From Symmachiella macrocystis (GTDB taxonomy: Bacteria; Planctomycetota; Planctomycetia; Planctomycetales; Planctomycetaceae): 64,000 bases of DNA. This document shows positions 1-64,000 of this stretch, piece after piece. The stretch covers positions 3,941,490 through 4,005,489 of the forward strand of contig NZ_SJPP01000001.1 of the NCBI RefSeq assembly GCF_007860075.1, given 5' to 3'. The notes below the pieces were generated by a model, which was not told the DNA's origin, searched no databases, and saw only the letters and a program-made list of their open reading frames with translations. The position numbers and the translations under genes were made by a program. How positions within the stretch are numbered: position 1 is the first letter of the stretch; each line of letters opens with the position of its first letter.

Positions 1-196
1 CCCGCGCGACGCGGACTGTTTCGAGGGCACCGACCGCTTAATCAGCAAGCTCTCCTCGTCGGGCATCCTTTATGAAAAGGACCTGACTACCTCTGCTGGG
101 GGGCACAGTTGGGAGTACTTTAACCACATTGCGCCGGCAACGGTGGAGTTCTTATTCCGGCGGCTGGAACGAGAACGTTTGAAGTTTCGCGACTAA
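1..196 (+). CDS. C-terminal fragment of an alpha/beta-hydrolase esterase
   Basis: This is the last 64 residues of a gene that begins before the window, read in the frame starting at base 2 and ending at a TAA stop. The segment GGHSWEYF is followed by a hydrophobic helix and a basic end. That pattern is typical of the catalytic-histidine region of esterase-D or enterochelin-esterase type hydrolases (GGH-x-W near the C-terminus). The nucleophilic serine and the acid would lie upstream and cannot be seen, so the substrate is unknown. The gene converges on the large lipopolysaccharide-export-like gene, with about 12 bases between their stops. Confidence 0.6.
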   Translation, partial: PRDADCFEGTDRLISKLSSSGILYEKDLTTSAGGHSWEYFNHIAPATVEFLFRRLERERLKFRD

Positions 197-208
197 CCGG
201 CCTACCGG

Positions 209-3200
209 TCAGTACCCTCCACCTAGCGAGGCTCCGTTGATGATCCGAGCCTCTCCCGTCAACTCATTGACGATGACTTGCTGCCCTTGGTAATGAAAAT
301 CGCGTTTTCCCTGAAAGCGTTCTCGCACCCAAACCTCCGCGAATCCATGTTTGGGGGCAGTTCGCAGCGTGTATTGTTCGCTGGAACCATCATAGGTGAC
401 CTCGTCGGCCCGTCCCCAATATTTTTGTCCGTCCAGTCGGGCATTGCCGGTGGCCAACAGAGTGATGTAGGGCTTGGACGATTGATCCGCGGCAGCCAAT
501 CTCCGCAATCGCAACGTATCGGACGCTAGCATGCCCCCCATCTCCGGCAAGTCATCGGGATCGATCACTTGCGTGGGGCGTTTGACAGGCCCATAAACCA
601 CGACGACGTCATCGTGGAATTTCGTCATGGCCGAGCTATTGGAATCGCTGAAACTGGAGACGTTGCCGTCCATGTGGCCACGGAAGGTGATTTTTGTGTA
701 TTTCCATTCCTGCACGTCACCCGAACGGACGGAGCGGTTCGAGGATGCTGAAATTCCCGGCCCCAGCGCCCCTCCCTTGCCGTTGTCCCGCCGCCAAGAT
801 TCCATCCAACCGCCGCCCGAACTGGTCATTTCTCCGGTCACCTGATTCATCGCCAGTTCAAAAATTTCACCGCGATGGGTTCCGACGAGCAAGTTCCCCT
901 CGAATTGTTTGCTATTCATCTGGACGCCATCGCGGCAGATGACTTTACGAATTTCTGCCACCTGTCGCGGATCACCATCCCGCTCAATCAGCGAAATGCG
1001 ATTGGTGAGTTCAACGTCCATCTGCCCGCACGTCAGTTCACTGTCCTCAAGCACGATCCGCACGTTGTCATAAAACCGTGCATGTAACCCGTCGAACGTC
1101 ATGCGTTCCTTCCACCACACGGTGAGCAATTCCGGCGTTTTCAATTCTTGGCCATCCAGCCGGTTTGAGACCGGTCGCTGCATCAGCCCCGCTCCCCCGA
1201 CCTGAATACGATTCTCACGTCGATTGGTGAAGATCTCCATTCCTTCGACGTGCATGCCTTTATCACGCAGGTGAGCACGCATTTCCGGCGTGTGATCGTC
1301 CGCAGGTGTGCCTTCGATCCAAATCTTCTGATGATCGTTGGTCATATCTTCGTTATGGATCGTCATTTTGTGACAATCGATGGTCAGCGGCTCATCACCG
1401 TTTTTGTGCTCCTGGATAATGGACACATGCCCGACAGTACGCAATTCAGAGACATGGTGCTCCTCGCCTTCGCGGATAACGCGAATTTGAATCCGGTCGG
1501 CATCGATACTATAGGGTTCTTGTTTGCTGACAGGCGGTCGGCGTTGTTGTTGCGGAGCAGCGGCCTTGTCAGGACTGGCTTGAGCGTCGAGCGCGTCGGC
1601 GGAGATTTCATCTTCTGTGGAGGCCAATGCTTGACCGCGACCGTGGTTCGTCAAACGGCGAGGCGGCTGCGATGCCTTGCTGGCCGCCGTGGTCTGACGA
1701 ATTGGCCCGCGCTGCCTGTTTTGTGGACGCTGATAATTCAACTTGACGAGCCGTTCTCGTGCCGCGGGTGTAGTCAACGCGGTCTCGTCGACTCGAGGGA
1801 TCTTACCTTCCTCGAACCAGACCTCTAGCTTTTTGGTACTGCCGGACATTTCCGGATCTCTGGCAGCAAAGACCACATTGGTGCGCGCCATGAGTCGCTG
1901 GATTTTTATATTTCGACTTGAACCGAATGCATCCTCGTCGACCCGCGCTGTTTTCGCTGTGCGCGGAGTCTCGTCTTCTTCCAACCAAATTCTAATGAGT
2001 TCCCCTTCAATCCCCATTTTATTCGCCTGAAGCAAGCGGGCGCCTTCTTGGAACTCCAGAATATCTTGGTTCGATTTCGGATCGGGCCGTTTCCAAATCT
2101 GCTTCTGCCACTCGGCACGATAAGCAACTTGGTGCGTGTCAGGGTCACTGGACGTCATAAAGCCCACACCCCGGCCCAGGATGGAGATGATTTCGTTGTT
2201 CTCGTCTTGGTTGATCGTCAATTCCGGACAGTAGAAATCGTTGTTTTTCTGACGAACGTGGACCCGATGACCGTCCTTCATGACGATTTGTTTTTCGTCG
2301 CCGTCGTAAGTCAATTCCTGCATCGTCGCATTCACGTTATTGTGTTGGGACTTCAGTAAGACACGCTTGCCTGTCGCTAAGAGCCGACTGAACTCCCGCT
2401 TTGAGGATTTCTTTTTGCGCGGTGGAGACGCATCCGATTCCTCGGCAGGCTGTTGAACGATTTTTTTGGCTTCGCGGAAAACGATATGCAGCATATCGCT
2501 ATCCAAGGTATCGTTGCCCTCCAGTGTACGGCGAATGACTTTGACAACTTCGCTAAAAGAGACCGTGTTCGATATCATGTCAAACACAAACGGACCGTCG
2601 CTGTTAATTTGCACCCGCTCGTCCGGTTGCCCCGGGCGGTTGCCCTCTTTGAGCAAATGCATTTCGACATGGTCACGCAAGCGGATCGTATGGATTCCTG
2701 CGATTGCCGGTTTATCACGGCTGTCCGTCTTGTTATCGGGAATCAGCTTCAGCTCCAACCCGTGGCCGGTCCCGCGATGACCGTCGTATTCAAAGACGAC
2801 CTTGTCGTCGCTCCACGCTAATGGTGACGCATCACCCGCATTGGCGAATTGTGGATTCAGTGGAGGATTTTCTTGAAAGAAAAAGTTGCGCCCCCGTGCC
2901 CACAAGCCTTGGGGCCCGCGGATTTCGTACACGCCTTTCAACGCCCCGCCAACAATCCGTCCCGGATTGTAATTCGTCGATTCAAAACCTTTTTCGAATT
3001 GCAGCACGGCCGAACGGCTCACCAGTGTATAGGGTGGCTCGCTCGGGTCGTCTTCGTTGATGACGACCATCGCAAATGGAGTGAATTCAATTTCCCCTTT
3101 GGTGCCATTCGTACCAGGACCGTTCGAAGGCGCTTCAGGTTTTCGTTCCCATTTCTCAGTAAAGATAAACCGGTTGCCGTCATGGAATTGATACAGCGCA

Positions 3201-3409
3201 TCCCAGGCCCATTTTGAATTTGGCAGATGCTTGGTCGAAATCTCATTCCGTTGCCCGCGTTTGCCAGGTTGATCAACTTTTGCCTTCACTTGCTTTTTAA
3301 CGACCGGCATCTCCCGCTGCACCATCGGCGTGACGCACAGCGCATACAACCCATATGCGCCGCACAAGCAGCCGGTGGCCAAAATGGTGATCGCCAGACG
3401 TTTAAACAA
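209..3409 (-). CDS. giant LptA/LptC-like (OstA-type) envelope protein
   Basis: The 1066-residue protein has one N-terminal hydrophobic segment (about residues 4-27) and then a long soluble, beta-rich, probably periplasmic part. Several segments resemble the OstA/LptA repeat style, where short strands alternate with 'DADRI', 'GHVSI' or 'GNARL' turns: around residues 640-720, 790-850 and at the C-terminus (about 980-1060). A basic, low-complexity stretch lies near 560-630. E. coli LptC and LptA are each under 200 residues, so this protein is about five times larger. The upstream gene, 48 bases away and co-directional, is kdsD; in E. coli kdsD is also followed by lptC and lptA. I infer a role in carrying lipopolysaccharide across the periplasm. 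The start is TTG, preceded by AGGA six bases upstream. The family call rests on motif style and neighbourhood, not on a search. Confidence 0.6.
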   Translation of the reverse strand: MFKRLAITILATGCLCGAYGLYALCVTPMVQREMPVVKKQVKAKVDQPGKRGQRNEISTKHLPNSKWAWDALYQFHDGNRFIFTEKWERKPEAPSNGPGTNGTKGEIEFTPFAMVVINEDDPSEPPYTLVSRSAVLQFEKGFESTNYNPGRIVGGALKGVYEIRGPQGLWARGRNFFFQENPPLNPQFANAGDASPLAWSDDKVVFEYDGHRGTGHGLELKLIPDNKTDSRDKPAIAGIHTIRLRDHVEMHLLKEGNRPGQPDERVQINSDGPFVFDMISNTVSFSEVVKVIRRTLEGNDTLDSDMLHIVFREAKKIVQQPAEESDASPPRKKKSSKREFSRLLATGKRVLLKSQHNNVNATMQELTYDGDEKQIVMKDGHRVHVRQKNNDFYCPELTINQDENNEIISILGRGVGFMTSSDPDTHQVAYRAEWQKQIWKRPDPKSNQDILEFQEGARLLQANKMGIEGELIRIWLEEDETPRTAKTARVDEDAFGSSRNIKIQRLMARTNVVFAARDPEMSGSTKKLEVWFEEGKIPRVDETALTTPAARERLVKLNYQRPQNRQRGPIRQTTAASKASQPPRRLTNHGRGQALASTEDEISADALDAQASPDKAAAPQQQRRPPVSKQEPYSIDADRIQIRVIREGEEHHVSELRTVGHVSIIQEHKNGDEPLTIDCHKMTIHNEDMTNDHQKIWIEGTPADDHTPEMRAHLRDKGMHVEGMEIFTNRRENRIQVGGAGLMQRPVSNRLDGQELKTPELLTVWWKERMTFDGLHARFYDNVRIVLEDSELTCGQMDVELTNRISLIERDGDPRQVAEIRKVICRDGVQMNSKQFEGNLLVGTHRGEIFELAMNQVTGEMTSSGGGWMESWRRDNGKGGALGPGISASSNRSVRSGDVQEWKYTKITFRGHMDGNVSSFSDSNSSAMTKFHDDVVVVYGPVKRPTQVIDPDDLPEMGGMLASDTLRLRRLAAADQSSKPYITLLATGNARLDGQKYWGRADEVTYDGSSEQYTLRTAPKHGFAEVWVRERFQGKRDFHYQGQQVIVNELTGEARIINGASLGGGY

Positions 3410-3457
3410 AGCAGTTCCTAAATGATTCGTTAAGGGGTGTTCGTGCGAATGAAACCG

Positions 3458-4486
3458 TCAGGCGGGGCGGGCGGCGACATCCGGCAGCAAACCGATGACG
3501 TCCGTAATGTCGATGAGTCCCACCGGGCAACCCTCAGGATCGACGACCGGCAATTCACTGATGCGTCGCTGCGAGAGTATCGCAAGCGCATCAGTCAGCA
3601 TGGCATCAGCAGTAATCGTAACCGGTCGCCGCGTCATGACGTTGCTGATCGGTTGATCAAGTTGTTCGTCGGCGCGTTGTTCTAACAGCCGCGCCAAATC
3701 GCTATCCGTAAAAATTCCCGTCAAGCCGCCGTCGGCATCGACCAACATCACCGCACCGGTGCGGCGTTCTGGACGACTAAGACCGACCAACACGTCGCGA
3801 ATCGATCGCGTCTCGTTGGAAATCCGCAAATCTGTACCGTGTCGCATGGTTTCCGCGACTGTTTTAAGCCGGTTGCCCAAACTTCCGCCTGGATGAAACC
3901 GGGCGAAATCTTGGGGGGTGAATCCTCGTTCTTCGCTAAGCACAATCGCCAGCGCGTCGCCCACGGCCAACATGGCCGTTGTGCTATTCGTCGGGGCAAG
4001 TTTTAGTTGCCCCGCTTCGCCCACAGGTCCTAACGACAACGTAATATCGGACGCCGCAGCCAAGGTACTAGTTTCTCGCCCGGTAATGGCAATCAAGTGG
4101 GTTGGCATTGATTTCAGATGGTGAATCAACTGGCAGATTTCATCCGTTTCGCCGCTGTTGGACAAAGCTAAGACGACATCGCCACCATGCAAGCACCCCA
4201 GGTCGCCGTGTACCGCTTCGGCGGGATGCAAAAACTGTGCGGGTGTGCCGGTCGACGACAACGTGGCGGCAATCTTCTGCCCGATCCACCCCGCCTTGCC
4301 CATGCCGGTCACCACGACGCGACCGGTGCATGCCAATATCGTCTCGACCGCGTGCGAAAACTGAACCGACAAATTCTCAGCCACACAATTGAGCGCAGTA
4401 GCTTCCTCACGAATAATCTGTTTTCCCGCGCGAAGCCGCGCCACCTCGACGGTGGGGATGACTAATGCGGGTTGTAACGCGCTCAT
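3458..4486 (-). CDS. kdsD: D-arabinose-5-phosphate isomerase (KdsD/KpsF family)
   Basis: This enzyme converts D-ribulose 5-phosphate to D-arabinose 5-phosphate, the first step towards Kdo in the lipopolysaccharide core, in the cytoplasm. The protein has 342 residues (E. coli KdsD has 328). An N-terminal SIS domain carries GMGKAGWIG (about 61-69), the TLSSTGTPA segment and HPAEAVHGDLG. Two C-terminal CBS domains follow (about 215-340), with 'GIFTDSDLARLL' and 'GLIDITDVIGLLP' as their typical ends. The frame is open further upstream, but the ATG at 4486 matches the family start and has AAGGA nine bases before it. The gene lies just upstream of, and is probably co-transcribed with, the LptA/LptC-like gene. 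Confidence 0.93.
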   Translation of the reverse strand: MSALQPALVIPTVEVARLRAGKQIIREEATALNCVAENLSVQFSHAVETILACTGRVVVTGMGKAGWIGQKIAATLSSTGTPAQFLHPAEAVHGDLGCLHGGDVVLALSNSGETDEICQLIHHLKSMPTHLIAITGRETSTLAAASDITLSLGPVGEAGQLKLAPTNSTTAMLAVGDALAIVLSEERGFTPQDFARFHPGGSLGNRLKTVAETMRHGTDLRISNETRSIRDVLVGLSRPERRTGAVMLVDADGGLTGIFTDSDLARLLEQRADEQLDQPISNVMTRRPVTITADAMLTDALAILSQRRISELPVVDPEGCPVGLIDITDVIGLLPDVAARPA

Positions 4487-4935
4487 GCGGGTCGTCCTTG
4501 ACCAAAAATGAGAGCAAGCCCAGCGTGGGATGGCTTGGCATGGGATAGTTGAGACGGGGCGGGAGTATATCGGTCGCACGGAAACCGGTCAATGTGGTCT
4601 TGCTGGCGGTCCTGTCTTGTAACACCTGTCTGTGAAAGAGGTTGTAGCACGCGTATGTTCGTCGGTCCTCACAAGTTGTCCGATCATGCGCTATCTCAAT
4701 TTCGCGGCGGCGTCTCAAAACTTCCCACCGGTCCTAACGATTTTTCCGCACAGGAAATAAACGAGCCGTTGTGTCGGTCCCAGGCGGCACGATTTCAGAG
4801 ACGCGTGCATTGATACTGACTCGCTGTCGCTACAATTTTTGATTCGACTTTCCGCCCGTACGTATGCCTATAATGGAACTGACACCACTCTCTTTTTTTG
4901 TCATCTCTCAACGCTTCAGCAATCGGTGAATCTCC
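4487..4935. other. intergenic region between divergent kdsD and ppk2
   Basis: These 449 bases hold no ORF with coding character on either strand. The region must contain the promoters of the divergent kdsD and ppk2 genes. A TATAAT hexamer at 4869-4874 is the only promoter-like signal I can point to. Confidence 0.6.
4844..4874 (+). promoter_or_regulatory. candidate sigma-70-type promoter of ppk2
   Basis: A perfect TATAAT (4869-4874) lies 62 bases before the ppk2 ATG. A weak -35 match, TTCGAC at 4844-4849, gives a rather long 19-base spacer. This is a sequence match only; one hexamer can occur by chance. Confidence 0.3.
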
Positions 4936-5823
4936 ATGGCGACCAAACCATCTCAATCCGAATTTCAAGAGGAAAACGGCGCGCCCCGTCTTGAAGAAAA
5001 AATCCCGCATCCTCAGTCGGCCGATGGTCCCTATCCCTACGACAAAAAATTAAAAGCCAAAAAATACGACAAGTTGCTGCTGGCACTGCAGATCGAATTA
5101 ATGAAGGTCCAAAAATGGGTGCTGGACGCCAATCAAAAGATCGCCATCGTGTTTGAGGGCCGGGATGCTGCCGGGAAAGGGGGCACAATCAAGCGGTTCT
5201 TGCAACACCTCAATCCTCGCTTGGCTCGCGTTGTCGCTCTCCCGAAACCAACCGAAGCCCAGTTGGGGCAATGGTACTTTCAACGTTACGTGGCACACCT
5301 TCCCACCCGCGGAGAGATCGCGTTTTTCGATCGTTCCTGGTACAACCGCGCGGGGGTCGAACCGGTGATGGGGTATTGCACTCCCGAAGACTACCAACGC
5401 TTCATCCACCAGGCGCCGGAATTCGAAGCGGCACAAATTGCCAGCGGATTGCACCTCTTCAAATTCTGGTTCGACGTCAGCCGCAAAGAACAACGCCGCC
5501 GCATTGAATCCCGCCAGGAGGATCCGCTCAAGCATTGGAAGCTCAGCCCGATGGATTATGAAGCGATGCAGCGTTGGGACGATTACACCAAAGCCCGCGA
5601 CGGCATGTTTCTATTCACCGACACCCACCATGCCCCCTGGACGATCATCCGCTCCGACGACAAACGCCGCGCCCGCATCGGCGCCATGCAGGAGTTTTTG
5701 AACCGGCTGCCTTATCCTGACAAAAACGAATCAATCGCCGTAGCACCCGACCCGCTCATCGTCGGCCCCGTCTCAACCATGCTACCGCTGGAAGGCCGTT
5801 TCATGTTCGCTGAACAGAAGTGA
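4936..5823 (+). CDS. ppk2: polyphosphate kinase 2 (PPK2) family protein
   Basis: PPK2 enzymes transfer phosphate between polyphosphate and nucleoside di- or monophosphates in the cytoplasm, supporting energy storage and nucleotide balance. The 295 residues contain the PPK2 P-loop FEGRDAAGKGG (about 73-83), the Walker B-like DRSWYNRAGVEPVMGY (about 132-147) and the lid segment with 'RRIESRQEDPLKHWK'. Length and motifs fit a single-domain PPK2; which nucleotide it prefers cannot be decided by eye. The gene stands alone, with a possible promoter 60 bases upstream and a dispersed repeat starting seven bases after the stop. Confidence 0.92.
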   Translation: MATKPSQSEFQEENGAPRLEEKIPHPQSADGPYPYDKKLKAKKYDKLLLALQIELMKVQKWVLDANQKIAIVFEGRDAAGKGGTIKRFLQHLNPRLARVVALPKPTEAQLGQWYFQRYVAHLPTRGEIAFFDRSWYNRAGVEPVMGYCTPEDYQRFIHQAPEFEAAQIASGLHLFKFWFDVSRKEQRRRIESRQEDPLKHWKLSPMDYEAMQRWDDYTKARDGMFLFTDTHHAPWTIIRSDDKRRARIGAMQEFLNRLPYPDKNESIAVAPDPLIVGPVSTMLPLEGRFMFAEQK

Positions 5824-5829
5824 AGAGTA

Positions 5830-5860
5830 GACGTGAGGATTGAGGAGACAGGCGTGAGGG
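5830..5860 (+). repeat. stop-codon-associated repeat, copy 1
   Basis: The motif runs GTGAGG-ATTGAGGAGACAGGCGTGAGG and starts seven bases after the ppk2 stop. It reads in the gene's direction. Related copies follow moaB (53289-53317) and gatB (56434-56470), also in gene orientation. Confidence 0.6.
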
Positions 5861-5862
5861 AA

Positions 5863-6079
5863 TGTAGGGTGCGCCGCGACGCACCTTTCTTTGCAGGACG
5901 ATAGATTGTCCCCACGAACCAATTCGCCGCACACCTGTTGCTGAAATGGATTTAGCGACAGAGCTTGAGTGATCGTTCCCCGTTTGTCTCTTGTTCACTA
6001 TCTGGATTGCGTTTACCGTGCGCGATTGGGAGAACACACCTTTCTTGTGCGAGAAAGGTGCGTCACGACGCATGCTACA
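5863..6079. repeat. inverted doublet of the GGTGCGTC..GACGCACC palindrome
   Basis: Arm 5863-5890 reads TGTAGGGTGCGCCGCGACGC followed by ACCTTTCT. Arm 6052-6079 is its inverted copy with a few changes, ending in CATGCTACA. Each arm is itself a palindrome around GCG-TCGCGA-CGC. About 160 bases lie between the arms and contain no gene. A further hairpin (CACCTTTCT 6037-6045 with AGAAAGGTG 6052-6060) overlaps the second arm. Single copies occur at 6571-6593 and 25571-25593. Confidence 0.75.
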
Positions 6080-6110
6080 AAACTAAAACTCTTTCTGGAG
6101 ACGGTGGTCT

Positions 6111-6497
6111 ATGCCGACGTTGATCAACCAACCGACCGTTGTTGAAGCAGCAGGGAATTTGCCCAAGGAAATTCAGGAATTCGCTGGGCGGGTGAACACG
6201 GGGCAATCGGATGTGAGCGTCGCCCGAATGGTTTCGCCGGCCGGTTGGGTGGAACCGGGACAGCGACCGCAGTTTCAAGAAATCTCCGTCGTGATTCGCG
6301 GTACGTTGCACGTCGAACACGAAACCGGGGAGTTAGATGTCCAGGTCGGCCAAGCCGTTGTGGCACAGCCGGGGGAATGGGTGCGGTATAGCACGCCGGG
6401 TGAGGGCGGAGCGGAGTACATCGCCGTTTGCCTACCGGCATTTTCTCCCGACACCGTACACCGCGACTCGGCTTGCGATTCACCGCCGCCGTCTTAG
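6111..6497 (+). CDS. small cupin-fold protein
   Basis: The 128-residue cytoplasmic protein has the pattern of a single cupin barrel. 'PGQRPQFQEISVVIRGTLHVEHE' resembles cupin motif 1 with reduced metal ligands, followed by 'VQVGQAVVAQPGEWVRYSTPGEGGAEYIAVCLPAF' as motif 2. Most of the classic histidines are missing, so metal binding and catalysis are uncertain; it could be a sensor or a lyase-like cupin. It has its own ATG about 30 bases after the inverted repeat doublet. No operon partner is evident, because ruvA follows after 127 bases that contain another palindrome. Confidence 0.7.
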   Translation: MPTLINQPTVVEAAGNLPKEIQEFAGRVNTGQSDVSVARMVSPAGWVEPGQRPQFQEISVVIRGTLHVEHETGELDVQVGQAVVAQPGEWVRYSTPGEGGAEYIAVCLPAFSPDTVHRDSACDSPPPS

Positions 6498-6570
6498 AAT
6501 GCCAGTCGCATCGTAATCTTTTTGTATCGCTTATATGGGCGAGGGCAAATTATACGTACTAAGCGACAAT

Positions 6571-6593
6571 GGTGCGTCATGACGCATCCTACA
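6571..6593. repeat. single copy of the GGTGCGTC..GACGCA palindrome
   Basis: GGTGCGTCATGACGCATCCTACA contains the perfect 14-base palindrome TGCGTCATGACGCA. It belongs to the family seen at 5863-6079 and lies about 30 bases before ruvA. Confidence 0.7.
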
Positions 6594-6624
6594 CACGCGG
6601 CACAGCATACTAGAGGGAACGACA

Positions 6625-7245
6625 TTGAGAACCAAAATTACCGGTCCGTTGGTGCGGCTTTCTGCTGGGGAAGCGACGATTGCCGTGGGGGCGTTTGAAT
6701 ATGAAGTCTTCATTCCCGAATTCGTGCGACGACAGTTGCAGTCGAAAATTGGTGAAGAAGTCAGCTTAAAGACCATCGAATACATCGAAGGCAATCCGCA
6801 AAAAGGCCGCCTTACGCCGCGACTGATCGGATTTGCCAACGACGTCGAGCGGGAGTTCTTCGACGCGATTTGTTCCGTCGACGGCGTGGGCGTCAAAAAG
6901 GCGTTGCGGGCGATCGTCCGACCGGTTCGCGAAGTGGCGACCGCTATTGAGGAACAAGACGTCAAACAACTCAGCGCGCTACCCGGCATCGGCCCGGCGG
7001 TCGCCGAACGCATCGTCGCCAAACTGCGTCGCAAGATGGCGAAATTCGCACTGATGATCGAACGCGACTTCCCCGACGACAAGAGCACCGACGGCGACAT
7101 CCTCACCGAGGCCTACGAAGCCCTGCTCAGCCTAGGACACTCCACCGCCGACGCCCGTCTGAAAATCGAAACGGTCGCCGAAAGCGGCAAGAAGTTCAAA
7201 TCGATCGAGGACTTGCTGGCGGAGGTGTATCGGCAGCAGAAGTGA
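6625..7245 (+). CDS. ruvA: Holliday junction branch migration protein RuvA
   Basis: RuvA binds four-way DNA junctions as a tetramer and loads the RuvB motor during recombinational repair. The 206 residues (E. coli RuvA has 203) show the N-terminal OB-fold beginning 'KITGPLVRL'. Two helix-hairpin-helix motifs follow: '[13 protein letters not shown]' (about 92-104) and '[17 protein letters not shown]' (about 119-135). The small C-terminal domain III, which contacts RuvB, comes last (about 155-206). The start is TTG, supported by AGAGGG about seven bases upstream and by the position where RuvA proteins normally begin. ruvB and ruvC are not adjacent. Confidence 0.94.
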
Positions 7246-7256
7246 TGCTGTGTAGA

Positions 7257-7392
7257 TTCACCACGGAGGCACGGAGACGGAAAGAGGCTGTAGGCTTTAG
7301 ACCGTAGTCCATAGGAATAGCATTGGCAATCCAACCCGAAAGCCTACGGTCTATAGCCTATGGTCTAGTAAACTCTGTGCCTCCGTGGTGAA
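7257..7392. repeat. inverted doublet TTCACCACGGAGGCACGGAG with nested inverted repeat
   Basis: The outer arms are TTCACCACGGAGGCACGGAGA (7257-7277) and TCTGTGCCTCCGTGGTGAA (7374-7392). Inside them lies a second inverted pair, TAGGCTTTAGACCGTAG and CTACGGTCTATAGCCTA, with one mismatch in 17. The whole element could fold into a long hairpin. It fills the space between ruvA and the DUF1501 gene. A single related arm is at 58238-58257. Confidence 0.8.
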
Positions 7393-7481
7393 TATCTTTA
7401 TTCGCTTGCCCACCACACCAAAACCGCGAATAATGGTTCTTGAAGGTATGCGAACTCGGTTTGGTGAAAGGCGGAATCCCT

Positions 7482-8900
7482 GTGGCGATTGATCGACGCG
7501 AATTTCTGTGGCGGTATGGCGGTGGACTGGGCGGGATTGCGCTGGCGTCGTTGCTGGATCGCGACGGGCTGTTAGCGGAAACTTCCAGCGGACGCCTCGA
7601 GCCGATCATGCATCATCCGCCGCGTGCGAAGCGGGTCGTGCAGTTTTATATGTCGGGTGCTGCCAGCCAATGCGATCTGTTCGACTACAAGCCCGCGCTG
7701 CTCAAGAAAAATGGCGAGCCGTTTGATCCCGGCGAAAAGGTTGAGCTGTTCCAATCCAGCCCCGGCAAAGTCATGCAGTCCCCTTGGAAGTGGCGGGCGC
7801 ATGGTGAGTGCGGCAAGATGATCAGCGACATCGTCCCGCACATCGGCTCCTGCGCCGACGACATTGCCTTCGTGCATTCGATGGTCGCCAAATCCAACAT
7901 TCACGGCCCTGCCACATTGATGCAGGCGACCGGTTTTGTACTCCCCGGATTTCCCAGCGCCGGATCGTGGGTCCAATACGCACTGGGGAGTCTAAACGAC
8001 AATCTCCCCGCATTCGTCGTGCTGCCCGACAGTCGCGGTTTTGCGCCCTCAGGCCCGCAAAACTGGTCCGCTGGATTTTTGCCGGCATCGTATCAAGGCA
8101 CCATGATTCGCCCCTCGGCCAAAAACCCAATCTCCGATTTGTTTCCTCCCGAAGCAGGCTACGTGACCGCCGCTGGCGATGCCGCCGGGCAAGACGTACT
8201 TGCCAAACTCAATCAACGACATGCGGACCAACGGCCGGGCGATTCGCGTTTATCGGCCCGCATTCGTTCCTACGAATTGGCAGCCAAGCTACAAGTCAGC
8301 GCTCCGCAAGTATTGGACATCACCGAAGAGACCGCAGCGACGCAAAAACTCTACGGCGTGGACCAAACCGAGACCGCTGAAGTCGGCCGAAATTGTCTCG
8401 TTGCCCGGCGGATGCTGGAACGAGGCGTGCGGTTCGTACAGATTTGGAGCGGAGCAGACAACGGGCATCCGCGACGGAATTGGGATTCCCACGAAAACGT
8501 CGAGCGGGACCATGGCATCCTGGGCACCAGCATCGACAAACCAATCGCCGGGCTCATCAAAGACCTCAAACAGCGCGGCATGCTGGATGATACGATTATC
8601 CTCTGGACCACGGAATTCGGTCGCATGCCTTGCAGCCAAGGCAACGTGGGCCGTGACCACAACCCCTTCGGCTTTACCAATTGGTTGGCCGGCGGCGGGA
8701 TCAAAGGGGGCGTAACCTACGGAGCGACCGACGAATGGTCCTACAAAGCGGTCGAGGACCCGGCGTATTGTTACGACATCCATGCCACATTGTTGCACCT
8801 GCTAGGCATCGATCACGAGCGCCTCACCTTCCGCCACAACGGCATCGACCGCCGACTCACCGACGTCCACGGCCAAGTCATCAACAAAATCCTCGCCTAG
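7482..8900 (+). CDS. DUF1501 protein, Tat-exported (first of three)
   Basis: DUF1501 proteins belong to the alkaline-phosphatase/sulfatase superfamily and are abundant in planctomycetes, usually exported by the Tat system; their substrates are unknown. This copy (472 residues) begins with the Tat-like leader DRREFLWRYGGG. It contains the family blocks 'SGAASQCDLFDYKP' (GGPSQ is more usual), 'TEFGRMP' and 'GRDHNPFG', and a C-terminal 'LLHLLGIDHERLTFRHNG'. The frame is open from a TTG at 7440, but the GTG at 7482 has AAAGGCGGA just upstream and puts the twin arginines at residues 5-6. The usual DUF1549/DUF1553 cytochrome-like partner is not next to it. The stop overlaps the first base of an inverted repeat element. 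Confidence 0.9.
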   Translation: MAIDRREFLWRYGGGLGGIALASLLDRDGLLAETSSGRLEPIMHHPPRAKRVVQFYMSGAASQCDLFDYKPALLKKNGEPFDPGEKVELFQSSPGKVMQSPWKWRAHGECGKMISDIVPHIGSCADDIAFVHSMVAKSNIHGPATLMQATGFVLPGFPSAGSWVQYALGSLNDNLPAFVVLPDSRGFAPSGPQNWSAGFLPASYQGTMIRPSAKNPISDLFPPEAGYVTAAGDAAGQDVLAKLNQRHADQRPGDSRLSARIRSYELAAKLQVSAPQVLDITEETAATQKLYGVDQTETAEVGRNCLVARRMLERGVRFVQIWSGADNGHPRRNWDSHENVERDHGILGTSIDKPIAGLIKDLKQRGMLDDTIILWTTEFGRMPCSQGNVGRDHNPFGFTNWLAGGGIKGGVTYGATDEWSYKAVEDPAYCYDIHATLLHLLGIDHERLTFRHNGIDRRLTDVHGQVINKILA

Positions 8901-9103
8901 GCGGCGTGGCCGCTTGGTTCGAGCTTCCGCTCGGGGTGGGGTAGGTCGCTCCCGTTGGTCGCTGCGGGTGGTGGTTGGGTGATGATTATTGCCGAGTCAC
9001 GTACGAGGGGAGCATTTACCAAATGCCCATCGAGAGTACAGCAGCGTTGCCCAACGCCAATTCCCCCTCCGAGCGGCAGCTCGCACCAAGCGGCCACGCC
9101 GCC
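8900..9103. repeat. 204-bp element with 43-bp inverted terminal arms
   Basis: The left arm (8900-8942, starting GGCGGCGTGGCCGCTTGG) and the right arm (9061-9103) are inverted copies over about 43 bases with a few mismatches. The arms flank about 118 bases without a gene. The left arm begins at the last base of the DUF1501 stop codon, and the right arm ends 13 bases from the 3' end of tRNA-Gly. The size and arms resemble a MITE or a REPIN, and no transposase is present. Confidence 0.8.
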
Positions 9104-9116
9104 TGAGCCGCCGCAG

Positions 9117-9188
9117 AGCGGGCGATGGGGATCGAACCCACGACATTTAGCTTGGGAAGCTAACGCTCTACCACTGAGCTACGCCCGC
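9117..9188 (-). tRNA. tRNA-Gly (CCC anticodon)
   Basis: The minus strand folds into a complete cloverleaf of 72 bases. The acceptor stem GCGGGCG pairs with CGCCCGC. The D arm is GCTCAGTGGTAGAGC. The anticodon stem TTAGC/GCTAA encloses the loop TTCCCAA, which gives anticodon CCC (reads GGG). The T arm has loop TTCGATC. The discriminator base is T and CCA is not encoded, so it would be added enzymatically. Confidence 0.94.
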
Positions 9189-9457
9189 AAAAAAACGCCG
9201 AGTTAGCGGTCAATGCGATGTCTTTCTTGATTCTACCGTGCATGGGATGGCATTCAAGGGACAGGCGGTAGCTGCTTTTGTGGTGGGGCGGTGTGAGTTG
9301 GCAGGAAGATTGTTGTGCTACCAACGCCAAATGCCGTCGATAGGCTTCTTGCCCGTCGACGGCATCAATGCCGTGTGTTCCGCCTTCGTGAGACATCCTG
9401 TCTCAGTCCATTGATGGCGGCGGCGTAATTGTGGCGAATTCTATCCGTGAACGATTG

Positions 9458-9772
9458 CTAAAACACATCCAATTTGAAGTGGTTCCCCGAGTGGTAGGGG
9501 CGTTCGGTCGGGTAGAAATTGTGCCAAGCGGGATTGTAGACCGGGATCCGCATTTCCGGCGGATAACGGTGATACAAGCTGTCATAGGATCGCATGTGTG
9601 CGCTGTAGTTGCGGGGATAATACACATACGGATAGTGGTAAAAACGGCCCCAATCATTGGGTTGCCCAACGCCGGCGGCGTGGACTTGGGCCGTGCTGTT
9701 TGAGCAATCCATCGTGGGAATGCCAATAATAGTCGACAGGAAAATTAATCCTGCCAATAGGGTCCGACGCAT
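9458..9772 (-). CDS. small exported protein with a YP-rich, HFKLDVF-ended domain
   Basis: The 104-residue protein has a clear signal peptide (about residues 1-33: basic start, hydrophobic core, 'VHA' before the predicted cut). A short mature part follows, rich in Tyr, Pro, His and Trp, with 'YYPRNYSAH', 'YHRYPPEMRIPVYNPAWHNFYP' and a C-terminal 'YHSGNHFKLDVF'. I recall similar short exported proteins with this ending from other planctomycetes, but no function can be given. Its ATG has AAGGAG eight bases upstream. It is transcribed divergently from the M28 peptidase. Confidence 0.75.
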   Translation of the reverse strand: MRRTLLAGLIFLSTIIGIPTMDCSNSTAQVHAAGVGQPNDWGRFYHYPYVYYPRNYSAHMRSYDSLYHRYPPEMRIPVYNPAWHNFYPTERPYHSGNHFKLDVF

Positions 9773-10226
9773 GGGGATCTCTCCTTAGTACCCAAAACGG
9801 CTGATGATGTTTTTATCGTGCGTTGACGGAATATGGGTCCGGCACGACTCAAACCGCGTCCCGGCCGAATTCAAGGTCTTACCCGAACCGGCTGGTCCTC
9901 CGTCTCGTAGGGCGGGATGATGCTCCGTTTCATCCCCCGAACGATTGTTCTTTCGTCTGTAGTCTTTTGTGTCCCGAATCAACGGAACCAAGCCGAGCAT
10001 GAGCGGCGCGACCACACTATTCATCGGCGCCCTACCGTCCCTTGCAACAGGAATAAACGGGAAGTTCGGCACCATCGGTTTGCCAAGCCCATTGGCGATG
10101 CCGTTCGATTGCGAGTCGCGCGGGTGAGACGTTTGGTGATTCGGTATTGCCCAAATTCAAACGTCCCACTAACTTAACGACTCCTCGCCATCCGCCGTTT
10201 CGACGGAAATTCCCGGAGTGTTTTGC
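9773..10226. other. divergent intergenic region
   Basis: These 454 bases lie between two divergent exported-protein genes. An open frame on the minus strand (9785-10075) has no SD and no family resemblance. An imperfect hairpin (GGGATGA 9914-9920 with TCATCCC 9930-9936) has no T-run. I see no supported gene. Confidence 0.5.
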
Positions 10227-11441
10227 ATGTATTTGAGCCGTAAATTATCCGGATATTTGCTTGTTTTACTGCTGTTTTGTGTGTCGCTGCCACGGCTGAC
10301 AGCGGCCGAAAAACCGGCAAACTCTCGTCAGTCCACCAGCTTTAACGGCCCTATTACAGCGGCAGAGGTTGAACCTCACGTACGTTTTCTGGCCAGCCCG
10401 CGCCTGGAGGGGCGCGGCAATGAGCGGAGCAAACGGGTTGCTCGTGACTATCTCATTAAACAATATGCCCATTGTGGGCTGAAACCGCTCTTTTCCGGTG
10501 GAAGTTACCTGCAGCCGATTTCTGGATCGCCCACCGCTGACGGCCAGCCTACGGTTCGCGGATACAATGTTGGTGCTTGGTTGCCCGGAAGCGATCCGCA
10601 GTTACGCGACGAGTTCGTGATCATCAGCGCGCATTATGATCATCTCGGTGTGCGGCGAGGCAAAGTCTATCCTGGAGCGGATGACAATGCCTCGAGCGTG
10701 GCGATGGTCTTAGAAACGGCGCGACAATTCACATCCGCTGCCAAGCCGCCCCGGCGCAGCATCGTGTTTCTCAACTTCGATCTCGAAGAGAACATGCTGT
10801 GGGGGTCGCGTTGGTTTGCATCACACCCTCCGTGGCCGTTGGAACGCGTTAAGCTGTTCATCACGGCCGATTTGCTCGGACGTTCGTTGGGGGATCTTCC
10901 CTTACGATCGGTGTTCGTGATCGGTAGCGAACTTGCGCCGAATTTGCGCGATCACATGCAACAGGTGGGACAGCCCGACGGATTGAAGGTGCATCGGTTG
11001 GGCGTCGATTTGATTGGTACGCGCAGCGACTACGGGCCGTTTCACGATCGGCGGATTCCGTTTTTGTTTTTCTCCACCGGAGAACATCCCGACTATCACA
11101 CGCCCCGCGACACGGCCGACCGTATCAATTATGAGCAACTGGCCCGCATTTCCAGCTTGGTGTTCCGGATTTCTCAAAGTGTGGCGAATGGGGATGAGCC
11201 GCCTCGTTGGACGTCGCAAACGACACCCGACATCGCAGAGGTGAAAACACTCTACGAAATCACCTCTAAAATCCTCGCAGCGTCGGAGGACGGCTCGTTG
11301 GAAATGGGCGGCGTCCAAAAGTTCTTCGTCTCGAACATCCACACCAAATTCGGCAGCATCATCGAGCGGGGGGAACTACGTTCCAATGAACGCCCTTGGT
11401 TGATCCGCTCCGCCCAATTTCTGCTGCTCACCGTCTTTTGA
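10227..11441 (+). CDS. secreted M28-family metallopeptidase
   Basis: M28 enzymes are zinc-dependent aminopeptidases or carboxypeptidases. The 404 residues start with a signal peptide (basic 'LSRK', hydrophobic 9-27). A helical pro-region-like part with 'VRFLASPRLEGRGNERS' follows, and then the catalytic domain. The zinc and catalytic residues are visible: H137 and D139 in 'AHYDHLG', D152 in 'PGADDNASS', E187/E188 in 'DLEEN', D215 in 'TADLLGR' and the last His in 'EHPDYHTPRDT'. The frame continues to a GTG nine bases earlier, but ATG 10227 has GGAG eight bases upstream. It probably digests peptides outside the cytoplasm; its exact substrate is unknown. Confidence 0.9.
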   Translation: MYLSRKLSGYLLVLLLFCVSLPRLTAAEKPANSRQSTSFNGPITAAEVEPHVRFLASPRLEGRGNERSKRVARDYLIKQYAHCGLKPLFSGGSYLQPISGSPTADGQPTVRGYNVGAWLPGSDPQLRDEFVIISAHYDHLGVRRGKVYPGADDNASSVAMVLETARQFTSAAKPPRRSIVFLNFDLEENMLWGSRWFASHPPWPLERVKLFITADLLGRSLGDLPLRSVFVIGSELAPNLRDHMQQVGQPDGLKVHRLGVDLIGTRSDYGPFHDRRIPFLFFSTGEHPDYHTPRDTADRINYEQLARISSLVFRISQSVANGDEPPRWTSQTTPDIAEVKTLYEITSKILAASEDGSLEMGGVQKFFVSNIHTKFGSIIERGELRSNERPWLIRSAQFLLLTVF

Positions 11442-11455
11442 GACGTCAACCGCCG

Positions 11456-12403
11456 TTACTGGGCAGCCTGTGGTTTCGCGGCCATCTCGTGCGCCTGTTT
11501 CCAGGTGATGACTTCGATGCCAAGCTTTTTGACCTCTGCGATGACTTCCGGGTCTTGGAAGATCCGGCGGTCGTCGTCTCGCAATTTGTAGCTCCCGGTA
11601 ATCGCCTCAAGTTCCGGTCCGTCGTAGCCGCAGTGGATGATGATTTCGCTGAGCCCTGGTTTCAGATTGCGAATCACATTCAGGTAATGGGCCTTACGGA
11701 CTTCGTGCGGGCCGCCTTGATAATACATGGTCACAAAATCCAACACCGGCAGGCCGTTGGACTGCAGCAATTGTTTTTTGGCGTCGAAGTTGTCTTTGAG
11801 TCCCGGGTACTGTTTCAAACGTTCGGGAGGAATATTCGCCATGAACAAGACTGGCAAATTGTAGTCGACTCCCAATCGCACATAGATCTCAAACAGGTCG
11901 GCCCGCATCAGCAGCGTTCCCATGTGGGTGTCGAGGTGTGACAGCGGAATTCCCATTTCCTTGGCACGGTCGATTTGTGCACGCAGTTCGATTTCGACCT
12001 CATCTGCACGCGCATTGGCGACAACTGCTTCGGCGCCGCGATACATGTAACCATCTTCATCCAACAGGCTGGGAACCTTGTTCCGCTCGGCGACCGGCCG
12101 CCAACGGTAGTTTTTAAACTCCGAATTGACGGTCAGGTGAATGCCGTAATCTTTGTCTGGGTTTTCGCGGGCATAGGCGGCGAATTCTGGCAACCAAGGG
12201 CAGGGGACCATGATGCTTGCCGAGGAGACAATCCCATTCTCCATCGCTTCAATCGTTCCTCGATTGACCGAATGCGACATCCCCGCATCATCAGAATGAA
12301 TAATCAAATAACGCTTGCCGTTGTTCTCGTCCTCCGCAACAGCCGCAGTGATGCTGCACGCTAACACGCAGCAGATCGCTAGAATTCCTCGGAAACCGTT
12401 CAT
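11456..12403 (-). CDS. exported YdjC/ChbG-type carbohydrate deacetylase
   Basis: The YdjC/ChbG family removes acetyl groups from N-acetylated oligosaccharides with a metal-dependent, polysaccharide-deacetylase-like barrel. The protein (315 residues) has a signal peptide (about 1-23, 'AAVAE'). It carries the metal-site motif IIHSDDAGMSHSVN, then 'GIHLTVNSEF' and 'LSHLDTHMGTL' (further ligand histidines), and ends with 'IIHCGYDGPE'. A longer frame exists, but ATG 12403 follows GAGGAG at about nine bases and gives a proper signal sequence. The lipoprotein gene upstream is co-directional and 134 bases away. The peptidase gene converges on it with 14 bases between. Confidence 0.87.
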   Translation of the reverse strand: MNGFRGILAICCVLACSITAAVAEDENNGKRYLIIHSDDAGMSHSVNRGTIEAMENGIVSSASIMVPCPWLPEFAAYARENPDKDYGIHLTVNSEFKNYRWRPVAERNKVPSLLDEDGYMYRGAEAVVANARADEVEIELRAQIDRAKEMGIPLSHLDTHMGTLLMRADLFEIYVRLGVDYNLPVLFMANIPPERLKQYPGLKDNFDAKKQLLQSNGLPVLDFVTMYYQGGPHEVRKAHYLNVIRNLKPGLSEIIIHCGYDGPELEAITGSYKLRDDDRRIFQDPEVIAEVKKLGIEVITWKQAHEMAAKPQAAQ

Positions 12404-12537
12404 TTCGCCGCACTCCTCACGCGTTGATGATGATCTTTGAAAAATTAAGATTTGTGTTTTGCGCTCGCGTCGTAGTGACACGTCGCGCCGCCATTTTGTG
12501 CTGTCGAGTGTTTTCGTCTGAGTCGTATTCGCCCCGC

Positions 12538-13272
12538 TCAATCCTTGATCGTTTGGATCAATTCACTGGCTTCTGCGGCTGCCGGGGTCTCAGGAAATTC
12601 ATCAATGATTGTTTGCAACCGTTGTTTTGCTTTCTCCGGGGATCGCTTCATCAAGGATTTGGCCATTCTTAGATCGCCAGCGGCTTTAGCCTCGGCGGTT
12701 CGCTGCGGCGTTTCGGGGTCACCTTCGGTAGCGACGGATGCATTATCATTCACCGGACTGGCTTTTCCGTTGGGACCCACCTTAATGTTTGGCAACGTCA
12801 CATCCGGGTCGGGGGCATCTATGGCATAGACCTGTTGTTTGTCGATCCGCATCAACCGGCATTCCCAGTCGTCCTGGTCGTTCAGGTGCACAAAACATTC
12901 CACCGTGTAACGGGGCAAATTCGGTTCCTTGCCTTGAAGGACCCCGAAAGCGGACCACTCTTCCGTCTTGGGGAAATACTTCATCAGCGGATCTCGATAG
13001 TCGCCGTTGGCGCGATATTTCTGCTGCACAAATCGCTTGACAAAAAACTCCGCTGCAATCGACGCGTGCTCTTCGGTCCCCACGCGTTCCATCGATTTGA
13101 GCTCGACGGAAGCCTTATCGACTCGCTCGGTTTGCGGTTGGTGCCTTGGGTCGATTTTGGGAGGGGCAGGGACGGTCTCTGCGGGTTTCTCGACTTCCTC
13201 TTTAGTCCCCAGGCATGCCACCATGCAGGACAACCCGGTAGCCAGTATCAATCCTAAGATGAATCGGTTCAT
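12538..13272 (-). CDS. predicted lipoprotein of unknown function
   Basis: The 244-residue protein starts with a type II signal: 'NRFILGLILATGLSCMVAC', with Cys as the first mature residue. A proline-rich linker follows ('ETVPAPPKIDPRHQP'). A globular part contains 'AAEFFVKRFVQQKYR' and 'YTVECFVHLNDQDDWECRLMRI', and the C-terminal helical part ('AKSLMKRSPEKAKQRLQTIIDEFP') resembles a single TPR-like hairpin. No family is recognised. ATG 13272 is preferred over the longer frame because GAAAGG lies about seven bases upstream and the lipobox then falls at the right distance. It is probably anchored in a membrane. Confidence 0.75.
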   Translation of the reverse strand: MNRFILGLILATGLSCMVACLGTKEEVEKPAETVPAPPKIDPRHQPQTERVDKASVELKSMERVGTEEHASIAAEFFVKRFVQQKYRANGDYRDPLMKYFPKTEEWSAFGVLQGKEPNLPRYTVECFVHLNDQDDWECRLMRIDKQQVYAIDAPDPDVTLPNIKVGPNGKASPVNDNASVATEGDPETPQRTAEAKAAGDLRMAKSLMKRSPEKAKQRLQTIIDEFPETPAAAEASELIQTIKD

Positions 13273-13540
13273 GGTTAGACCTTTCAACATCAGGGCGTCC
13301 GCCGTTTCTTTTTGATGATTCGGTTTTTGCAACTAGAAATCAATTTATGACTCCCTATCGTCACGACATTCACAACCTGCTGCAAGGCAGTTTACCCATG
13401 GTTTTAAAAAAACGGTGCAACAGCCAGCGCTTTTTCATTCCTCGATGAATCTTGCGGAAAAAAAGTTGTCGTCATCCCGCTGCTGCCTAAAATTCTACTA
13501 ATTAGCCGCTAGCCATTCGTATCAGATAGATCCTTAGATT

Positions 13541-14035
13541 ATGCCTGTAACGATCATCCCTGACCTGCAACGTGGCGGTTTCATTCTCCATTGCGAACAA
13601 CGACTGCCTGTCCCGCTGGAGGAGGTCTTCGAATTTTTTTCCGATGCCTGTGCACTGGAGTCGATTACGCCCCCCTGGCTGAATTTCCATGTCGTAACCC
13701 CTTCTCCCATCGGAATTACCGCCGGCACCCTAATTGATTACAAGCTCCGCATGCACGGTATTCCGATGCGGTGGCAGAGCGAAATCACTGTCTGGGAACC
13801 TCCTTTCCGGTTCATAGATTCTCAGCGGAAAGGTCCCTACAAGCACTGGGAACACGAGCATACGTTCCGCACAGACAATGGCGGAACGATTGTGGGAGAC
13901 ACCGTCCACTATTCCGTTCCCGGCGGAGCAATGATTCATCGCCTGTTAGTGAAACGTGACTTGGAACGAATTTTCTCGTACCGACAACAGGCAATCAGTC
14001 AACGCTTTGCCAGTGAACTGATCGCAGCCGATTAG
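13541..14035 (+). CDS. SRPBCC-fold (START/polyketide-cyclase-like) protein
   Basis: The 164 residues fit a ligand-binding SRPBCC helix-grip fold. 'FILHCEQRLPVPLEEVFEFFSDACALESITPPWLNF' matches the typical beginning where a pocket protein replaces the usual 'FxDPxNL'. 'WQSEITVWEPPFRFIDSQRKGPYKHWEHEHTF' and a C-terminal amphipathic helix follow. The family binds hydrophobic ligands, and a specific ligand cannot be read from sequence. It is soluble and lacks a signal peptide. Its stop codon overlaps that of the convergent pectate lyase (shared bases TTAG). Confidence 0.8.
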   Translation: MPVTIIPDLQRGGFILHCEQRLPVPLEEVFEFFSDACALESITPPWLNFHVVTPSPIGITAGTLIDYKLRMHGIPMRWQSEITVWEPPFRFIDSQRKGPYKHWEHEHTFRTDNGGTIVGDTVHYSVPGGAMIHRLLVKRDLERIFSYRQQAISQRFASELIAAD

Positions 14036-15537
14036 CGTGAGTTTTTCGATGCGGCAATGAATCGTGCCAACTTGACGATGTTATCGGAAAAGGTTTGGCT
14101 ATTGATGCAAGGCGTATTGGCTGGAATGTTGCTGCGATTGCGCTGGCGAGCGGGTTCAATCCAGGCGCCGTTTTCCTTTTGGGCGTCAACAACAGCGGCG
14201 GCTCGTTGTTTCAATTTCGCTGACAATCGCGGTGCTTTTTTGAGTTCGGTAAGCGGTTTCGCAGAGCCTGGATGATTGCTGTTTTTTCGTTTGTCATATT
14301 CTTTGGCGATCGCGTCCAGGTTATTGCGGGTTTTGAATCCATAATGCGTCGGCATGTCGTCGTCGCTGTACGTCAGCTGATAATCCTTGGTGAAGTACAA
14401 GGGCGTGTTGGTCCCGATTTCATAGAACCGTGCTAATCGCCCATCGGACAAGACGCCGGATTGGTAATACGCCAAGGCACGCGGGATCGGCTGAAGAAAC
14501 TTTGCCTTGCCGGTCCGGTCATACAACCGCAACAGCGTCCGCATCACTCCTTGCGACTCAGCACCGGTGAGCGCGGGAGGTTCGAACTTGCGTGCCCAAG
14601 CGGGGTGCATCTCCGCGTCGTATTGTTGTGCCCAACCCGGCTGTGGTTCGGGCAGTTGCGCCAGTAAGATAAAATCACCCGCCCGCTCCGCAGCGGCCAT
14701 GTATTGGGGGTCATCGTAGATTTCCGCCGCCCGAAACATGAGGTCGACCATGTCCGCGATCGTGTTGTCGTTGAAAGTGTAATAGCTGCGGTAATCGATC
14801 GCCGGGTAGGTTCGTGACCACTCATCAGGAAAACTCGCCGATTTGACGGGGAATTTTTCCGAGTCAGGCGCCGCCGAAAACCGTTGCGGCCATGCGCCGA
14901 TGGGGTATTGCGCATCCAGCAGCGATTGCAGTGCGAACTGCGCGGATTCATGAATCGGTTGATCCTGAAAAATCAGCGCGCGATCAATCCGCATCATAAA
15001 CCGCAGCGCGGCTTGTGTCGTATTGTCATCCAGAGTCGTCGTATTCCGCGGCGGACGTTTTTTCTTTTTCTGATGCGGTGTTTCATCCGCGTTGGATTTG
15101 TCTTGGTCGTCGCTTTGGTTCTTATCGGCGCAGTAAGCGTGCTTTTTGCGATCTTCCGGAGCGAATTCGATTCGGTAGTCCCAGCCGCCTGATTGCAGTT
15201 GTCCCTGTACCAAAGCGCGTGCCGTTTCCCGGGCTGCTTCGAGATAATATTTATCGCCGGTCAGTTCGTAAACATCCAAATAGGCTGCCCCGACCGACGG
15301 GGTTCCTGGTGGTTGCACCCAAGCGGTTGTTGCGGATGCGGGGACTTCTCCTTCGCGCTCGCTAAAATCCGCCGCATACCGCCATAAGTATCCCCCTTCG
15401 ATCGACACATGGTCGCGAAAGTATTCCACCCCGCGCCGCAGAGCCTGTTGAGCCTCGTCAACGCTCAAGTCGTCCGCCGTGGCCGTGGAAGGAATCATCA
15501 CCGCAATCAAGGCAATCACCATCGTAGTTCGCCGCAC
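14032..15537 (-). CDS. secreted pectate lyase, PL10 (PelA-like)
   Basis: PL10 lyases cleave polygalacturonate by beta-elimination in an (alpha/alpha) barrel. The protein (501 residues) has a signal peptide (about 1-21). Family-like segments are 'SIEGGYLWRYAADFS', 'GGWDYRIEF', 'DDNTTQAALRFMMRI', 'AQYPIGAWPQRF' and 'YYTFNDNTIADMVDLM'. An acidic and lysine-rich insert (about 147-165, 'HQKKKKRPP') is unusual. Whether it acts on pectin or another uronate polymer in this organism is unknown. It starts with GTG and has GAGGAG about nine bases upstream. It lies 144 bases after two tandem DUF1501 genes in the same direction. Confidence 0.85.
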   Translation of the reverse strand: MRRTTMVIALIAVMIPSTATADDLSVDEAQQALRRGVEYFRDHVSIEGGYLWRYAADFSEREGEVPASATTAWVQPPGTPSVGAAYLDVYELTGDKYYLEAARETARALVQGQLQSGGWDYRIEFAPEDRKKHAYCADKNQSDDQDKSNADETPHQKKKKRPPRNTTTLDDNTTQAALRFMMRIDRALIFQDQPIHESAQFALQSLLDAQYPIGAWPQRFSAAPDSEKFPVKSASFPDEWSRTYPAIDYRSYYTFNDNTIADMVDLMFRAAEIYDDPQYMAAAERAGDFILLAQLPEPQPGWAQQYDAEMHPAWARKFEPPALTGAESQGVMRTLLRLYDRTGKAKFLQPIPRALAYYQSGVLSDGRLARFYEIGTNTPLYFTKDYQLTYSDDDMPTHYGFKTRNNLDAIAKEYDKRKNSNHPGSAKPLTELKKAPRLSAKLKQRAAAVVDAQKENGAWIEPARQRNRSNIPANTPCINSQTFSDNIVKLARFIAASKNSR

Positions 15538-15681
15538 AGAATCTCACTCCTCAACAAACAAAAACTCGTGTCTCAAATGATTTCAAATGCTGGAAACCCG
15601 CGCCCCGGGAGGGCGAAGCTCACGCTGAGCCGCGCACAACAAATTGCGTTCCCCATCCCATACAAAACGCACAACAGAAAA

Positions 15682-17121
15682 TCACGCCAACAGCTCGCGC
15701 ACGATTTTCCCATGCACGTCCGTCAGCCGGAAATAGCGGCCTTGGAATTTGTACGTCAATTTCTCGTGATCGATCCCTAAGCAATGCAGCATCGTGGCGT
15801 GCAAATCGTAGATATGCACCGGGTCGGCGGTGATGTTGTAGCTGTAGTCGTCCGTCTCGCCGAAAGTCAGCCCGCCTTTGATACCGCCGCCGGCCAGCCA
15901 CATCGAGAAGCAACGGGGATGATGGTCGCGACCGTAATCGTCGGCCGTCAGTTTGCCTTGGCAATAAACCGTGCGGCCAAATTCTCCGCCCCAGACAACG
16001 AGAGTATCTTCCAGCAGGCCACGTTGTTTTAAATCCTGAACCAATGCCGCTGACGCTTGATCGGTGGCAGCGCACTGCTTGCCAATATCCCTGGGTAAGT
16101 TGAGGTGCTGATCCCAACCACGATGGAACAATTGGATAAACCGCACGCCGCGCTCAGCCAGCCGCCGCGCTAACAAACAGTTCGCGGCGAACGTTCCCGG
16201 CTTCTTGGAGTCGGCACCGTAATGCTCAAAAATATGTTGCGGCTCGCTGGAGACATCCGTCAATTCCGGCACCGAGGTCTGCATGCGATAAGCGAGTTCA
16301 TATTGGGCGATGCGGGTGGCGATTTCGGGATCGCCGAATTCGTTCAGCTTCAGTCGATTCATTTCCGCCAAGTCATCCAGCACACGGCGGCGGGTGGGAT
16401 CGTCGATTCCTTGTGGATTCGAGAGGAACAACACCGGATCGCCGACGGAGCGGAATTTGACGCCTTGGTACTGCGTGGGCAAAAAGCCGCTGCCCCACAA
16501 ACGATCGTAGAGGGGCTGTCCGCCATCGCCGGAAACCATCGTCACAAACGCCGGCAAGTCACGATTGTCGCTGCCCAAACCATAAGCCAACCACGATCCC
16601 ATACTGGGCCGCCCGGCGAGTTCGGCTCCTGTTTGAAAAAACGTAATCGCCGGGTCGTGGTTGACCGCTTTGGTGTTCAGCGAACGGATGATGCAAATAT
16701 CATCCGCAATCTTCGCTGTGTGCGGCAACAGCTCGCTGATTTCCTGCCCGCTTTCGCCATGTTTGTCGAAACGAAATTTGCTCGGCGCGACCGGAAAGCG
16801 GGCTTGCCGCGAGGTCATTCCGGTCAGGCGCTGCCCTTGGCGAATCGAATCGGGTAAATCGGTGCCGCGGAGTTCTCCTAAATTTGGCTTGTGATCGAAC
16901 AGGTCCATCTGCGAGGGACCGCCCGATTGGAATAAATAGATCACTCGCTTCGCACGCGGGGCGAAATTTGGAAACCCCGGCAATCCCCCTCCGTCGGCCG
17001 CTTGCGCAGTGGGGGATTCATTCAGCAGTGATGCTAAAGCCGCCACACCGATGCCGCTGGCGGAACGGCCAAAAAAATGCCGCCGCGTTAATATCGATTT
17101 CCAATTGGCCGGAGTCGGCAT
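15682..17121 (-). CDS. DUF1501 protein, Tat-exported (second of three)
   Basis: The 479-residue protein has a Tat-like leader with '[22 protein letters not shown]'. It contains the classic DUF1501 blocks: '[14 protein letters not shown]', '[18 protein letters not shown]', 'GGEFGRT', '[17 protein letters not shown]' and a C-terminal '[14 protein letters not shown]'. Family membership in the alkaline-phosphatase superfamily is clear, but the substrate is unknown. ATG 17121 follows AGGA at about eight bases, and an upstream extension of the frame lacks support. It is 31 bases downstream of another DUF1501 gene and probably shares its transcript. No DUF1549/DUF1553 partner is present. Confidence 0.92.
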
Positions 17122-17152
17122 GAGATCATTCCTGGAACGTGTCGCCGCAAAC

Positions 17153-18523
17153 TCAAAGTAATCCCGCGATCGGTTCGCCAAACGGCAAAATGGATATCGG
17201 GCGTCCTCCATAGTCGACGAACTGCTGCGTATAATCAACGCCCAGATGCCGATAAACGGTCGCCAACAAATCTTGCGGCGAATGCGGCGACTCGACCGGA
17301 TAGGCAGCCTTGCTGTCAGTGGCTCCGATAACGCGCCCCATTTGCAAATCGCCGCCCGAAATCAACGCCGAATAGGCATTGGGCCAATGATCGCGGCCGA
17401 CGGAGTCATTCGGTGTTCCCTTGCGAATCCGTGGTGTGCGACCAAATTCGCCGACCACCACAACCAGAATCCGGCGATTCAACCCGCGGTCCCAAATGTC
17501 TTCGATCATTGTCGTCAACGCCTGATCCAGATAGGGCAAGCGTGTCCGCATGAAGGTCGCAAAATGTCCCGGGCGGCCGGCATTGCCGGGATGGTCGTCC
17601 CAGTTCGTGAATTCGTCGCCCCGCTTTGGCGAGTTCATCATCAGGCTCACGACCCCCGTCCCCGCTTCGGCCAAACGCCGCGCTAGCAAAAACGATTGCC
17701 CCCACATATTGCGGCCATATCGATCGCGAAGCTTGTCGGGTTCCTGGTTGATATCGAACGCATCGGCCACTTGCGGAGTGGTCAGCATATTGAAGGCGTG
17801 TTGGCGAAACGCGTTCGTCCCAGCCAGCGCCTCGTTGAGATCCAAGTCGCTACGAAATCGATCAAACTGCGCCAGTAGTGCCTTGCGGTCATCCAGTCCC
17901 CGCTCTTGGAGTTGCGGCGCGATCTTCAATTCGGGCGGGGCGTAGTTTTCTGCAGCCGGATTGCCGACCACGAATGGTTGTTGCGCAACACCCAAGTACG
18001 TCGGACGTGTGAAATAAAACGAAGAGGGGGTTGCCACATATTGCGGCATCCCCGACCGATGCCCGCCTCGCACGCGGCTGACAATGCTGCCAATGTCGGG
18101 ATGTTCGCTTTTGGATTGCGACGTAGGATCAAGAACCGCCGGCCGTTTCCCGGTGCAAACAATAATGCCCCCATCGCTGTGAATCCCGACATCATGGTTC
18201 AGCGAGCGGACAATTGAAAACTTATCCGCGATCTTCGCCTGTAGCGGAAAGTGTTCGCAGATATCCATTCCGGGTACTGACGTGGAAATCGGCGAGAAGA
18301 CGCTGCGTGTTTCCACCGGTGCGTGCGGCTTGAGGTCGTAGGTTTCCAGTTGCGACGGACCGCCGTGCAGATAGCACAAAATGACCGACGTGTCGCTGCT
18401 CAGCGTTCCCGCCGCCGCGCGCCCGGCGGCAATGTCGAATAACGTCGCTCCCCCCAGCGCAAACGACCCGATCCGCAGGAATTCGCGGCGATTGACCGGA
18501 CCGGGGCATCGAGCAGGGACCAT
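17153..18523 (-). CDS. DUF1501 protein, Tat-exported (third of three)
   Basis: The 456 residues begin with a Tat leader carrying '[21 protein letters not shown]'. They show divergent DUF1501 blocks: '[14 protein letters not shown]', '[26 protein letters not shown]', 'NWDDHPGN', 'GEFGRTPRI' and '[16 protein letters not shown]'. It differs strongly from its downstream neighbour, so the two are separate paralogues, not a recent duplication. ATG 18523 is chosen because CAGGA lies eight bases upstream. It is the first gene of a likely unit with the second DUF1501 gene and perhaps pectate lyase. Confidence 0.92.
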
Positions 18524-18675
18524 ACAAAAATCCTGGTGAAATTCGGGATTCTGCAAACAAACGACGCTAACATCCTACCGTATGACAATAAACATCGGCA
18601 ACCCTTTATGGGTTTTGGGGCCCCTGGGGTTACTCGCGTTCGCACGGCATGAGACGTTATACTCTTGCTCTCGTA

Positions 18676-18745
18676 GGTCATGCTGTGCATGACGTTGCTA
18701 TAACTAACGCTCAACGCTGCCCGATTCGTCATGCACGGCATGACC
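18676..18745. repeat. inverted doublet of the GGTCATGC..GCATGACG palindrome
   Basis: GGTCATGCTGTGCATGACG (18676-18694) and CGTCATGCACGGCATGACC (18727-18745) are inverted copies with one mismatch in 19. Each is itself a palindrome around a three-base loop. The spacer is 32 bases. The second arm contains the first possible ATG (18731) of the next ORF, which argues that translation starts later. Confidence 0.8.
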
Positions 18746-18784
18746 GACTCATACATTTACGACATGATGAAGGCGCAACAACCT

Positions 18785-19711
18785 ATGAAATACTCACGAC
18801 GCGGATGGATCGCGCTGTTGACGACGCTGGTCGTGACGTCCGTCGGGGGGTACGCTGCCGGGTGGTTTACACCAAATGAAACCACGATCACGGAATTGGC
18901 GCCCGGCGTCTTTTTCCGTAAATCGCAAACCGAACCGGTCTTTCTGGGCTGCAATCAGGGTTGGGTCGAATTCAAGGACTTCGTGTTGGTCATCGATGCC
19001 AACTTCCCCAATCAGGCTGCCGAAGTGGCGAAGTTGATTAAAAAACATACGGGCAAACCGATCCGTTACGTCTTCGACACGCACTACCATGGCGATCATG
19101 CGGACGGCAACATGATCTACACCGCCCAGGGAGCGACTGCCATCGCCTCAGAGAATAGCCAACTGTTATTCGACACCAAGGGCCTCGACGGATTTCGCAA
19201 GTCGCAACAAAGCAAGCCCGAGGAATACGGCCCGCTCAACTACGAAAAACCTTCGTTACTGTTCCCCCGTGAAATGGTGATTGACGACGGCACACAGCGG
19301 GTGGAATTGTTGCATTTCGGCCATGCCCACACCGCCGGCGATGCGGTTGCCTGGTTGCCGAAACAGGGGATCTTGTTCAGTGGTGATGCCGTCGTAAACG
19401 GAGCCTTCAATTACACCGGCGATAGCAACACAGCCAGTTGGGTCGGCGTGCTCACGGAAATCCAAACGCTCCCCATCAAAACCGTCGCCCCCGGCCACGG
19501 GGAAGTGGGTGACGAAAAACTGGTGCCGCTGCAAAAACGTTACTTCGTTGAATTGCGAGAAACCATCCAGCAGGCGATCGACGATGGCAAATCGCTGGAT
19601 GAGATCAAAGCCGATATCGATCTGCCGTTTTATCAAGAGTGGACAGGCGTGGATGTCAAAGAACGGACGGAAAACATTGAGTTCGTCTATAGTGAATTGA
19701 CCTCACGCTAA
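18785..19711 (+). CDS. exported metallo-beta-lactamase-fold hydrolase
   Basis: The 308 residues start with 'SRRGWIALLTTLVVTSVGGYAAGW', a twin-arginine-like leader or membrane anchor. A metallo-beta-lactamase domain follows with H-x-H-x-D-H in 'DTHYHGDHADGN' (about 100-105), 'HFGHAHTAGDAV', 'FSGDAVVNG' and 'PGHGEVG'. These supply the usual binuclear zinc ligands. The spacing is like class B3-type and quorum-lactonase-like enzymes, but the substrate cannot be assigned. ATG 18785 is preferred: the earlier ATG codons at 18731 to 18767 lie within or beside a palindromic repeat, and GAAGG lies 11 bases before 18785. Confidence 0.85.
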   Translation: MKYSRRGWIALLTTLVVTSVGGYAAGWFTPNETTITELAPGVFFRKSQTEPVFLGCNQGWVEFKDFVLVIDANFPNQAAEVAKLIKKHTGKPIRYVFDTHYHGDHADGNMIYTAQGATAIASENSQLLFDTKGLDGFRKSQQSKPEEYGPLNYEKPSLLFPREMVIDDGTQRVELLHFGHAHTAGDAVAWLPKQGILFSGDAVVNGAFNYTGDSNTASWVGVLTEIQTLPIKTVAPGHGEVGDEKLVPLQKRYFVELRETIQQAIDDGKSLDEIKADIDLPFYQEWTGVDVKERTENIEFVYSELTSR

Positions 19712-19776
19712 CGCAATTCTTCTCCTTATTATTCCCAACCCCCGGACTTGCCGCGGGACAGTCCCCTCCGCTACCC

Positions 19777-21261
19777 ATGAACGTGCTTGATCCTCTATTT
19801 GAAACCCCGTTGTGCAACGCCGCTGACCTGGGGCGGCCTATCCCCGATTCTCCGCACGCCGTCTCTGTCTGCTTGCCGACGTGGGCTGACAACATTGGCT
19901 ACGAAGAGAAAACGCCTCGCGTCATTGAGCAATTGAACAATGGCTACCCGCGGTTTGTCTTCCATCATCTCTGCCAACAATTGTTTGCGGAGTGTCATAC
20001 AAAATTCGCCGCTGCGGACGAATCCTGTTTGGTTTTTCCATCGGTCATCGCCGCTGAGCGTTTTGCCAAGTTCTTTGCCAAACAGACTGGGCAAAAACCG
20101 CGTCTCTGTGACTTTGGCCAACACGGCGTCCAAGCGGCCTGCTTCCCGACGCAATTTGCCGATACCGCCAAAGCAGGATGGCAACACCTCGGCGAAGGGA
20201 TCTCCTCCCGGCATGCTGAAGCCTGCCTCGTAGGCCGCTCCGCTCCCGATGCGACGGAGGCAAAGCAAATTCTCCGGCAGCGCATCGCCGATGCTGCCAG
20301 CGCCGCTGTGGAGGACGTGTTTCTCTTCCCCAGCGGAATGAATGCAATATTCTCCGTCTATCGCGCCTTGGAAGCAACCTTTCCGGATCGCAAGTGCGTG
20401 CAGTTCGGTTTTCCTTACGTCGATACGCTCAAAATCCAAAAAACGTGCGGCACGGGCGTGCATTTTTATCCTCACGGAGAATCGGCAGACTTGGATCAGC
20501 TGGCTGAGGTTTTGGCGGACGAACCGATCAGCGGGATTTACACCGAATTTCCCTCGAATCCTTTATTGAAAAGCCCCGACCTGGCGCGGCTGGCGGAACT
20601 GGCGCGTGCCCACCGTTGCCCGCTGGTCGTCGACGACACCGTCGCCACTTTTGTGAATGCCGATGTCCTCTCGGCGGCCGACGCTGTCTGTTCCAGTTTG
20701 ACCAAATTCTTCTCCGGCGCCGGTGACGTCACCGCAGGATCGGTCGTGCTCAATGCCAACGGTCCGTTTTACAACGAATTGAAAACAGCCCTCGGCCAGG
20801 AGGATGATTTGCTGTGGTGTGAGGATGCGCTTGTCCTGGAAGAAAATTCCCGCGATTTTGAAACGCGTGTCCGGCAGATCAATCATAACGCCGAACAATT
20901 GGCCGATCATCTGCTGCAGCATCCGCGTGTCACAGCGGTGAATTACCCGAAATTCCAAACGCCACAGCGATACAGCGCGTTTCGAAAACGAGACGGGGGT
21001 TACGGCGGACTGTTGTCGGTTGATATCACCGACCCGGCGAATCGTGCTCCCCGCGTCTTTAATGCCTTGCGCGTCTGCAAGGGACCCAACCTGGGAACCA
21101 ATTACACGCTCGTCTGCCCCTATACGATCCTGGCGCATTACGGCGAACTCGATTTTGCTGAAGACTGCGGCGTCTCCCGCTACCTGCTTCGCGTCTCGGT
21201 CGGTCTGGAACCACCTGAAGACCTGATTGCCCGCTTCGACGAAGCCTTAGCAGTCGATTGA
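19777..21261 (+). CDS. Cys/Met-metabolism PLP-dependent enzyme (cystathionine gamma-synthase-like)
   Basis: The 494-residue enzyme belongs to the trans-sulfuration PLP family. The schiff-base lysine is in 'SSLTKFFSGAGDVTAGSVV'. The aspartate that contacts the pyridine nitrogen is in 'PLVVDDTVATF', and the substrate-end arginine is likely in 'SRYLLRVSVGLEPPEDL'. An N-terminal extension of about 150 residues, including 'HHLCQQLFAEC' and 'LVFPSVIAAERFAKFF', makes it longer than bacterial MetB (about 390). This resembles the long fungal-type cystathionine gamma-synthases. The reaction is probably formation or cleavage of cystathionine-type thioethers in the cytoplasm. No methionine gene lies next to it. 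Confidence 0.82.
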   Translation: MNVLDPLFETPLCNAADLGRPIPDSPHAVSVCLPTWADNIGYEEKTPRVIEQLNNGYPRFVFHHLCQQLFAECHTKFAAADESCLVFPSVIAAERFAKFFAKQTGQKPRLCDFGQHGVQAACFPTQFADTAKAGWQHLGEGISSRHAEACLVGRSAPDATEAKQILRQRIADAASAAVEDVFLFPSGMNAIFSVYRALEATFPDRKCVQFGFPYVDTLKIQKTCGTGVHFYPHGESADLDQLAEVLADEPISGIYTEFPSNPLLKSPDLARLAELARAHRCPLVVDDTVATFVNADVLSAADAVCSSLTKFFSGAGDVTAGSVVLNANGPFYNELKTALGQEDDLLWCEDALVLEENSRDFETRVRQINHNAEQLADHLLQHPRVTAVNYPKFQTPQRYSAFRKRDGGYGGLLSVDITDPANRAPRVFNALRVCKGPNLGTNYTLVCPYTILAHYGELDFAEDCGVSRYLLRVSVGLEPPEDLIARFDEALAVD

Positions 21262-21271
21262 ATGACAAATC

Positions 21272-21300
21272 GGGTGCCACTGCTAGCTTGTCCAGTAGTG
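21272..21300. repeat. GGTGCCACTG..CAGTAGTG palindromic repeat
   Basis: GGGTGCCACTGCTAGCTTGTCCAGTAGTG folds as a hairpin (CACTGCT with AGTAGTG, one wobble) 10 bases after the stop of the PLP enzyme. It shares the GGTGCCACTG core with the doublet at 50539-50620. Confidence 0.5.
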
Positions 21301-21456
21301 CTGTTAAGCCCCCGCCTTCGCAGGAGGAGTCATTCCCTCTTCTGCAACGTCGCACAGCATATTGCGCCGCACTGAGAAATTGGTTACACTAGCTGAACCA
21401 TTTTTTCGCGGCTCAGCCGCAGGCTGGTGTTTCCTTTCATAGCTAGGCAACTCTCC

Positions 21457-22743
21457 ATGGCGCGGCTTGTATCGCTCATTGTGCTGACGGTGCTGATCGT
21501 CTTTCTCGGCATCACCTTTTTTCAGGTGATCGCACCGTTTTTGCTGCCGCTCTTTTTAGCCGGTGTAGTGGCATTGCTCTGCCAACCGATGTTCCGCTAT
21601 TTCCTAACCAGAACCAATGACAAGACCCACTGGGCGGCCGGACTGACAACCGCTGCCATTCTAGCAATCATTTTCGTTCCCTTAGCGACCGGCACGGTGA
21701 TCGCGACGGCTGAGTTATACACCTTTGCGCAGAAGCGGCTGGAGCCGGCGCAATGGAAACCGGCCTACGGAAAGTTTCGCGAAAGATTCGACGCCGACGA
21801 AATCATCGACAGCGTCTATGATAGCTTCAGTCCTCCGCCCACCGACAAAGATCAACTTGCCGAATGGGAAACCCGCCGCGATCGGTTTCACGAACAAGTC
21901 GAGACCAACATCCGCGCCAACACTAAAGCTGCGCTCAACCGCGTGGCGGAGCGGACGATGGGATTTGCTGCTTCCACATTCGGCATCGTGGGCCGGATCG
22001 TCTCGGGTGTTATCGGCGGATTGATGTTTATTATCGGACTGTTTTATTTTCTGGCTGACGGACCGGTGTTGCTCGCGGCGACGCGAGAATTGATACCCGT
22101 CAATCAGGACTACCAACAGCAACTCCTACACCGCTTTAACAAGGTGATCCGCGCGGTCGTGTTAGCGACATTCGCAGCTGCTTTGGGGCAGGGGGTGGCC
22201 ACGGCGGCGGTCCTTTATTTTTTCGTCGGTCATTTTTTCCTGTTGAGCATTGTCTGTACCTTGACCGCCATGGTCCCACTAATCGGCACATGGTTGGTGT
22301 GGGCTCCGGTGGCGATCTGGTTAGCGGCCGACGGTCATTGGGGAAGCGCGCTGTTTGTGACTGCTTACGGCACAATATTCATTGGCACGCTGGATAACAT
22401 TATCCGCACCTATGTCCTGCATAGCGATGCAAAACTGCATCCGCTGTTGGCCTTTGTCAGCGTACTGGGAGGCCTGCAAGCGATGGGGTTGTGGGGCATT
22501 TTCGTCGGTCCCACCGTGGCCAGTTGCTTGCATGCTTTGATCAAAATATTCAATACGGAACTCAAGGCGTTCTCCGAAGAGAAATTCGCCAATATCAAAG
22601 CCAAAACCGCAAGCGACATGACGCACAACACCATACCCCCTGACATGGCCGGCGAGGAAAAAACACCGCCGCCCGCTACCCCTGAACAACCGGAATCAAA
22701 GCCGCCTAAAAAACGCCCGGCGAAACGCCGTCGGAAACGATAA
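21457..22743 (+). CDS. AI-2E family (UPF0118) membrane transporter
   Basis: The 428-residue protein has the UPF0118/AI-2E layout. Two N-terminal helices (about 5-45) are followed by another pair (about 60-90), a hydrophilic central stretch (about 95-175) and a C-terminal bundle of helices. The latter includes 'GGLMFIIGLFYFLADG', 'LVWAPVAIWLAADG' and 'LHPLLAFVSVLGGLQAMGLWGIFVGP'. That last segment is diagnostic. Members export AI-2 or act as sodium/proton-linked carriers, so the substrate is open. The C-terminal tail is rich in Pro, Lys and Arg. ATG 21457 is chosen over a GTG ten codons upstream. Confidence 0.9.
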   Translation: MARLVSLIVLTVLIVFLGITFFQVIAPFLLPLFLAGVVALLCQPMFRYFLTRTNDKTHWAAGLTTAAILAIIFVPLATGTVIATAELYTFAQKRLEPAQWKPAYGKFRERFDADEIIDSVYDSFSPPPTDKDQLAEWETRRDRFHEQVETNIRANTKAALNRVAERTMGFAASTFGIVGRIVSGVIGGLMFIIGLFYFLADGPVLLAATRELIPVNQDYQQQLLHRFNKVIRAVVLATFAAALGQGVATAAVLYFFVGHFFLLSIVCTLTAMVPLIGTWLVWAPVAIWLAADGHWGSALFVTAYGTIFIGTLDNIIRTYVLHSDAKLHPLLAFVSVLGGLQAMGLWGIFVGPTVASCLHALIKIFNTELKAFSEEKFANIKAKTASDMTHNTIPPDMAGEEKTPPPATPEQPESKPPKKRPAKRRRKR

Positions 22744-22789
22744 CGAACCAGTCTTTTGACTCACTCCATTTCTCAACGAGAAAAATACC

Positions 22790-23851
22790 ATGCGCGAGAA
22801 ACTTCTTTTTGCGATCAGCACCATCATCGCCACCCTACTTGTCTCCGCAGCCGCGCCGCCGGCAATCGCCGCCGACGGGCCATTGACGATCTATTTCATC
22901 GATGTCGAAGGAGGCGCCGCTACGCTGTTTGTCACTCCCGCGGGCGAATCGTTACTGATCGACTCGGGATATCCTGACAACAACGGCCGCGATCGCGATC
23001 GAATTCTCAAAGTCCTACGTGACGAAGCGCACTTGGATCACCTCGACCACGCCGCTGTCACACATTGGCATCTGGACCACTTCGGCAATCACGCGTCGCT
23101 CGCGTCGGAGATCGAAATCAAAAACTTCTGGGACCGTGGCATTCCCGAAACCTTAGCGGAGGATCGCAATTTCGAGGAACGGATCGGCTTTTATCGCGCT
23201 GCGTCTCAGAACGATTCCAAAGCACTCGCCGCCGGCGACAGCTTGCCGCTCAAGTCGGGCAAGACGCCGCTGGCAGTCAAGATCATCACTTCCAGTCGCG
23301 AAGTGATTCCCAACGACGGTCCGCCCAACCCGTTCGCAAAAACAAACGTCCCCAAGCCGCGCGACGAAAGCGACAACGCCGCCAGCTTGAGTTTTCTGCT
23401 GAGTTTCGGCGACTTCCGGTTCCTCTGCTGCGGTGACCTGACGTGGAATGTCGAAGCGAAATTGGTGACCCCCAACAACCCGATCGGCAAGGTCGACCTA
23501 TTCATGGTCACGCACCACGGCCTGCCGGCCAGCAACAATCCCGTTTTGGTTCACGCCGTCGATCCGGTTGTGGCGGTCATGTGCAACGGCCCGGTGAAGG
23601 GGGGACATCCCAATACGTTGAAAACGCTGCGAGGTGTGAAATCTCTACAGGCGTTGTATCAACTGCACCGCAATATCAAGGTCGCCGCAGAGGATCAAAC
23701 GCCGCCGGAATTCATCGCCAACTCCGCGGGATCCTCCGACTACTGCGACGGCACATTCGTCAAAGCCACGATCGCCCCGGATGGAGAAAGTTACACCATA
23801 CAGATTGGCCGGGACGGCAAACCGGCAACCTACAAAACGCGGAAAAAATGA
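22790..23851 (+). CDS. exported ComEC-type metallo-beta-lactamase-fold hydrolase
   Basis: The 353 residues begin with a signal peptide (about 1-28, 'AIAADG'). A ComEC/Rec2-like metallo-beta-lactamase domain follows: 'IYFIDVEGGAATLFVTPAGESLLIDSGY', then 'THWHLDHFGN' (H-x-H-x-D-H), 'CCGDLTWNVE' and 'VTHHGLPAS'. ComEC proteins use this domain as a nuclease at the membrane. Here there is no competence channel, so it is a free-standing secreted hydrolase with unknown substrate. It lies 46 bases after the AI-2E-type gene in the same direction and could be co-transcribed. The aldehyde dehydrogenase follows 64 bases later. Confidence 0.85.
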   Translation: MREKLLFAISTIIATLLVSAAAPPAIAADGPLTIYFIDVEGGAATLFVTPAGESLLIDSGYPDNNGRDRDRILKVLRDEAHLDHLDHAAVTHWHLDHFGNHASLASEIEIKNFWDRGIPETLAEDRNFEERIGFYRAASQNDSKALAAGDSLPLKSGKTPLAVKIITSSREVIPNDGPPNPFAKTNVPKPRDESDNAASLSFLLSFGDFRFLCCGDLTWNVEAKLVTPNNPIGKVDLFMVTHHGLPASNNPVLVHAVDPVVAVMCNGPVKGGHPNTLKTLRGVKSLQALYQLHRNIKVAAEDQTPPEFIANSAGSSDYCDGTFVKATIAPDGESYTIQIGRDGKPATYKTRKK

Positions 23852-23915
23852 TGTGTTGCCAGCGGCCTCCCGCTTCACGAACATTCCTTGAGTCTTGCAG
23901 CAGGATGAATTTTCT

Positions 23916-25397
23916 ATGTCCTACGCGGTCCGAAACTTGATTGCCGATACGTGGTGTGACGCCGATGGGGAGCAAGCCGTCCCCGTTTGGAATCCGTCGC
24001 TGGGGATTGAGTTGGCACAAACTCCGCTGCAAGGGCCCGAGATCGTCGGTCGTGCTGTCGAAGCGGCCGCGGCCGCGTTTCCCTCCTGGAGTACGACGCC
24101 ACCGTTGGAACGGGCGCGTTTGTTTTTTCGCTTTCACGAACTTCTCAAACGGGACTTTGAACAACTCTCGCAACTTGTCTCGTTGGAAAACGGTAAAACT
24201 CTCGATGAAGCGCGCGGCGAAGTGCAACGGGGAATGGAGGTTGTCGAATTTGCTTGCGGCGGGCCATCGCTGTTGATGGGGCAATGCCTAGAAAATGTCG
24301 CCGGGCATTTAGACGGCAAGACCATCCGGCAACCACTCGGCGTCTGTGCGGGGATTTCGCCATTTAATTTTCCGGTGATGGTGCCGATGTGGATTTTCCC
24401 GATCGCGCTGGTCTGTGGAAACACGTTCATTCTCAAACCATCCGAACGGGTCCCCCTGGCTGCGCAGCGACTGGCGGAATTGCTGCTCGAAGCGGGGTTG
24501 CCTCCCGGTGTGTTTAATCTGTTGCATGGCGGACGGGAAGTCGTCGAAGCCTTAGCAACGCATCCTGGCATTGCCGCCATCAGTTTTGTCGGCTCCTCAG
24601 CAGTCGCCCGCGATGTTTATCAATTGGCTACCTCGCACAACAAACGTTGCCAGGCAGGAGGCGGGGCGAAGAATTTCACCGTCGTCCTGCCCGATGCCGA
24701 CCCGCAGTCCGTCGCACGGGCCGTGATTGGATCATCCTTCGGCTGCGCGGGCCAGCGCTGCATGGCCAGCTCGGTGCTCGTCGGTGTTGGGGCGCGAATT
24801 ACTGAGCACCTCGACTGTCTCAACGAACTGACCGCCGCTATTAAAGTGGGGCGGACCGACATTGCCGGCGATACGGAAATGGGACCGGTCGTTGGTCCCG
24901 AAGCACAATCGCGGATTCAAGCGGCTATCAATCACGCCGAAGCGGGTGGTGGCACGGTGACCGTTGATGGCCGTGGCTCGCAAGTGGCCGAAGCACCGAA
25001 TGGTTTTTTCGTCGGACCGACGATCATCGAAAATGCCCCTCCGGAAACCAATCTGCTGCAACACGAAGTCTTCGGCCCGGTGCTAGCCGTGGAGCGCGTC
25101 GAGCAACTCGAAGACGCGATCGGGCTCGCCAATCGTAGCCAATTCGGCAACGGCGCGGTGATCTTCACTGCAAACGGAAACGCCGCCCGCGAATTCGCTT
25201 CACGCGTAAATTGCGGCATGGTCGGCATCAACGTCGGCGTCCCCGCCCCCACCGCGCTGTTCCCCTTCAACGGCTGGCACGGCTCATTCTTTGGCGATTT
25301 GCACATGCAAGGGAGCGAGGGCGTGCAATTCTTCACCCAACAAAAAGTCATCCTCAGCCGCTGGGAAAACTTCGGCCACCGCAACCAAGGCTGGTAA
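23916..25397 (+). CDS. mmsA: methylmalonate-semialdehyde dehydrogenase (CoA-acylating)
   Basis: MmsA oxidises methylmalonate or malonate semialdehyde to propionyl- or acetyl-CoA with NAD+ in valine and inositol breakdown. The 493 residues cover a whole aldehyde-dehydrogenase fold. Visible are 'SPFNFPVMVPMWIFPIAL', 'FILKPSERVP', 'GGGAKNFTVVLPDAD' (the GGAKN variant typical of this CoA-dependent branch) and the catalytic Cys282 in 'GCAGQRCMAS'. 'HEVFGPVLAVERV' lies near the end. ATG 23916 follows AGGA at about ten bases. It could also act on malonate semialdehyde alone. Confidence 0.92.
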   Translation: MSYAVRNLIADTWCDADGEQAVPVWNPSLGIELAQTPLQGPEIVGRAVEAAAAAFPSWSTTPPLERARLFFRFHELLKRDFEQLSQLVSLENGKTLDEARGEVQRGMEVVEFACGGPSLLMGQCLENVAGHLDGKTIRQPLGVCAGISPFNFPVMVPMWIFPIALVCGNTFILKPSERVPLAAQRLAELLLEAGLPPGVFNLLHGGREVVEALATHPGIAAISFVGSSAVARDVYQLATSHNKRCQAGGGAKNFTVVLPDADPQSVARAVIGSSFGCAGQRCMASSVLVGVGARITEHLDCLNELTAAIKVGRTDIAGDTEMGPVVGPEAQSRIQAAINHAEAGGGTVTVDGRGSQVAEAPNGFFVGPTIIENAPPETNLLQHEVFGPVLAVERVEQLEDAIGLANRSQFGNGAVIFTANGNAAREFASRVNCGMVGINVGVPAPTALFPFNGWHGSFFGDLHMQGSEGVQFFTQQKVILSRWENFGHRNQGW

Positions 25398-25406
25398 AAA
25401 AATATA

Positions 25407-25448
25407 CCCCCTCTTCCTCTAGGAGAAGGCCGGGGTGAGGGTTTTTGC
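25407..25448. repeat. CTCTTCCTCTAGGAGAAGG-type palindromic repeat
   Basis: CCCCCTCTTCCTCTAGGAGA followed by AGGCCGGGGTGAGGG starts ten bases after the mmsA stop. It belongs to the family 'CTCTCCCTCTGGGAGAGG-CCGGGGTGAGGG' seen in doublet form at 47248-47353. Confidence 0.65.
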
Positions 25449-25570
25449 ATTGGCGAGCGACATCCCCCTAATAACTCGTTTACCAACGTTTACGCACCCA
25501 CAGCGAACGGCAGGGAGGAGCGTCTGCTGAGCCGTTTTTGCAATGGATCATCTCTCACCCAACGAACAAA

Positions 25571-25593
25571 GGTGCGTCGAGACGCACCCTACA
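25571..25593. repeat. single copy of the GGTGCGTCGAGACGCACC palindrome
   Basis: GGTGCGTCGAGACGCACCCTACA is a near-perfect palindrome of the family found at 5863-6079 and 6571-6593. Confidence 0.7.
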
Positions 25594-25637
25594 ATTCCTT
25601 CGGCCACCGCAATCACGGCTGGCAATATATATATGTT

Positions 25638-25661
25638 CCCCTCTCCCCAAATGGAGAGGGG
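25638..25661 (-). terminator. strong hairpin downstream of dnaK
   Basis: CCCCTCTCC pairs with GGAGAGGGG around a six-base loop, 43 bases beyond the dnaK stop. On the minus strand it is followed by AACATATATATATT, not by a clean T-run, so it may be a repeat that also stops transcription. Confidence 0.4.
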
Positions 25662-25703
25662 GACAGTAGTCTCTCGCCCCGCTCGCAGTGGGCCGTTCAG
25701 CAA

Positions 25704-27623
25704 TCAATCCTTCTTCTCAAACTCCGCGTCGATCACTTCTTCACCATCAGCGGCAGTCGGCTCTGAATTTCCCGATGCCCGTTCGGTGGCCGCATCGGGA
25801 CCTTCTTGTCCGTCGCCTTCCTGTGCATAGATGTGTTGCGACAATGCGTGCGACGCTTGCGTCAATTCGTCAATGGCTTGCTCAATGGCGGCGGCATCGT
25901 CGCCCTTGGCCGCTTCGTTGACCTTGGTGATCGCCGTTTCAATGGCAGACTTCGAAGCGTCGTCCATTTTATCGGCATGCTCCTTGGTCAGTTTTTCCGT
26001 AGCGTAGACCAACGACGAAGCCTTGTTTTTCGCCTCGGCCAATTCACGCTGCTTTTTGTCCTCATCAGCGTGCGCTTCGGCATCCTTCTGCATTTCCTCG
26101 ATCTCCGATTCAGACAATCCGCCCGATTGCTCAATCTTGACGGTCTGTTCTTTGCCGGTGCCTTTATCCTTGGCGCTCACCTGCAAAATGCCGTTGGCGT
26201 CGATGTTGAACGAAACTTCAATTTGCGGCACTCCCCGCGGTGCGGGCGGAATTCCGTCGAGATTGAACTCAGCCAACAATCGGTTGTGCTGCGCGATTTC
26301 TCGTTCGCCTTGGAACACGCGAACGGTCACCGCTGACTGATTGTCGGCCGCTGTCGAAAACGTTTCGCTCTTCTCGGTCGGAATCGTGGCATTGCGTTCG
26401 ACCAATTTGGTCATGATGCCACCCTCGGTTTCGATTCCCAGCGACAACGGTGTTACATCGAGCAGAAGCACGTCTTTGACATCGCCGGCCAGGACACCCC
26501 CCTGAATGGCCGCGCCAATGGCGACGACTTCGTCGGGGTTCACGCCTTTGTGCGGCTCTTTGCCGAACATCGACCGTACCAATTCCTGGACTTTCGGCAC
26601 CCGTGTGGATCCACCGACCAGTACCACTTCATCGATGTCGGCAGGCTTCAATCCCGCGTCATCCATCGCTTGTTGAACCGGCTTGCGGCAACGTTCCACC
26701 AACGAGTCGATAATTTTTTCAAATTCCGCCCGGGTGATGTTCATTTGCAAGTGTTTCGCGCCCGACGCGTCAGCCGTGATGAACGGCAGGTTGATGTCGG
26801 TTGTTTGCGATGTCGACAATTCCTTCTTGGCTTTCTCGGCCGCTTCGCGTAATCGTTGCAACGCCATCGGATCTTTGCGGAGATCGATGCCTTGTTCCGT
26901 TTCGAAGCGTCCTGCAATCAGATTGATCAACTCTTCATCGAAGTCATCGCCACCCAGGTGCGTATCACCACTGGTGCTCAAGACCTGCACGACTTGATCG
27001 TCGACTTCAAGGATCGAAACATCAAACGTTCCACCACCCAAGTCGAATACGATGATGCGTTCTTCGTTTTTCTTATCCAACCCATAAGCCAGCGCAGCTG
27101 CCGTTGGTTCGTTGATAATCCGCGAGACTTCCAAACCGGCGATTTGTCCGGCGTCCTTGGTCGCCTGCCGTTGGGCATCGTTGAAATAAGCCGGAACGGT
27201 GATCACGGCCTTTTTCACTTTGTGTCCCAGATAGCTCTCTGCCGATTCTTTGAGTTTTTGCAGGACCCGCGCTGAGATTTCCGGCGGTGTGTAGTCCTTG
27301 CCGGCGACTTCCACCTTCACGTAATCACCCGAGCCCCCCACGACTGTGTAGGGCACGATTTTTTCTTCGGACTGCACTTCGTTGTGCCGCCGTCCCATGA
27401 ATCGCTTGATGGAGTAAACGGTGTTCGTGGGGTTGGTCACAGCTTGGCGTTTCGCCGGTTCGCCGACCAACACCTCGCCCTTGTCCGTAAAGGCGACCAC
27501 ACTCGGGGTGAGCCGGTTACCTTCCAGGTTCGCAATCACTTTGGCTTCGCCACCCTCCATCACCGCGACAACGGAGTTGGTCGTCCCCAAGTCGATACCA
27601 ATAATCTTTTCGCCTTCCGCCAT
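25704..27623 (-). CDS. dnaK: Hsp70 chaperone DnaK
   Basis: DnaK binds unfolded polypeptides in an ATP-dependent cycle with DnaJ and GrpE in the cytoplasm. The 639 residues show '[19 protein letters not shown]' at the start, '[20 protein letters not shown]', '[16 protein letters not shown]', '[15 protein letters not shown]' and '[13 protein letters not shown]'. The substrate domain contains '[14 protein letters not shown]', and the end is '[12 protein letters not shown]'. ATG 27623 has AAGGAG six bases upstream. The gene is divergent from pheA. dnaJ and grpE are not in the window, and I see no CIRCE operator upstream. Confidence 0.97.
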
Positions 27624-28544
27624 GTCCAACTCCTTATACTACGTAGTTCAATAGTTAGTTTTTGTGTCCCGCGCGAATTCCTCATACGTTGAAGGATTCA
27701 TTGTGCATGCAGCAATAAACAGCTGCGTCGGGTATTTCTGTCGTTTCAAAATCTAAGACTGATCAATTTCATTGAGCGGCGATCCTCCAATCACGCACCA
27801 GCGCTGGAATCGTCCGCCGGATTATGAAATCGATGCCTGTACTGGATGCATGTAGTAACAGCAAAGTGTGCGCCAAGCGGGGCGATGTTTTGAGGAAAAC
27901 CACAACCCGTTTTTAGCAAATCATTTACGAACCAACAATCAACCCAATTTCTTCGCTGTACCCCGACAAACCTGCCATATTGGCATCATCCCGGCAGTTT
28001 CGACACTTTCCCGGCAACTGCCAATTTGACACGCCGCAGACAATCCGATCCAATCGCCGCAGCACCGTGACAGAACGCCCCCACGCGGCAAGCTTTCTCG
28101 TAACCTGTTTGTGGTAAGGAAGTAACTGTTATGCTTGCCATCCGAGCAGTTTCCCGAGCCATTGAACCTTGCTTTTGTTAGACTTGATGGTTTGGGGGAC
28201 GTGTACCGCACTGCCTGGAGTAGTCAGCCCTCTGGGTGTCTCCCGCAACTTGACACTTGGCGCACCGAGAAGTACAACAACGACTTGCGAATTTTGGGTA
28301 AAAATCCGGCAAAAACGGGGGTCAGCGTATTCCCCGCACGCATTCGCATGGAGACTAGAGCAACGTTCGGTGAGAGCCGTGCATTGCTCCTTCCACTGAA
28401 TAGGACAGCTACCAGGACGGCTTTCACGACTCAAGACGAGCAACCAGACGCAACAGTATTCATAATAATGACTTACGCCCGCAGTCTTGACGGGCGGCCG
28501 GCACCCTCTGACCAGGGGCGTGAGACTCCGCCCGAAAGGCTCGC
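27624..28544. other. long divergent intergenic region between dnaK and pheA
   Basis: These 921 bases contain no gene I can support. Open frames at 28135-28713 (+) and 28129-28551 (-) lack family resemblance, and the first overlaps the start of pheA. The pheA-proximal end (28476-28533) holds GC-rich hairpins, listed separately. Promoters for both neighbours must lie here. Confidence 0.5.
28476..28533 (+). promoter_or_regulatory. GC-rich hairpin leader just upstream of pheA
   Basis: CGCCCG (28476-28481) pairs with CGGGCG (28491-28496). Then CCCT (28504-28507) can pair with AGGG (28514-28517), while GGGCG (28516-28520) can pair with CGCCC (28529-28533). The last two are mutually exclusive, and the final hairpin ends one base before the ribosome site GAAAGG. 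This could modulate translation, but no leader peptide rich in Phe is evident. Confidence 0.3.
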
Positions 28545-29753
28545 ATGGCAAAAGCTAAAAGACCTGCGAAAAAACGCACCGCAACCAAACGCCCAGCCGC
28601 CAAACGGCCAGCGGCGAAAGCTACGTCCGCAAAACGCAAGAAACCCGCGTCAGCGCCAGCCACACGGAAGGCGCCTGCAAAGCGCGGCAGCGGAACGATT
28701 GACGTTCAGTTAAAAAAGCTGGACCGCGAAATCCTCAAGCTGATTAACAAGCGCGCGGAGCTCACGGCCAAGTCGCTCAATAAGATGCCCAACCCACAAC
28801 AAGCCACATTCAATCCCGCGATTGACGATGAAATGTGGCAACAAGTTCAAAACGCCCATAAAGGACCGCTGCCAATCCAAGCTGTCCGTAGCGTCTTTCG
28901 GGAAATCATCAACGGTGGTAAAAGCTTAGTCAAGACTCAGCGGATCGCTTACCTGGGACCCGCTTTTAGCTTTACACATCTCGCCGCTATCGAACGTTTT
29001 GGCAAGACGGCCGATTTCATTCCGGTCAATAGTATTGCCACGGTGTTCGAGGAAGTGAATCGCGGACTGGCCGATTTTGGCATCGTTCCCATCGAAAACA
29101 GTACCGATGGGCGCGTGGTCGACACTTTGGATATGTTCACGCGGTTGCCTTTGAAAATCTGCGCCGAAGTCCAAATCAGCATCCATCACAATCTGATGTC
29201 ACGCTGTCCCCGCGGCGAAATCACGGAAATCTACAGCAAACCGCAAGCACTTTCGCAATGTCGTGACTGGCTCAGCCGCAATATGCCGCAAGCACGGTTG
29301 ATTGAGGTCACCAGTACGTCGACAGCCGCTCAGTTGGCGCGCGACAAGCAAGGTGTGGGAGCCATTGCCAGCTGGCAAGCCTCGACCGAGTATGACCTGC
29401 AGATCGTGGCTGAAGATATTCAAGACAACAAGAACAACGTCACTCGCTTTGCCGTGATCGGTGATCACGTGAACAAGGCGTCGGGCGATGACAAGACAGC
29501 GATTCTGCTGCAAATTTCGCACAAACCAGGCTCGCTGGCCGACACATTGGCGATCTTCAAGCGAAACAAGGTCAACTTGACCTGGATCGAGTCGTTTCCG
29601 TTGAAGGGGCCGGAAGTGGGTTATTTGTTCTTCTTGGACTTTGAAGGACATTCCAAAGAGGCCCGGGTCAAACGTGCATTGTCAGAACTGGAGCGGCGTG
29701 CGGTGCGGATCGAAGTGCTAGGTTCGTATCCCCGCAGCCCTTCGATTGAATAA
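28545..29753 (+). CDS. pheA: prephenate dehydratase (P-protein) with histone-H1-like N-terminal tail
   Basis: The protein converts prephenate to phenylpyruvate for phenylalanine synthesis. The 402 residues have four parts. A Lys/Ala/Pro-rich tail (about 1-50) contains repeated 'KRPAAK'. A chorismate-mutase-like helical domain follows (about 51-125). The prephenate dehydratase domain (about 130-305) has '[13 protein letters not shown]', '[15 protein letters not shown]' and the catalytic TRF in '[10 protein letters not shown]'. Last is an ACT domain (about 318-395) with '[10 protein letters not shown]' and 'WIESFP', where 'ESRP' is usual for Phe binding. The usual Arg-Glu pair of chorismate mutase ('DPxRE') reads 'NPAID' here, so that activity may be lost. 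ATG follows GAAAGG at six bases. Confidence 0.9.
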
Positions 29754-30081
29754 CCCATGCCCCTCGACCGATTGCTGTGTTGAGCACGGAACGCTCGGTT
29801 TGGTGCAACGGTCCTGACCGTTCTCGGCTAACTACGGGGATTTTCCAGGCTGCGTCCGCCTTGACGTTTCCCGGCGTGGGCACGAGAATCGCGACGGGGC
29901 GCTCCCTCCCCTCGATCATGGTCGTCTCCCGATGGCGAGGTTCCGCATTGGCGTTGCTGCAGTGCCTCGTGGGAATCGATCGGCTGGTGGGGAGTCGTTG
30001 AACATACAATTTGTGCCGCAGTCGCTCGATGTGCAGACTGGCGGCAAATTCTTAGAGAGCTAATTTGAAGGATATGGTGTT
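29754..30081. other. intergenic region upstream of tpiA
   Basis: The 328 bases contain no supported gene. A short palindrome AACGGTC-CT-GACCGTT (29808-29822) is the only structure noticed; its two-base loop makes it a poor RNA hairpin. Confidence 0.5.
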
Positions 30082-30855
30082 ATGAGGCGGCTATTTGTTG
30101 CCGGGAACTGGAAAATGAACCTGCTGGGAGCCTCGGCAAAGCAACTCGCCGAGGGGGTCGCAGCGGCTGTTCCGGCGGATGAGTCAGCGATTGACGCGCT
30201 GGTTTGTCCCCCATACCCGTATTTACGGGCCGTGGGCGGGGCCGTAGATGGCAGTGGTGTGCAATTGGGCGCACAGGACGTTTACCACGAACCTGAAGGG
30301 GCCTTCACGGGCGAAGTCTCGGCCGACATGCTTGCCGATGTCGGGTGCGGCTGGGTGATTCTGGGGCACAGCGAACGGCGTCACGTCATTGGCGAAACGG
30401 ATGAGCTGATCAACAAAAAGGTCGCCGCAGCACTCAAAGCGGGGCTGAAAGTGATGCTCTGCGTGGGGGAATTGCTGAGTGATCGCGAAGCCAATCAAAC
30501 CGAAGCGGTCGTCGACGCACAATTGACTGGATCGCTGAAAGGGGTTAGCGACGCAGACATGGCGAATGTCGCAGTGGCCTACGAACCGGTGTGGGCCATC
30601 GGCACCGGCGTGACGGCTTCCAAAGAACAAGCGGAATCCGCCCATGCTCATGTTCGCAAATGGCTGGCGGGTCGTTACAATTCAGAGGTCGCCGAGGCCA
30701 CGCGGATCCTCTACGGCGGCAGTGTCAAACCGGACAACGCTGCGGAATTGATGTCGCAGCCGAATATCGACGGTGTTCTGGTCGGCGGCGCGAGTCTGAA
30801 AACGGATTTATTCGTGCCGATCATCGAAGCGGCGCAGCAAGTTGCCGCGTCTTAA
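30082..30855 (+). CDS. tpiA: triose-phosphate isomerase
   Basis: TpiA interconverts dihydroxyacetone phosphate and glyceraldehyde 3-phosphate in glycolysis. The 257 residues carry the complete active site: N9 and K11 in 'GNWKMN', the electrophile H96 in 'ILGHSERR' and the base E168 in '[11 protein letters not shown]'. The phosphate loops are '[13 protein letters not shown]' and '[11 protein letters not shown]'. ATG is preceded by GAAGGA at about nine bases. It opens a co-directional block with secG, yicC, gmk, rpoZ and coaC, and the tpiA-secG order is common in bacteria. Confidence 0.97.
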
Positions 30856-30952
30856 ATTGCATTTGACCTATTCACGACCACCGGGACCAACGCCACGGGG
30901 CACGTCCATTTAATTTGCTGGCGCCGATCCGCGGCGGCGTTGAAAGGAAGTC

Positions 30953-31393
30953 ATGGGAACTTTCATTTTAGTTTTGCTGACCATCACCGGTCTGTTGTTG
31001 ATGTTTATTATCCTGCTGCAACGAGGACGTGGCGGCGGGCTGGCAGGTGCCTTGGGCGGGGCCGGGGGGCAAAGCGCCTTCGGGACCAAGGCGGGTGACG
31101 TGTTCACACGAATTACGGTTGGTTTGGCCGTGTTTTGGGTCGTGTTGGCTTGCGTCTCGATCTTTGTGGTCAAGCCGAACGACTTGTACGATGGGGGAAC
31201 CCTCGGCAATAATCCTACTGCTGGCGTCAGCGCCGGTAAGGACAAAGGGGATGCGGAAAGTCAGGACGAGACGCCGAAAGCCGACGGTGATGAAGCGGCC
31301 GGCGAGTTGGACCTGGGTTCGCTCGAAGAAGAAACGCAGCCGGCAACTCCCCCCGCCGATACGACGAGCGGCACTCCCGAAAAGCAGGAATAG
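30953..31393 (+). CDS. secG: preprotein translocase subunit SecG
   Basis: SecG is a small partner of SecYE in the inner-membrane protein channel. The protein has two hydrophobic helices (about 3-22 and 53-73). Between them is the hallmark '[25 protein letters not shown]', where the family glycine-rich loop with 'SAFG' is obvious. At 146 residues it is longer than E. coli SecG (110) because of an acidic, Pro- and Thr-rich C-terminal tail that is probably disordered. ATG follows GAAAGGAAG. It lies 97 bases after tpiA. Confidence 0.94.
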
Positions 31394-31471
31394 TATCGGG
31401 ACGGACCCCCCCCCACAGTTACGCCGCAATCGGCGAATGGCCATTGATATGAGCAACAAGGCGTAATCGAC

Positions 31472-32356
31472 GTGCTGTTGAGTATGACCGGGTTTGGCGA
31501 AACGCGCCACCAAGACGACCGCATGAGCGTGTCCGTCGAAGTACGTACCGTCAACAATCGCTACCTCAAACTGTCTATCAAATGCGCCGATGTGTACGGG
31601 GCTTTCGAAGGCGAAATCGAGAAGATCGCGCGCGAGTATATCTCGCGGGGAACGGTGATGGTCGCGGTTCGCGTAGAACGGGTTGCCACAGCTGCCGATG
31701 TGCGGCTCAATGAAATGGCGCTGCAAACTCTCAGTGAACAGTTGCAAGGACTCGCGGCAAAAATGGGTGACGTGGCGGTCGGGCCGCTTACCGATTTGTT
31801 GGCACTGCCCAATGCTGTGATCGATGACAGTAAACGCAACATCGACATCGACGCCGACTGGAAAATCATTCAAGACTGCCTGCACGGAGCGCTAAAGAAC
31901 CTTCAACTGTTTCGCGAAGAAGAAGGCCGGTCCATGCGGGAGGATTTGCTCCTGCAAAAAGAGATTATCGCCAAACAGTTACAAAAAACGCGAGAACGCG
32001 CCCCGTTGGTGGTCAGTGAATACCGCGAAAAAATCCTAGACCGCGTACGAAAGACATTGGCCGAAACGGATGCCAAGGTCGATGAAACCAACCTGATTCG
32101 CGACGTCAGTATTTTTTCCGACCGAGCCGACATCAACGAAGAAATCGCGCGATTGGAGTGCCACCTGGATCAATTGGCTGCGTTTCTGAACGAGAAGTCG
32201 TCGTCCGGGCGGAAGCTGGAGTTTCTCAGCCAAGAGATGTTTCGCGAGATCAACACGATCGGCTCCAAGGCGAACGACGTGCAGATTGCCCACAGCGTGG
32301 TGGAAATGAAGGCCGCCATCGAAAAGATGCGGGAAATGTTGCAGAATATAGAATAG
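31472..32356 (+). CDS. yicC: YicC/YloC-family endoribonuclease
   Basis: YicC-family proteins act in RNA turnover as endoribonucleases in the cytoplasm. The 294 residues have the N-terminal signature 'LLSMTGFGETRHQD', 'VEVRTVNNRYLKLSIKCAD' and the C-terminal DUF1732 part with 'ADINEEIARLECHLDQ' and 'KLEFLSQEMFREINTIGSKAND'. That C-terminal block is the most conserved in the family. The start is GTG with AAGGCG about eight bases upstream; an ATG four codons later would cut the conserved beginning. It is followed by gmk, the arrangement seen in many bacteria. Confidence 0.95.
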   Translation: MLLSMTGFGETRHQDDRMSVSVEVRTVNNRYLKLSIKCADVYGAFEGEIEKIAREYISRGTVMVAVRVERVATAADVRLNEMALQTLSEQLQGLAAKMGDVAVGPLTDLLALPNAVIDDSKRNIDIDADWKIIQDCLHGALKNLQLFREEEGRSMREDLLLQKEIIAKQLQKTRERAPLVVSEYREKILDRVRKTLAETDAKVDETNLIRDVSIFSDRADINEEIARLECHLDQLAAFLNEKSSSGRKLEFLSQEMFREINTIGSKANDVQIAHSVVEMKAAIEKMREMLQNIE

Positions 32357-32431
32357 GCTCCCCCCGGCCGACCGGTAATACGACCGTGTCGAAACGGGAA
32401 TTGAATTCACACGATTACCCCTTAACCCATT

Positions 32432-33046
32432 TTGTCGAACTCAGCTTGCACCGTGACCGCACCGGAAACTCGCCCTTTTGTTGATATTCGCGTCTTAGTG
32501 CTTTCCGGACCAAGTGGAAGCGGAAAGTCGACGATTGTGGACCGTCTGGTGAACGTGGCGCCGGTACAATTGGTCAAGGTGGTCTCAGCCACAACACGAC
32601 CACCGCGGGCGGGTGAGGTCAACGGGCGGGATTACTACTTTTTGTCGCCAGAGGAATTTGAGCAAAAACGCCAAGCCGGAGAATTCATCGAATGCGAGGA
32701 AGTGCACGGCAACGGAAACTGGTACGGCACACTGCGTAGCGAACTGACCCGCGCCCAACAAGCCGGGGCATGGGCCTTCTTGGAAATCGACGTCCAAGGT
32801 GCTTTGTCGATCATCAAGGAATACCCCGACGCGGTGTCGGTGTTTTTGACGACCGCCTCGGAAGGGGACTATGAACAACGCCTGCGCAACCGCGGGACGG
32901 AGTCGGAAGATGCGATCCAGCAGCGATTGGAAACGGCTCGACGGGAATTGAAACTGTCTAAAGAATACAAACATATCGTAGTCAACGACGACTTGGACCG
33001 AGCGGTCTCCGAGATCTGTCACATACTTGCAAGTGCGGAGGGTTAA
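32432..33046 (+). CDS. gmk: guanylate kinase
   Basis: Guanylate kinase phosphorylates GMP to GDP with ATP. The 204 residues have the P-loop '[11 protein letters not shown]' (about 24-34), the GMP-binding region with '[21 protein letters not shown]' and '[11 protein letters not shown]', and the 'LEIDVQGA' and '[15 protein letters not shown]' segments. The start is uncertain: TTG 32432 and an in-frame GTG 32453 both lack a good SD, and the family begins only at about residue 19, so either is possible. Its end overlaps the long open frame of rpoZ, but the chosen rpoZ start lies four bases after the gmk stop. Confidence 0.94.
33037..33042 (+). promoter_or_regulatory. ribosome-binding site that fixes the rpoZ start
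   Basis: GGAGGG lies inside the last codons of gmk, eight bases before TTG 33051. It selects this start over the in-frame TTG at 33027 and implies translation coupled to gmk. Confidence 0.7.
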
Positions 33047-33050
33047 GACA

Positions 33051-33320
33051 TTGTACGATGAACTGATGGAAGAACAGATTGTCAATAAAGTGGGCGGCCG
33101 GTTTAAGCTATCCACATTGATTCAAAAGCGAATGGTGGCGCTCAACCGCGGTTCCCGGCCCTTGGTGGAAATTCAATCCAAGGATGCCATGGAGATCGTG
33201 ATTCGCGAAATCATGGAAGATAAAATCTATCTCGACAACTCGGGGAACTTGGCGATTGCCGCCGACGAGGGTCCGGATGCCGACGGTGACGACGCCGGTC
33301 CCAGCCTGGAAGATCTCTAA
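33051..33320 (+). CDS. rpoZ: RNA polymerase omega subunit
   Basis: Omega helps fold and assemble the beta' subunit of RNA polymerase. The 89 residues include '[39 protein letters not shown]', the typical omega helix pair where 'R-x-L-V' is conserved, and '[14 protein letters not shown]'. An acidic tail ('[12 protein letters not shown]') follows. Planctomycete omega proteins often lack the MARVTV-type start of E. coli, as here. The TTG start is set by GGAGGG. It is placed between gmk and coaC as in many bacteria. Confidence 0.88.
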
Positions 33321-33512
33321 AGCCCGTATCAAAACCTAGTTGAGTTAGTTCTGAAAACTCGCAGAGCGGTCTCAGCGCGACGTGTCTGAGGGTTTGCAAA
33401 CGGCTGGCAGGAATCTGTTTCGTCACGCATCATGCTCGATGGATAGGTTTTGTATTCAATGACTGGGAAGGACCGGTTGATCCCGCCGCCCCGGCCAGAT
33501 TGAGAACGATCC

Positions 33513-34061
33513 ATGAATGACCGCGAAGTATTATTGGGCGTGACAGGTGGCATCGCCGCCTATAAGACGGCCGAACTCTGCAGCCGGTTGGTTCAAGCCG
33601 GCGCGGGGGTTTCGGTGGTCATGACCACCTCCGCCGAGAAATTCATCGGCCCGACGACGTTTGAAGCCCTGACCGGGCGCCCGGTGCATCGGCAACTCTT
33701 TCAACCGCAAGAACACCATATCGGTGAGCACATTGGCTTGGTCCGCCGTGCGGATTTGCTGGTCGTGGCCCCCGCCTCGGCGAATTGTCTGGCAAAATTC
33801 GCACACGGCCTCGCCGACGATTTGCTCTCCACCATCGCACTGACGCACACCGGCCCCATCTTGATGGCGCCGGCAATGAATAGCGAAATGTGGCAAAAGC
33901 CATCCGTGCAGCGCAACATCGCGCAACTGCGCGAAGACGGTGTACTGTTCATCGAACCAGGCAGCGGCTGGCTCAGCTGCGGCCAAGTCGGCCCCGGCCG
34001 CATGGCAGAAGCGGCCGAAATTTTGGACCGCGTGCGGGAATTGCTGGACGTATCGAGTTAG
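33513..34061 (+). CDS. coaC: phosphopantothenoylcysteine decarboxylase (CoaC, single-domain)
   Basis: CoaC is a flavoprotein that decarboxylates 4'-phosphopantothenoylcysteine in coenzyme A synthesis. The 182 residues hold '[18 protein letters not shown]', '[18 protein letters not shown]', the active histidine region '[19 protein letters not shown]', the substrate motif '[10 protein letters not shown]' and '[15 protein letters not shown]' (the Cys flap). The CoaB ligase domain that is normally fused in Dfp proteins is absent, because the gene ends after the flavin domain. The position after gmk and rpoZ matches coaBC in other bacteria. coaB must lie elsewhere. Confidence 0.93.
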
Positions 34062-34068
34062 TTGTATT

Positions 34069-35589
34069 TCACAGCGTCCAGGACAGCCATTTCTCAAACA
34101 GCTTTTTCACCAGCGGTGTGAGCCGGGTGCGGTTGTAGGCGTCGGCGGTGCGTTTGATGGCTTCGGCTTGGGTGGGGTAGGGGTGGATCGTTTTGGCGAT
34201 CTTGCCCAGGCCCACGTTGCCGGTCATTGCTGTCGTGATTTGTGAGATCATGTCTCCCGCATGAGAGGCGACGATGGTGGCGCCGATGATTTTATCGGTG
34301 CCGCGTCGCAGATGGATTTTGATGAAACCATCGGTTCCGCCATCTAAAATTGCCCGGTCGACGCCGGACAGTTCCTGCTTGAACGTATCGACCTCGAATC
34401 CTTTTTCTTGGGCCTGGTACTCAGAGAGTCCGACGTGGGCAATCTCCGGGTCGGTGAAAGTACACCAGGGGATGTTGAGCGAGGACGTCTTGGCCCGGCC
34501 TTTGAACAGCGCGTTCTGGATAACGATACGGGCCATGGCATCGGCGGTGTGGGTGAATTTGTAGGGAAAGCAGATATCACCGGCGGCAAAGACATTGTGA
34601 TTCGTTGTGCGGAGCTTGTCATCGACAACCACGCCGGTTTTTTTGTCGTATTCAACGCCGGCAGCTTCCAGGCCAAGCCCTTCGACGTTCGGTTGCCGTC
34701 CGGCGCTGACCAGAATCGCATCGCAATCGATCTGCCTCGCCGCGCCGCCTGCGATGAAGGTGATTGATTTATCAGTGCCGTTGTCGCGGACGGAATCAAT
34801 GTGACAATCGACGTGAAGGTCCACGCCATCGGCGACCAAGGCTTGCTGAACGATTGCTGCTGCCTCTGCATCTTCTCGGTGAAGAACGTGCGAGTTGGAT
34901 TCCAGCAAGGTGACGTGCGAGCCGAAGCGGGCGAAGGCTTGCACCATTTCGCAGCCGATCGGGCCACCGCCGATGACGGCCAGTCGGCGGGGAAGCTCGG
35001 TTAAGGTAAACAGAGTTTCGTTCGTGAGATAAGCTACGTCGTCGAGTCCGGGGATCGGGGGCATAACTGCCCGCCCGCCGGTGGCGATCACGGCTTTTTT
35101 GAAATTCAATGTTTGCCCGTCCACCTCGATCTTATCGGAGCTGGTAAAGGCTCCCTGACCCAGAAAGACATCGACGCCGTTGTCGCGAAATCGTGCCGCT
35201 GAGTCGTGTGGGCTAATCTCGGCCCGCAGGCGGCGCATGCGCTGCATCACGGCGGGGAAGTCGACAGTGACTTCGCCAGAAACATTCACGCCGAACTCAG
35301 CCGCCCGGCGGATTTGAGCGGCGACGCGCGAGGAACGGATCAGCGCTTTGGAGGGGACGCAGCCCACGTTGAGGCAATCGCCTCCCATCAGATTCCGTTC
35401 AATCAACGCCACCTTGGCTCCCAATCCAGCGGCGCCGATGGCTGCGACCAGTCCGGCGGTGCCGGCTCCGATGATCACGAGATGATACCGCGGCTGCGGT
35501 TGCGGGTTTTTCCAGTCCGACGGATGTACGTTCGCGACGAGCTCGGCGTTGTAGGAGTCGGCTGGGAGGACTTCAATCGGATCAGACAA
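34069..35589 (-). CDS. mercuric-reductase-like FAD disulfide oxidoreductase
   Basis: The protein (506 residues from the chosen start) is a class I pyridine-nucleotide disulfide oxidoreductase. It has the FAD motif 'VIIGAGTAGLVAAIGAAGLG', the redox pair in 'GGDCLNVGCVPSKALI', the NAD(P)H motif 'AVIGGGPIGCEMVQAF', 'VFAAGDICF' and the C-terminal 'HPYPTQAE'. It lacks the N-terminal heavy-metal domain and the C-terminal Cys pair of true MerA, so mercury reduction is doubtful. The frame is open to 35721, but TTG 35589 has GGAG nine bases upstream and overlaps the end of the TVP38 gene by eight bases. The two are therefore probably translationally coupled. Confidence 0.88.
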   Translation of the reverse strand: MSDPIEVLPADSYNAELVANVHPSDWKNPQPQPRYHLVIIGAGTAGLVAAIGAAGLGAKVALIERNLMGGDCLNVGCVPSKALIRSSRVAAQIRRAAEFGVNVSGEVTVDFPAVMQRMRRLRAEISPHDSAARFRDNGVDVFLGQGAFTSSDKIEVDGQTLNFKKAVIATGGRAVMPPIPGLDDVAYLTNETLFTLTELPRRLAVIGGGPIGCEMVQAFARFGSHVTLLESNSHVLHREDAEAAAIVQQALVADGVDLHVDCHIDSVRDNGTDKSITFIAGGAARQIDCDAILVSAGRQPNVEGLGLEAAGVEYDKKTGVVVDDKLRTTNHNVFAAGDICFPYKFTHTADAMARIVIQNALFKGRAKTSSLNIPWCTFTDPEIAHVGLSEYQAQEKGFEVDTFKQELSGVDRAILDGGTDGFIKIHLRRGTDKIIGATIVASHAGDMISQITTAMTGNVGLGKIAKTIHPYPTQAEAIKRTADAYNRTRLTPLVKKLFEKWLSWTL

Positions 35590-36349
35590 CGGGTGGGTCT
35601 CCGTCAGGGGGTGGTTGGTCGGAGCTCTGCTTGGCTTCGGGGCTTTCGCTGGGTGCGCTGGCCGGCAGTGCGTCTCGTAGCGATTTTTGTGCGATGCGGG
35701 TGATGAAAACCGTGGCGACAACGGTCATGACTAGTCCGAATCCGAACAGCAGTTTTTGCCCCAAGCCGCCGTCATAATTTCCGGTAGACAGATCCGCCAA
35801 ACTTTTCAAAGCCGATCCGATGTACACATACATCGCCGTTCCTGGCAACATACCAATCCAGGAGGCGAGGATGTAATCGCGGAATGAAACGCGCGTGAGG
35901 CCGAATGAGTAGTTCAACAGGTTGAAGGGAAACACCGGCGAAAGCCGCGTCAACAGTACGATTTTGAATCCCTGTTCGCCTACAGCGGCATCGATCAAGC
36001 GAAACTTTTCGTTCTTGGCAACCTTGGCGGCGATCACGTCTCGTAACAACGTGCGCCCCAACCCAAACGCAGCTGCCGCGCCGAGCGTACTGCCCACCGA
36101 AATCGTGACAATGCCGATTGGCACTCCCCAAAGAAAGCCGGCCCCTAACGTCAGGATCGATCCCGGAACGAACAAAACCGTCGCCACCACATAGACAGCT
36201 GCCAAGACCACTGGGCCTGTGGATCCCATCCGCTGGACGGCTTCGACAAATTGCAGCAGATACTCTTTGGTGGGCAGAATCGCAATCGCCGCAATTGCGA
36301 TAACGGCGAGCAAAATAAAAACGCCAATGCGCACCGCCGACCATTTCAT
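35582..36349 (-). CDS. TVP38/TMEM64 (DedA-like) membrane protein
   Basis: The 255-residue inner-membrane protein has about six hydrophobic segments. It shows the family signature 'VLFVPGSILTLGAGFLWG' and 'GSTLGAAAAFGLGRTLLR', followed by 'LLTRLSPVFPFNLLNYSFGLTRVSFRDYILASWIGMLPGT'. The acidic, Pro-rich C-terminus is cytoplasmic or periplasmic and not conserved. Related proteins move lipids or support membrane homeostasis. In several bacteria TVP38 genes stand beside, or are fused to, disulfide-reductase genes, and here the two genes overlap by eight bases. Confidence 0.9.
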   Translation of the reverse strand: MKWSAVRIGVFILLAVIAIAAIAILPTKEYLLQFVEAVQRMGSTGPVVLAAVYVVATVLFVPGSILTLGAGFLWGVPIGIVTISVGSTLGAAAAFGLGRTLLRDVIAAKVAKNEKFRLIDAAVGEQGFKIVLLTRLSPVFPFNLLNYSFGLTRVSFRDYILASWIGMLPGTAMYVYIGSALKSLADLSTGNYDGGLGQKLLFGFGLVMTVVATVFITRIAQKSLRDALPASAPSESPEAKQSSDQPPPDGDPPVV

Positions 36350-36669
36350 AAGGCGAACGATTCTTCGTTAAGGACAGAACATGGCAATAGGGATCGACTC
36401 GACACATTTAAGGGATTGGGAGTGTCGTATCTGTAGGATAATTCACACTCTTTGCGATCGTTCTATCCTGGCGAGCAAAGCCTTGACGTTTCTGACGGTT
36501 TGAAATGTTACGAATAACACATGATCTGAGCCACTCAAACGGTCGCTCGCTGGGAATTGCCGACCTTTACCGACCGTTTTGAGATTGGTTCGCACATTTG
36601 CCAACCTTGCGGACGATAAGAAAGCTTGTGAAGCAATTCTTGGCGTTCGCAGAATTCAGAGGAGACGAC
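36350..36669. other. divergent intergenic region
   Basis: The 320 bases lie between divergent genes for the TVP38 protein and the CheX-like protein. The open frame of the latter extends into it without an SD. Nothing else is seen. Confidence 0.5.
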
Positions 36670-37200
36670 ATGGTAGCGGCAATAGCCAGTGACAATCCGA
36701 CAGCCACCCTGCCAGTGAACGAAAAGCTATATCGTGCCATTTCTACCAGCGTAGAAGACGCACTGTCAATGGGCGGTTTGGCCGCATCGTGCGTGGGAAC
36801 CTCGTCGGTACCGATCCCCGGCAATGGGACGATCACCGGTCTGATTGGCGTGCATGGGAGCGCTTCAGGATTTGTCACGGTGAACTCTTCCGAGACGCTA
36901 GCCATGAAGATCGTCGGCGGGTTGCTGCAAGATGATTTTTCCACACTCTCTGCCCAAATCATCGATGGATTCGGCGAACTGACGAACATCATTGCGGGCG
37001 GGATTAAGGCACGACTTTCAAAATCGGAATTTCAATTCTCAAAGATCACCGTCCCCTCGGTCATCATCGGCGAATCCTACGAGATCGCCTATGCCAAGGG
37101 GCTGGAATTCATTTGCGTGGTATTCGAATTGAACGACCCCGACGCCATCATGCTGGAACAACGACTCTTGCGAGTGAGTATGTCACTGCTGCGGATCTAG
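36670..37200 (+). CDS. CheX-like phosphatase-fold protein
   Basis: CheX-type phosphatases remove phosphate from CheY-like response regulators. The 176 residues contain the CheX-domain pattern, with 'GLIGVHGSASGFVTVNSSETLAMKIVGGLL' followed by the catalytic helix 'FGELTNIIAGGIKARL'. In that helix E103 and N106 form the E-x-x-N motif that CheX uses to reach the phosphoryl site. The fold ends with 'TVPSVIIGESYEIAYAKGLEFICVVFEL'. No chemotaxis gene is nearby, so it may serve another response regulator. ATG 36670 has AGAGGAG five bases upstream. It converges on a STAS-domain gene. Confidence 0.82.
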   Translation: MVAAIASDNPTATLPVNEKLYRAISTSVEDALSMGGLAASCVGTSSVPIPGNGTITGLIGVHGSASGFVTVNSSETLAMKIVGGLLQDDFSTLSAQIIDGFGELTNIIAGGIKARLSKSEFQFSKITVPSVIIGESYEIAYAKGLEFICVVFELNDPDAIMLEQRLLRVSMSLLRI

Positions 37201-37252
37201 AGAGACCTCACCATTGCAAGGACGCATCTCGCGATGACCGACACCACGAGTC

Positions 37253-37594
37253 TCACTCCTCGCCCTTATCGATCTCGACATCATAGACCTCTAGGATCTG
37301 GTCCAGCTTGGTGACTTCCAAGACCTCGCGCACATCGTCGCTGGGATTACAGACGTGGACTTCAACGTTCAGTTGTCTGAGGGAAGCCAACAGCCCCAGC
37401 ATGCCGCTGGGAACTAGCTTAACGCCTGTCAGGTCAAACGCCAATTTTTCCGTATTGTGCTCTTTAACGAGTGCAATGATTTCGTTGCGGCACGCGCCAA
37501 TATCCAATTGATCAAGAATTTCACACCCACCGAATCCTAAGACCGTCATCGGTCCGGTACTGTAGATTTGCAAAATTGGGCCGCTGTCTGTCAT
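37253..37594 (-). CDS. STAS-domain anti-anti-sigma factor-like protein
   Basis: The 113 residues fit one STAS domain of the SpoIIAA/RsbV type. The core is 'EKLAFDLTGVKLVPSGMLGLLASLRQL', in which S63 takes the place of the phosphorylated serine of the usual 'DSSG' motif (here 'VPSG'). Such proteins bind an anti-sigma kinase and release a sigma factor or signalling partner when unphosphorylated. ATG 37594 follows GGGGAG at five bases. The kinase partner is not in the window. Its 3' end lies 52 bases from the CheX-like gene's 3' end. Confidence 0.83.
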   Translation of the reverse strand: MTDSGPILQIYSTGPMTVLGFGGCEILDQLDIGACRNEIIALVKEHNTEKLAFDLTGVKLVPSGMLGLLASLRQLNVEVHVCNPSDDVREVLEVTKLDQILEVYDVEIDKGEE

Positions 37595-37838
37595 TTGGCT
37601 CCCCTTGGTTGTCCGTTCCAATAGGCCGGCGGCATGCACAAGGTCGATCAACACGATTGCGACGCCGTTTCGGTCCGCATACTATAGAAAATACGCCCCG
37701 ACTCTCCAATGTGCAATCGCGCCGGACAAAACACGAATTTTGCATCCACCGTTTTTCGCGGGCAAGAGGCCGAATATCGACGTCGGCAGATCAGCGAACG
37801 AATCACCATCGTCCCTATTCATTGTTTGCGGTTTCTAT

Positions 37839-38306
37839 ATGCCGATTGCCCCCGCCAACTCGACGCCTCGTCCACCCGCTGCCCCCGCAGTGCGGCAACG
37901 GATTCATGGCGGCGATTGGTTCTGGATCGCACTGGCTGTGTTGATCCCGTTGGCCGGCTGGTTCCTGCAGGTCGTCGGGACCGAACAGGTGTCTCTTCTC
38001 GGCGATTCACGATGGCAGTTACCCGAGTTATGCTATTCCCGAAGTTGGCTGGGAATCGACTGCCCCGCTTGCGGGATGACCCGGAGCACCATTCATCTGG
38101 TTCATGGTCGACTGGCCGAGTCCTGGAGTGTGCACCGTTTGGCGTGGTTGGTGATGTTGGTCATTCTCGCTCAGGTCCCCTATCGACTGTTGATCCCCTG
38201 GCAGCAGCGCGTCAGCGATCCCCGCTGGATCCGTTACGAAATGAGAATGTGGGCCGGCTTGGGGATTTTGCTGATTTTGAATCGGATCTGGGACGTGCTG
38301 ATCTAA
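37839..38306 (+). CDS. DUF2752 membrane protein
   Basis: The 155-residue membrane protein has the DUF2752 signature 'GIDCPACGMTRSTIHLVHGRLAESW' (C-P-x-C-G-x-T-R), two to three hydrophobic segments (about 26-48, 108-128 and 140-155) and no signal peptide cleavage site. The function of the family is unknown; the Cys pair may bind metal or form a disulfide. The start is uncertain, because the frame is open further upstream and the SD before ATG 37839 is weak. It precedes a zinc-type dehydrogenase gene by 50 bases. Confidence 0.8.
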   Translation: MPIAPANSTPRPPAAPAVRQRIHGGDWFWIALAVLIPLAGWFLQVVGTEQVSLLGDSRWQLPELCYSRSWLGIDCPACGMTRSTIHLVHGRLAESWSVHRLAWLVMLVILAQVPYRLLIPWQQRVSDPRWIRYEMRMWAGLGILLILNRIWDVLI

Positions 38307-38356
38307 ATGTCCATTCCCGGTCGCCCCGTAAAACCCCATAAGTGAGTGACCGTTCC

Positions 38357-39313
38357 ATGCGCGCCATCATGTTTGATGAAACCGGAATCTCGTTTCGCGA
38401 CGACATTCCTCAACCGGTTTGCCGCGAAAACGAAGTGTTAATCCACGTGCTGCTCGCGGGTCTCTGTGAGACCGACCTGCAACTGGTCCAAGGCTACATG
38501 GGATTCCACGGCATCTTAGGACACGAATTCGTAGGGATTGCCGAAACGGGTCGTTTTGCCGGGCAGCGAGTTGTGGGTGAAATCAATTGCGCCTGTGGAA
38601 ACTGTGAAACGTGTCGGCGGGGGCTTGTCACACATTGTCCGCACCGCTCGGTGCTGGGCATTTTGAATCACGACGGCGCGTTCGCTGACTACATCGCCGT
38701 CCCGGAAGTCAATCTGCATCGGGTGCCGGATGAAATCTCTACTGAGGCGGCTGTCTTTACCGAGCCATTGGCAGCGGCGTTCCAGATTCCGGCCCAGATT
38801 CCGTTCTCCAAAGAAATGCGGGTCGTGGTCCTCGGGGATGGTCGGCTGGGCAATCTGTGCGCGCAGGTGATCCGCCTCTCCGGAGCCACGGTTTCGGTCG
38901 TCGGCAAACATCGCCGGAAATTGGCTCTGTTAGAAGAAATGGGAATTGCCACCGGACTGTTAGAAAACCTGTCGCCCGAGCACAGTGCGGATGTGGTGGT
39001 GGATTGCACGGGATCTCCCAGCGGATTGCCGACTGCATACCAGCTTGTGAAACCGCGAGGCACAATCGTGCTCAAAACCACGGTGGCGGGAACGCCGAAA
39101 ATGACGTTGGCCCCGCTGGTGATTGATGAAATTACGGTCGTCGGATCGCGCTGTGGACCTTTTGACCGGGCTGTGGCCGCTTTGGAAAACGGTGAAGTGG
39201 AGGTGCTACCCTTAATCGATCACCGGTTGCCGCTATCCGCCGCATTAGAAGCCTTCGAAATTGCTCGCACGACCGATACCCTGAAAATCTTACTGCACGT
39301 CAACGACCCCTAA
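38357..39313 (+). CDS. zinc-type medium-chain alcohol/polyol dehydrogenase
   Basis: The 318-residue NAD(P)-dependent dehydrogenase has the catalytic zinc region 'LAGLCETDLQLVQGYMGFHGILGHEFVG' and a structural-zinc-like cluster with four Cys in 'CACGNCETCRRGLVTHCPH'. 'VVVLGDGRLGNLCAQVIRLSG' is the Rossmann motif. It resembles threonine/sorbitol-type members, with a shorter C-terminal domain than classic ADH (about 350). The substrate is unknown. The start may be GTG 38342 or ATG 38357; the latter matches the typical 'MRA' beginning of the family. It follows the DUF2752 gene closely. Confidence 0.87.
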   Translation: MRAIMFDETGISFRDDIPQPVCRENEVLIHVLLAGLCETDLQLVQGYMGFHGILGHEFVGIAETGRFAGQRVVGEINCACGNCETCRRGLVTHCPHRSVLGILNHDGAFADYIAVPEVNLHRVPDEISTEAAVFTEPLAAAFQIPAQIPFSKEMRVVVLGDGRLGNLCAQVIRLSGATVSVVGKHRRKLALLEEMGIATGLLENLSPEHSADVVVDCTGSPSGLPTAYQLVKPRGTIVLKTTVAGTPKMTLAPLVIDEITVVGSRCGPFDRAVAALENGEVEVLPLIDHRLPLSAALEAFEIARTTDTLKILLHVNDP

Positions 39314-39483
39314 TTCCACCAACACCGGCTTTGGTACCAATCACAGATCCAGATGTCATGCACCTTGTGGGCAGCGTCCACCGACTCTACTAGACTACCC
39401 TCACAACGGACTCCCAGTTATTTGTTCTGGCATGGTAGCGCGACTAACCGCTATCATGTCTGCGTTCTACGATTTCCTCACCG

Positions 39484-40851
39484 ATGTTAGATAAGGGCAA
39501 AGGCATGGGATCACCGGCTTCCGGTAGTTCTCCGAATACGTTTCAGCGTTTCTTCCAATCGGAAGTTTCCGGCAGTATCTTGTTGCTGGTCTGTTCAGTG
39601 GTGGCTCTCATCTGGGCCAACTCTCCCTGGGCAGAGAGCTACCATCATGTCTTGCACGAACACATCGGGCTGAATTGGGGGCCTGAGGGAGCAACTTCTT
39701 TCGACGAAGTCCACAACTTTAGCATGAGCCTGCATCATTGGGTGAATGACGGGATGATGGCCATTTTTTTCTTCGTCGTTGGTTTGGAAATCAAACGGGA
39801 ATTGTTGGTCGGCGAACTCTCCTCACTCAAGAAATCGGCTTTGCCGGTTGGCGCGGCCTTGGGCGGAATGTTGGTCCCAGCGCTGCTCTATACGTTCTTG
39901 AATTTTGGCGGTCCCGGCATGCGGGGCTGGGGAATCCCCATGGCGACCGATATTGCCTTTGCATTGGGCGCGCTGTCGCTGTTTGGCAGCCGCGTACCGA
40001 TTTCGCTCAAAGTATTTCTCACAGCACTGGCCATTGTGGATGACCTGGGGGCGGTCGTGGTTATCGCCATTTTTTATACGGACACAATATCCATAATGGC
40101 ATTGGCCGTGGCGGCAGCGTTTTTATCAGGGATCTTCGTCGCCAACCGCATGAATGTGCGTCACACGGGAATTTATCTGTTGTTAGCAGCGGCCGTTTGG
40201 GTGGCGGTATTGGCATCGGGAGTGCATACCACCATTGCCGGCACATTGATCGCGCTACTCGTCCCGGTGCGGGCAAAGATTGACCCCAGAGAGTATCTCA
40301 AACTTTGCCGCGGCCGGCTCAACGAACTCGAAGCGGCCGAATTCACGCGGGATAGTATGATCGGCGATCAAAAACAACTGGAAGACCTAAGCGACATTTA
40401 CGTCGCCAGTGAGGATATGATCCCGGCGGGTGTCAATCTGGAACACCGACTGCACCCCATCACAACTTTTATCATCTTACCACTATTCGCACTTCTGAAT
40501 GCTGGCGTGCCGATCGACTTTGAGAGTCTCTCAGAAGCTCCCATTACCGTAGGTCTCGGCGTGATGTTGGGATTGATTGTCGGCAAGCAGATTGGTGTGA
40601 TGTTGTTTAGCTGGTTGGCCATTCGCAGCGGACTTGCCGCAATGCCCGCTGGAGTCACCTGGGGGCAACTGTGGGGCGTTAGTTGTTTGGCGGGTGTGGG
40701 ATTCACCATGTCGTTATTCGTCAGTGGGTTAGCCTTTACGGACCAAGCGTTCGACAGCCAGTCAAAATTAGGCGTGTTGGCCGCTTCGGCCATTTCGGGT
40801 GTGCTGGGATACATCGTCCTGCAAAAAAAACTGTCCCCAGCCGTCGACTAG
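39484..40851 (+). CDS. nhaA: Na+/H+ antiporter NhaA
   Basis: NhaA exchanges two protons for one sodium ion across the inner membrane and controls pH and sodium. The 455 residues include 'HHWVNDGMMAIFFFVVGLEIKRELL', 'GWGIPMATDIAFALGALSLFG' and the ion-binding pair in 'ALAIVDDLGAVVVIAIFYTD'. The C-terminal helices have 'GVGFTMSLFVSGLAF'. It is longer than E. coli NhaA (388), mainly from a hydrophilic insert around residues 275-320 ('LNELEAAEFTRDS'). ATG 39484 is preceded only by weak SD material. The HdeD-like gene follows 96 bases later. Confidence 0.96.
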   Translation: MLDKGKGMGSPASGSSPNTFQRFFQSEVSGSILLLVCSVVALIWANSPWAESYHHVLHEHIGLNWGPEGATSFDEVHNFSMSLHHWVNDGMMAIFFFVVGLEIKRELLVGELSSLKKSALPVGAALGGMLVPALLYTFLNFGGPGMRGWGIPMATDIAFALGALSLFGSRVPISLKVFLTALAIVDDLGAVVVIAIFYTDTISIMALAVAAAFLSGIFVANRMNVRHTGIYLLLAAAVWVAVLASGVHTTIAGTLIALLVPVRAKIDPREYLKLCRGRLNELEAAEFTRDSMIGDQKQLEDLSDIYVASEDMIPAGVNLEHRLHPITTFIILPLFALLNAGVPIDFESLSEAPITVGLGVMLGLIVGKQIGVMLFSWLAIRSGLAAMPAGVTWGQLWGVSCLAGVGFTMSLFVSGLAFTDQAFDSQSKLGVLAASAISGVLGYIVLQKKLSPAVD

Positions 40852-40947
40852 TTTAGCAGCACCCTAGAGTGCCCGTTGTTTTTACAGATTGCCTTTCCAC
40901 TTGAAACCTCTCGTATAAACCTTGTTTGCTACAAAGGAAACACGCAC

Positions 40948-41553
40948 ATGTCACAAGATCAAACAGGCCTTTCGTCACCTGCTGCACTTGTTGGAATTCA
41001 GGAGCTGCGTCACAACTGGGGTTGGTTCCTGGGGCTGGGAGTGCTCTTGATTATCGCCGGCATGGCCGCCATTGGATCATCCGTCTGGATGACCGGCCTG
41101 ACCGTCATGTTTTTAGGCTGGCTGTTGCTGTTTAGTGGTGTGATTCAAGCAGCGAACTTCTTTTGGCGCAAACAGTGGAAAGGCTTTTTTATCGATGCGG
41201 TCAGCGCGGCGTTGTATATTCTGATGGGCATCGTGCTCATTAAAAACCCACTGGAGGGTGCCGTTGCATTCACAATGCTGATTGCAATTCTGTTGATTGT
41301 CGGCGGTATTTTTCGCATTGCCATCTGTCTGATGACAAAAATGGAACACAAAATCTGGTTGTTGTTGCACGGCGTGGTGTCGATCGTGCTGGGGGGAATG
41401 ATCCTGCAAGAATGGCCCGAATCGGGTCTATGGGTCATCGGGCTGTTCGTCGGTATCGACATGTTGATCGGCGGTTGGTCGATGGTCATGCTCGCCTTTG
41501 CCGCCAAGAATTTGCCTTCCAGCATGGATGACACAGGTGCAGCGCCTGCCTAG
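40948..41553 (+). CDS. HdeD-family (DUF308) membrane protein
   Basis: The 201-residue protein has six hydrophobic segments in three pairs, the layout of HdeD/DUF308 acid-resistance membrane proteins. Typical parts are 'LGLGVLLIIAGMAAIGSSVWMTGLTVMFLGWLLLFSGVIQAANFF', 'AALYILMGIVLIKNP' and 'LLLHGVVSIVLGGMILQEWPESGLWVIGLFVGIDMLIGGWSMVMLAFAAK'. ATG 40948 has AAGGA about nine bases upstream; an earlier frame has no SD. The position next to nhaA suggests pH stress, but the molecular role of the family is not known. Confidence 0.88.
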   Translation: MSQDQTGLSSPAALVGIQELRHNWGWFLGLGVLLIIAGMAAIGSSVWMTGLTVMFLGWLLLFSGVIQAANFFWRKQWKGFFIDAVSAALYILMGIVLIKNPLEGAVAFTMLIAILLIVGGIFRIAICLMTKMEHKIWLLLHGVVSIVLGGMILQEWPESGLWVIGLFVGIDMLIGGWSMVMLAFAAKNLPSSMDDTGAAPA

Positions 41554-41757
41554 CCGCAGGTTGCGCCCCGACGTCGAGCGGGTGGGAGTTTGCCCTACAA
41601 CTTGGTTCCCCGGTTTCTGGTGCATTTTGGGCAAACTTTGTAGACTTGGGTGAAACACGAAATGCGGGCCATTCTTTGACCGCATTTCGTGGGACCCAAC
41701 ACAGACAGCCACCCCCGGCCGACACCTAAAAATACGACAAATCGCAGAGAGGACTCC

Positions 41758-43254
41758 ATGACCGCTACATCTCGCCACATGTTGGTTTTGTTTCTAGGGA
41801 GTCTCGTCCTATGGGGCGCGACTCTCGCCCGCGCCGCTGAACCGGAGTCGGGCTTTAAAAGCATTTTCAACGGTAAGGACCTCACCGGTTGGGATGGGGA
41901 CCCTAAATTTTGGTCGGTCCGCGACGGTGCGATCACCGGTCAGACGACCAAGGAAAATCCCACAAAAGGAAACACGTTCCTGATTTGGGAAGGTGGAAAG
42001 GTCGACGACTTTGAACTGCGTTTGCAAGTCAAAATCATCGACGGCAATTCCGGCATTCAGTATCGCAGCAAGGCGGTCGACAAATGGGTGCTCAGCGGCT
42101 ATCAGGCCGACTACGAAGCGGGCGAGAAGTATTCGGGCATTCTCTACGAAGAAAAGGCCCGCGGGATTCTGGCGCTGCGTGGGCAAAAAGTGGTCATTGG
42201 AGCGGACGGAAAAATTACACCCTCCGGCTCCGTCGGCGATCCGGCCACGATTCAAAAGTCGATCAAAAAAGAGGACTGGAACGACTACACGATCATCGCC
42301 GAAGGCAACCACTTGATCCACAAGATCAATGGGCATGTCACTATCGACCTGACCGACAACGATGCCAAAAAACGGGCCATGCAGGGTTTGTTGGCGTTGC
42401 AACTGCACGCCGGCCCGCCGATGACAGTGCAGTTTCGCAACATCCGGCTCAAACGCCTCAAATTGGCGCAAGCTAAAAAGATTGTGATGGTCGCCGGAAC
42501 GCCCAGCCACGCGCCGGGACATCATGAATTCAACGCCGGGGTGCTGTTGTTAGAACGCTGTGTCAACGAAGTCCCCGGACTGTTGGCCGAAGGCTATCTG
42601 AACGGCTGGCCCAAAGATCCAACCGCCTTTGACAACGCCGATGCCATTTTTTTGTTCATGGATGGCGGATCACGGCATCCGGTGATCCAAGGTGAGCATT
42701 TGCGGGAGATGCACGACCTCATGAAAAAAGGGGTGGGACTTGCCTGTGCGCACTACGCCGTCGAAGTCCCCAAAGAGCGGGGCGGACCGGAATACCTAGA
42801 TTGGATTGGCGGCTACTACGAGACCGACTATTCGACCAATCCGCATTGGATTGCCAACGTCGACAGCCTGCCCGAGCATCCCATCACACGGGGCGTCAAA
42901 CCCTTTCATCTCAACGACGAATGGTATTTCAACATCCGTTTTCCGGTTGAGGCGGACCACATCCAACCGATTGTCCAGGCGACCCCGCCGGATGATGTGC
43001 GTCGCACCAAAGCGGCGGCAGATCATCCCGGTCGTTTAGAAACATTGAGCTGGGCCATTGAGCGTCCCGACGGCGGCCGTGGTTTCGGTTTCACTGGGGG
43101 GCACTTCCACAACAATTGGGGCGACGACAATTTCCGCAAATTGGTCCTCAACGCCATTGCCTGGACCGCCGGCGCCGAAGTCCCCGCCGAAGGCATCGCC
43201 TCTAAGGTCGATCCCGAGGAACTGAAACAGAACCTCGACAAAAAACGCAAGTAG
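41758..43254 (+). CDS. exported DUF1080 (3-keto-disaccharide hydrolase) / ThuA fusion
   Basis: The 498-residue protein has a signal peptide (about 1-26, 'ARAAE'). It joins two domains. The first (about 30-220) is DUF1080, with 'FNGKDLTGW', 'NSGIQYRSKA', 'GYQADYEAG' and 'GLLALQLHAGPPMTVQFRNIRLK', a concanavalin-like hydrolase of 3-keto-sugars. The second (about 238-475) is ThuA, a glutamine-amidotransferase-like fold with 'MVAGTPSHAPGHHEFNAG' and 'GFTGGHFHNNWGDDNFRKLVLNAIAWTAG'. The pairing is common in planctomycetes and suggests breakdown of oxidised disaccharides outside the cytoplasm. ATG 41758 has AGAGGA five bases upstream. Confidence 0.92.
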   Translation: MTATSRHMLVLFLGSLVLWGATLARAAEPESGFKSIFNGKDLTGWDGDPKFWSVRDGAITGQTTKENPTKGNTFLIWEGGKVDDFELRLQVKIIDGNSGIQYRSKAVDKWVLSGYQADYEAGEKYSGILYEEKARGILALRGQKVVIGADGKITPSGSVGDPATIQKSIKKEDWNDYTIIAEGNHLIHKINGHVTIDLTDNDAKKRAMQGLLALQLHAGPPMTVQFRNIRLKRLKLAQAKKIVMVAGTPSHAPGHHEFNAGVLLLERCVNEVPGLLAEGYLNGWPKDPTAFDNADAIFLFMDGGSRHPVIQGEHLREMHDLMKKGVGLACAHYAVEVPKERGGPEYLDWIGGYYETDYSTNPHWIANVDSLPEHPITRGVKPFHLNDEWYFNIRFPVEADHIQPIVQATPPDDVRRTKAAADHPGRLETLSWAIERPDGGRGFGFTGGHFHNNWGDDNFRKLVLNAIAWTAGAEVPAEGIASKVDPEELKQNLDKKRK

Positions 43255-43466
43255 CAGTTGCAGACGTGCGCTGCGGTCTCTGAGTATTACCTCTTATACC
43301 AACGGTTTGCTTCCCGGTCGCTCGCATGGCTTGGGAATTTGGCCACAACGACGTATTGCGCAATCGCGGGCGTTGATGGCTCTTGTGCTGGGTTTGATAC
43401 GGCGTGTATTCTTCTGCGACGCACCACAATGGTGAACGCGCTAACCGTGGAAGAAGGGTTGTACCG

Positions 43467-45179
43467 TTGGACATCTGGCAACTTCTATTTGAAATCGTGG
43501 CATTGCTCGCCGGAGCGCTGATCCTGGGGGGTGTTTTCGCCCGTTTCGGGCAAAGTCCGCTCGTCGGTTATTTGATCGCGGGTATGCTACTGGGCGGCCC
43601 GGGTAGCATCCAGCTCGTCAAATCCGAACAGGAAATCGAGGTGATCGCCGAGTTGGGAGTCTCGCTGCTTCTATTCAGCTTGGGACTCGAATTTTCACTG
43701 CCTCGGCTCCGCAAACTAGGCAACAAAGCCCTGATTGGCGGGATATTGCAGGTCTCCGTCACGCTGGCAGCGATGACCGGGGTCGCTTACTTATACGGTC
43801 TGGATATCCGTGAAGCGGTCGCTGTCGGTGCCATGGTCGCCCTCAGCAGCACCGCGGTCGTACTGCGGACGTTGATGGAAAGCGGCGAAATCGATACGCC
43901 CTACGGCGGTAACAGTTTGGCGATTTTGCTCGTGCAGGATATCGCAGTGGTGCCGCTGGCAATACTGATAGCCGTGCTTGCCGGCGGAGAAGGGGCCCGC
44001 GAGATCGCCGTGAATGTTGGTTGGATCATGTTGACCGCCGGTTTGTTGATTGCCGGTTTGTACATTTTGCTCAACTTTGTTGCCGCCCGTGCGCTGGGGG
44101 GATTGACGCTGGTCCGCAACCGCGAGTTGACAACGATCCTGGCTGTGGTGATTGGTCTCGGTTCGGCCTGGGTGGCGCACCTCGCGGGGATTTCGCCCGC
44201 GTTGGGGGCGTTCATTGCAGGAATGATTTTAGGTGGCTCGCCGTTTGCCACTCAAATCCGCGCTGACGTCTCTTCGCTGCGAGTGGTCTTGCTGACGCTG
44301 TTTTTTGGCTCGGCTGGGATGATTGCTGATCCGATTTGGATCGCCAGCAATCTGTTCCTGGTCGTCGGGGCAACAGCAGCAATCATGCTCGTCAAGCTGG
44401 CGGTGACGTGGATTATCTTTCAGCGGCTGGGGCAGTCACCGGCCGTTGCGGCGACCACTGGAATCAGCGTGTCGCAAATTGGCGAATTCGCGTTCGTCCT
44501 CGGCGCGGTCGCACGAACCGTGGGGGCGATCACGCGTGAGACCCATTTGTTGATTGTCTCGGCAACAATCGTCTCACTTTTACTCAGCCCGTTATTGCTT
44601 TCCTATGCGGGATGCATCGGTTACCGATTGGCAAAGTTTGTGTTTTGGGGCCGTAGTATCAGCCCTCCCGACGCGTTGACGACCGCTGCGACCGGACACA
44701 TCGTCATCGTTGGTTTTGGACCGGCCGGACGAATTGCCGCCGCCGCGCTCCGTGCTTCGACCATCAAAGTCGTGGTCGTCGACTTAAACCACGAGGGGGT
44801 GAAGAAGGCGAAGGAGTTGGGATTTGACGGGCATATCGGCGATGCCACGCAATACGAGGTCCTGGAACACGCCCGCGTCCGCGACGCAAAAGCGGTGATC
44901 GTCACCGTGCCACACAACCGGACAGCTGTAATGGTCGTCGAGGCGGTCCGCGGTTTGGCCCCCAATGCACACATCGTCGTGCGGTCCCGTTACCAGCGCG
45001 ATGTCAACGACCTCGCCATCAGCGGCGCTGATATTATTTTCGGCGACGAACAAGAAATCGGCCAGGAATTGGGCCGGCATTTGCGGGAATGGCTAGCCGC
45101 GCACGACAAAGACGCACCGCCAGCTGCCGAACCTGAGGACCCGCAGCAGGACTCCAGTCCCAACAGCGACCACAAGTAA
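43467..45179 (+). CDS. KefB-type cation:proton antiporter with TrkA-N domain
   Basis: The 570-residue CPA2-family protein has about twelve N-terminal transmembrane helices, with 'AELGVSLLLFSLGLEFS', 'ALSSTAVVLRTLMESG', 'LLVQDIAVVPLAI' and 'GISPALGAFIAGMILGGSP'. A cytoplasmic TrkA-N nucleotide-binding domain follows (about 395-520: 'GHIVIVGFGPAGRIAAAALRA', 'GDATQYEVLEHA'). Members exchange K+ or Na+ for protons under control of NAD(H) or glutathione. The start is TTG 43467 with GAAGG about ten bases upstream. The disordered C-terminus is rich in acidic residues and Pro. Confidence 0.92.
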   Translation: MDIWQLLFEIVALLAGALILGGVFARFGQSPLVGYLIAGMLLGGPGSIQLVKSEQEIEVIAELGVSLLLFSLGLEFSLPRLRKLGNKALIGGILQVSVTLAAMTGVAYLYGLDIREAVAVGAMVALSSTAVVLRTLMESGEIDTPYGGNSLAILLVQDIAVVPLAILIAVLAGGEGAREIAVNVGWIMLTAGLLIAGLYILLNFVAARALGGLTLVRNRELTTILAVVIGLGSAWVAHLAGISPALGAFIAGMILGGSPFATQIRADVSSLRVVLLTLFFGSAGMIADPIWIASNLFLVVGATAAIMLVKLAVTWIIFQRLGQSPAVAATTGISVSQIGEFAFVLGAVARTVGAITRETHLLIVSATIVSLLLSPLLLSYAGCIGYRLAKFVFWGRSISPPDALTTAATGHIVIVGFGPAGRIAAAALRASTIKVVVVDLNHEGVKKAKELGFDGHIGDATQYEVLEHARVRDAKAVIVTVPHNRTAVMVVEAVRGLAPNAHIVVRSRYQRDVNDLAISGADIIFGDEQEIGQELGRHLREWLAAHDKDAPPAAEPEDPQQDSSPNSDHK

Positions 45180-45199
45180 CGATCCCAATCGTCTTGGTT

Positions 45200-45601
45200 T
45201 TACGCCTCCGGCATCTCCGGCTCCATCGCCACCGCGTCCCAGTTGGGGCGACTGCGAAAGTTGCCGAAGATGGCGTACAGCATCAACCCGTGGGCCAGCA
45301 TCTTCATAAACACATGAGTGTAATTGATGAACCCAAACAGCCAGTTCATATCACGCAGGGACCTGCCGGTTTCGTCCATAACTGTTACCACAACCCCTGA
45401 GACCACCATCATTGCGAACATCGAAAACAATTGAATCCCCAGCGATATCGCAATCAACATCCGTGGGGTTTGGGGGAGGTCGCGGCGGGAATAGCACAGA
45501 TATAGCCCCACAAGCCAAATCACTCCGACCCCACCGATTTGGGTGAAGAAGATCCAGAGTTGTGATCCTAACGAAAAGATGACTTGACTGGGTTCGGGCA
45601 T
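45200..45601 (-). CDS. small membrane protein of unknown function
   Basis: The 133 residues have at least three hydrophobic segments: 'FTQIGGVGVIWLVGLYLCYS', 'RMLIAISLGIQLFSMFAMMVVSGVVVTVMD' and 'FMKMLAHGLMLYAIFGNF'. I do not recognise the family. The frame is longer, but ATG 45601 has GGAG about ten bases upstream, and the preceding part looks non-coding. It is convergent with the KefB-like gene (21 bases apart) and divergent from thiC. Confidence 0.65.
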   Translation of the reverse strand: MPEPSQVIFSLGSQLWIFFTQIGGVGVIWLVGLYLCYSRRDLPQTPRMLIAISLGIQLFSMFAMMVVSGVVVTVMDETGRSLRDMNWLFGFINYTHVFMKMLAHGLMLYAIFGNFRSRPNWDAVAMEPEMPEA

Positions 45602-45842
45602 GGTTTGGGCGCTCCACCGTTGATCAAAGGCTAGGGCGGCTGTGCGGCAAATGCTGCTTCCAGCCCGCCGCGTTGACATTCCCATCCGGAAAACTACGAT
45701 AGAACAAGCAACGGGAGGACGCACGATGGCGTTTGCCCTCCCAGTTGCCGCACCTATCACGACTCCACATTACCGCGAGACACCCGGCCGATAAAGCCGA
45801 AAACCTCGGATCGAACCACACGCAACGGAGGCGGTCGCTGCC

Positions 45843-47180
45843 ATGACCCAAATCGAACGTGCCCGCAAGGGTGAAGTTACCCCTGAAATGGAATTCGTCG
45901 CCCAGCGCGAACTCTTAGCGCCGGAATTGATTCGCGACGAAGTTGCCGCTGGACGGATGGTCATCCCGGCCAACAAAGTCCATCTGGCCAAAAACCTGGA
46001 GCCGATGGGCATCGGCATCGCCGCCAAGTGCAAAATCAACGCCAATATCGGCAACAGCGCCGTGACCAGCGACGCCGGTGAAGAACTCGACAAACTGCAC
46101 GCCGCCGTCCACTACGGCGCCGACACGGTGATGGACCTCTCTACCGGAGCGGGGATCGATGAGATCCGGCAAACTCTCGTCGACGCGTCTCCTGTCCCGA
46201 TTGGGACCGTGCCGATCTATCAGGTCGTGCAGAATCTCAACGAATTTTTGGACATGAAGCCGCAAGACATGCTCGACATGGTCGAACATCAGGCCAAGCA
46301 GGGCGTCGATTATATGACGCTGCACGCCGGTGTGCTGATCGAGCATTTGTCGCTGACGATGAATCGCATCACGGGAATCGTCAGCCGGGGCGGCTCGCTG
46401 TTGGCCCAATGGATGATGCATCACCGCCAACAAAATCCGCTCTACACGCACTTCGAAGACCTGTGCGACATTATGTACCAGTATGACGTCACCTGGAGCA
46501 TCGGCGACGGATTGCGTCCCGGTTGTCTGGCGGATGCATCGGACAAAGCACAGTTCGCCGAACTCGATACGCTGGGCGAACTGACGAAGCGTGCTTGGGC
46601 GAAGAACAACCAAGTCATGATCGAAGGTCCCGGGCATGTGCCGATGGATCAGATTCCTATGAACATGGAACGGCAAATCGAAGTCTGCCACGGCGCGCCG
46701 TTTTACGTGCTCGGCCCGTTGGTGATCGACATCTCGCCGGGTTACGACCACATCTCCAGCGCCATCGGTGCTGCCATCGCCGGACAGCACGGCGCTTCGA
46801 TGCTGTGTTACGTCACGCCCAAGGAACACCTGGGACTGCCTGATGCCAAAGACGTCCGTGAAGGGGTGATCGCCTATAAGATCGCCGCCCACGCCGCCGA
46901 CGTCGCCCGCCATCGCCCCGGTGCTCGCGATCGGGATGACGCACTTTCCAAAGCACGGTACGAATTCGACTGGAATCGCCAATTCGAACTATCGCTCGAT
47001 CCCGAGCGGGCTCGCGAAATGCACGACGAGACCTTGCCGCAAGAAACCTTCAAAAGCGCCAAGTTCTGCTCGATGTGCGGCCCCAAGTTCTGCTCGATGC
47101 GGATCAACGAGGATATGCGGAAGATGGCACCCGAGGAGTTAACGGAACTCGCCACCAGCGTCGCCGAAGCCGCGAAATAG
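45843..47180 (+). CDS. thiC: phosphomethylpyrimidine synthase ThiC (short form)
   Basis: ThiC is a radical-SAM-type enzyme that rearranges aminoimidazole ribotide into hydroxymethylpyrimidine phosphate for thiamine. The 445 residues contain '[16 protein letters not shown]', '[17 protein letters not shown]', '[15 protein letters not shown]', 'GHVP' and the C-terminal cluster motif C-x2-C-x4-C in '[10 protein letters not shown]' (about 412-420). The N-terminal domain of the 600-residue E. coli form is absent, as in archaeal and other short ThiC proteins. GGAGG lies ten bases before the ATG. No TPP riboswitch consensus is visible in the 240 bases upstream. Confidence 0.95.
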
Positions 47181-47247
47181 GCCAGGGGCCGCGTCCTACA
47201 GCCGATGCGGGACGACTTGTTAGCAGGGGATCGCACAATGTTGTTTG

Positions 47248-47353
47248 CCCCTCACCTCGACCCTCTCCCAAAGGGAGAGGGAGAAGTGTGAATCGCACAG
47301 CGTCCATAACCCATCCCCCCCTCTCCCTCTGGGAGAGGGGCCGGGGGTGAGGG
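47248..47353. repeat. inverted doublet of the CTCTCCC..GGGAGAG palindrome
   Basis: CCCCTCACCTCGACCCTCTCC followed by CAAAGGGAGAGGG (47248-47281) faces CCCCCCTCTCCCTCTGGGAG followed by AGGGGCCGGGGGTGAGGG (47315-47353). The copies are inverted, and each folds on its own into a hairpin. They fill the space between convergent thiC and the MFS gene. A single related copy is at 25407-25448. Confidence 0.75.
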
Positions 47354-47389
47354 TTTTCGCGCTACTACAGGCGACCCGACGCACCCCAA

Positions 47390-48829
47390 TCAGGCCGTGG
47401 GAACTTCAGCGGCGATAACATCGTCTAAATCCCGATCCGGGATATCGCGCCAGTTGATGACATAGAGCAGGCCCAGCCCTAACAGCAGTTGGATGAGCTG
47501 GCAGGCGATGGCGACTTTCTGGCTGTGCGCCTGTGCTAGGTCGACCGCGATTTTTTGGGCCTCCGTTTGAGCGACCTCGAAACCGAGTTTGGCCTTTTCC
47601 GATTTGAAGATCGTGTCGGAAACCAAGGCAAAAGTCGTGCTGCCGATGACCGACAACTTCAGCGTGATTCCGTACAAGCCGAAGTATTGCGCGATGTCCT
47701 TTTGCGGCGCGACCAGCAACAGTACCTTGCGGCCTGAGGTCCAAATTCCGGCCAAGCCAAATGCTCCCGCGCCCCCCAACGTTAGTAGATACAACGCCGG
47801 TGATTTGCCGCCGGTGAGAATGGCGCCGACCAAGCCGACCAGCAGGCACCAGCCTGAGCCGCGCAAGACTTGCAACGGGTGAATCCGGTCCGACAACCAA
47901 CCACTGAAACTGCCAAACACCAGTGCCAACGAGCAGAGCGCCAGGCCCATGATCATGGCGAACGTGCTGGATTGATCAAACTTCTGGCCGAAGAGAAACA
48001 AATCTCCGGCCTCAGCTTGGGCCTTAAAAATGACTTGCGTGAAGGCGGCGAAATACAGAATGGCCGTGTTGAGCACGTCGACCAAAAAGAAATTCCCCAG
48101 AAAGAAAAACATCACCGTCCGATGCTGCGGCATCGCGCGAATCGTGCCCCACAAATCGGCGCCTCGCTCACGCACGACCGCCCAGGAGAGCGGCAGACGG
48201 TCAATGTGCCGTTTTTCTTTGACGAACAACAAACAGGGAACAGCCGTTAGCAGAAACAGCGCCGCACATACGCCGCACGTCGCCTTGAAGCCCAAATTGA
48301 AATACTTGGTGAGCAGCAGCGCGATCAGAATCGTCACGATCGTGCCGGAGTATCCTAGGCCGACCCCCAGGCCTGATATTAAACCCGTCCGTGAGCGCGG
48401 CGCTACGGAAGGCAACAGCGCGTTATAAAACACGAGCGAGTTTTGATAAGCGAAGCCGCCGATCGCTAAAAAAGCCAACAGCGCAAACTCGGTCGTCCAG
48501 AGGGCCCAACCGAACATCGAGCCGATGCATATGATTGTGAAGACCGTCAAATACAACCGCGTTTGCCCCGTGCGATCGCAGATCGAAGCCATCATCGGGA
48601 CCGCAAATCCCGAGGCGATCATCGTGAGCGTTTGCGTGACGCCAATGGGGGTATAATACTTGTAAGTGTCGCTGAAATACGGCATCAGCACGTACGTGAT
48701 CGCAGCGGCGTAAATCGTGTTCGCTAGATCGTAGAGGATCCAACTCCCCGCCGGCAGCCAGTCAATGTGGCGATCCTCCGCAGTCGCGGACGGTGTAGCG
48801 GGGGTCGGTTCTCCGGCGGCGTTGGGCAC
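47390..48829 (-). CDS. MFS transporter, UMF1 (Atg22-like) family
   Basis: The 479-residue protein has twelve transmembrane segments. 'SWILYDLANTIYAAAITYVLMPYF' at the N-terminus is the signature of the UMF1 branch of the major facilitator superfamily (a 'YDxANTxxA' motif). 'GGFAYQNSLVFYNALLPSVAPRSRTGLISGLGVGLGYSG' and a C-terminal 'QYFGLYGITLKLSVIGSTTFALV' are further family parts. The fungal relative Atg22 exports amino acids from the vacuole; in bacteria the substrate is unknown. The start is GTG with AAGGA about ten bases upstream. Confidence 0.9.
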   Translation of the reverse strand: MPNAAGEPTPATPSATAEDRHIDWLPAGSWILYDLANTIYAAAITYVLMPYFSDTYKYYTPIGVTQTLTMIASGFAVPMMASICDRTGQTRLYLTVFTIICIGSMFGWALWTTEFALLAFLAIGGFAYQNSLVFYNALLPSVAPRSRTGLISGLGVGLGYSGTIVTILIALLLTKYFNLGFKATCGVCAALFLLTAVPCLLFVKEKRHIDRLPLSWAVVRERGADLWGTIRAMPQHRTVMFFFLGNFFLVDVLNTAILYFAAFTQVIFKAQAEAGDLFLFGQKFDQSSTFAMIMGLALCSLALVFGSFSGWLSDRIHPLQVLRGSGWCLLVGLVGAILTGGKSPALYLLTLGGAGAFGLAGIWTSGRKVLLLVAPQKDIAQYFGLYGITLKLSVIGSTTFALVSDTIFKSEKAKLGFEVAQTEAQKIAVDLAQAHSQKVAIACQLIQLLLGLGLLYVINWRDIPDRDLDDVIAAEVPTA

Positions 48830-48908
48830 GTGTGGTTGTCCTTTGTTGCGATCAATCCATCAATCGTCATAGCCCAATCCCGCGCAATCGCGGGAATGGC
48901 CTCACACG

Positions 48909-49274
48909 TTACTCTTCAAAATCGTCGCCGTCCAGGCGGTCGCTAGCGTCTTCATCGGTGGAACTTGCCGTCGGCGCCCGATCCGGTGCTCGGCGAAAAA
49001 CAGCCACCACGTCTTCAATCGGCACAACAAACAGCACGTTGTCCGATTCCAGATCGACTGGAATGGCATGCTTGGGATTGAAGAGCACTTTATCATATTT
49101 GCGTACCGGGAAGTCGTCATCGCGTTCAATCTGTGCGCTGACTTCGACAATTCGGCCGGTGATTGTGGGAATCTCCGCTTGATCCGGTAGGACAATTCCC
49201 CCTTTGGTGACCTGACGGTTTTCGTCCTTACGGATCAAAATCGTCATTCCCAAAGGTTCTACAAAGTTATCCAT
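48909..49274 (-). CDS. groES: GroES-family co-chaperonin with acidic tail
   Basis: The 121 residues form a Cpn10 fold. 'PLGMTILIRKDE' begins the barrel, and the mobile loop with 'GGIVLPDQA' keeps the Ile-Val-Leu that docks to GroEL. 'GRIVEVSAQ', 'VRKYDKVLFN' and 'VPIEDVVAVF' complete the fold. Normal GroES has about 97 residues; the surplus is an acidic, Ser/Asp-rich tail. groEL is not adjacent, so the protein may pair with a chaperonin encoded elsewhere or have a separate role. GGGAGG lies eight bases before the ATG. No CIRCE operator is seen upstream. Confidence 0.88.
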   Translation of the reverse strand: MDNFVEPLGMTILIRKDENRQVTKGGIVLPDQAEIPTITGRIVEVSAQIERDDDFPVRKYDKVLFNPKHAIPVDLESDNVLFVVPIEDVVAVFRRAPDRAPTASSTDEDASDRLDGDDFEE

Positions 49275-49703
49275 TTCGACAACCTCCCTCTACAGTTTTG
49301 CCCCGTCATTAGCATTAAGATGAAATACGAGATATCGATGAGCGCTATACTCTATTGTTTCCAATTTTCCAGAATTGGCAAGGGCAGCCATTTTAAGATA
49401 GCTGTTGAATGGCAAACGCTACGGGTTTGTCTCGACAGTACGATCCCTGAACGAATCGTCGTATCGAGGTCGCAGCGCTGGAATTGCGCCCAAAGAATGC
49501 GACATGCCCGGCCGTTATTAGAGAAAGCGGCATCCCTGCCGAATTGTCCGTCCATGGTCTGAATGCGTGTTAGCGACACTCAAGATTGGGTCGTTTTGGC
49601 AGAGGAAGGGGTGACCGAGTAAGTCTAATCACCTTCTCACGAAACGTGCCGGGCATATCAACTGGTGCATGCATAAAAGTTGCTTTTGCGAGGTAGGCGA
49701 GGA
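49275..49703. other. intergenic region with no supported gene
   Basis: The 429 bases contain two small overlapping open frames (49320-49562 and 49352-49579) with no SD or recognisable product. I see nothing else in it. Confidence 0.5.
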
Positions 49704-50255
49704 TCAGTCCGCTAAATCTTTAAACAGCGGTCCGAACTCCGGCATCTCACCACGCAAGTAGTCGAGCCAAGCCTGTGGATTCCAGATTTCAACGCAGATC
49801 GATGCTCCGACAAGCATGACATCACTGCCGGCCGGCACATCCAGAAACTCGCGAAAGCCTTCCGGAATCACCAACCGCGCTCGATTCGCCAATTTGACGG
49901 TTCGCGACCGGGTGGAGAGCAATCGCCCAAAACGTTGGACTTGTTCCCAGCGTTGCTCCATCTTGCCCGCTTGTATCTTCTGCTGTATCAATCCCAGGCC
50001 GTCATCAATCCGCTTTTGCCACTCCTCCGCCCGCCACAAGCTAATGCAGCCGTATTGTTCCTTCGTCAGAATCGTTTCACCCGATTCATCGGTGACTGCT
50101 GTCGCCATCTCGGCCGGCAAACTGAGCCGGAAACGGTCGTCTAAGGACCGCCGGAATTCGCCGGTGATGAGTTGTGCGGTCGCCAAGGCTGAACTCGCTG
50201 ACTCGGAAAGGGTGGAAAAACAGGATGCGTAAGCGTTGGTGATCACGCTGACCAC
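49704..50255 (-). CDS. mraZ: MraZ-family (AbrB-fold) protein, orphan
   Basis: MraZ is a DNA-binding ring protein that represses the division and cell-wall (dcw) cluster in most bacteria. The 183 residues have two AbrB-like swapped-hairpin repeats. The first is '[22 protein letters not shown]' (about 29-50), and the second is '[33 protein letters not shown]' (about 119-151). An N-terminal extension of about 28 residues precedes the usual start, so a downstream start such as the in-frame TTG at 50186 is possible. The GTG at 50255 has no strong SD. None of mraW, ftsL, murE or mraY is in the window. The target is unknown. Confidence 0.82.
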
Positions 50256-50686
50256 GAACGTTTATTCTACTGGGCCTGAAACCCACAATCAACTGGTTGT
50301 TAAAGAACGTTTTGGGTCGATTCCCCACATCTGCGGTTAAGATTACCCGTGTGGTACCGATTCTGCAAACGATAAATCGCCAATTTTTTCGTTTATGCGG
50401 AAATTTCTACCCAGACGCGCAAAACCCCGCTGCGCGCACCGCCCCTGTACCTTGCCTGGGGGACAATAACGCACGCGGTTTCGCGCGCAGCTGCAGCACC
50501 GTACAACACGAGACTATTGTGCGGAATGATGATTGGGGCTGGGTGCCCACTGGCTCTGCCAGTGCAACTTGAGTGGGGCGGGATGCTTGCGAAACACTGG
50601 CAGAGCCAGTGGCATCCAGGTCACCTATGTTCAACGACTGACACGCGGCCCACCGTGGGCGGCGTGATCGAGTACAGCTGCGCCGA
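50256..50686. other. repeat-bearing intergenic region
   Basis: The 431 bases lie between mraZ and a 66-residue ORF. They contain the inverted repeat doublet listed separately and no gene. Confidence 0.5.
50539..50620. repeat. inverted doublet of the CACTGGC..GCCAGTG palindrome
   Basis: CACTGGCTCTGCCAGTG (50548-50564) and its exact reverse complement (50595-50611) lie in arms that extend to 50539 and 50620 (GGGTGC / GCATCC). Each 17-base core is itself a palindrome. A related GGTGCCACTG hairpin is at 21272-21300. Confidence 0.8.
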
Positions 50687-50887
50687 TTACGCTTCGGGAA
50701 TGCCGAAATCGCTGGCACTTAGTTCGCTGGGTTTTGAGTCGCGGTGGCAGGAATGGCCGGGGACCGGGATCGTTTGATCAACCGGCAATTGCGGATCGTC
50801 GGACTGCTCCGGAGAAAGGGCGCGTCCTAATTCGTCGAGGCAATCAACTTCGAGATTCAGCGTTTGTTCATCTTTAGGATCGACCAT
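50687..50887 (-). CDS. 66-residue acidic hypothetical protein
   Basis: The ORF encodes 66 residues rich in Asp, Glu, Ser and Pro ('DEQTLNLEVDCLDELGRAL', 'PVPGHSCHRDSKPSEL'), without a signal peptide or membrane segment. ATG 50887 has a strong GGGAGG five to six bases upstream, which is the main support that it is translated. No family is recognised. It lies between a repeat doublet and a glycosyltransferase gene and has no clear operon partner. Confidence 0.55.
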   Translation of the reverse strand: MVDPKDEQTLNLEVDCLDELGRALSPEQSDDPQLPVDQTIPVPGHSCHRDSKPSELSASDFGIPEA

Positions 50888-51063
50888 AAACACCTCCCTA
50901 GCGGTGACAAGCATCGCTCGCTACGAACCGAACACTGTGGGCAGACCATAAGATATTTTACCGTCACAAATACGGCAACGAAAGTGCAAACCTCCCCAAC
51001 AGGGCTGTTGGCAGGACAAATTATCTCAATGCTAACGTCCGCTCTCCCGCCCCCTTCGGTCGT

Positions 51064-52023
51064 TTACGCCTGCTTGTCGCCCACAATCCGCTCTCTTACG
51101 CTATACCGTCGTGTCGATCGGGGGCTATTTGCTACCACCAATTCGGCCAAAAATCCCAGCGACATCAACTGGCCGCCCAGCAGCACAAATGCGATCGAAT
51201 AGGCCAACAACGGCCGGCCGCCGATCGGGCCGAATCCGAACGCAAACACGTTGGTCAAGATCCACACCAAAGTCAGGTACCCGATTCCCAGACCGCCGAT
51301 CCCAAAGAACAACAATCCGGTCGCCCCCAGCATGTGCTGCGGTCGTTGGCCAAAACCAGTCAGGAATTTGACCGTCAATAGATCCAAAAACCCTCGCAGA
51401 AAACGCCGGACCCCATATTTGGAATGTCCGAATTCCCGCGAACGATGATTCACCGGCAGCTCTGCCACGCGAAAACCTTGCGCATGCGCCAGCACCGGTA
51501 CGAAGCGATGCAACTCGCCGTACAGTTCGATCTCCTGGGCGACTTGGCTGCGAAAACATTTCACGCCGCAATTGTGATCATGCAGACTCAGCCCGGTCAG
51601 TTTGCTGACCATGTAATTGAAGACCTTGCTAGGATATACCTTGTGCCAAGGATCCAGCCGCCGCTGCTTCCAACCATTGACGACGTCATTCCCTTCAGCG
51701 AGTTTCTCTAGGAAGCGTGGAATCTCCGCCGGGTCATCCTGCAGGTCGGCATCCATCGACATGATGAATTCCCCGTCCGCCATTTCCAATCCGGCCGAGA
51801 GGGCTGCTGCTTTGCCGAAGTTGCGGCGGAAACGAATCGCCCGCACGCGGGGGTCCTGTTCGGCAATTTTCTCGATGACATGCCAGGAATCGTCGGTCGA
51901 ACCGTCGTCGACAAACACCAGTTCGACATCCAGATTCTCTTGTGCCGCGACGTTGCCGATCTCCGCGTGCAACTGCGGCAGGCTTTCCGATTCGTTCAAT
52001 ACGGGGATCACAATCGATAGCAT
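51064..52023 (-). CDS. family 2 glycosyltransferase (DPM1/GtrB-like) with two TM helices
   Basis: The 319 residues start with a GT2 domain. '[14 protein letters not shown]', the nucleotide-binding '[11 protein letters not shown]', and the metal motif D-A-D in '[11 protein letters not shown]' are visible, along with '[12 protein letters not shown]' and '[13 protein letters not shown]'. Two C-terminal helices (about 232-260 and 268-290) anchor it. This is the layout of polyprenyl-phosphate sugar synthases such as DPM1/GtrB. It would make a lipid-linked sugar at the inner membrane. Its ATG overlaps the stop of the upstream gene by one base (TAATG), so the two are coupled. Confidence 0.9.
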
Positions 52024-53078
52024 TACGGCGTCGCTCCCTCTTTATTCTTCGCATCAATCTGTATCTTCGCACCAAACGGCCACAATCCGCCGGCCGCTAT
52101 CAATTCTCCGATTAACGACACCAACCGCAACAGTAGCGCGACCGCAATCGCTTGTTGCGGGCTGACGTAATTTCTCAGCGATTCGACCACGATCAATTCC
52201 CGGACCCCAATCCCGGCCGGTGCGAAAATTGCCACAAACCCACCGGAGATTGCCGCAGCAATAGTGGCGGTCCATAACGGCCAGTCGAGGAGACTGACAT
52301 CAGCGACGCCGCTGCCGCGAATGATACAGCCCAGCGCCAAACCATGCACGGACCAACCGATGATGACCATCAGCGATCCAACGAACAGCAGTTGCGTCGA
52401 AACTCCCTGCGCCACGAGGGAACTCTCCAGCAACGACGAGTCTGCATCCGCCGTGCCGGAACTGCCGCCCGCCTTGCTGGACAACCGCGTGAACAGTTTG
52501 GCTGTCAGCGGCAATGCCGCCAAACAAACCACGATGACCATTAGCGGAACAGTGTACGGATAACCGGGAACCGACGACAGCCATTCCCAACCGGGGCGTT
52601 GCGGGAGTTTGGGAAAGATCCATGGTGAAAGCATTGCCGCCACGGCCGCCCCGGTGCCGATGGTCGTCAACGATTCATATCCGGCAGTCAGTCCGCCCCG
52701 GACGAAAGTGCCGCCCGCCCCGGCAATCATTGCCGCCCGAATCAAAATCACACCCGCTTTGCCCGGAATATATTTCCCCAAATGCCCACAAAAATACGCA
52801 CGGGCCACCTGGAGCGCAGGAATCTCATCGCCGCCGGCGGACAACAGCCATCGCCAATACCACCAAGCAGGAGTCCAAGCAGCGATATACAGCATAACCG
52901 CCGCGGCGAGCCATCCAAAGTGCAGCTGCACATCGTGCGTTTCTACCTTGTGCCACAACCCCCACCCGTGATGACTGACCACAACCAGCAGCAGAGCAAA
53001 CAAGACCCATTTGACGACACCCCACAACCGGCGCAGCCGCGAGGGTGAGGTTTCGGGAACAGCAGGGGAGGCATCCAT
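52023..53078 (-). CDS. flippase-like (UPF0104 / AglD-type) membrane protein
   Basis: The 351-residue protein has about eight hydrophobic segments. It shows the lysylphosphatidylglycerol-synthase-TM/AglD family features '[24 protein letters not shown]' and '[23 protein letters not shown]', and the C-terminal '[23 protein letters not shown]'. The family is linked to moving or attaching lipid-carried groups. The coupled GT2 gene downstream suggests that it helps use or flip a polyprenyl-phosphate sugar. The SD is weak. The gene is the first of the pair. Confidence 0.87.
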
Positions 53079-53288
53079 ACGGACATCATAGAAAACGGTT
53101 GCTGTGGTGGCTATTCAGTTTGTGGTGTGGCCGGAAGTGAGTGGTGAGTGGCCGGTGGCTAGAAAAGGGGAGTGGTTGCTATTGGGTGGTGGTCGTCTGA
53201 CTTTGCGCTCGGCAATATCATCAATATCTCACCTCCGTTCACGGGGGTTCTCGATGTAACGGCTTCAGCCCTCACCGCCATACACCAA

Positions 53289-53317
53289 CCCTCAAGCCTG
53301 TCGCCTCAAGCCTCACC
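53289..53317 (-). repeat. stop-codon-associated repeat, copy 2
   Basis: On the minus strand GGTGAGGCTTGAGGCGACAG then GCTTGAGGG covers the TGA stop of moaB, which lies within the first bases. Copies are also found after ppk2 and gatB. Confidence 0.65.
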
Positions 53318-53864
53318 CCGTTCCGCCATCCTTATGCAACTCGTAATACAAATGCCCCGCTTGCGGCAGGATTAGTTTTTCCATGCCCAATTGGACGGCT
53401 TTGGTTGAGCCGGGGAGCGAAAAAATCACGCAGCCTGCGGCGATGCCGGCGACGGCGCGGCTGAGCATGGCGGCGGCGCCGATTTCTTCATACGACAACA
53501 TGCGAAACAACTCGCCAAAACCATCGAGCTGTTTTTCCAACATGCCCACGACCGATTCGTAGGCCGTATCGCGCGTGGCGATACCCGTTCCGCCGTTGGT
53601 CACAATGATCGCCACCTCGGGATCATCAAGAGCGGATTGCAACTGAGCGGCGACATCGGCTGGTTCGTCCTTGACTACGGCATACTGCACAATGCGATGC
53701 CCGGCAGCAGCAATGGCACTGTGCAGGTATTGCCCCGACTTATCGTTATCCGCCGTACGCGTATCGGACAACGTCACCACGGCGAAGCCCAACACCCCCG
53801 TCTTGGCTGCTTCGCGCGCATGCGCCGCATGCCCTTCGAGTGATTGGTTTTGATTTTCAGACAT
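53313..53864 (-). CDS. moaB: MoaB/MogA-family molybdopterin-binding protein
   Basis: MoaB-type proteins adenylylate or bind molybdopterin in molybdenum-cofactor synthesis. The 183 residues contain 'VVTLSDTRTADNDKSGQYL', the family motif 'TNGGTGIATRDTAYES' and 'MLSRAVAGIAAGCVIFSLPGST'. An N-terminal, His- and Ala-rich extension of about 22 residues precedes the domain. ATG 53864 has GGAG seven bases upstream. The start lies three bases after the stop of the 2OG-Fe(II) oxygenase gene, so the two are co-transcribed. No other moa or moe gene is close. Confidence 0.92.
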   Translation of the reverse strand: MSENQNQSLEGHAAHAREAAKTGVLGFAVVTLSDTRTADNDKSGQYLHSAIAAAGHRIVQYAVVKDEPADVAAQLQSALDDPEVAIIVTNGGTGIATRDTAYESVVGMLEKQLDGFGELFRMLSYEEIGAAAMLSRAVAGIAAGCVIFSLPGSTKAVQLGMEKLILPQAGHLYYELHKDGGTG

Positions 53865-53867
53865 CAA

Positions 53868-54764
53868 TTAACTCCACACCATGATTTCATCTTCATCGTC
53901 ACTGTAGCCAATGAATGTCGCCAGCACGATCCGCGGCAGGTCGCCCGGGACACCGGGGACTTCGTGGATCAGGCCGGTGTTGAAGAAATACAAATCGCCC
54001 GGCTGCAATTCGATTTGTACACGATCGATGTTTTGCTGTTCCGCGTAATCGTGAAACTGTCCCGATGCCAACCAGGGATCGACTTGCTCATTCCAAAATT
54101 GACGGTGCACAATTCCCTGCGCCGTCACTCCGTTGAGCGTGGTGTTTTGCACGCAGAGCACGCCGGCCAATTGCGATTGATATTTGTAGACGGCATAGTT
54201 GGTGCGTTTTTCGCGATTGTGGACGCTGTCGAAATGTGGTCCGTAGGCGTATCCGCCGTAATGCACGCGAAAAATTGCCGGACCGTATTGTCGCCCGTCC
54301 GGTTCGTGAGCCGTCACGACCGACTTGCCGGGCGAAATGTCTTGCAGACGATCATAGATCACTTGAATCGGATTGGGCCGGTCTGCGAATAATCGCCCGA
54401 AGAGGCGGTGCGTCTTGGCTGACTCACTGAGAAAGCGTTCTTGATCCTCGCCGATATTGCCCAGGCTGGTCCCAATATCAATCCGCCGACGAGGGCTGCC
54501 GTCGGGATTCAGATTCAAACCGGTCCACTTGTCGGTCACCCCCGCGGAGACTGCTTTTTCAGCAACTAGAGCTGTAGTGCTGTCGTAGATTAAATCCTCA
54601 TCGATCAAATACTGCACGAGCGCTGCACATTGCTCGGCAGGAAATGCTTGCCGGAATACTACGGTGGGGCATTTCCCCTGGGCGACATCACGAATCGGAT
54701 TTGTATCCGTGGCGGGTCGCGTTTCTGCATCGAAATCCAGCGGTTTCCAATCGACGTCGGGCAT
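53868..54764 (-). CDS. 2-oxoglutarate/Fe(II)-dependent oxygenase (prolyl-hydroxylase-like)
   Basis: The 298-residue protein carries the metal-binding facial triad of the family: H177 and D179 in 'YGPHFDSVHN' and H267 in 'NTGLIHEVPG'. R278 in 'DLPRIVLATF' is the likely 2-oxoglutarate ligand. 'LQPGDLYFFN' is the usual beta-strand before the distal histidine. The N-terminal 170 residues are less typical. The target could be a protein, a small molecule or a cofactor. It lies 21 bases after a methyltransferase gene and three bases before moaB, a three-gene unit that I do not recognise. Confidence 0.82.
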   Translation of the reverse strand: MPDVDWKPLDFDAETRPATDTNPIRDVAQGKCPTVVFRQAFPAEQCAALVQYLIDEDLIYDSTTALVAEKAVSAGVTDKWTGLNLNPDGSPRRRIDIGTSLGNIGEDQERFLSESAKTHRLFGRLFADRPNPIQVIYDRLQDISPGKSVVTAHEPDGRQYGPAIFRVHYGGYAYGPHFDSVHNREKRTNYAVYKYQSQLAGVLCVQNTTLNGVTAQGIVHRQFWNEQVDPWLASGQFHDYAEQQNIDRVQIELQPGDLYFFNTGLIHEVPGVPGDLPRIVLATFIGYSDDEDEIMVWS

Positions 54765-54785
54765 GATCTCTTTGCACCTTGATGC

Positions 54786-55361
54786 TTAGGGAGCGGGTTT
54801 TTGTGATCGCAAGCGAGCGACGTAGTGATCGCTGACTTCGTTTTCAGAATACTCGATGACTTCCCAATTAGGAAACAACGTTGGCAGTTCATCTCGCTGC
54901 AGCACGAAGGCGGGATTGCGCACATGGCCGCCGACTGTGGCATTTGGGCCTTCGACGAACGTTTCATACAACAACGTTCCGCCCGGTTTTAACGCCACCT
55001 GAATTTGTTGTGGCAACTGATCGCGATCGAGATAGCGAAAGACTGTCACCAGATCGAAGGTTGCTGCCGTAGGTTCCCATATCCCAAAATCGGCCGTCTG
55101 CCAATCGACCTGCACATCAGCTGCGGCAGCGCTGCGAGCGGCGATTTGTAATCCCACCGGCGAGATGTCGATAGCAGTGACCGCCCATCCCAACTGCGCC
55201 AATTGGATCGCGTTTGCCCCCAGCCCGCAGGCCAAATCCAACGCCCGGCCCGGCTGCATGTCGCTCACCTGTTGGGCGAGCCAATCATTTTCCCCAGCGG
55301 CGCCGACTTCGTCGACGTCTGCGTATTTGGCATCCCATTTTTTTCGATCGTGTTCGGACAT
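54786..55361 (-). CDS. class I SAM-dependent methyltransferase
   Basis: The 191 residues have the Rossmann-like methyltransferase fold. Motif I is 'ALDLACGLGANAIQLAQLG' (about 40-58), 'AVTAIDISPVGLQIA' follows, and 'FDLVTVFRYLDRDQLP' and 'LKPGGTLLYETF' are motifs IV and V. It resembles TehB/thiopurine-type small-molecule methyltransferases, but the acceptor is unknown. The SD is weak. It heads the methyltransferase, oxygenase and moaB group. Confidence 0.86.
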   Translation of the reverse strand: MSEHDRKKWDAKYADVDEVGAAGENDWLAQQVSDMQPGRALDLACGLGANAIQLAQLGWAVTAIDISPVGLQIAARSAAAADVQVDWQTADFGIWEPTAATFDLVTVFRYLDRDQLPQQIQVALKPGGTLLYETFVEGPNATVGGHVRNPAFVLQRDELPTLFPNWEVIEYSENEVSDHYVARLRSQKPAP

Positions 55362-55469
55362 GACTTTGAAGCTATACTGCTCTCATTCAAAATGTATCGT
55401 CACCGACCACTCACCCGCACCTGATGTCTGCAGTCCCCAACACCAGATGCCCTGAAATCCCGCGGCGCG

Positions 55470-56261
55470 TCATTTCCGGCCGCGCCACCAGGATTTCGTT
55501 TGTTTCGTGGACTCGTACACCAGTCGCATCACTTGTTCCTCTTGGCCGAAGGTGGAGTCGCTGTAGACGATCTGAATCCGTTCGTCCTCATCTTCGCCCA
55601 TCGTGTCACCATCTTTAATAACGGGACCGTTTTCGAGCAGATAGCCGGCTAAACCGAAAAAGCGTTCTTTCAATCCACCGGGGGTTTCGGATGCATCCAG
55701 TGATTCCAATTCCATGTGCCCCAACGACCGCATTCCATTCGTGAAACCCCGTACTTCGCCGTTTTTGCTACTCCCCGTGCGGAAATCGATCCAGACAAAC
55801 AGCGGCGGACTTTCCGGCATGACTTTGATGGCGAAGTCGCAAAACATATCCGGCGCCATCACCAGTGTGGAACCACCCCAATAGATTCCCGCGGTAGCTG
55901 TCGTCGTCGCTACCAACGAGGCCGTCGCCTGCGTTAAAAGCGTTTGCCGCTCAACGGGAGAGCATTCCGACATGACGGTGACGATCACGTGGCTGGAATG
56001 GCTGCGCATTTTTCCCGAAGCTTCGGGCCACAACCAACTCGATTTACAGGGCCCCTCCAGATCGGACCACGGAATGGGCGCGGGCATCAGTCCATAGACG
56101 ATCGCTGTCTCACCAAGCTGAAAACTAAACGTGCTATCGGTTTTCTCGCTGGCTGTCACCGCCGGCAACTTGGGCCAGGTCGCTTGAAGATGTTTGTAGA
56201 CCGCCGAGCGCGATATTTTGGCACCTTTATCAAATGCAACCATCGCAATCGAGATCGACAT
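55470..56261 (-). CDS. DUF4261 protein
   Basis: The 263-residue protein resembles DUF4261 members: an N-terminal part with 'MPAPIPWSDLEGPCKSSWLWPEA', then 'SHVIVTVMSE' and a C-terminal 'FAIKVMPESPPLFVWIDFRTG'. The function is unknown. It has no signal peptide or membrane helix. ATG 56261 is preferred because GGGAG lies seven bases upstream; the longer open frame is not supported. It is about 108 bases upstream of the methyltransferase gene, in the same direction. Confidence 0.75.
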   Translation of the reverse strand: MSISIAMVAFDKGAKISRSAVYKHLQATWPKLPAVTASEKTDSTFSFQLGETAIVYGLMPAPIPWSDLEGPCKSSWLWPEASGKMRSHSSHVIVTVMSECSPVERQTLLTQATASLVATTTATAGIYWGGSTLVMAPDMFCDFAIKVMPESPPLFVWIDFRTGSSKNGEVRGFTNGMRSLGHMELESLDASETPGGLKERFFGLAGYLLENGPVIKDGDTMGEDEDERIQIVYSDSTFGQEEQVMRLVYESTKQTKSWWRGRK

Positions 56262-56433
56262 CTGCTGCTCCCTGATGACCGTGGGCGAAACCGCTATGGA
56301 AATCACAAATCTACACACGAATCGATGCGTGTTCAAGCAATTTTAGCGGGATGACGCGTACGACGAACACAACAGCTTTCCCAGCCAGACATGCGAGGAC
56401 GATGGTCTCTCCACCCTGGCGGCGTGGTCCGCA

Positions 56434-56470
56434 GCCCTCAAGCCTGTCGCCTCGCGTCTCAAGCCTACTC
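56434..56470 (-). repeat. stop-codon-associated repeat, copy 3
   Basis: On the minus strand GGAGTAGGCTTGAGACGCGA then GGCGACAGGCTTGAGGGC includes the TAG stop of gatB. It shares the GGCTTGAGGCGACAGGCTTGAGGG core with the copy at moaB. Confidence 0.65.
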
Positions 56471-57952
56471 CTGCACCGCATCCAGAATCATCTGCCGGAC
56501 AATCCCCGGGTCGGCGCCTTTGATCTCGCGCATTACTTGACCGATCAACGGTCCGGCGGCGGCTTGTTTTCCGCCGCGGAGGTCTTCGGCCGCTTTGGCG
56601 TTTTTGGCAATCACAGCGGCAATCACGCCTTCCAATTGTCCGGTGTCGGAAACGACCGCTAGATCCTTGTCGACGATGATTTGATGGATCTGCTCGGCAG
56701 TGATGATTTCGTCGCTCTCGATTTTGAGCAACTCCGCAAACAGGTCGCGGCCGCTCTTGGTCGTGATTTCTTTCTTCACGATCCGGTTCAACACGTCGCC
56801 CAGAACCGAGGAATGTAGCGGAAAATCCTGAATGCCGATGTTGCGTTCGTTCAGCTCGCGCTGGACATCTTGAGTCATCCAGTTGGCCGCTTGTTTGCCG
56901 TCGTCGCAATGCCGGGCAACGTCCTCGAAATAATCTGCGAACGCGCGGCCCTGGTCGACGATCACCGCCGCATCATACTGCGACAAGCTATACGCTTCGC
57001 GAATTCGCGCCCGGCGATCGGCAGGGAATTCGCAGGTATCGTTGCGAATCTCCTCTAAAAAATCTTCGCTGACGATCACCGGGACCAAGTCGGGGTCGGG
57101 GAGATAGCGGTAATCCGACGCCTCTTCCTTGCCCCGTTGTGAGAAGGTCATGCCTCGTTCCGCATCCCAACCGCGGGTCTCCTTGGCGACCTCTCCCATG
57201 GTTTTGCCGGTCGATTCCCATTCTTTGACTTGTCGTTTGATCTCATAATCGATCGCCATTTCCACGCCGCGAAAACTGTTGAGGTTTTTCACTTCAACAA
57301 TCGGCGTGGGGATATTCTTCCCGTCCTGGTGCACATGCAGGTTGACGTTGGCGTCGCAACGCAGACTCCCCTCCTGCATATTGCAGTCGGAGACTTCCAG
57401 ATATCCCAGCAGCAGTTTGAGTTCCTGCAAAAACGCCTTCGCTTCGGCGGCAGAGCGTAGGTCCGGTTCGGAAACAATTTCCAGCAGTGGCGTGCCGGTA
57501 CGGTTCAGGTCGACGAGGCTATCCGCGCCGCCGCCCGATTCGTCATGCATGTTCTTGCCGGCATCCTCTTCGAGATGCGCACGGATCAGACGAATCTTGC
57601 GAGGTTCGTCCTGTTCGGGATCGACAGCGATCTCGACCCAACCATCCTGGCTGAACGGCAAGTCGTATTGGCTGATCTGATAGTTCTTGGGCAGATCGGG
57701 ATAGTAATACTGTTTGCGGTCCCATTTGGTGAACGACGGGATGTCGCAATTGAGCGCCATGCCGGTCTTGACGGACAGCCGAAACGCCTCCTGGTTCATT
57801 ACCGGCAATGCCCCAGGCAGTCCGAGACAGACCGGGCAGGTTTGCGTGTTGGGATGGTCCGGGTTGAATTTATTCGCGCAGCCACAAAAGATCTTGCTCT
57901 CGGTGAGCAATTGCACGTGCACTTCGAGGCCGATAATGACGGTGTAATCCAT
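56465..57952 (-). CDS. gatB: Asp/Glu-tRNA(Asn/Gln) amidotransferase subunit B
   Basis: GatB works with GatA and GatC to convert Glu-tRNA(Gln) and Asp-tRNA(Asn) to the correct amidated forms. The 495 residues have '[21 protein letters not shown]' at the start, the zinc-type Cys set 'CGCANKF..CPVCLG', '[20 protein letters not shown]', '[14 protein letters not shown]' and '[19 protein letters not shown]'. The C-terminal YqeY-like tail domain (about 350-495) is complete. ATG 57952 matches the family start, and AAGAAG lies upstream. gatA and gatC are not in the window. The stop lies inside a dispersed repeat. Confidence 0.96.
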
Positions 57953-58266
57953 GGTCTTCTTGTACAATGTCCACAATCAAAAGGGTATTGAGTCTGTGAT
58001 TGTACATTGTCCAAATGTTTGCCGCGACTGTCTCAAGAGTCTTCGCCCGTAAAAGTAGGGACGGATCAGAAGATTGATGACACAGAGTTCTCAATGCATC
58101 ACCTCGCGATAAGCGGACGCCGTGCGCGACCGCAAGCGGTCGGTTTGGGATTTTCGAGTGCCACGCCAAAAATCTGTGTTTTATCTGTGTTCAATCTGTG
58201 GCTAAGAAAACCGAAACGCTGAGTTGCGGTTCCGACTTCTGTGCCCTCCGTGGTGAATCCCCCCGC
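57953..58266. other. intergenic region with dispersed repeats
   Basis: The 314 bases contain a run of direct repeats (ATCTGTGTT, about 58171-58204) and one CTGTGCCCTCCGTGGTGAA arm (58238-58257), and no supported gene. Confidence 0.6.
58171..58257. repeat. ATCTGTG direct repeats plus CCTCCGTGGTGAA arm
   Basis: Three copies of ATCTGTG(TT/GG) are followed after 35 bases by TCTGTGCCCTCCGTGGTGAA, which matches the outer arm of the 7257-7392 element. Confidence 0.6.
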
Positions 58267-60141
58267 TCACCCCGCTTGACGTTTTTTCAGCGCCGCTATG
58301 CGATCACTCTGCCGACGTTCTATGTTCTCGATCGTGTCCTTGGGGATCGCTTCGATCAAGCGTTGGGTGTATTCCTCGACCGGGTTGGCGTAGATGCTTT
58401 CCGAAGGGCCGAACTCGACGATTTTCCCCATATTCATGACGGCCATCATATCCGACATGAATTTGACGACGCTCAAGTCGTGACTGATAAAGACGTACGT
58501 CAGGCCGTGTTGTTCCTGTAAGTCCTTGAGCAAGTTCAGCACTTGGGCTTGGACCGAGACATCCAAGGCGGAGACCGATTCGTCGCAGATGATGAACTCC
58601 GGCTCGACGGCCAAAGCGCGGGCAATGCAAATCCGTTGGCGTTGACCACCGGAAAACTCGTGCGGATAACGTCCCAGGAAATCCCCTTTCAGTCCGACTT
58701 CTTCCAAGAGCGATGCCGCCCGCTCGCGGCGATCTTTGCGGGACCCGCCCAGTTTGTGCACCATCATGGGTTCGGTGAGAGCCGCATCAATGGTCATACG
58801 GGGATTCAGCGAGCCATAAGGATCTTGGAAAATAATCTGGATCCGCCGCCGCATGGCGCGGAGTTCCGAGCCGCTAGCCGTGGTGGCATCGATGCCCTCG
58901 AAGGTCACTTTCCCCGAAGTGGGTTGCACCAAACGTAGGATCGCCCGACCGGTGGTTGTTTTCCCGCAACCCGATTCCCCAACTAAGCCCAGAGTTTGTC
59001 CTTTGTAGACGTTAAAGCTAATACCGTCGACCGCGCGGACGTGATCGACCGTTCGGGACAGCACTCCTTTTTTGATCGGGAAATAGACTTTCAAGTCCTC
59101 CACAGCGAGCACCGGCGTCTGCCCCTCGGGGACGGTTTCTGTATCGGCTTCGTGGTCCCCTTCTTCCCAAGGATGCCCCATCGATTTCAATTCCGCCTTG
59201 GGATGCAACAAGCGTCCGCGGCCTTTGGAGACCAATGCTTTCATTCGCTCTTCGTCAACGACCCGTTCGATGACTTCGGTCTGGTCGCCGACTTGTTTGG
59301 TTTCCATAAAGTCGACCACCGTCGGCAGCCGCCGGAACGTCGATTCCAGTTGCGGCCGGCAAGCGAGCAAGCCTTTGGTGTAGGGGTGTTGGGCATTGGT
59401 GAAGATTTCGAGAATCGTGTTGTATTCGACCAATTTGCCATTGAACATCACGGCGACATCGTCGGCGATTTCAGCGATCACTCCCAGGTCGTGCGTGATG
59501 AACAAAATGGACATGCCTCGTTCATCGCGCAATTCGCGAATCAAATCCAGAATCTGTGCCTGGATCGTTACGTCCAGCGCCGTTGTCGGTTCGTCGGCGA
59601 TGAGTAGTTTTGGGTTGCAACTGAGCGCCATGGCGATCATCACCCGCTGTTTTTGCCCACCCGACATTTCGTGCGGATAACTGTCGACCCGTCGCGACGC
59701 ATCGCGAATGCCGACTTCTTCGAACAACTCAATCGTCCGCTTACGGGCTTCGGCCTTGGAGACCTTTTGGTGCAGGATGATCGCTTCCATCACCTGCTTG
59801 CCCACCTTAAACACCGGGTTCAGTGAGGTGGTCGGTTCCTGAAAGATCATGCTGATATCTTTACCCCGAATCGACCGCATCTCCGCATCGGGCAACCGGA
59901 CCAAATCGCGCCCCAGAAACGAAATCGAACCCGCTTCGATGTTGGCCGAAACTTCCGGCAACAGCCGCATGATGGTCAGCGAGGTGACCGATTTGCCGGA
60001 CCCCGATTCCCCCACCAGTCCCAGCGTATGCCCTTCCTTGATCTTGATCGAAAGGTCATCAACCGCTTTAACGATTCCGCCATCGGTGTGGAAATAGGTC
60101 TTGAGGCCTTGAATATCAACAAGCGTAGGAGCATCAGCCAT
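58267..60141 (-). CDS. ABC transporter ATP-binding protein, fused oligopeptide-type double ATPase
   Basis: The 624-residue protein holds two complete ABC ATPases of the Dpp/Opp/GsiA type. The first has Walker A 'GESGSGKS' (44-51), signature 'SGGQKQR' (160-166) and Walker B 'LLIADEP' (179-185). The second starts at about 345 with 'GESGCGKTT' (about 388-396), and later 'FSGGQRQR' and 'FIICDES'. Each domain ends with the 'HPYTKGLLA'/'[11 protein letters not shown]' oligopeptide tail. A 90-residue linker separates them. It energises peptide or similar uptake at the inner membrane. No permease or binding-protein gene is in the window. ATG 60141 is family-consistent but lacks an SD. Confidence 0.93.
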
Positions 60142-60439
60142 CCGGGAGGATCTCACTTTGCTGGAAAAATCGATTCGTTGCTGCGAAAGACGACTGCGCA
60201 GCCACGCGTGCAAGAATCGTGCATGCAGGAAAAGGTGTCAAGGGCGGGTTAAGTCGGAAGACCAAAGGAGCACGGCTGGAATGAATTGCCTGCCAGGTCC
60301 GACTTTGGCGACAAATCCTAAAAAAATTGGAAACGAAAGCCGTGAAAACGTTTTAAACCGGAGGTGGCAGGCCTAGAATCATTCCATTCATTAAGGCTTT
60401 TTGTTAATCCGAATCAACCAATAATGGGGACTGAGTGGA

Positions 60440-61147
60440 ATGTCATTGGGGAAAAAATGCGGAGCCGAGTTCCTTGGAACCTTCTGGTTGACTTTCGGTG
60501 GCTGTGGTAGTGCAGTGCTCGCCGCCGGATATCCCGACGTGGGTATCGGCTGGTTGGGCGTTTCGTTCGCGTTCGGCTTATCACTACTGACAATGGCCTT
60601 TGCGATCGGCCACATTTCCGGTTGTCACATTAACCCGGCCGTTTCGGTGGGGTTGCTGGTTGCTAAGCGATTCAAAGCTGCTGAATTCCTCCCTTATGTG
60701 ATCGCCCAGGTCGCAGGAGCCATTGCCGGCTCCAGCGTGTTATACCTCATTGCTAGTGGGCATGCAGATTTTTCTCTGGAAGACGGATTCGCGGCCAACG
60801 GATATGGCGAACATTCGCCTGCGGGATATTCGCTCGTCGCGGGCTTAGTGACTGAGATCGTACTCACTTTTTTCTTCCTTATGATTATTTTGGGATCCAC
60901 CGATAGCCGAGCTCCTCAAGGATTTGCCCCGATCGCTATTGGGCTGGGTTTGACGATGATCCTTTTGATTGGCATTCCTGTCACAAACATGTCGGTGAAT
61001 CCGGCGCGGAGTACCGGTCCCGCACTCTACGTCGGTGGGTGGGCACTGTCGCAACTGTGGATGTTCTGGGTCGCGCCCATCGTTGGTGCCGCACTCGCCG
61101 GAGTGGTTTATCCGCTGATAGCAGGAGACCCGAAAGCGGAAGATTGA
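60440..61147 (+). CDS. aqpZ: aquaporin (AqpZ-like) with altered selectivity filter
   Basis: Aquaporins are tetrameric membrane channels for water or small solutes. The 235 residues have six helices and both channel loops, with '[15 protein letters not shown]' and '[12 protein letters not shown]'. Aligned with E. coli AqpZ by eye, three filter positions can be compared. The helix-2 Phe is kept ('AFGL'), and the loop Arg is kept ('NPAR'). The His of helix 5 ('IHLISIP') is Leu ('ILLIGIP'), and the Thr before the second NPA is Met ('TNMSV'). The gene is preceded by a 298-base gap and has a weak SD. Confidence 0.93.
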
Positions 61148-61199
61148 TCCGGATCGTGCGCACCTATCCAATCGGTCCCGCCACGCTTAAGCTGCGGGT

Positions 61200-62288
61200 T
61201 CAGATCTTGATGTAGATCTTCTTGCGGTGCAGTACATAGGCGAGTGCCGCCAGCAGTCCGTAATAGGACAGAATTCCGCAGAGGCCCAGTGGGACGGCGA
61301 GCGAGGGGTTGGATTCGACCAACGGTTTCTGGATCCATTCGAAACTCTTCGTGATGATCTCCTTAGGCGCCTCGGTTTCAGAAATCACGCATTGCACGAT
61401 ATAGATGAACAGCGCATTCATGCTGACCGAGGTGAATGTGGGAATGCGAATGCCTCCCACGTCGCAGAGGAAATGAAAGGCCAGTAACGTCAGAAAGCAA
61501 ATGCCCGTGGACCAGAGCGGAAACGGCAAAGTCATGTGGTAGGCTGAGATGGGCCACAACGGTTTGACTTCTCCCCACGGCATGCTGACCGCCCAACCCG
61601 CTGCACACAAGTTGATGCCCAGCAACAGACAATAGGTGACGATCCGCTGGCGATCATTGCTTTTCATGATGTCATAAGCAATCGTCCCCAGTAGCAGGAT
61701 GAAGCACCAGCTCAATGGGCCAAAGGGGCCCCCGTTGATCCGTACATCAAATAGGGTCGACTGATACGGGATCCATTTGAACAGATAGGGCAGATTCTCG
61801 TCCGTCAGATCCCCCGTCCTCATGATCCACGGCCCGTAAACCGTAAAGCTGACCAGTGCCTGATAGAGCAATGCCATACTGCAAGCGGCAATCGCCCTCA
61901 CTTTGGGGGACTTGTCGATGAACATCACCGCCAATAGACCGGCCAAACCGATGTCCATGAGGGCATCCCACAGCCAGCCCATATAAATCACAAAGGCGAT
62001 GAGCACTAAAGTGGTGAACCGCTTCACCATGGCGATTCGCGTGGCCGTTACGCCGGTGACCTCACTGCGACGCAGCCAGGACAAACGCATGCTGATTCCC
62101 ACAACAAACATGAAAATGGGAGCAATCGTATCGGCATAGGTGAAATGATCTTTATGGTGACTCAACTGTTCGAGTTCTATCCCAAACATGCCTTTGGAAT
62201 TGACCAGAATCATTCCGAAAATCGCATACCCTCGCAGTTGGTCAATCGAGAGCAAACGATTCGAGGCATTTAACGTAGTAGGGGACAT
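61200..62288 (-). CDS. DUF5009/HGSNAT-like membrane acyltransferase
   Basis: The 362-residue membrane protein has about ten hydrophobic segments. It begins with 'LLSIDQLRGYAIFGMILVN', the starting helix seen in heparan-alpha-glucosaminide N-acetyltransferase-like and DUF1624/DUF5009 proteins. 'DTIAPIFMFVVGISM' carries the typical start of the second helix. It may acetylate or otherwise modify a carbohydrate at the membrane. The catalytic His cannot be located with certainty. The SD is weak, and no operon partner is visible. Confidence 0.75.
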   Translation of the reverse strand: MSPTTLNASNRLLSIDQLRGYAIFGMILVNSKGMFGIELEQLSHHKDHFTYADTIAPIFMFVVGISMRLSWLRRSEVTGVTATRIAMVKRFTTLVLIAFVIYMGWLWDALMDIGLAGLLAVMFIDKSPKVRAIAACSMALLYQALVSFTVYGPWIMRTGDLTDENLPYLFKWIPYQSTLFDVRINGGPFGPLSWCFILLLGTIAYDIMKSNDRQRIVTYCLLLGINLCAAGWAVSMPWGEVKPLWPISAYHMTLPFPLWSTGICFLTLLAFHFLCDVGGIRIPTFTSVSMNALFIYIVQCVISETEAPKEIITKSFEWIQKPLVESNPSLAVPLGLCGILSYYGLLAALAYVLHRKKIYIKI

Positions 62289-62704
62289 AGCCGGTTCCGA
62301 AGGGGGAGTGAATGGTGGGATGCACAGGAAATTGCAAGGAATTGAAAAAAGCGTAGCATTGCTCGCCGTTGTTTGTCAAAACAGGAGGCGGGCTGCGTTG
62401 AACACCACGCTTTTAATGTATCGTTGGGAATGAACGCGTTTCACACCAACTGGGGAATAGGAAACAGACCCGCTCTCTCAGGCCATAGCAATACAGGGTG
62501 GATCAGATCCTGCAAAGACTAAGCCTTGCCAACGTGGTGTTGGGCCAGTGCGAGAATGCGTCCGCAGTCGGTCGCTTGGCGCGTCTGCCACCCCCTTGAC
62601 AGGTACTCTACCGTACTCGAAAATAACTGGGGCCACTTCAGGAAAAAACCAGAGATTCTAAATACTCTGAGTTGATTCGCGGCAGCACTTCTAAGGGAAA
62701 ATCC
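62289..62704. other. divergent intergenic region
   Basis: The 416 bases separate the acyltransferase-like gene from the SGNH hydrolase. A minus-strand frame at 62519-63001 overlaps the hydrolase and has no supporting signal. I see no repeat or gene. Confidence 0.5.
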
Positions 62705-64000
62705 ATGGCAGAACCTCCAAGCGAATCGGCTTCTTCTAACGCAGAGAAGCCCCAAGAATCGAAGAAACGTCGCCGGATTTCCCCGCTGAAGAAGGTTCTG
62801 TTTTCGATCGTGGCCACCGTGGTCTTTTTCGGAGCCATGGAATTGATGCTTGCCGCCTTTGGGGTGAATCCGATCACCTACAATGAAGATCCGTTCGTGG
62901 GCTTCACGTCTCGGTCGCCGTTGTATGAAGCAGTCCAGACACCCGACGGGACTTCGATCTACTCCACAGCCCCCAAAAAATTGCAATGGTTCAATCCGCA
63001 AGCGTTCCCCGCAGAGAAAGCGAAAGGCGATTATCGCATTTTTTGTGTCGGTGGGTCAACGACTTACGGCCGCCCTTATAATGACGTGACTTCATTTGCT
63101 GGTTGGTTGCGCACGTACTTAACAGCTGCCGATTCCAGCCATCCCTGGGAAGTGATCAATGCCGGCGGCATCAGCTATGCCAGTTATCGTGTCGCGTCTC
63201 TGATGGAAGAACTGATTGAATATCAACCGGACCTGTTCATCATCTATTGCGGCCAGAATGAGTTTCTAGAACGTCGGACCTACAGCCAGTTGATGGCCAC
63301 ACCCAGCGCCGTTCGCGAAACGGGAGCCATCGTGGCGCGGTCGCGGATTTATGCCTCGGTTCGCACCATGCTCGGTCATGGCGGTGGGGCGCAGAGTTCC
63401 TCCGCGACCAACAAACTTCCCGAAGAGGTCGAGGCCATTCTCGACGGTTCCATCGGACCGGATGACTATATCCGGGATGATGAACAACGCACCCAAACCA
63501 TTGAGCACTTTCGGTTTAATCTTGAAAGAATGATCGAAATTGCGCGGTCCGTCGGCGCGCGTGTGGTGATGGTGAACCCGGCTGCCAACGAACGCAATAT
63601 GTCTCCCTTCAAAAATCTGCACAGCGACGATTTGAAGCCTGAAGAGGTCGCCCGCTGGCAGGAACTCATGACGCAGGGGACCACTCAACAAGAGTCAGGA
63701 GAATTTGAAGAAGCTTTAAAATCATTAGACCAAGCCATCTCTATCGATCCGCATTATGCGCAAGCTCATTTCGTGCGAGGTGAGATCCTTTATGCGCTCA
63801 AACAGTATCCCGAAGCTAAACAGGCCTTCCAGCGTGCGATTGACGAAGATGTCTGTCCACTGCGGATACTGCCCGAAATGCAGTCGGTTGTTAAAGAGGT
63901 CGCCGCTCAGTTCGAGGTTCCGCTCGTCGATTTTCAAGAGCTGGTTGAGACCAAGACCGAGACCGGTATCACAGGCGAAGAGTGGTTTCTGGACCACGTC
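62705..64000 (+). CDS. SGNH/GDSL hydrolase with TPR-like insert, cut by the window end
   Basis: The first 432 residues are visible and the gene continues beyond the window. A basic cytoplasmic stretch ('SKKRRRISPLKK') precedes a membrane anchor (about 31-48). Then come SGNH blocks: block I 'CVGGSTTYGRP' with the nucleophilic Ser, 'INAGGISYASYRVASLMEE', and block III 'IIYCGQNEF' with the Asn. A TPR-like pair (about 322-375: 'SGEFEEALKSLDQAISIDPHYAQAHFVRGEILYALKQYPEAKQAF') sits between the lipase blocks. The visible end is 'EEWFLDHV', the start of the D-x-x-H block V. It is likely a membrane-bound esterase or acetyl-transfer enzyme for polysaccharides. ATG follows AAGGGA at about six bases. Confidence 0.8.
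   Translation, partial: MAEPPSESASSNAEKPQESKKRRRISPLKKVLFSIVATVVFFGAMELMLAAFGVNPITYNEDPFVGFTSRSPLYEAVQTPDGTSIYSTAPKKLQWFNPQAFPAEKAKGDYRIFCVGGSTTYGRPYNDVTSFAGWLRTYLTAADSSHPWEVINAGGISYASYRVASLMEELIEYQPDLFIIYCGQNEFLERRTYSQLMATPSAVRETGAIVARSRIYASVRTMLGHGGGAQSSSATNKLPEEVEAILDGSIGPDDYIRDDEQRTQTIEHFRFNLERMIEIARSVGARVVMVNPAANERNMSPFKNLHSDDLKPEEVARWQELMTQGTTQQESGEFEEALKSLDQAISIDPHYAQAHFVRGEILYALKQYPEAKQAFQRAIDEDVCPLRILPEMQSVVKEVAAQFEVPLVDFQELVETKTETGITGEEWFLDHV

Follow-up and report, generated by a model that had tools for sequence, protein, structure and literature searches.

A giant planctomycete protein encoded next to kdsD and predicted to join an LptC-like anchor and LptA-like jellyrolls in a single chain

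In Escherichia coli K-12, genes are ordered kdsD-kdsC-lptC-lptA-lptB, and LptC and LptA are separate proteins of 191 and 185 aa, respectively. LptC and LptA are also reported to be separate proteins in Treponema (PMC8407342) and in verrucomicrobial methanotrophs (PMC10542722), and diderm Firmicutes contain two OstA proteins of about 200 aa (PMC5007114). Falchi et al. (PMC9972910) describe that E. coli can dispense with LptC if LptA is overproduced and contacted by a mutant LptF, so that the division between LptC and LptA is not absolute. For the elongated MlaD of Veillonella (PMC10665443), a single chain is described that connects the two membranes and replaces separate subunits. The protein presented here would be similar in this respect; however, that MlaD is made up of an MCE domain and a beta barrel, acts on phospholipid and has an unrelated fold, and according to the authors MlaD of the PVC group is without the beta barrel. 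Among the titles and passages covered by a literature search, there was no published case of a natural LptC-LptA fusion and no paper on the Lpt system of planctomycetes. The protein analyzed here resembles E. coli LptC and LptA in locus context, in its predicted single N-terminal helix and jellyroll fold and in belonging to one and the same Pfam family, but it is one chain with a disordered linker in the middle.

The window is a stretch of 64,000 nucleotides of the Symmachiella macrocystis genome, and the gene analyzed here and its upstream neighbor are described in Table 1. The 1066-residue open reading frame proposed in the initial annotation was confirmed as a real gene, located on the minus strand. 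It starts with a TTG codon, with the motif AGGA 6 nt upstream. Comparison with a homologue from the same genus (962 of the 1066 aligned residues identical) gave a dN of 0.051 and a dS of 0.42 (dN/dS about 0.12), the highest dN (0.125) corresponding to the linker region; judged by these substitution rates, the gene is under purifying selection. Scans for promoters and terminators gave matches at chance level only. A lipoprotein N-terminus was rejected, since the Cys at position 14 is not kept across all alignment rows, as inspected by eye. Elsewhere in the window, a single 656-codon frame on the minus strand (58399-60069) contains a tandem pair of ABC ATPase matches, and just past the window edge (L001:4001-5977) there is a 658-aa ORF with a long repetitive stretch rich in Gly, Arg, Pro and Asn.

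Table 1. Features of the giant protein gene and its upstream neighbor (positions in the window).
Feature	Coordinates	Strand	Basis or remark
Giant LptC-LptA-type protein, 1066 aa	209..3409	minus	ORF, Pfam, conservation, model, dN/dS
N-terminal hydrophobic helix, aa 2-26 (predicted)	3332..3406	minus	model and 28-row alignment
All-beta N-terminal unit at LptC position, aa 70-260 (predicted)	2630..3202	minus	model, relative L130
LptA/LptC-like jellyroll, aa 263-421 (predicted)	2147..2623	minus	Pfam aa 274-404, VIA-align
Remaining beta strands in the N-terminal half, aa 422-541 (predicted)	1787..2146	minus	model
Disordered, poorly conserved linker, aa 543-628 (predicted)	1526..1783	minus	model, 28 rows
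Jellyroll like the LptD N-terminal domain, aa 630-862 (predicted)	824..1522	minus	C-half model
C-terminal LptA-like jellyroll, aa 878-1066 (predicted)	212..778	minus	C-half model
kdsD/kpsF-family arabinose-5-phosphate isomerase (Kdo pathway)	3458..4579	minus	48 nt upstream of the giant gene

The product of the upstream gene belongs to the KpsF/GutQ family of isomerases (TIGR00393, 271 bits; cut-off 203.7); it scored 274 bits against the KdsD equivalog, under its cut-off of 505, and is named kdsD here. The gene had been described as sitting where E. coli keeps kdsD-kdsC-lptC-lptA. This held for kdsD, which lies directly upstream on the same strand, but not for kdsC, which is absent between both genes here and present in sister lineages. 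The locus also differs from that of E. coli in having no lptB beside the giant gene, the LptB of this genome being encoded on another contig. Downstream of the giant gene, the next long ORF, beyond the window edge, is on the opposite strand, so that the transcription unit of kdsD appears to end with the giant gene. An operon including lptB was consequently rejected, on the grounds of this strand change and of the different contig. In four of 38 loci (L045, L047, L048, and L063), the flanks contain an ABC ATPase that shares 32-36% identity with LptB of E. coli.

The kdsD neighborhood was examined in 68 loci of the order, taken from two overlapping sets that collapse into 50 clusters when 1500 nt are compared at 97% identity. 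In 61 of these loci (44 of the 50 clusters) kdsD was located upstream on the same strand. In the other seven the match starts within the gene, and the locus does not extend past the approximate position of the expected gene start; sequence ahead of the match amounts to 124 nt or less except in L073 (1721 nt). Thus, kdsD adjoins in 61 of the 61 loci holding sequence before the giant gene, a figure that includes some duplicates and corresponds to 44 clusters. The distance between the tblastn matches of kdsD and of the giant gene was 27-269 nt in 58 of them and 855-2255 nt in L069, L070, and L072; kdsC is found within the locus in L069 and L072. Of 150 genomes drawn from the order, all labelled as same family or same genus, 146 contained a homologue of the giant protein (54 of 55 genera; 128 of 130 high-quality genomes). 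Among the matches listed, most full-length homologues were open frames of about 975-1190 codons. The main alignment (A2) consists of 28 rows, the window sequence plus 27 of 31 ORFs rebuilt from 38 loci, with L039, L044, L052, and L068 excluded; of the other alignments, A1 covers 14 of 30 loci, and A3, A4, and A5 lack two, nine, and six of the 28 rows, respectively. The C-terminal half measures 415-454 aa in 26 of the 28 rows, and the linker ranges from 29 to 140 aa across all 28.

Searches with family profiles found PF03968 (LptA/LptD_N) once in the giant protein, at aa 274-404 (34.3 bits, cut-off 20.4; E=3e-8), and at E<=0.01 in 23 of the 28 aligned family members. The protein scored 27.5 bits against the LptA equivalog TIGR03002, below its cut-off of 71.7, and showed no match to LptC, either with PF06835 at E<=10 in Pfam or with TIGR04409 at E<=1 in NCBIfam; only one of the 28 family members had an LptC match (E 0.0041). 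When individual E. coli sequences were aligned by hhalign, LptA gave weak matches (probability 35 and 23) and LptC gave none. A tandem-repeat search of the protein found no sequence repeats, the two halves of the family aligned with each other over 92 columns only (probability 90, E 1.7e-6), and phmmer against PDB sequences returned just three weak unrelated matches, the best being Contactin-4 (E=0.019).

Structure prediction was carried out with AlphaFold. The whole model, based on 28 sequences, had a mean pLDDT of 76.9 and a pTM of 0.58, and comprised a helix at residues 2-26, strands at 73-534, a low-confidence segment at 543-628 and strands at 633-1064. The C-terminal half folded alone reached a pLDDT of 85.7 and a pTM of 0.82. 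The predicted structure has the LptC-like layout of a single helix followed by beta strands and jellyrolls, and it contains the beta-jellyroll units expected of an Lpt bridge. In the helix, R4 and Y22 are invariant in the 28 rows and T8 and L15 nearly so, T8, L15, and Y22 being spaced by seven residues, and the stalk after the helix is varied; invariant R4 and Y22 amid a varied background are as expected of a helix that would pack on a partner.

When the whole model was compared with solved structures using VIA-align, LptA 2r1a_A matched model residues 263..421 (Z 12.1, 2.5 A over 118 residues), followed by LptC 9dor_C (Z 11.3, aa 280-442) and LptC 4b54_B (Z 10.7), the LptC structures matching residues within 239-442; LptA 8gak_A matched 953..1066 (Z 10.5), and the first unrelated row had a Z of 8.7. 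For the C-half model, the best match was the N-terminal domain of LptD (4q35_A; Z 15.3, 2.9 A over 162, C-half residues 1..233), together with LptA 2r1a_C on C-half residues 249..437 (Z 13.7, 2.1 A over 124) and LptA 2r19_A on 1..159 (Z 13.2). Unrelated rows in the C-half list reached a Z of 11.7 (MORN1) and 11.2 (junctophilin), and thus only the best Lpt rows stand clear. Foldseek also ranked Lpt proteins on top (LptD, E 1.2e-8 for the whole model and 4.2e-4 for the C-half). With the whole model, single LptA chains gave TM scores of 0.60-0.66 by target length, full-length TM scores were low (0.11-0.15 for LptD), and Rhs and teneurin rows were interspersed at similar E-values.

Since LptA, LptC, and LptD structures match in both halves, the protein is predicted to hold at least three LptA-type jellyrolls, and its N-terminal 190 residues are also all-beta within the whole model. 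The OstA/LptA fold proposed initially was thus borne out by prediction. The claim of several OstA repeats was sustained at the level of structural units, but not in the sequence, where the profiles detect a single stretch and no tandem repeats. LptA has about 16 strands. The model contains 52 strand elements, or about 45 by manual count when broken ones are joined, so that in strand number the giant protein would amount roughly to two LptA in addition to one LptC. With 4.8 A for each two-strand layer, the modelled chain would be near 11 nm long, before the jellyrolls of LptF and LptD are added.

Relatives of the giant protein were sought across the phylum, in 196 genomes. The C-half profile matched in 22 of them (12 of the order, three of the class, and seven more distant) and PF03968 in 38. 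Thirty loci were retrieved: the 10 that make up all C-half-profile matches outside the order, and 20 chosen from the 38 PF03968 genomes. Long stop-to-stop frames of 582-1215 codons were present in 24 loci outside the order. In 18 of them kdsC, kdsD or both precede the frame in the same orientation, and six, including L133 and L136, have neither adjoining; L143 and L144 were counted neither as long nor as small. Eighteen of the 24 long loci were scanned with HMMs, leaving out L134, L135, L137, L139, L141, and L142. An N-terminal LptC domain above the curated cut-offs (PF06835/TIGR04409) was present in eight of these 18. In seven (L109, L129, L130, L131, L132, L133, and L136) it was followed by a later LptA/LptD_N match above cut-offs; in L108, which was not counted, the LptC match overlaps its own LptA match. 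Five of the seven lie downstream of kdsD-kdsC. L133 (1115 aa) and L136 (1112 aa) have LptC and then LptA at the size of the giant protein, and L105 and L106, of similar size, gave no Pfam family match.

The clearest case was L130, a protein of 655 aa encoded downstream of kdsD-kdsC, which contains LptC at aa 48-193 (Pfam 62 bits against a cut-off of 21; TIGR04409 70.6 against 38), three PF03968 stretches and a TIGR03002 score of 82.3 against 71.7. In single profile-profile comparisons, the L130 type aligned with the N-half of the giant protein (probability 98, E 2e-13) and with its C-half (probability 95, E 3e-8), residues 155-233 of the giant protein aligning to residues 130-196 of L130, which correspond to the second half of the L130 LptC domain. 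The LptC-(LptA)n fusions L129-L132 (650-660 aa), from four genomes of the phylum, share with the giant protein the N-terminal helix, kdsD upstream and this profile homology. In contrast to it, they are shorter, have kdsD-kdsC upstream and exceed the curated LptC and LptA cut-offs, including that of the LptA equivalog TIGR03002.

The same phylum also contains small LptA-like proteins of 167-215 aa without adjoining kdsD or kdsC (L125, L126, L127, and L128, from G202, G216, G158, and G244, respectively), possibly an unfused or re-split state. L143 (G165) approaches the E. coli gene order, with kdsD, a match to the LptA family and an LptB sharing 57% identity with the E. coli protein standing in a row; this locus may belong to another lineage or be a foreign contig.

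The partner genes named in the initial annotation were searched for in the genome. LptB was identified at C3:573401 (324 bits, cut-off 240). In the corresponding region (L078; G000 C3:567401-580108), the neighbors of lptB are two ORFs resembling signal peptidase I and one resembling lepA, all named by reading. Two LptF/G-type permeases exceeded the Pfam LptF_LptG cut-off, at C2:733769 (159 bits) and C1:261415-262506 (91 bits), both remaining under the NCBIfam cut-offs for LptF and LptG (129 of 230 and 79.5 of 240). A 1134-aa LptD-like ORF (C1:1869882-1873286) scored 18.7 against PF03968 (cut-off 20.4) and 23.4 against TIGR03002 (71.7); towards its end it matches a porin weakly, and it gave no match to PF04453, a family that matches only two of 14 controls. 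The genome thus encodes LptB, two LptF/G-type permeases by Pfam and an LptD-like protein. LptC (PF06835) was not found in the genome at E<=10, and the genome scan with PF03968 at E<=10 returned the LptD-like gene only. No separate lptA or lptC was found by these scans, of which that for PF03968 also missed the giant protein itself.

This last result leaves room for a different reading, in which the giant protein is an elongated anchored LptC only and a separate, strongly diverged LptA completes the bridge to LptD. A scan too insensitive to see even the giant protein could also have let a diverged small LptA escape, and small LptA-like proteins do occur in some other planctomycetes. However, the three or more LptA-type jellyrolls already predicted in the giant protein, the finding that a profile of its own LptA-like domain matched nothing but itself in the genome at E<=10, and the joint occurrence of LptC and LptA domains in seven of the 18 long relatives scanned make this reading unlikely. 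Less likely still is a bridge for another lipid, either phospholipid or another glycolipid, instead of LPS. Treponema pallidum, which does not synthesize LPS, is reported to keep Lpt proteins (PMC8407342), but against this stand the Kdo pathway gene kdsD adjoining in every informative locus, kdsD-kdsC ahead in sister lineages, and family matches that are to Lpt families. That the giant protein sits at the outer membrane as an LptD-like protein lacking the barrel, as its best C-half match might suggest, is hardly credible, given that the model has a hydrophobic helix at its start and jellyroll strands at its end, that the genome has a separate LptD-like gene, and that the N-terminal domain of LptD and LptA have a common fold within the same Pfam family.

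The proposal of an LptC-like anchor and a multi-repeat LptA in one polypeptide is supported by the predicted fold, the synteny with kdsD, the relatives with both LptC and LptA domains, the partner genes and the result that imperfect scans found no separate lptA or lptC. We consider it probable that the giant protein is the periplasmic part of the Lpt exporter as one chain, formed by an anchor and jellyroll bridge units reaching to the LptD-like protein. Its N-terminal helix would anchor the chain in the inner membrane beside LptF/LptG, as LptC does. LPS would reach the jellyroll units from LptB2FG and move along them, as it does on LptC and LptA, with the last unit of the chain docking on the jellyroll that belongs to the LptD-like protein of the outer membrane. 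The most economical account of its origin would be that LptC and LptA were fused, and LptA units added, in an ancestor within the phylum. Export, topology, docking, spanning of the periplasm and fixed length are what we infer for this protein, as is LPS as its cargo, the latter because of the kdsD-kdsC context and the partner genes. The nearly uniform size of the C-half is consistent with a fixed length. Doubt on this comes mainly from the variable linker, which could be either a loop sitting on an uninterrupted groove or a hinge that joins two rods. Being disordered, it may break the groove, and since it splits the chain with varying length, the chain may not form one rigid rod.

With confidence evenly balanced, we propose that in most of the order the whole periplasmic Lpt bridge from LptB2FG to LptD may be one covalent chain anchored in the inner membrane, without exchange of LptA subunits. 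As its jellyroll halves are near-constant in length, it might serve as a molecular ruler that sets how far apart the membranes lie. A transient bridge is reportedly the subject of a 2023 paper in Nature, going by its title. With a covalent bridge, one could ask directly if separate LptA units that exchange are required in E. coli, and if the width of the periplasm is set by the length of the bridge.
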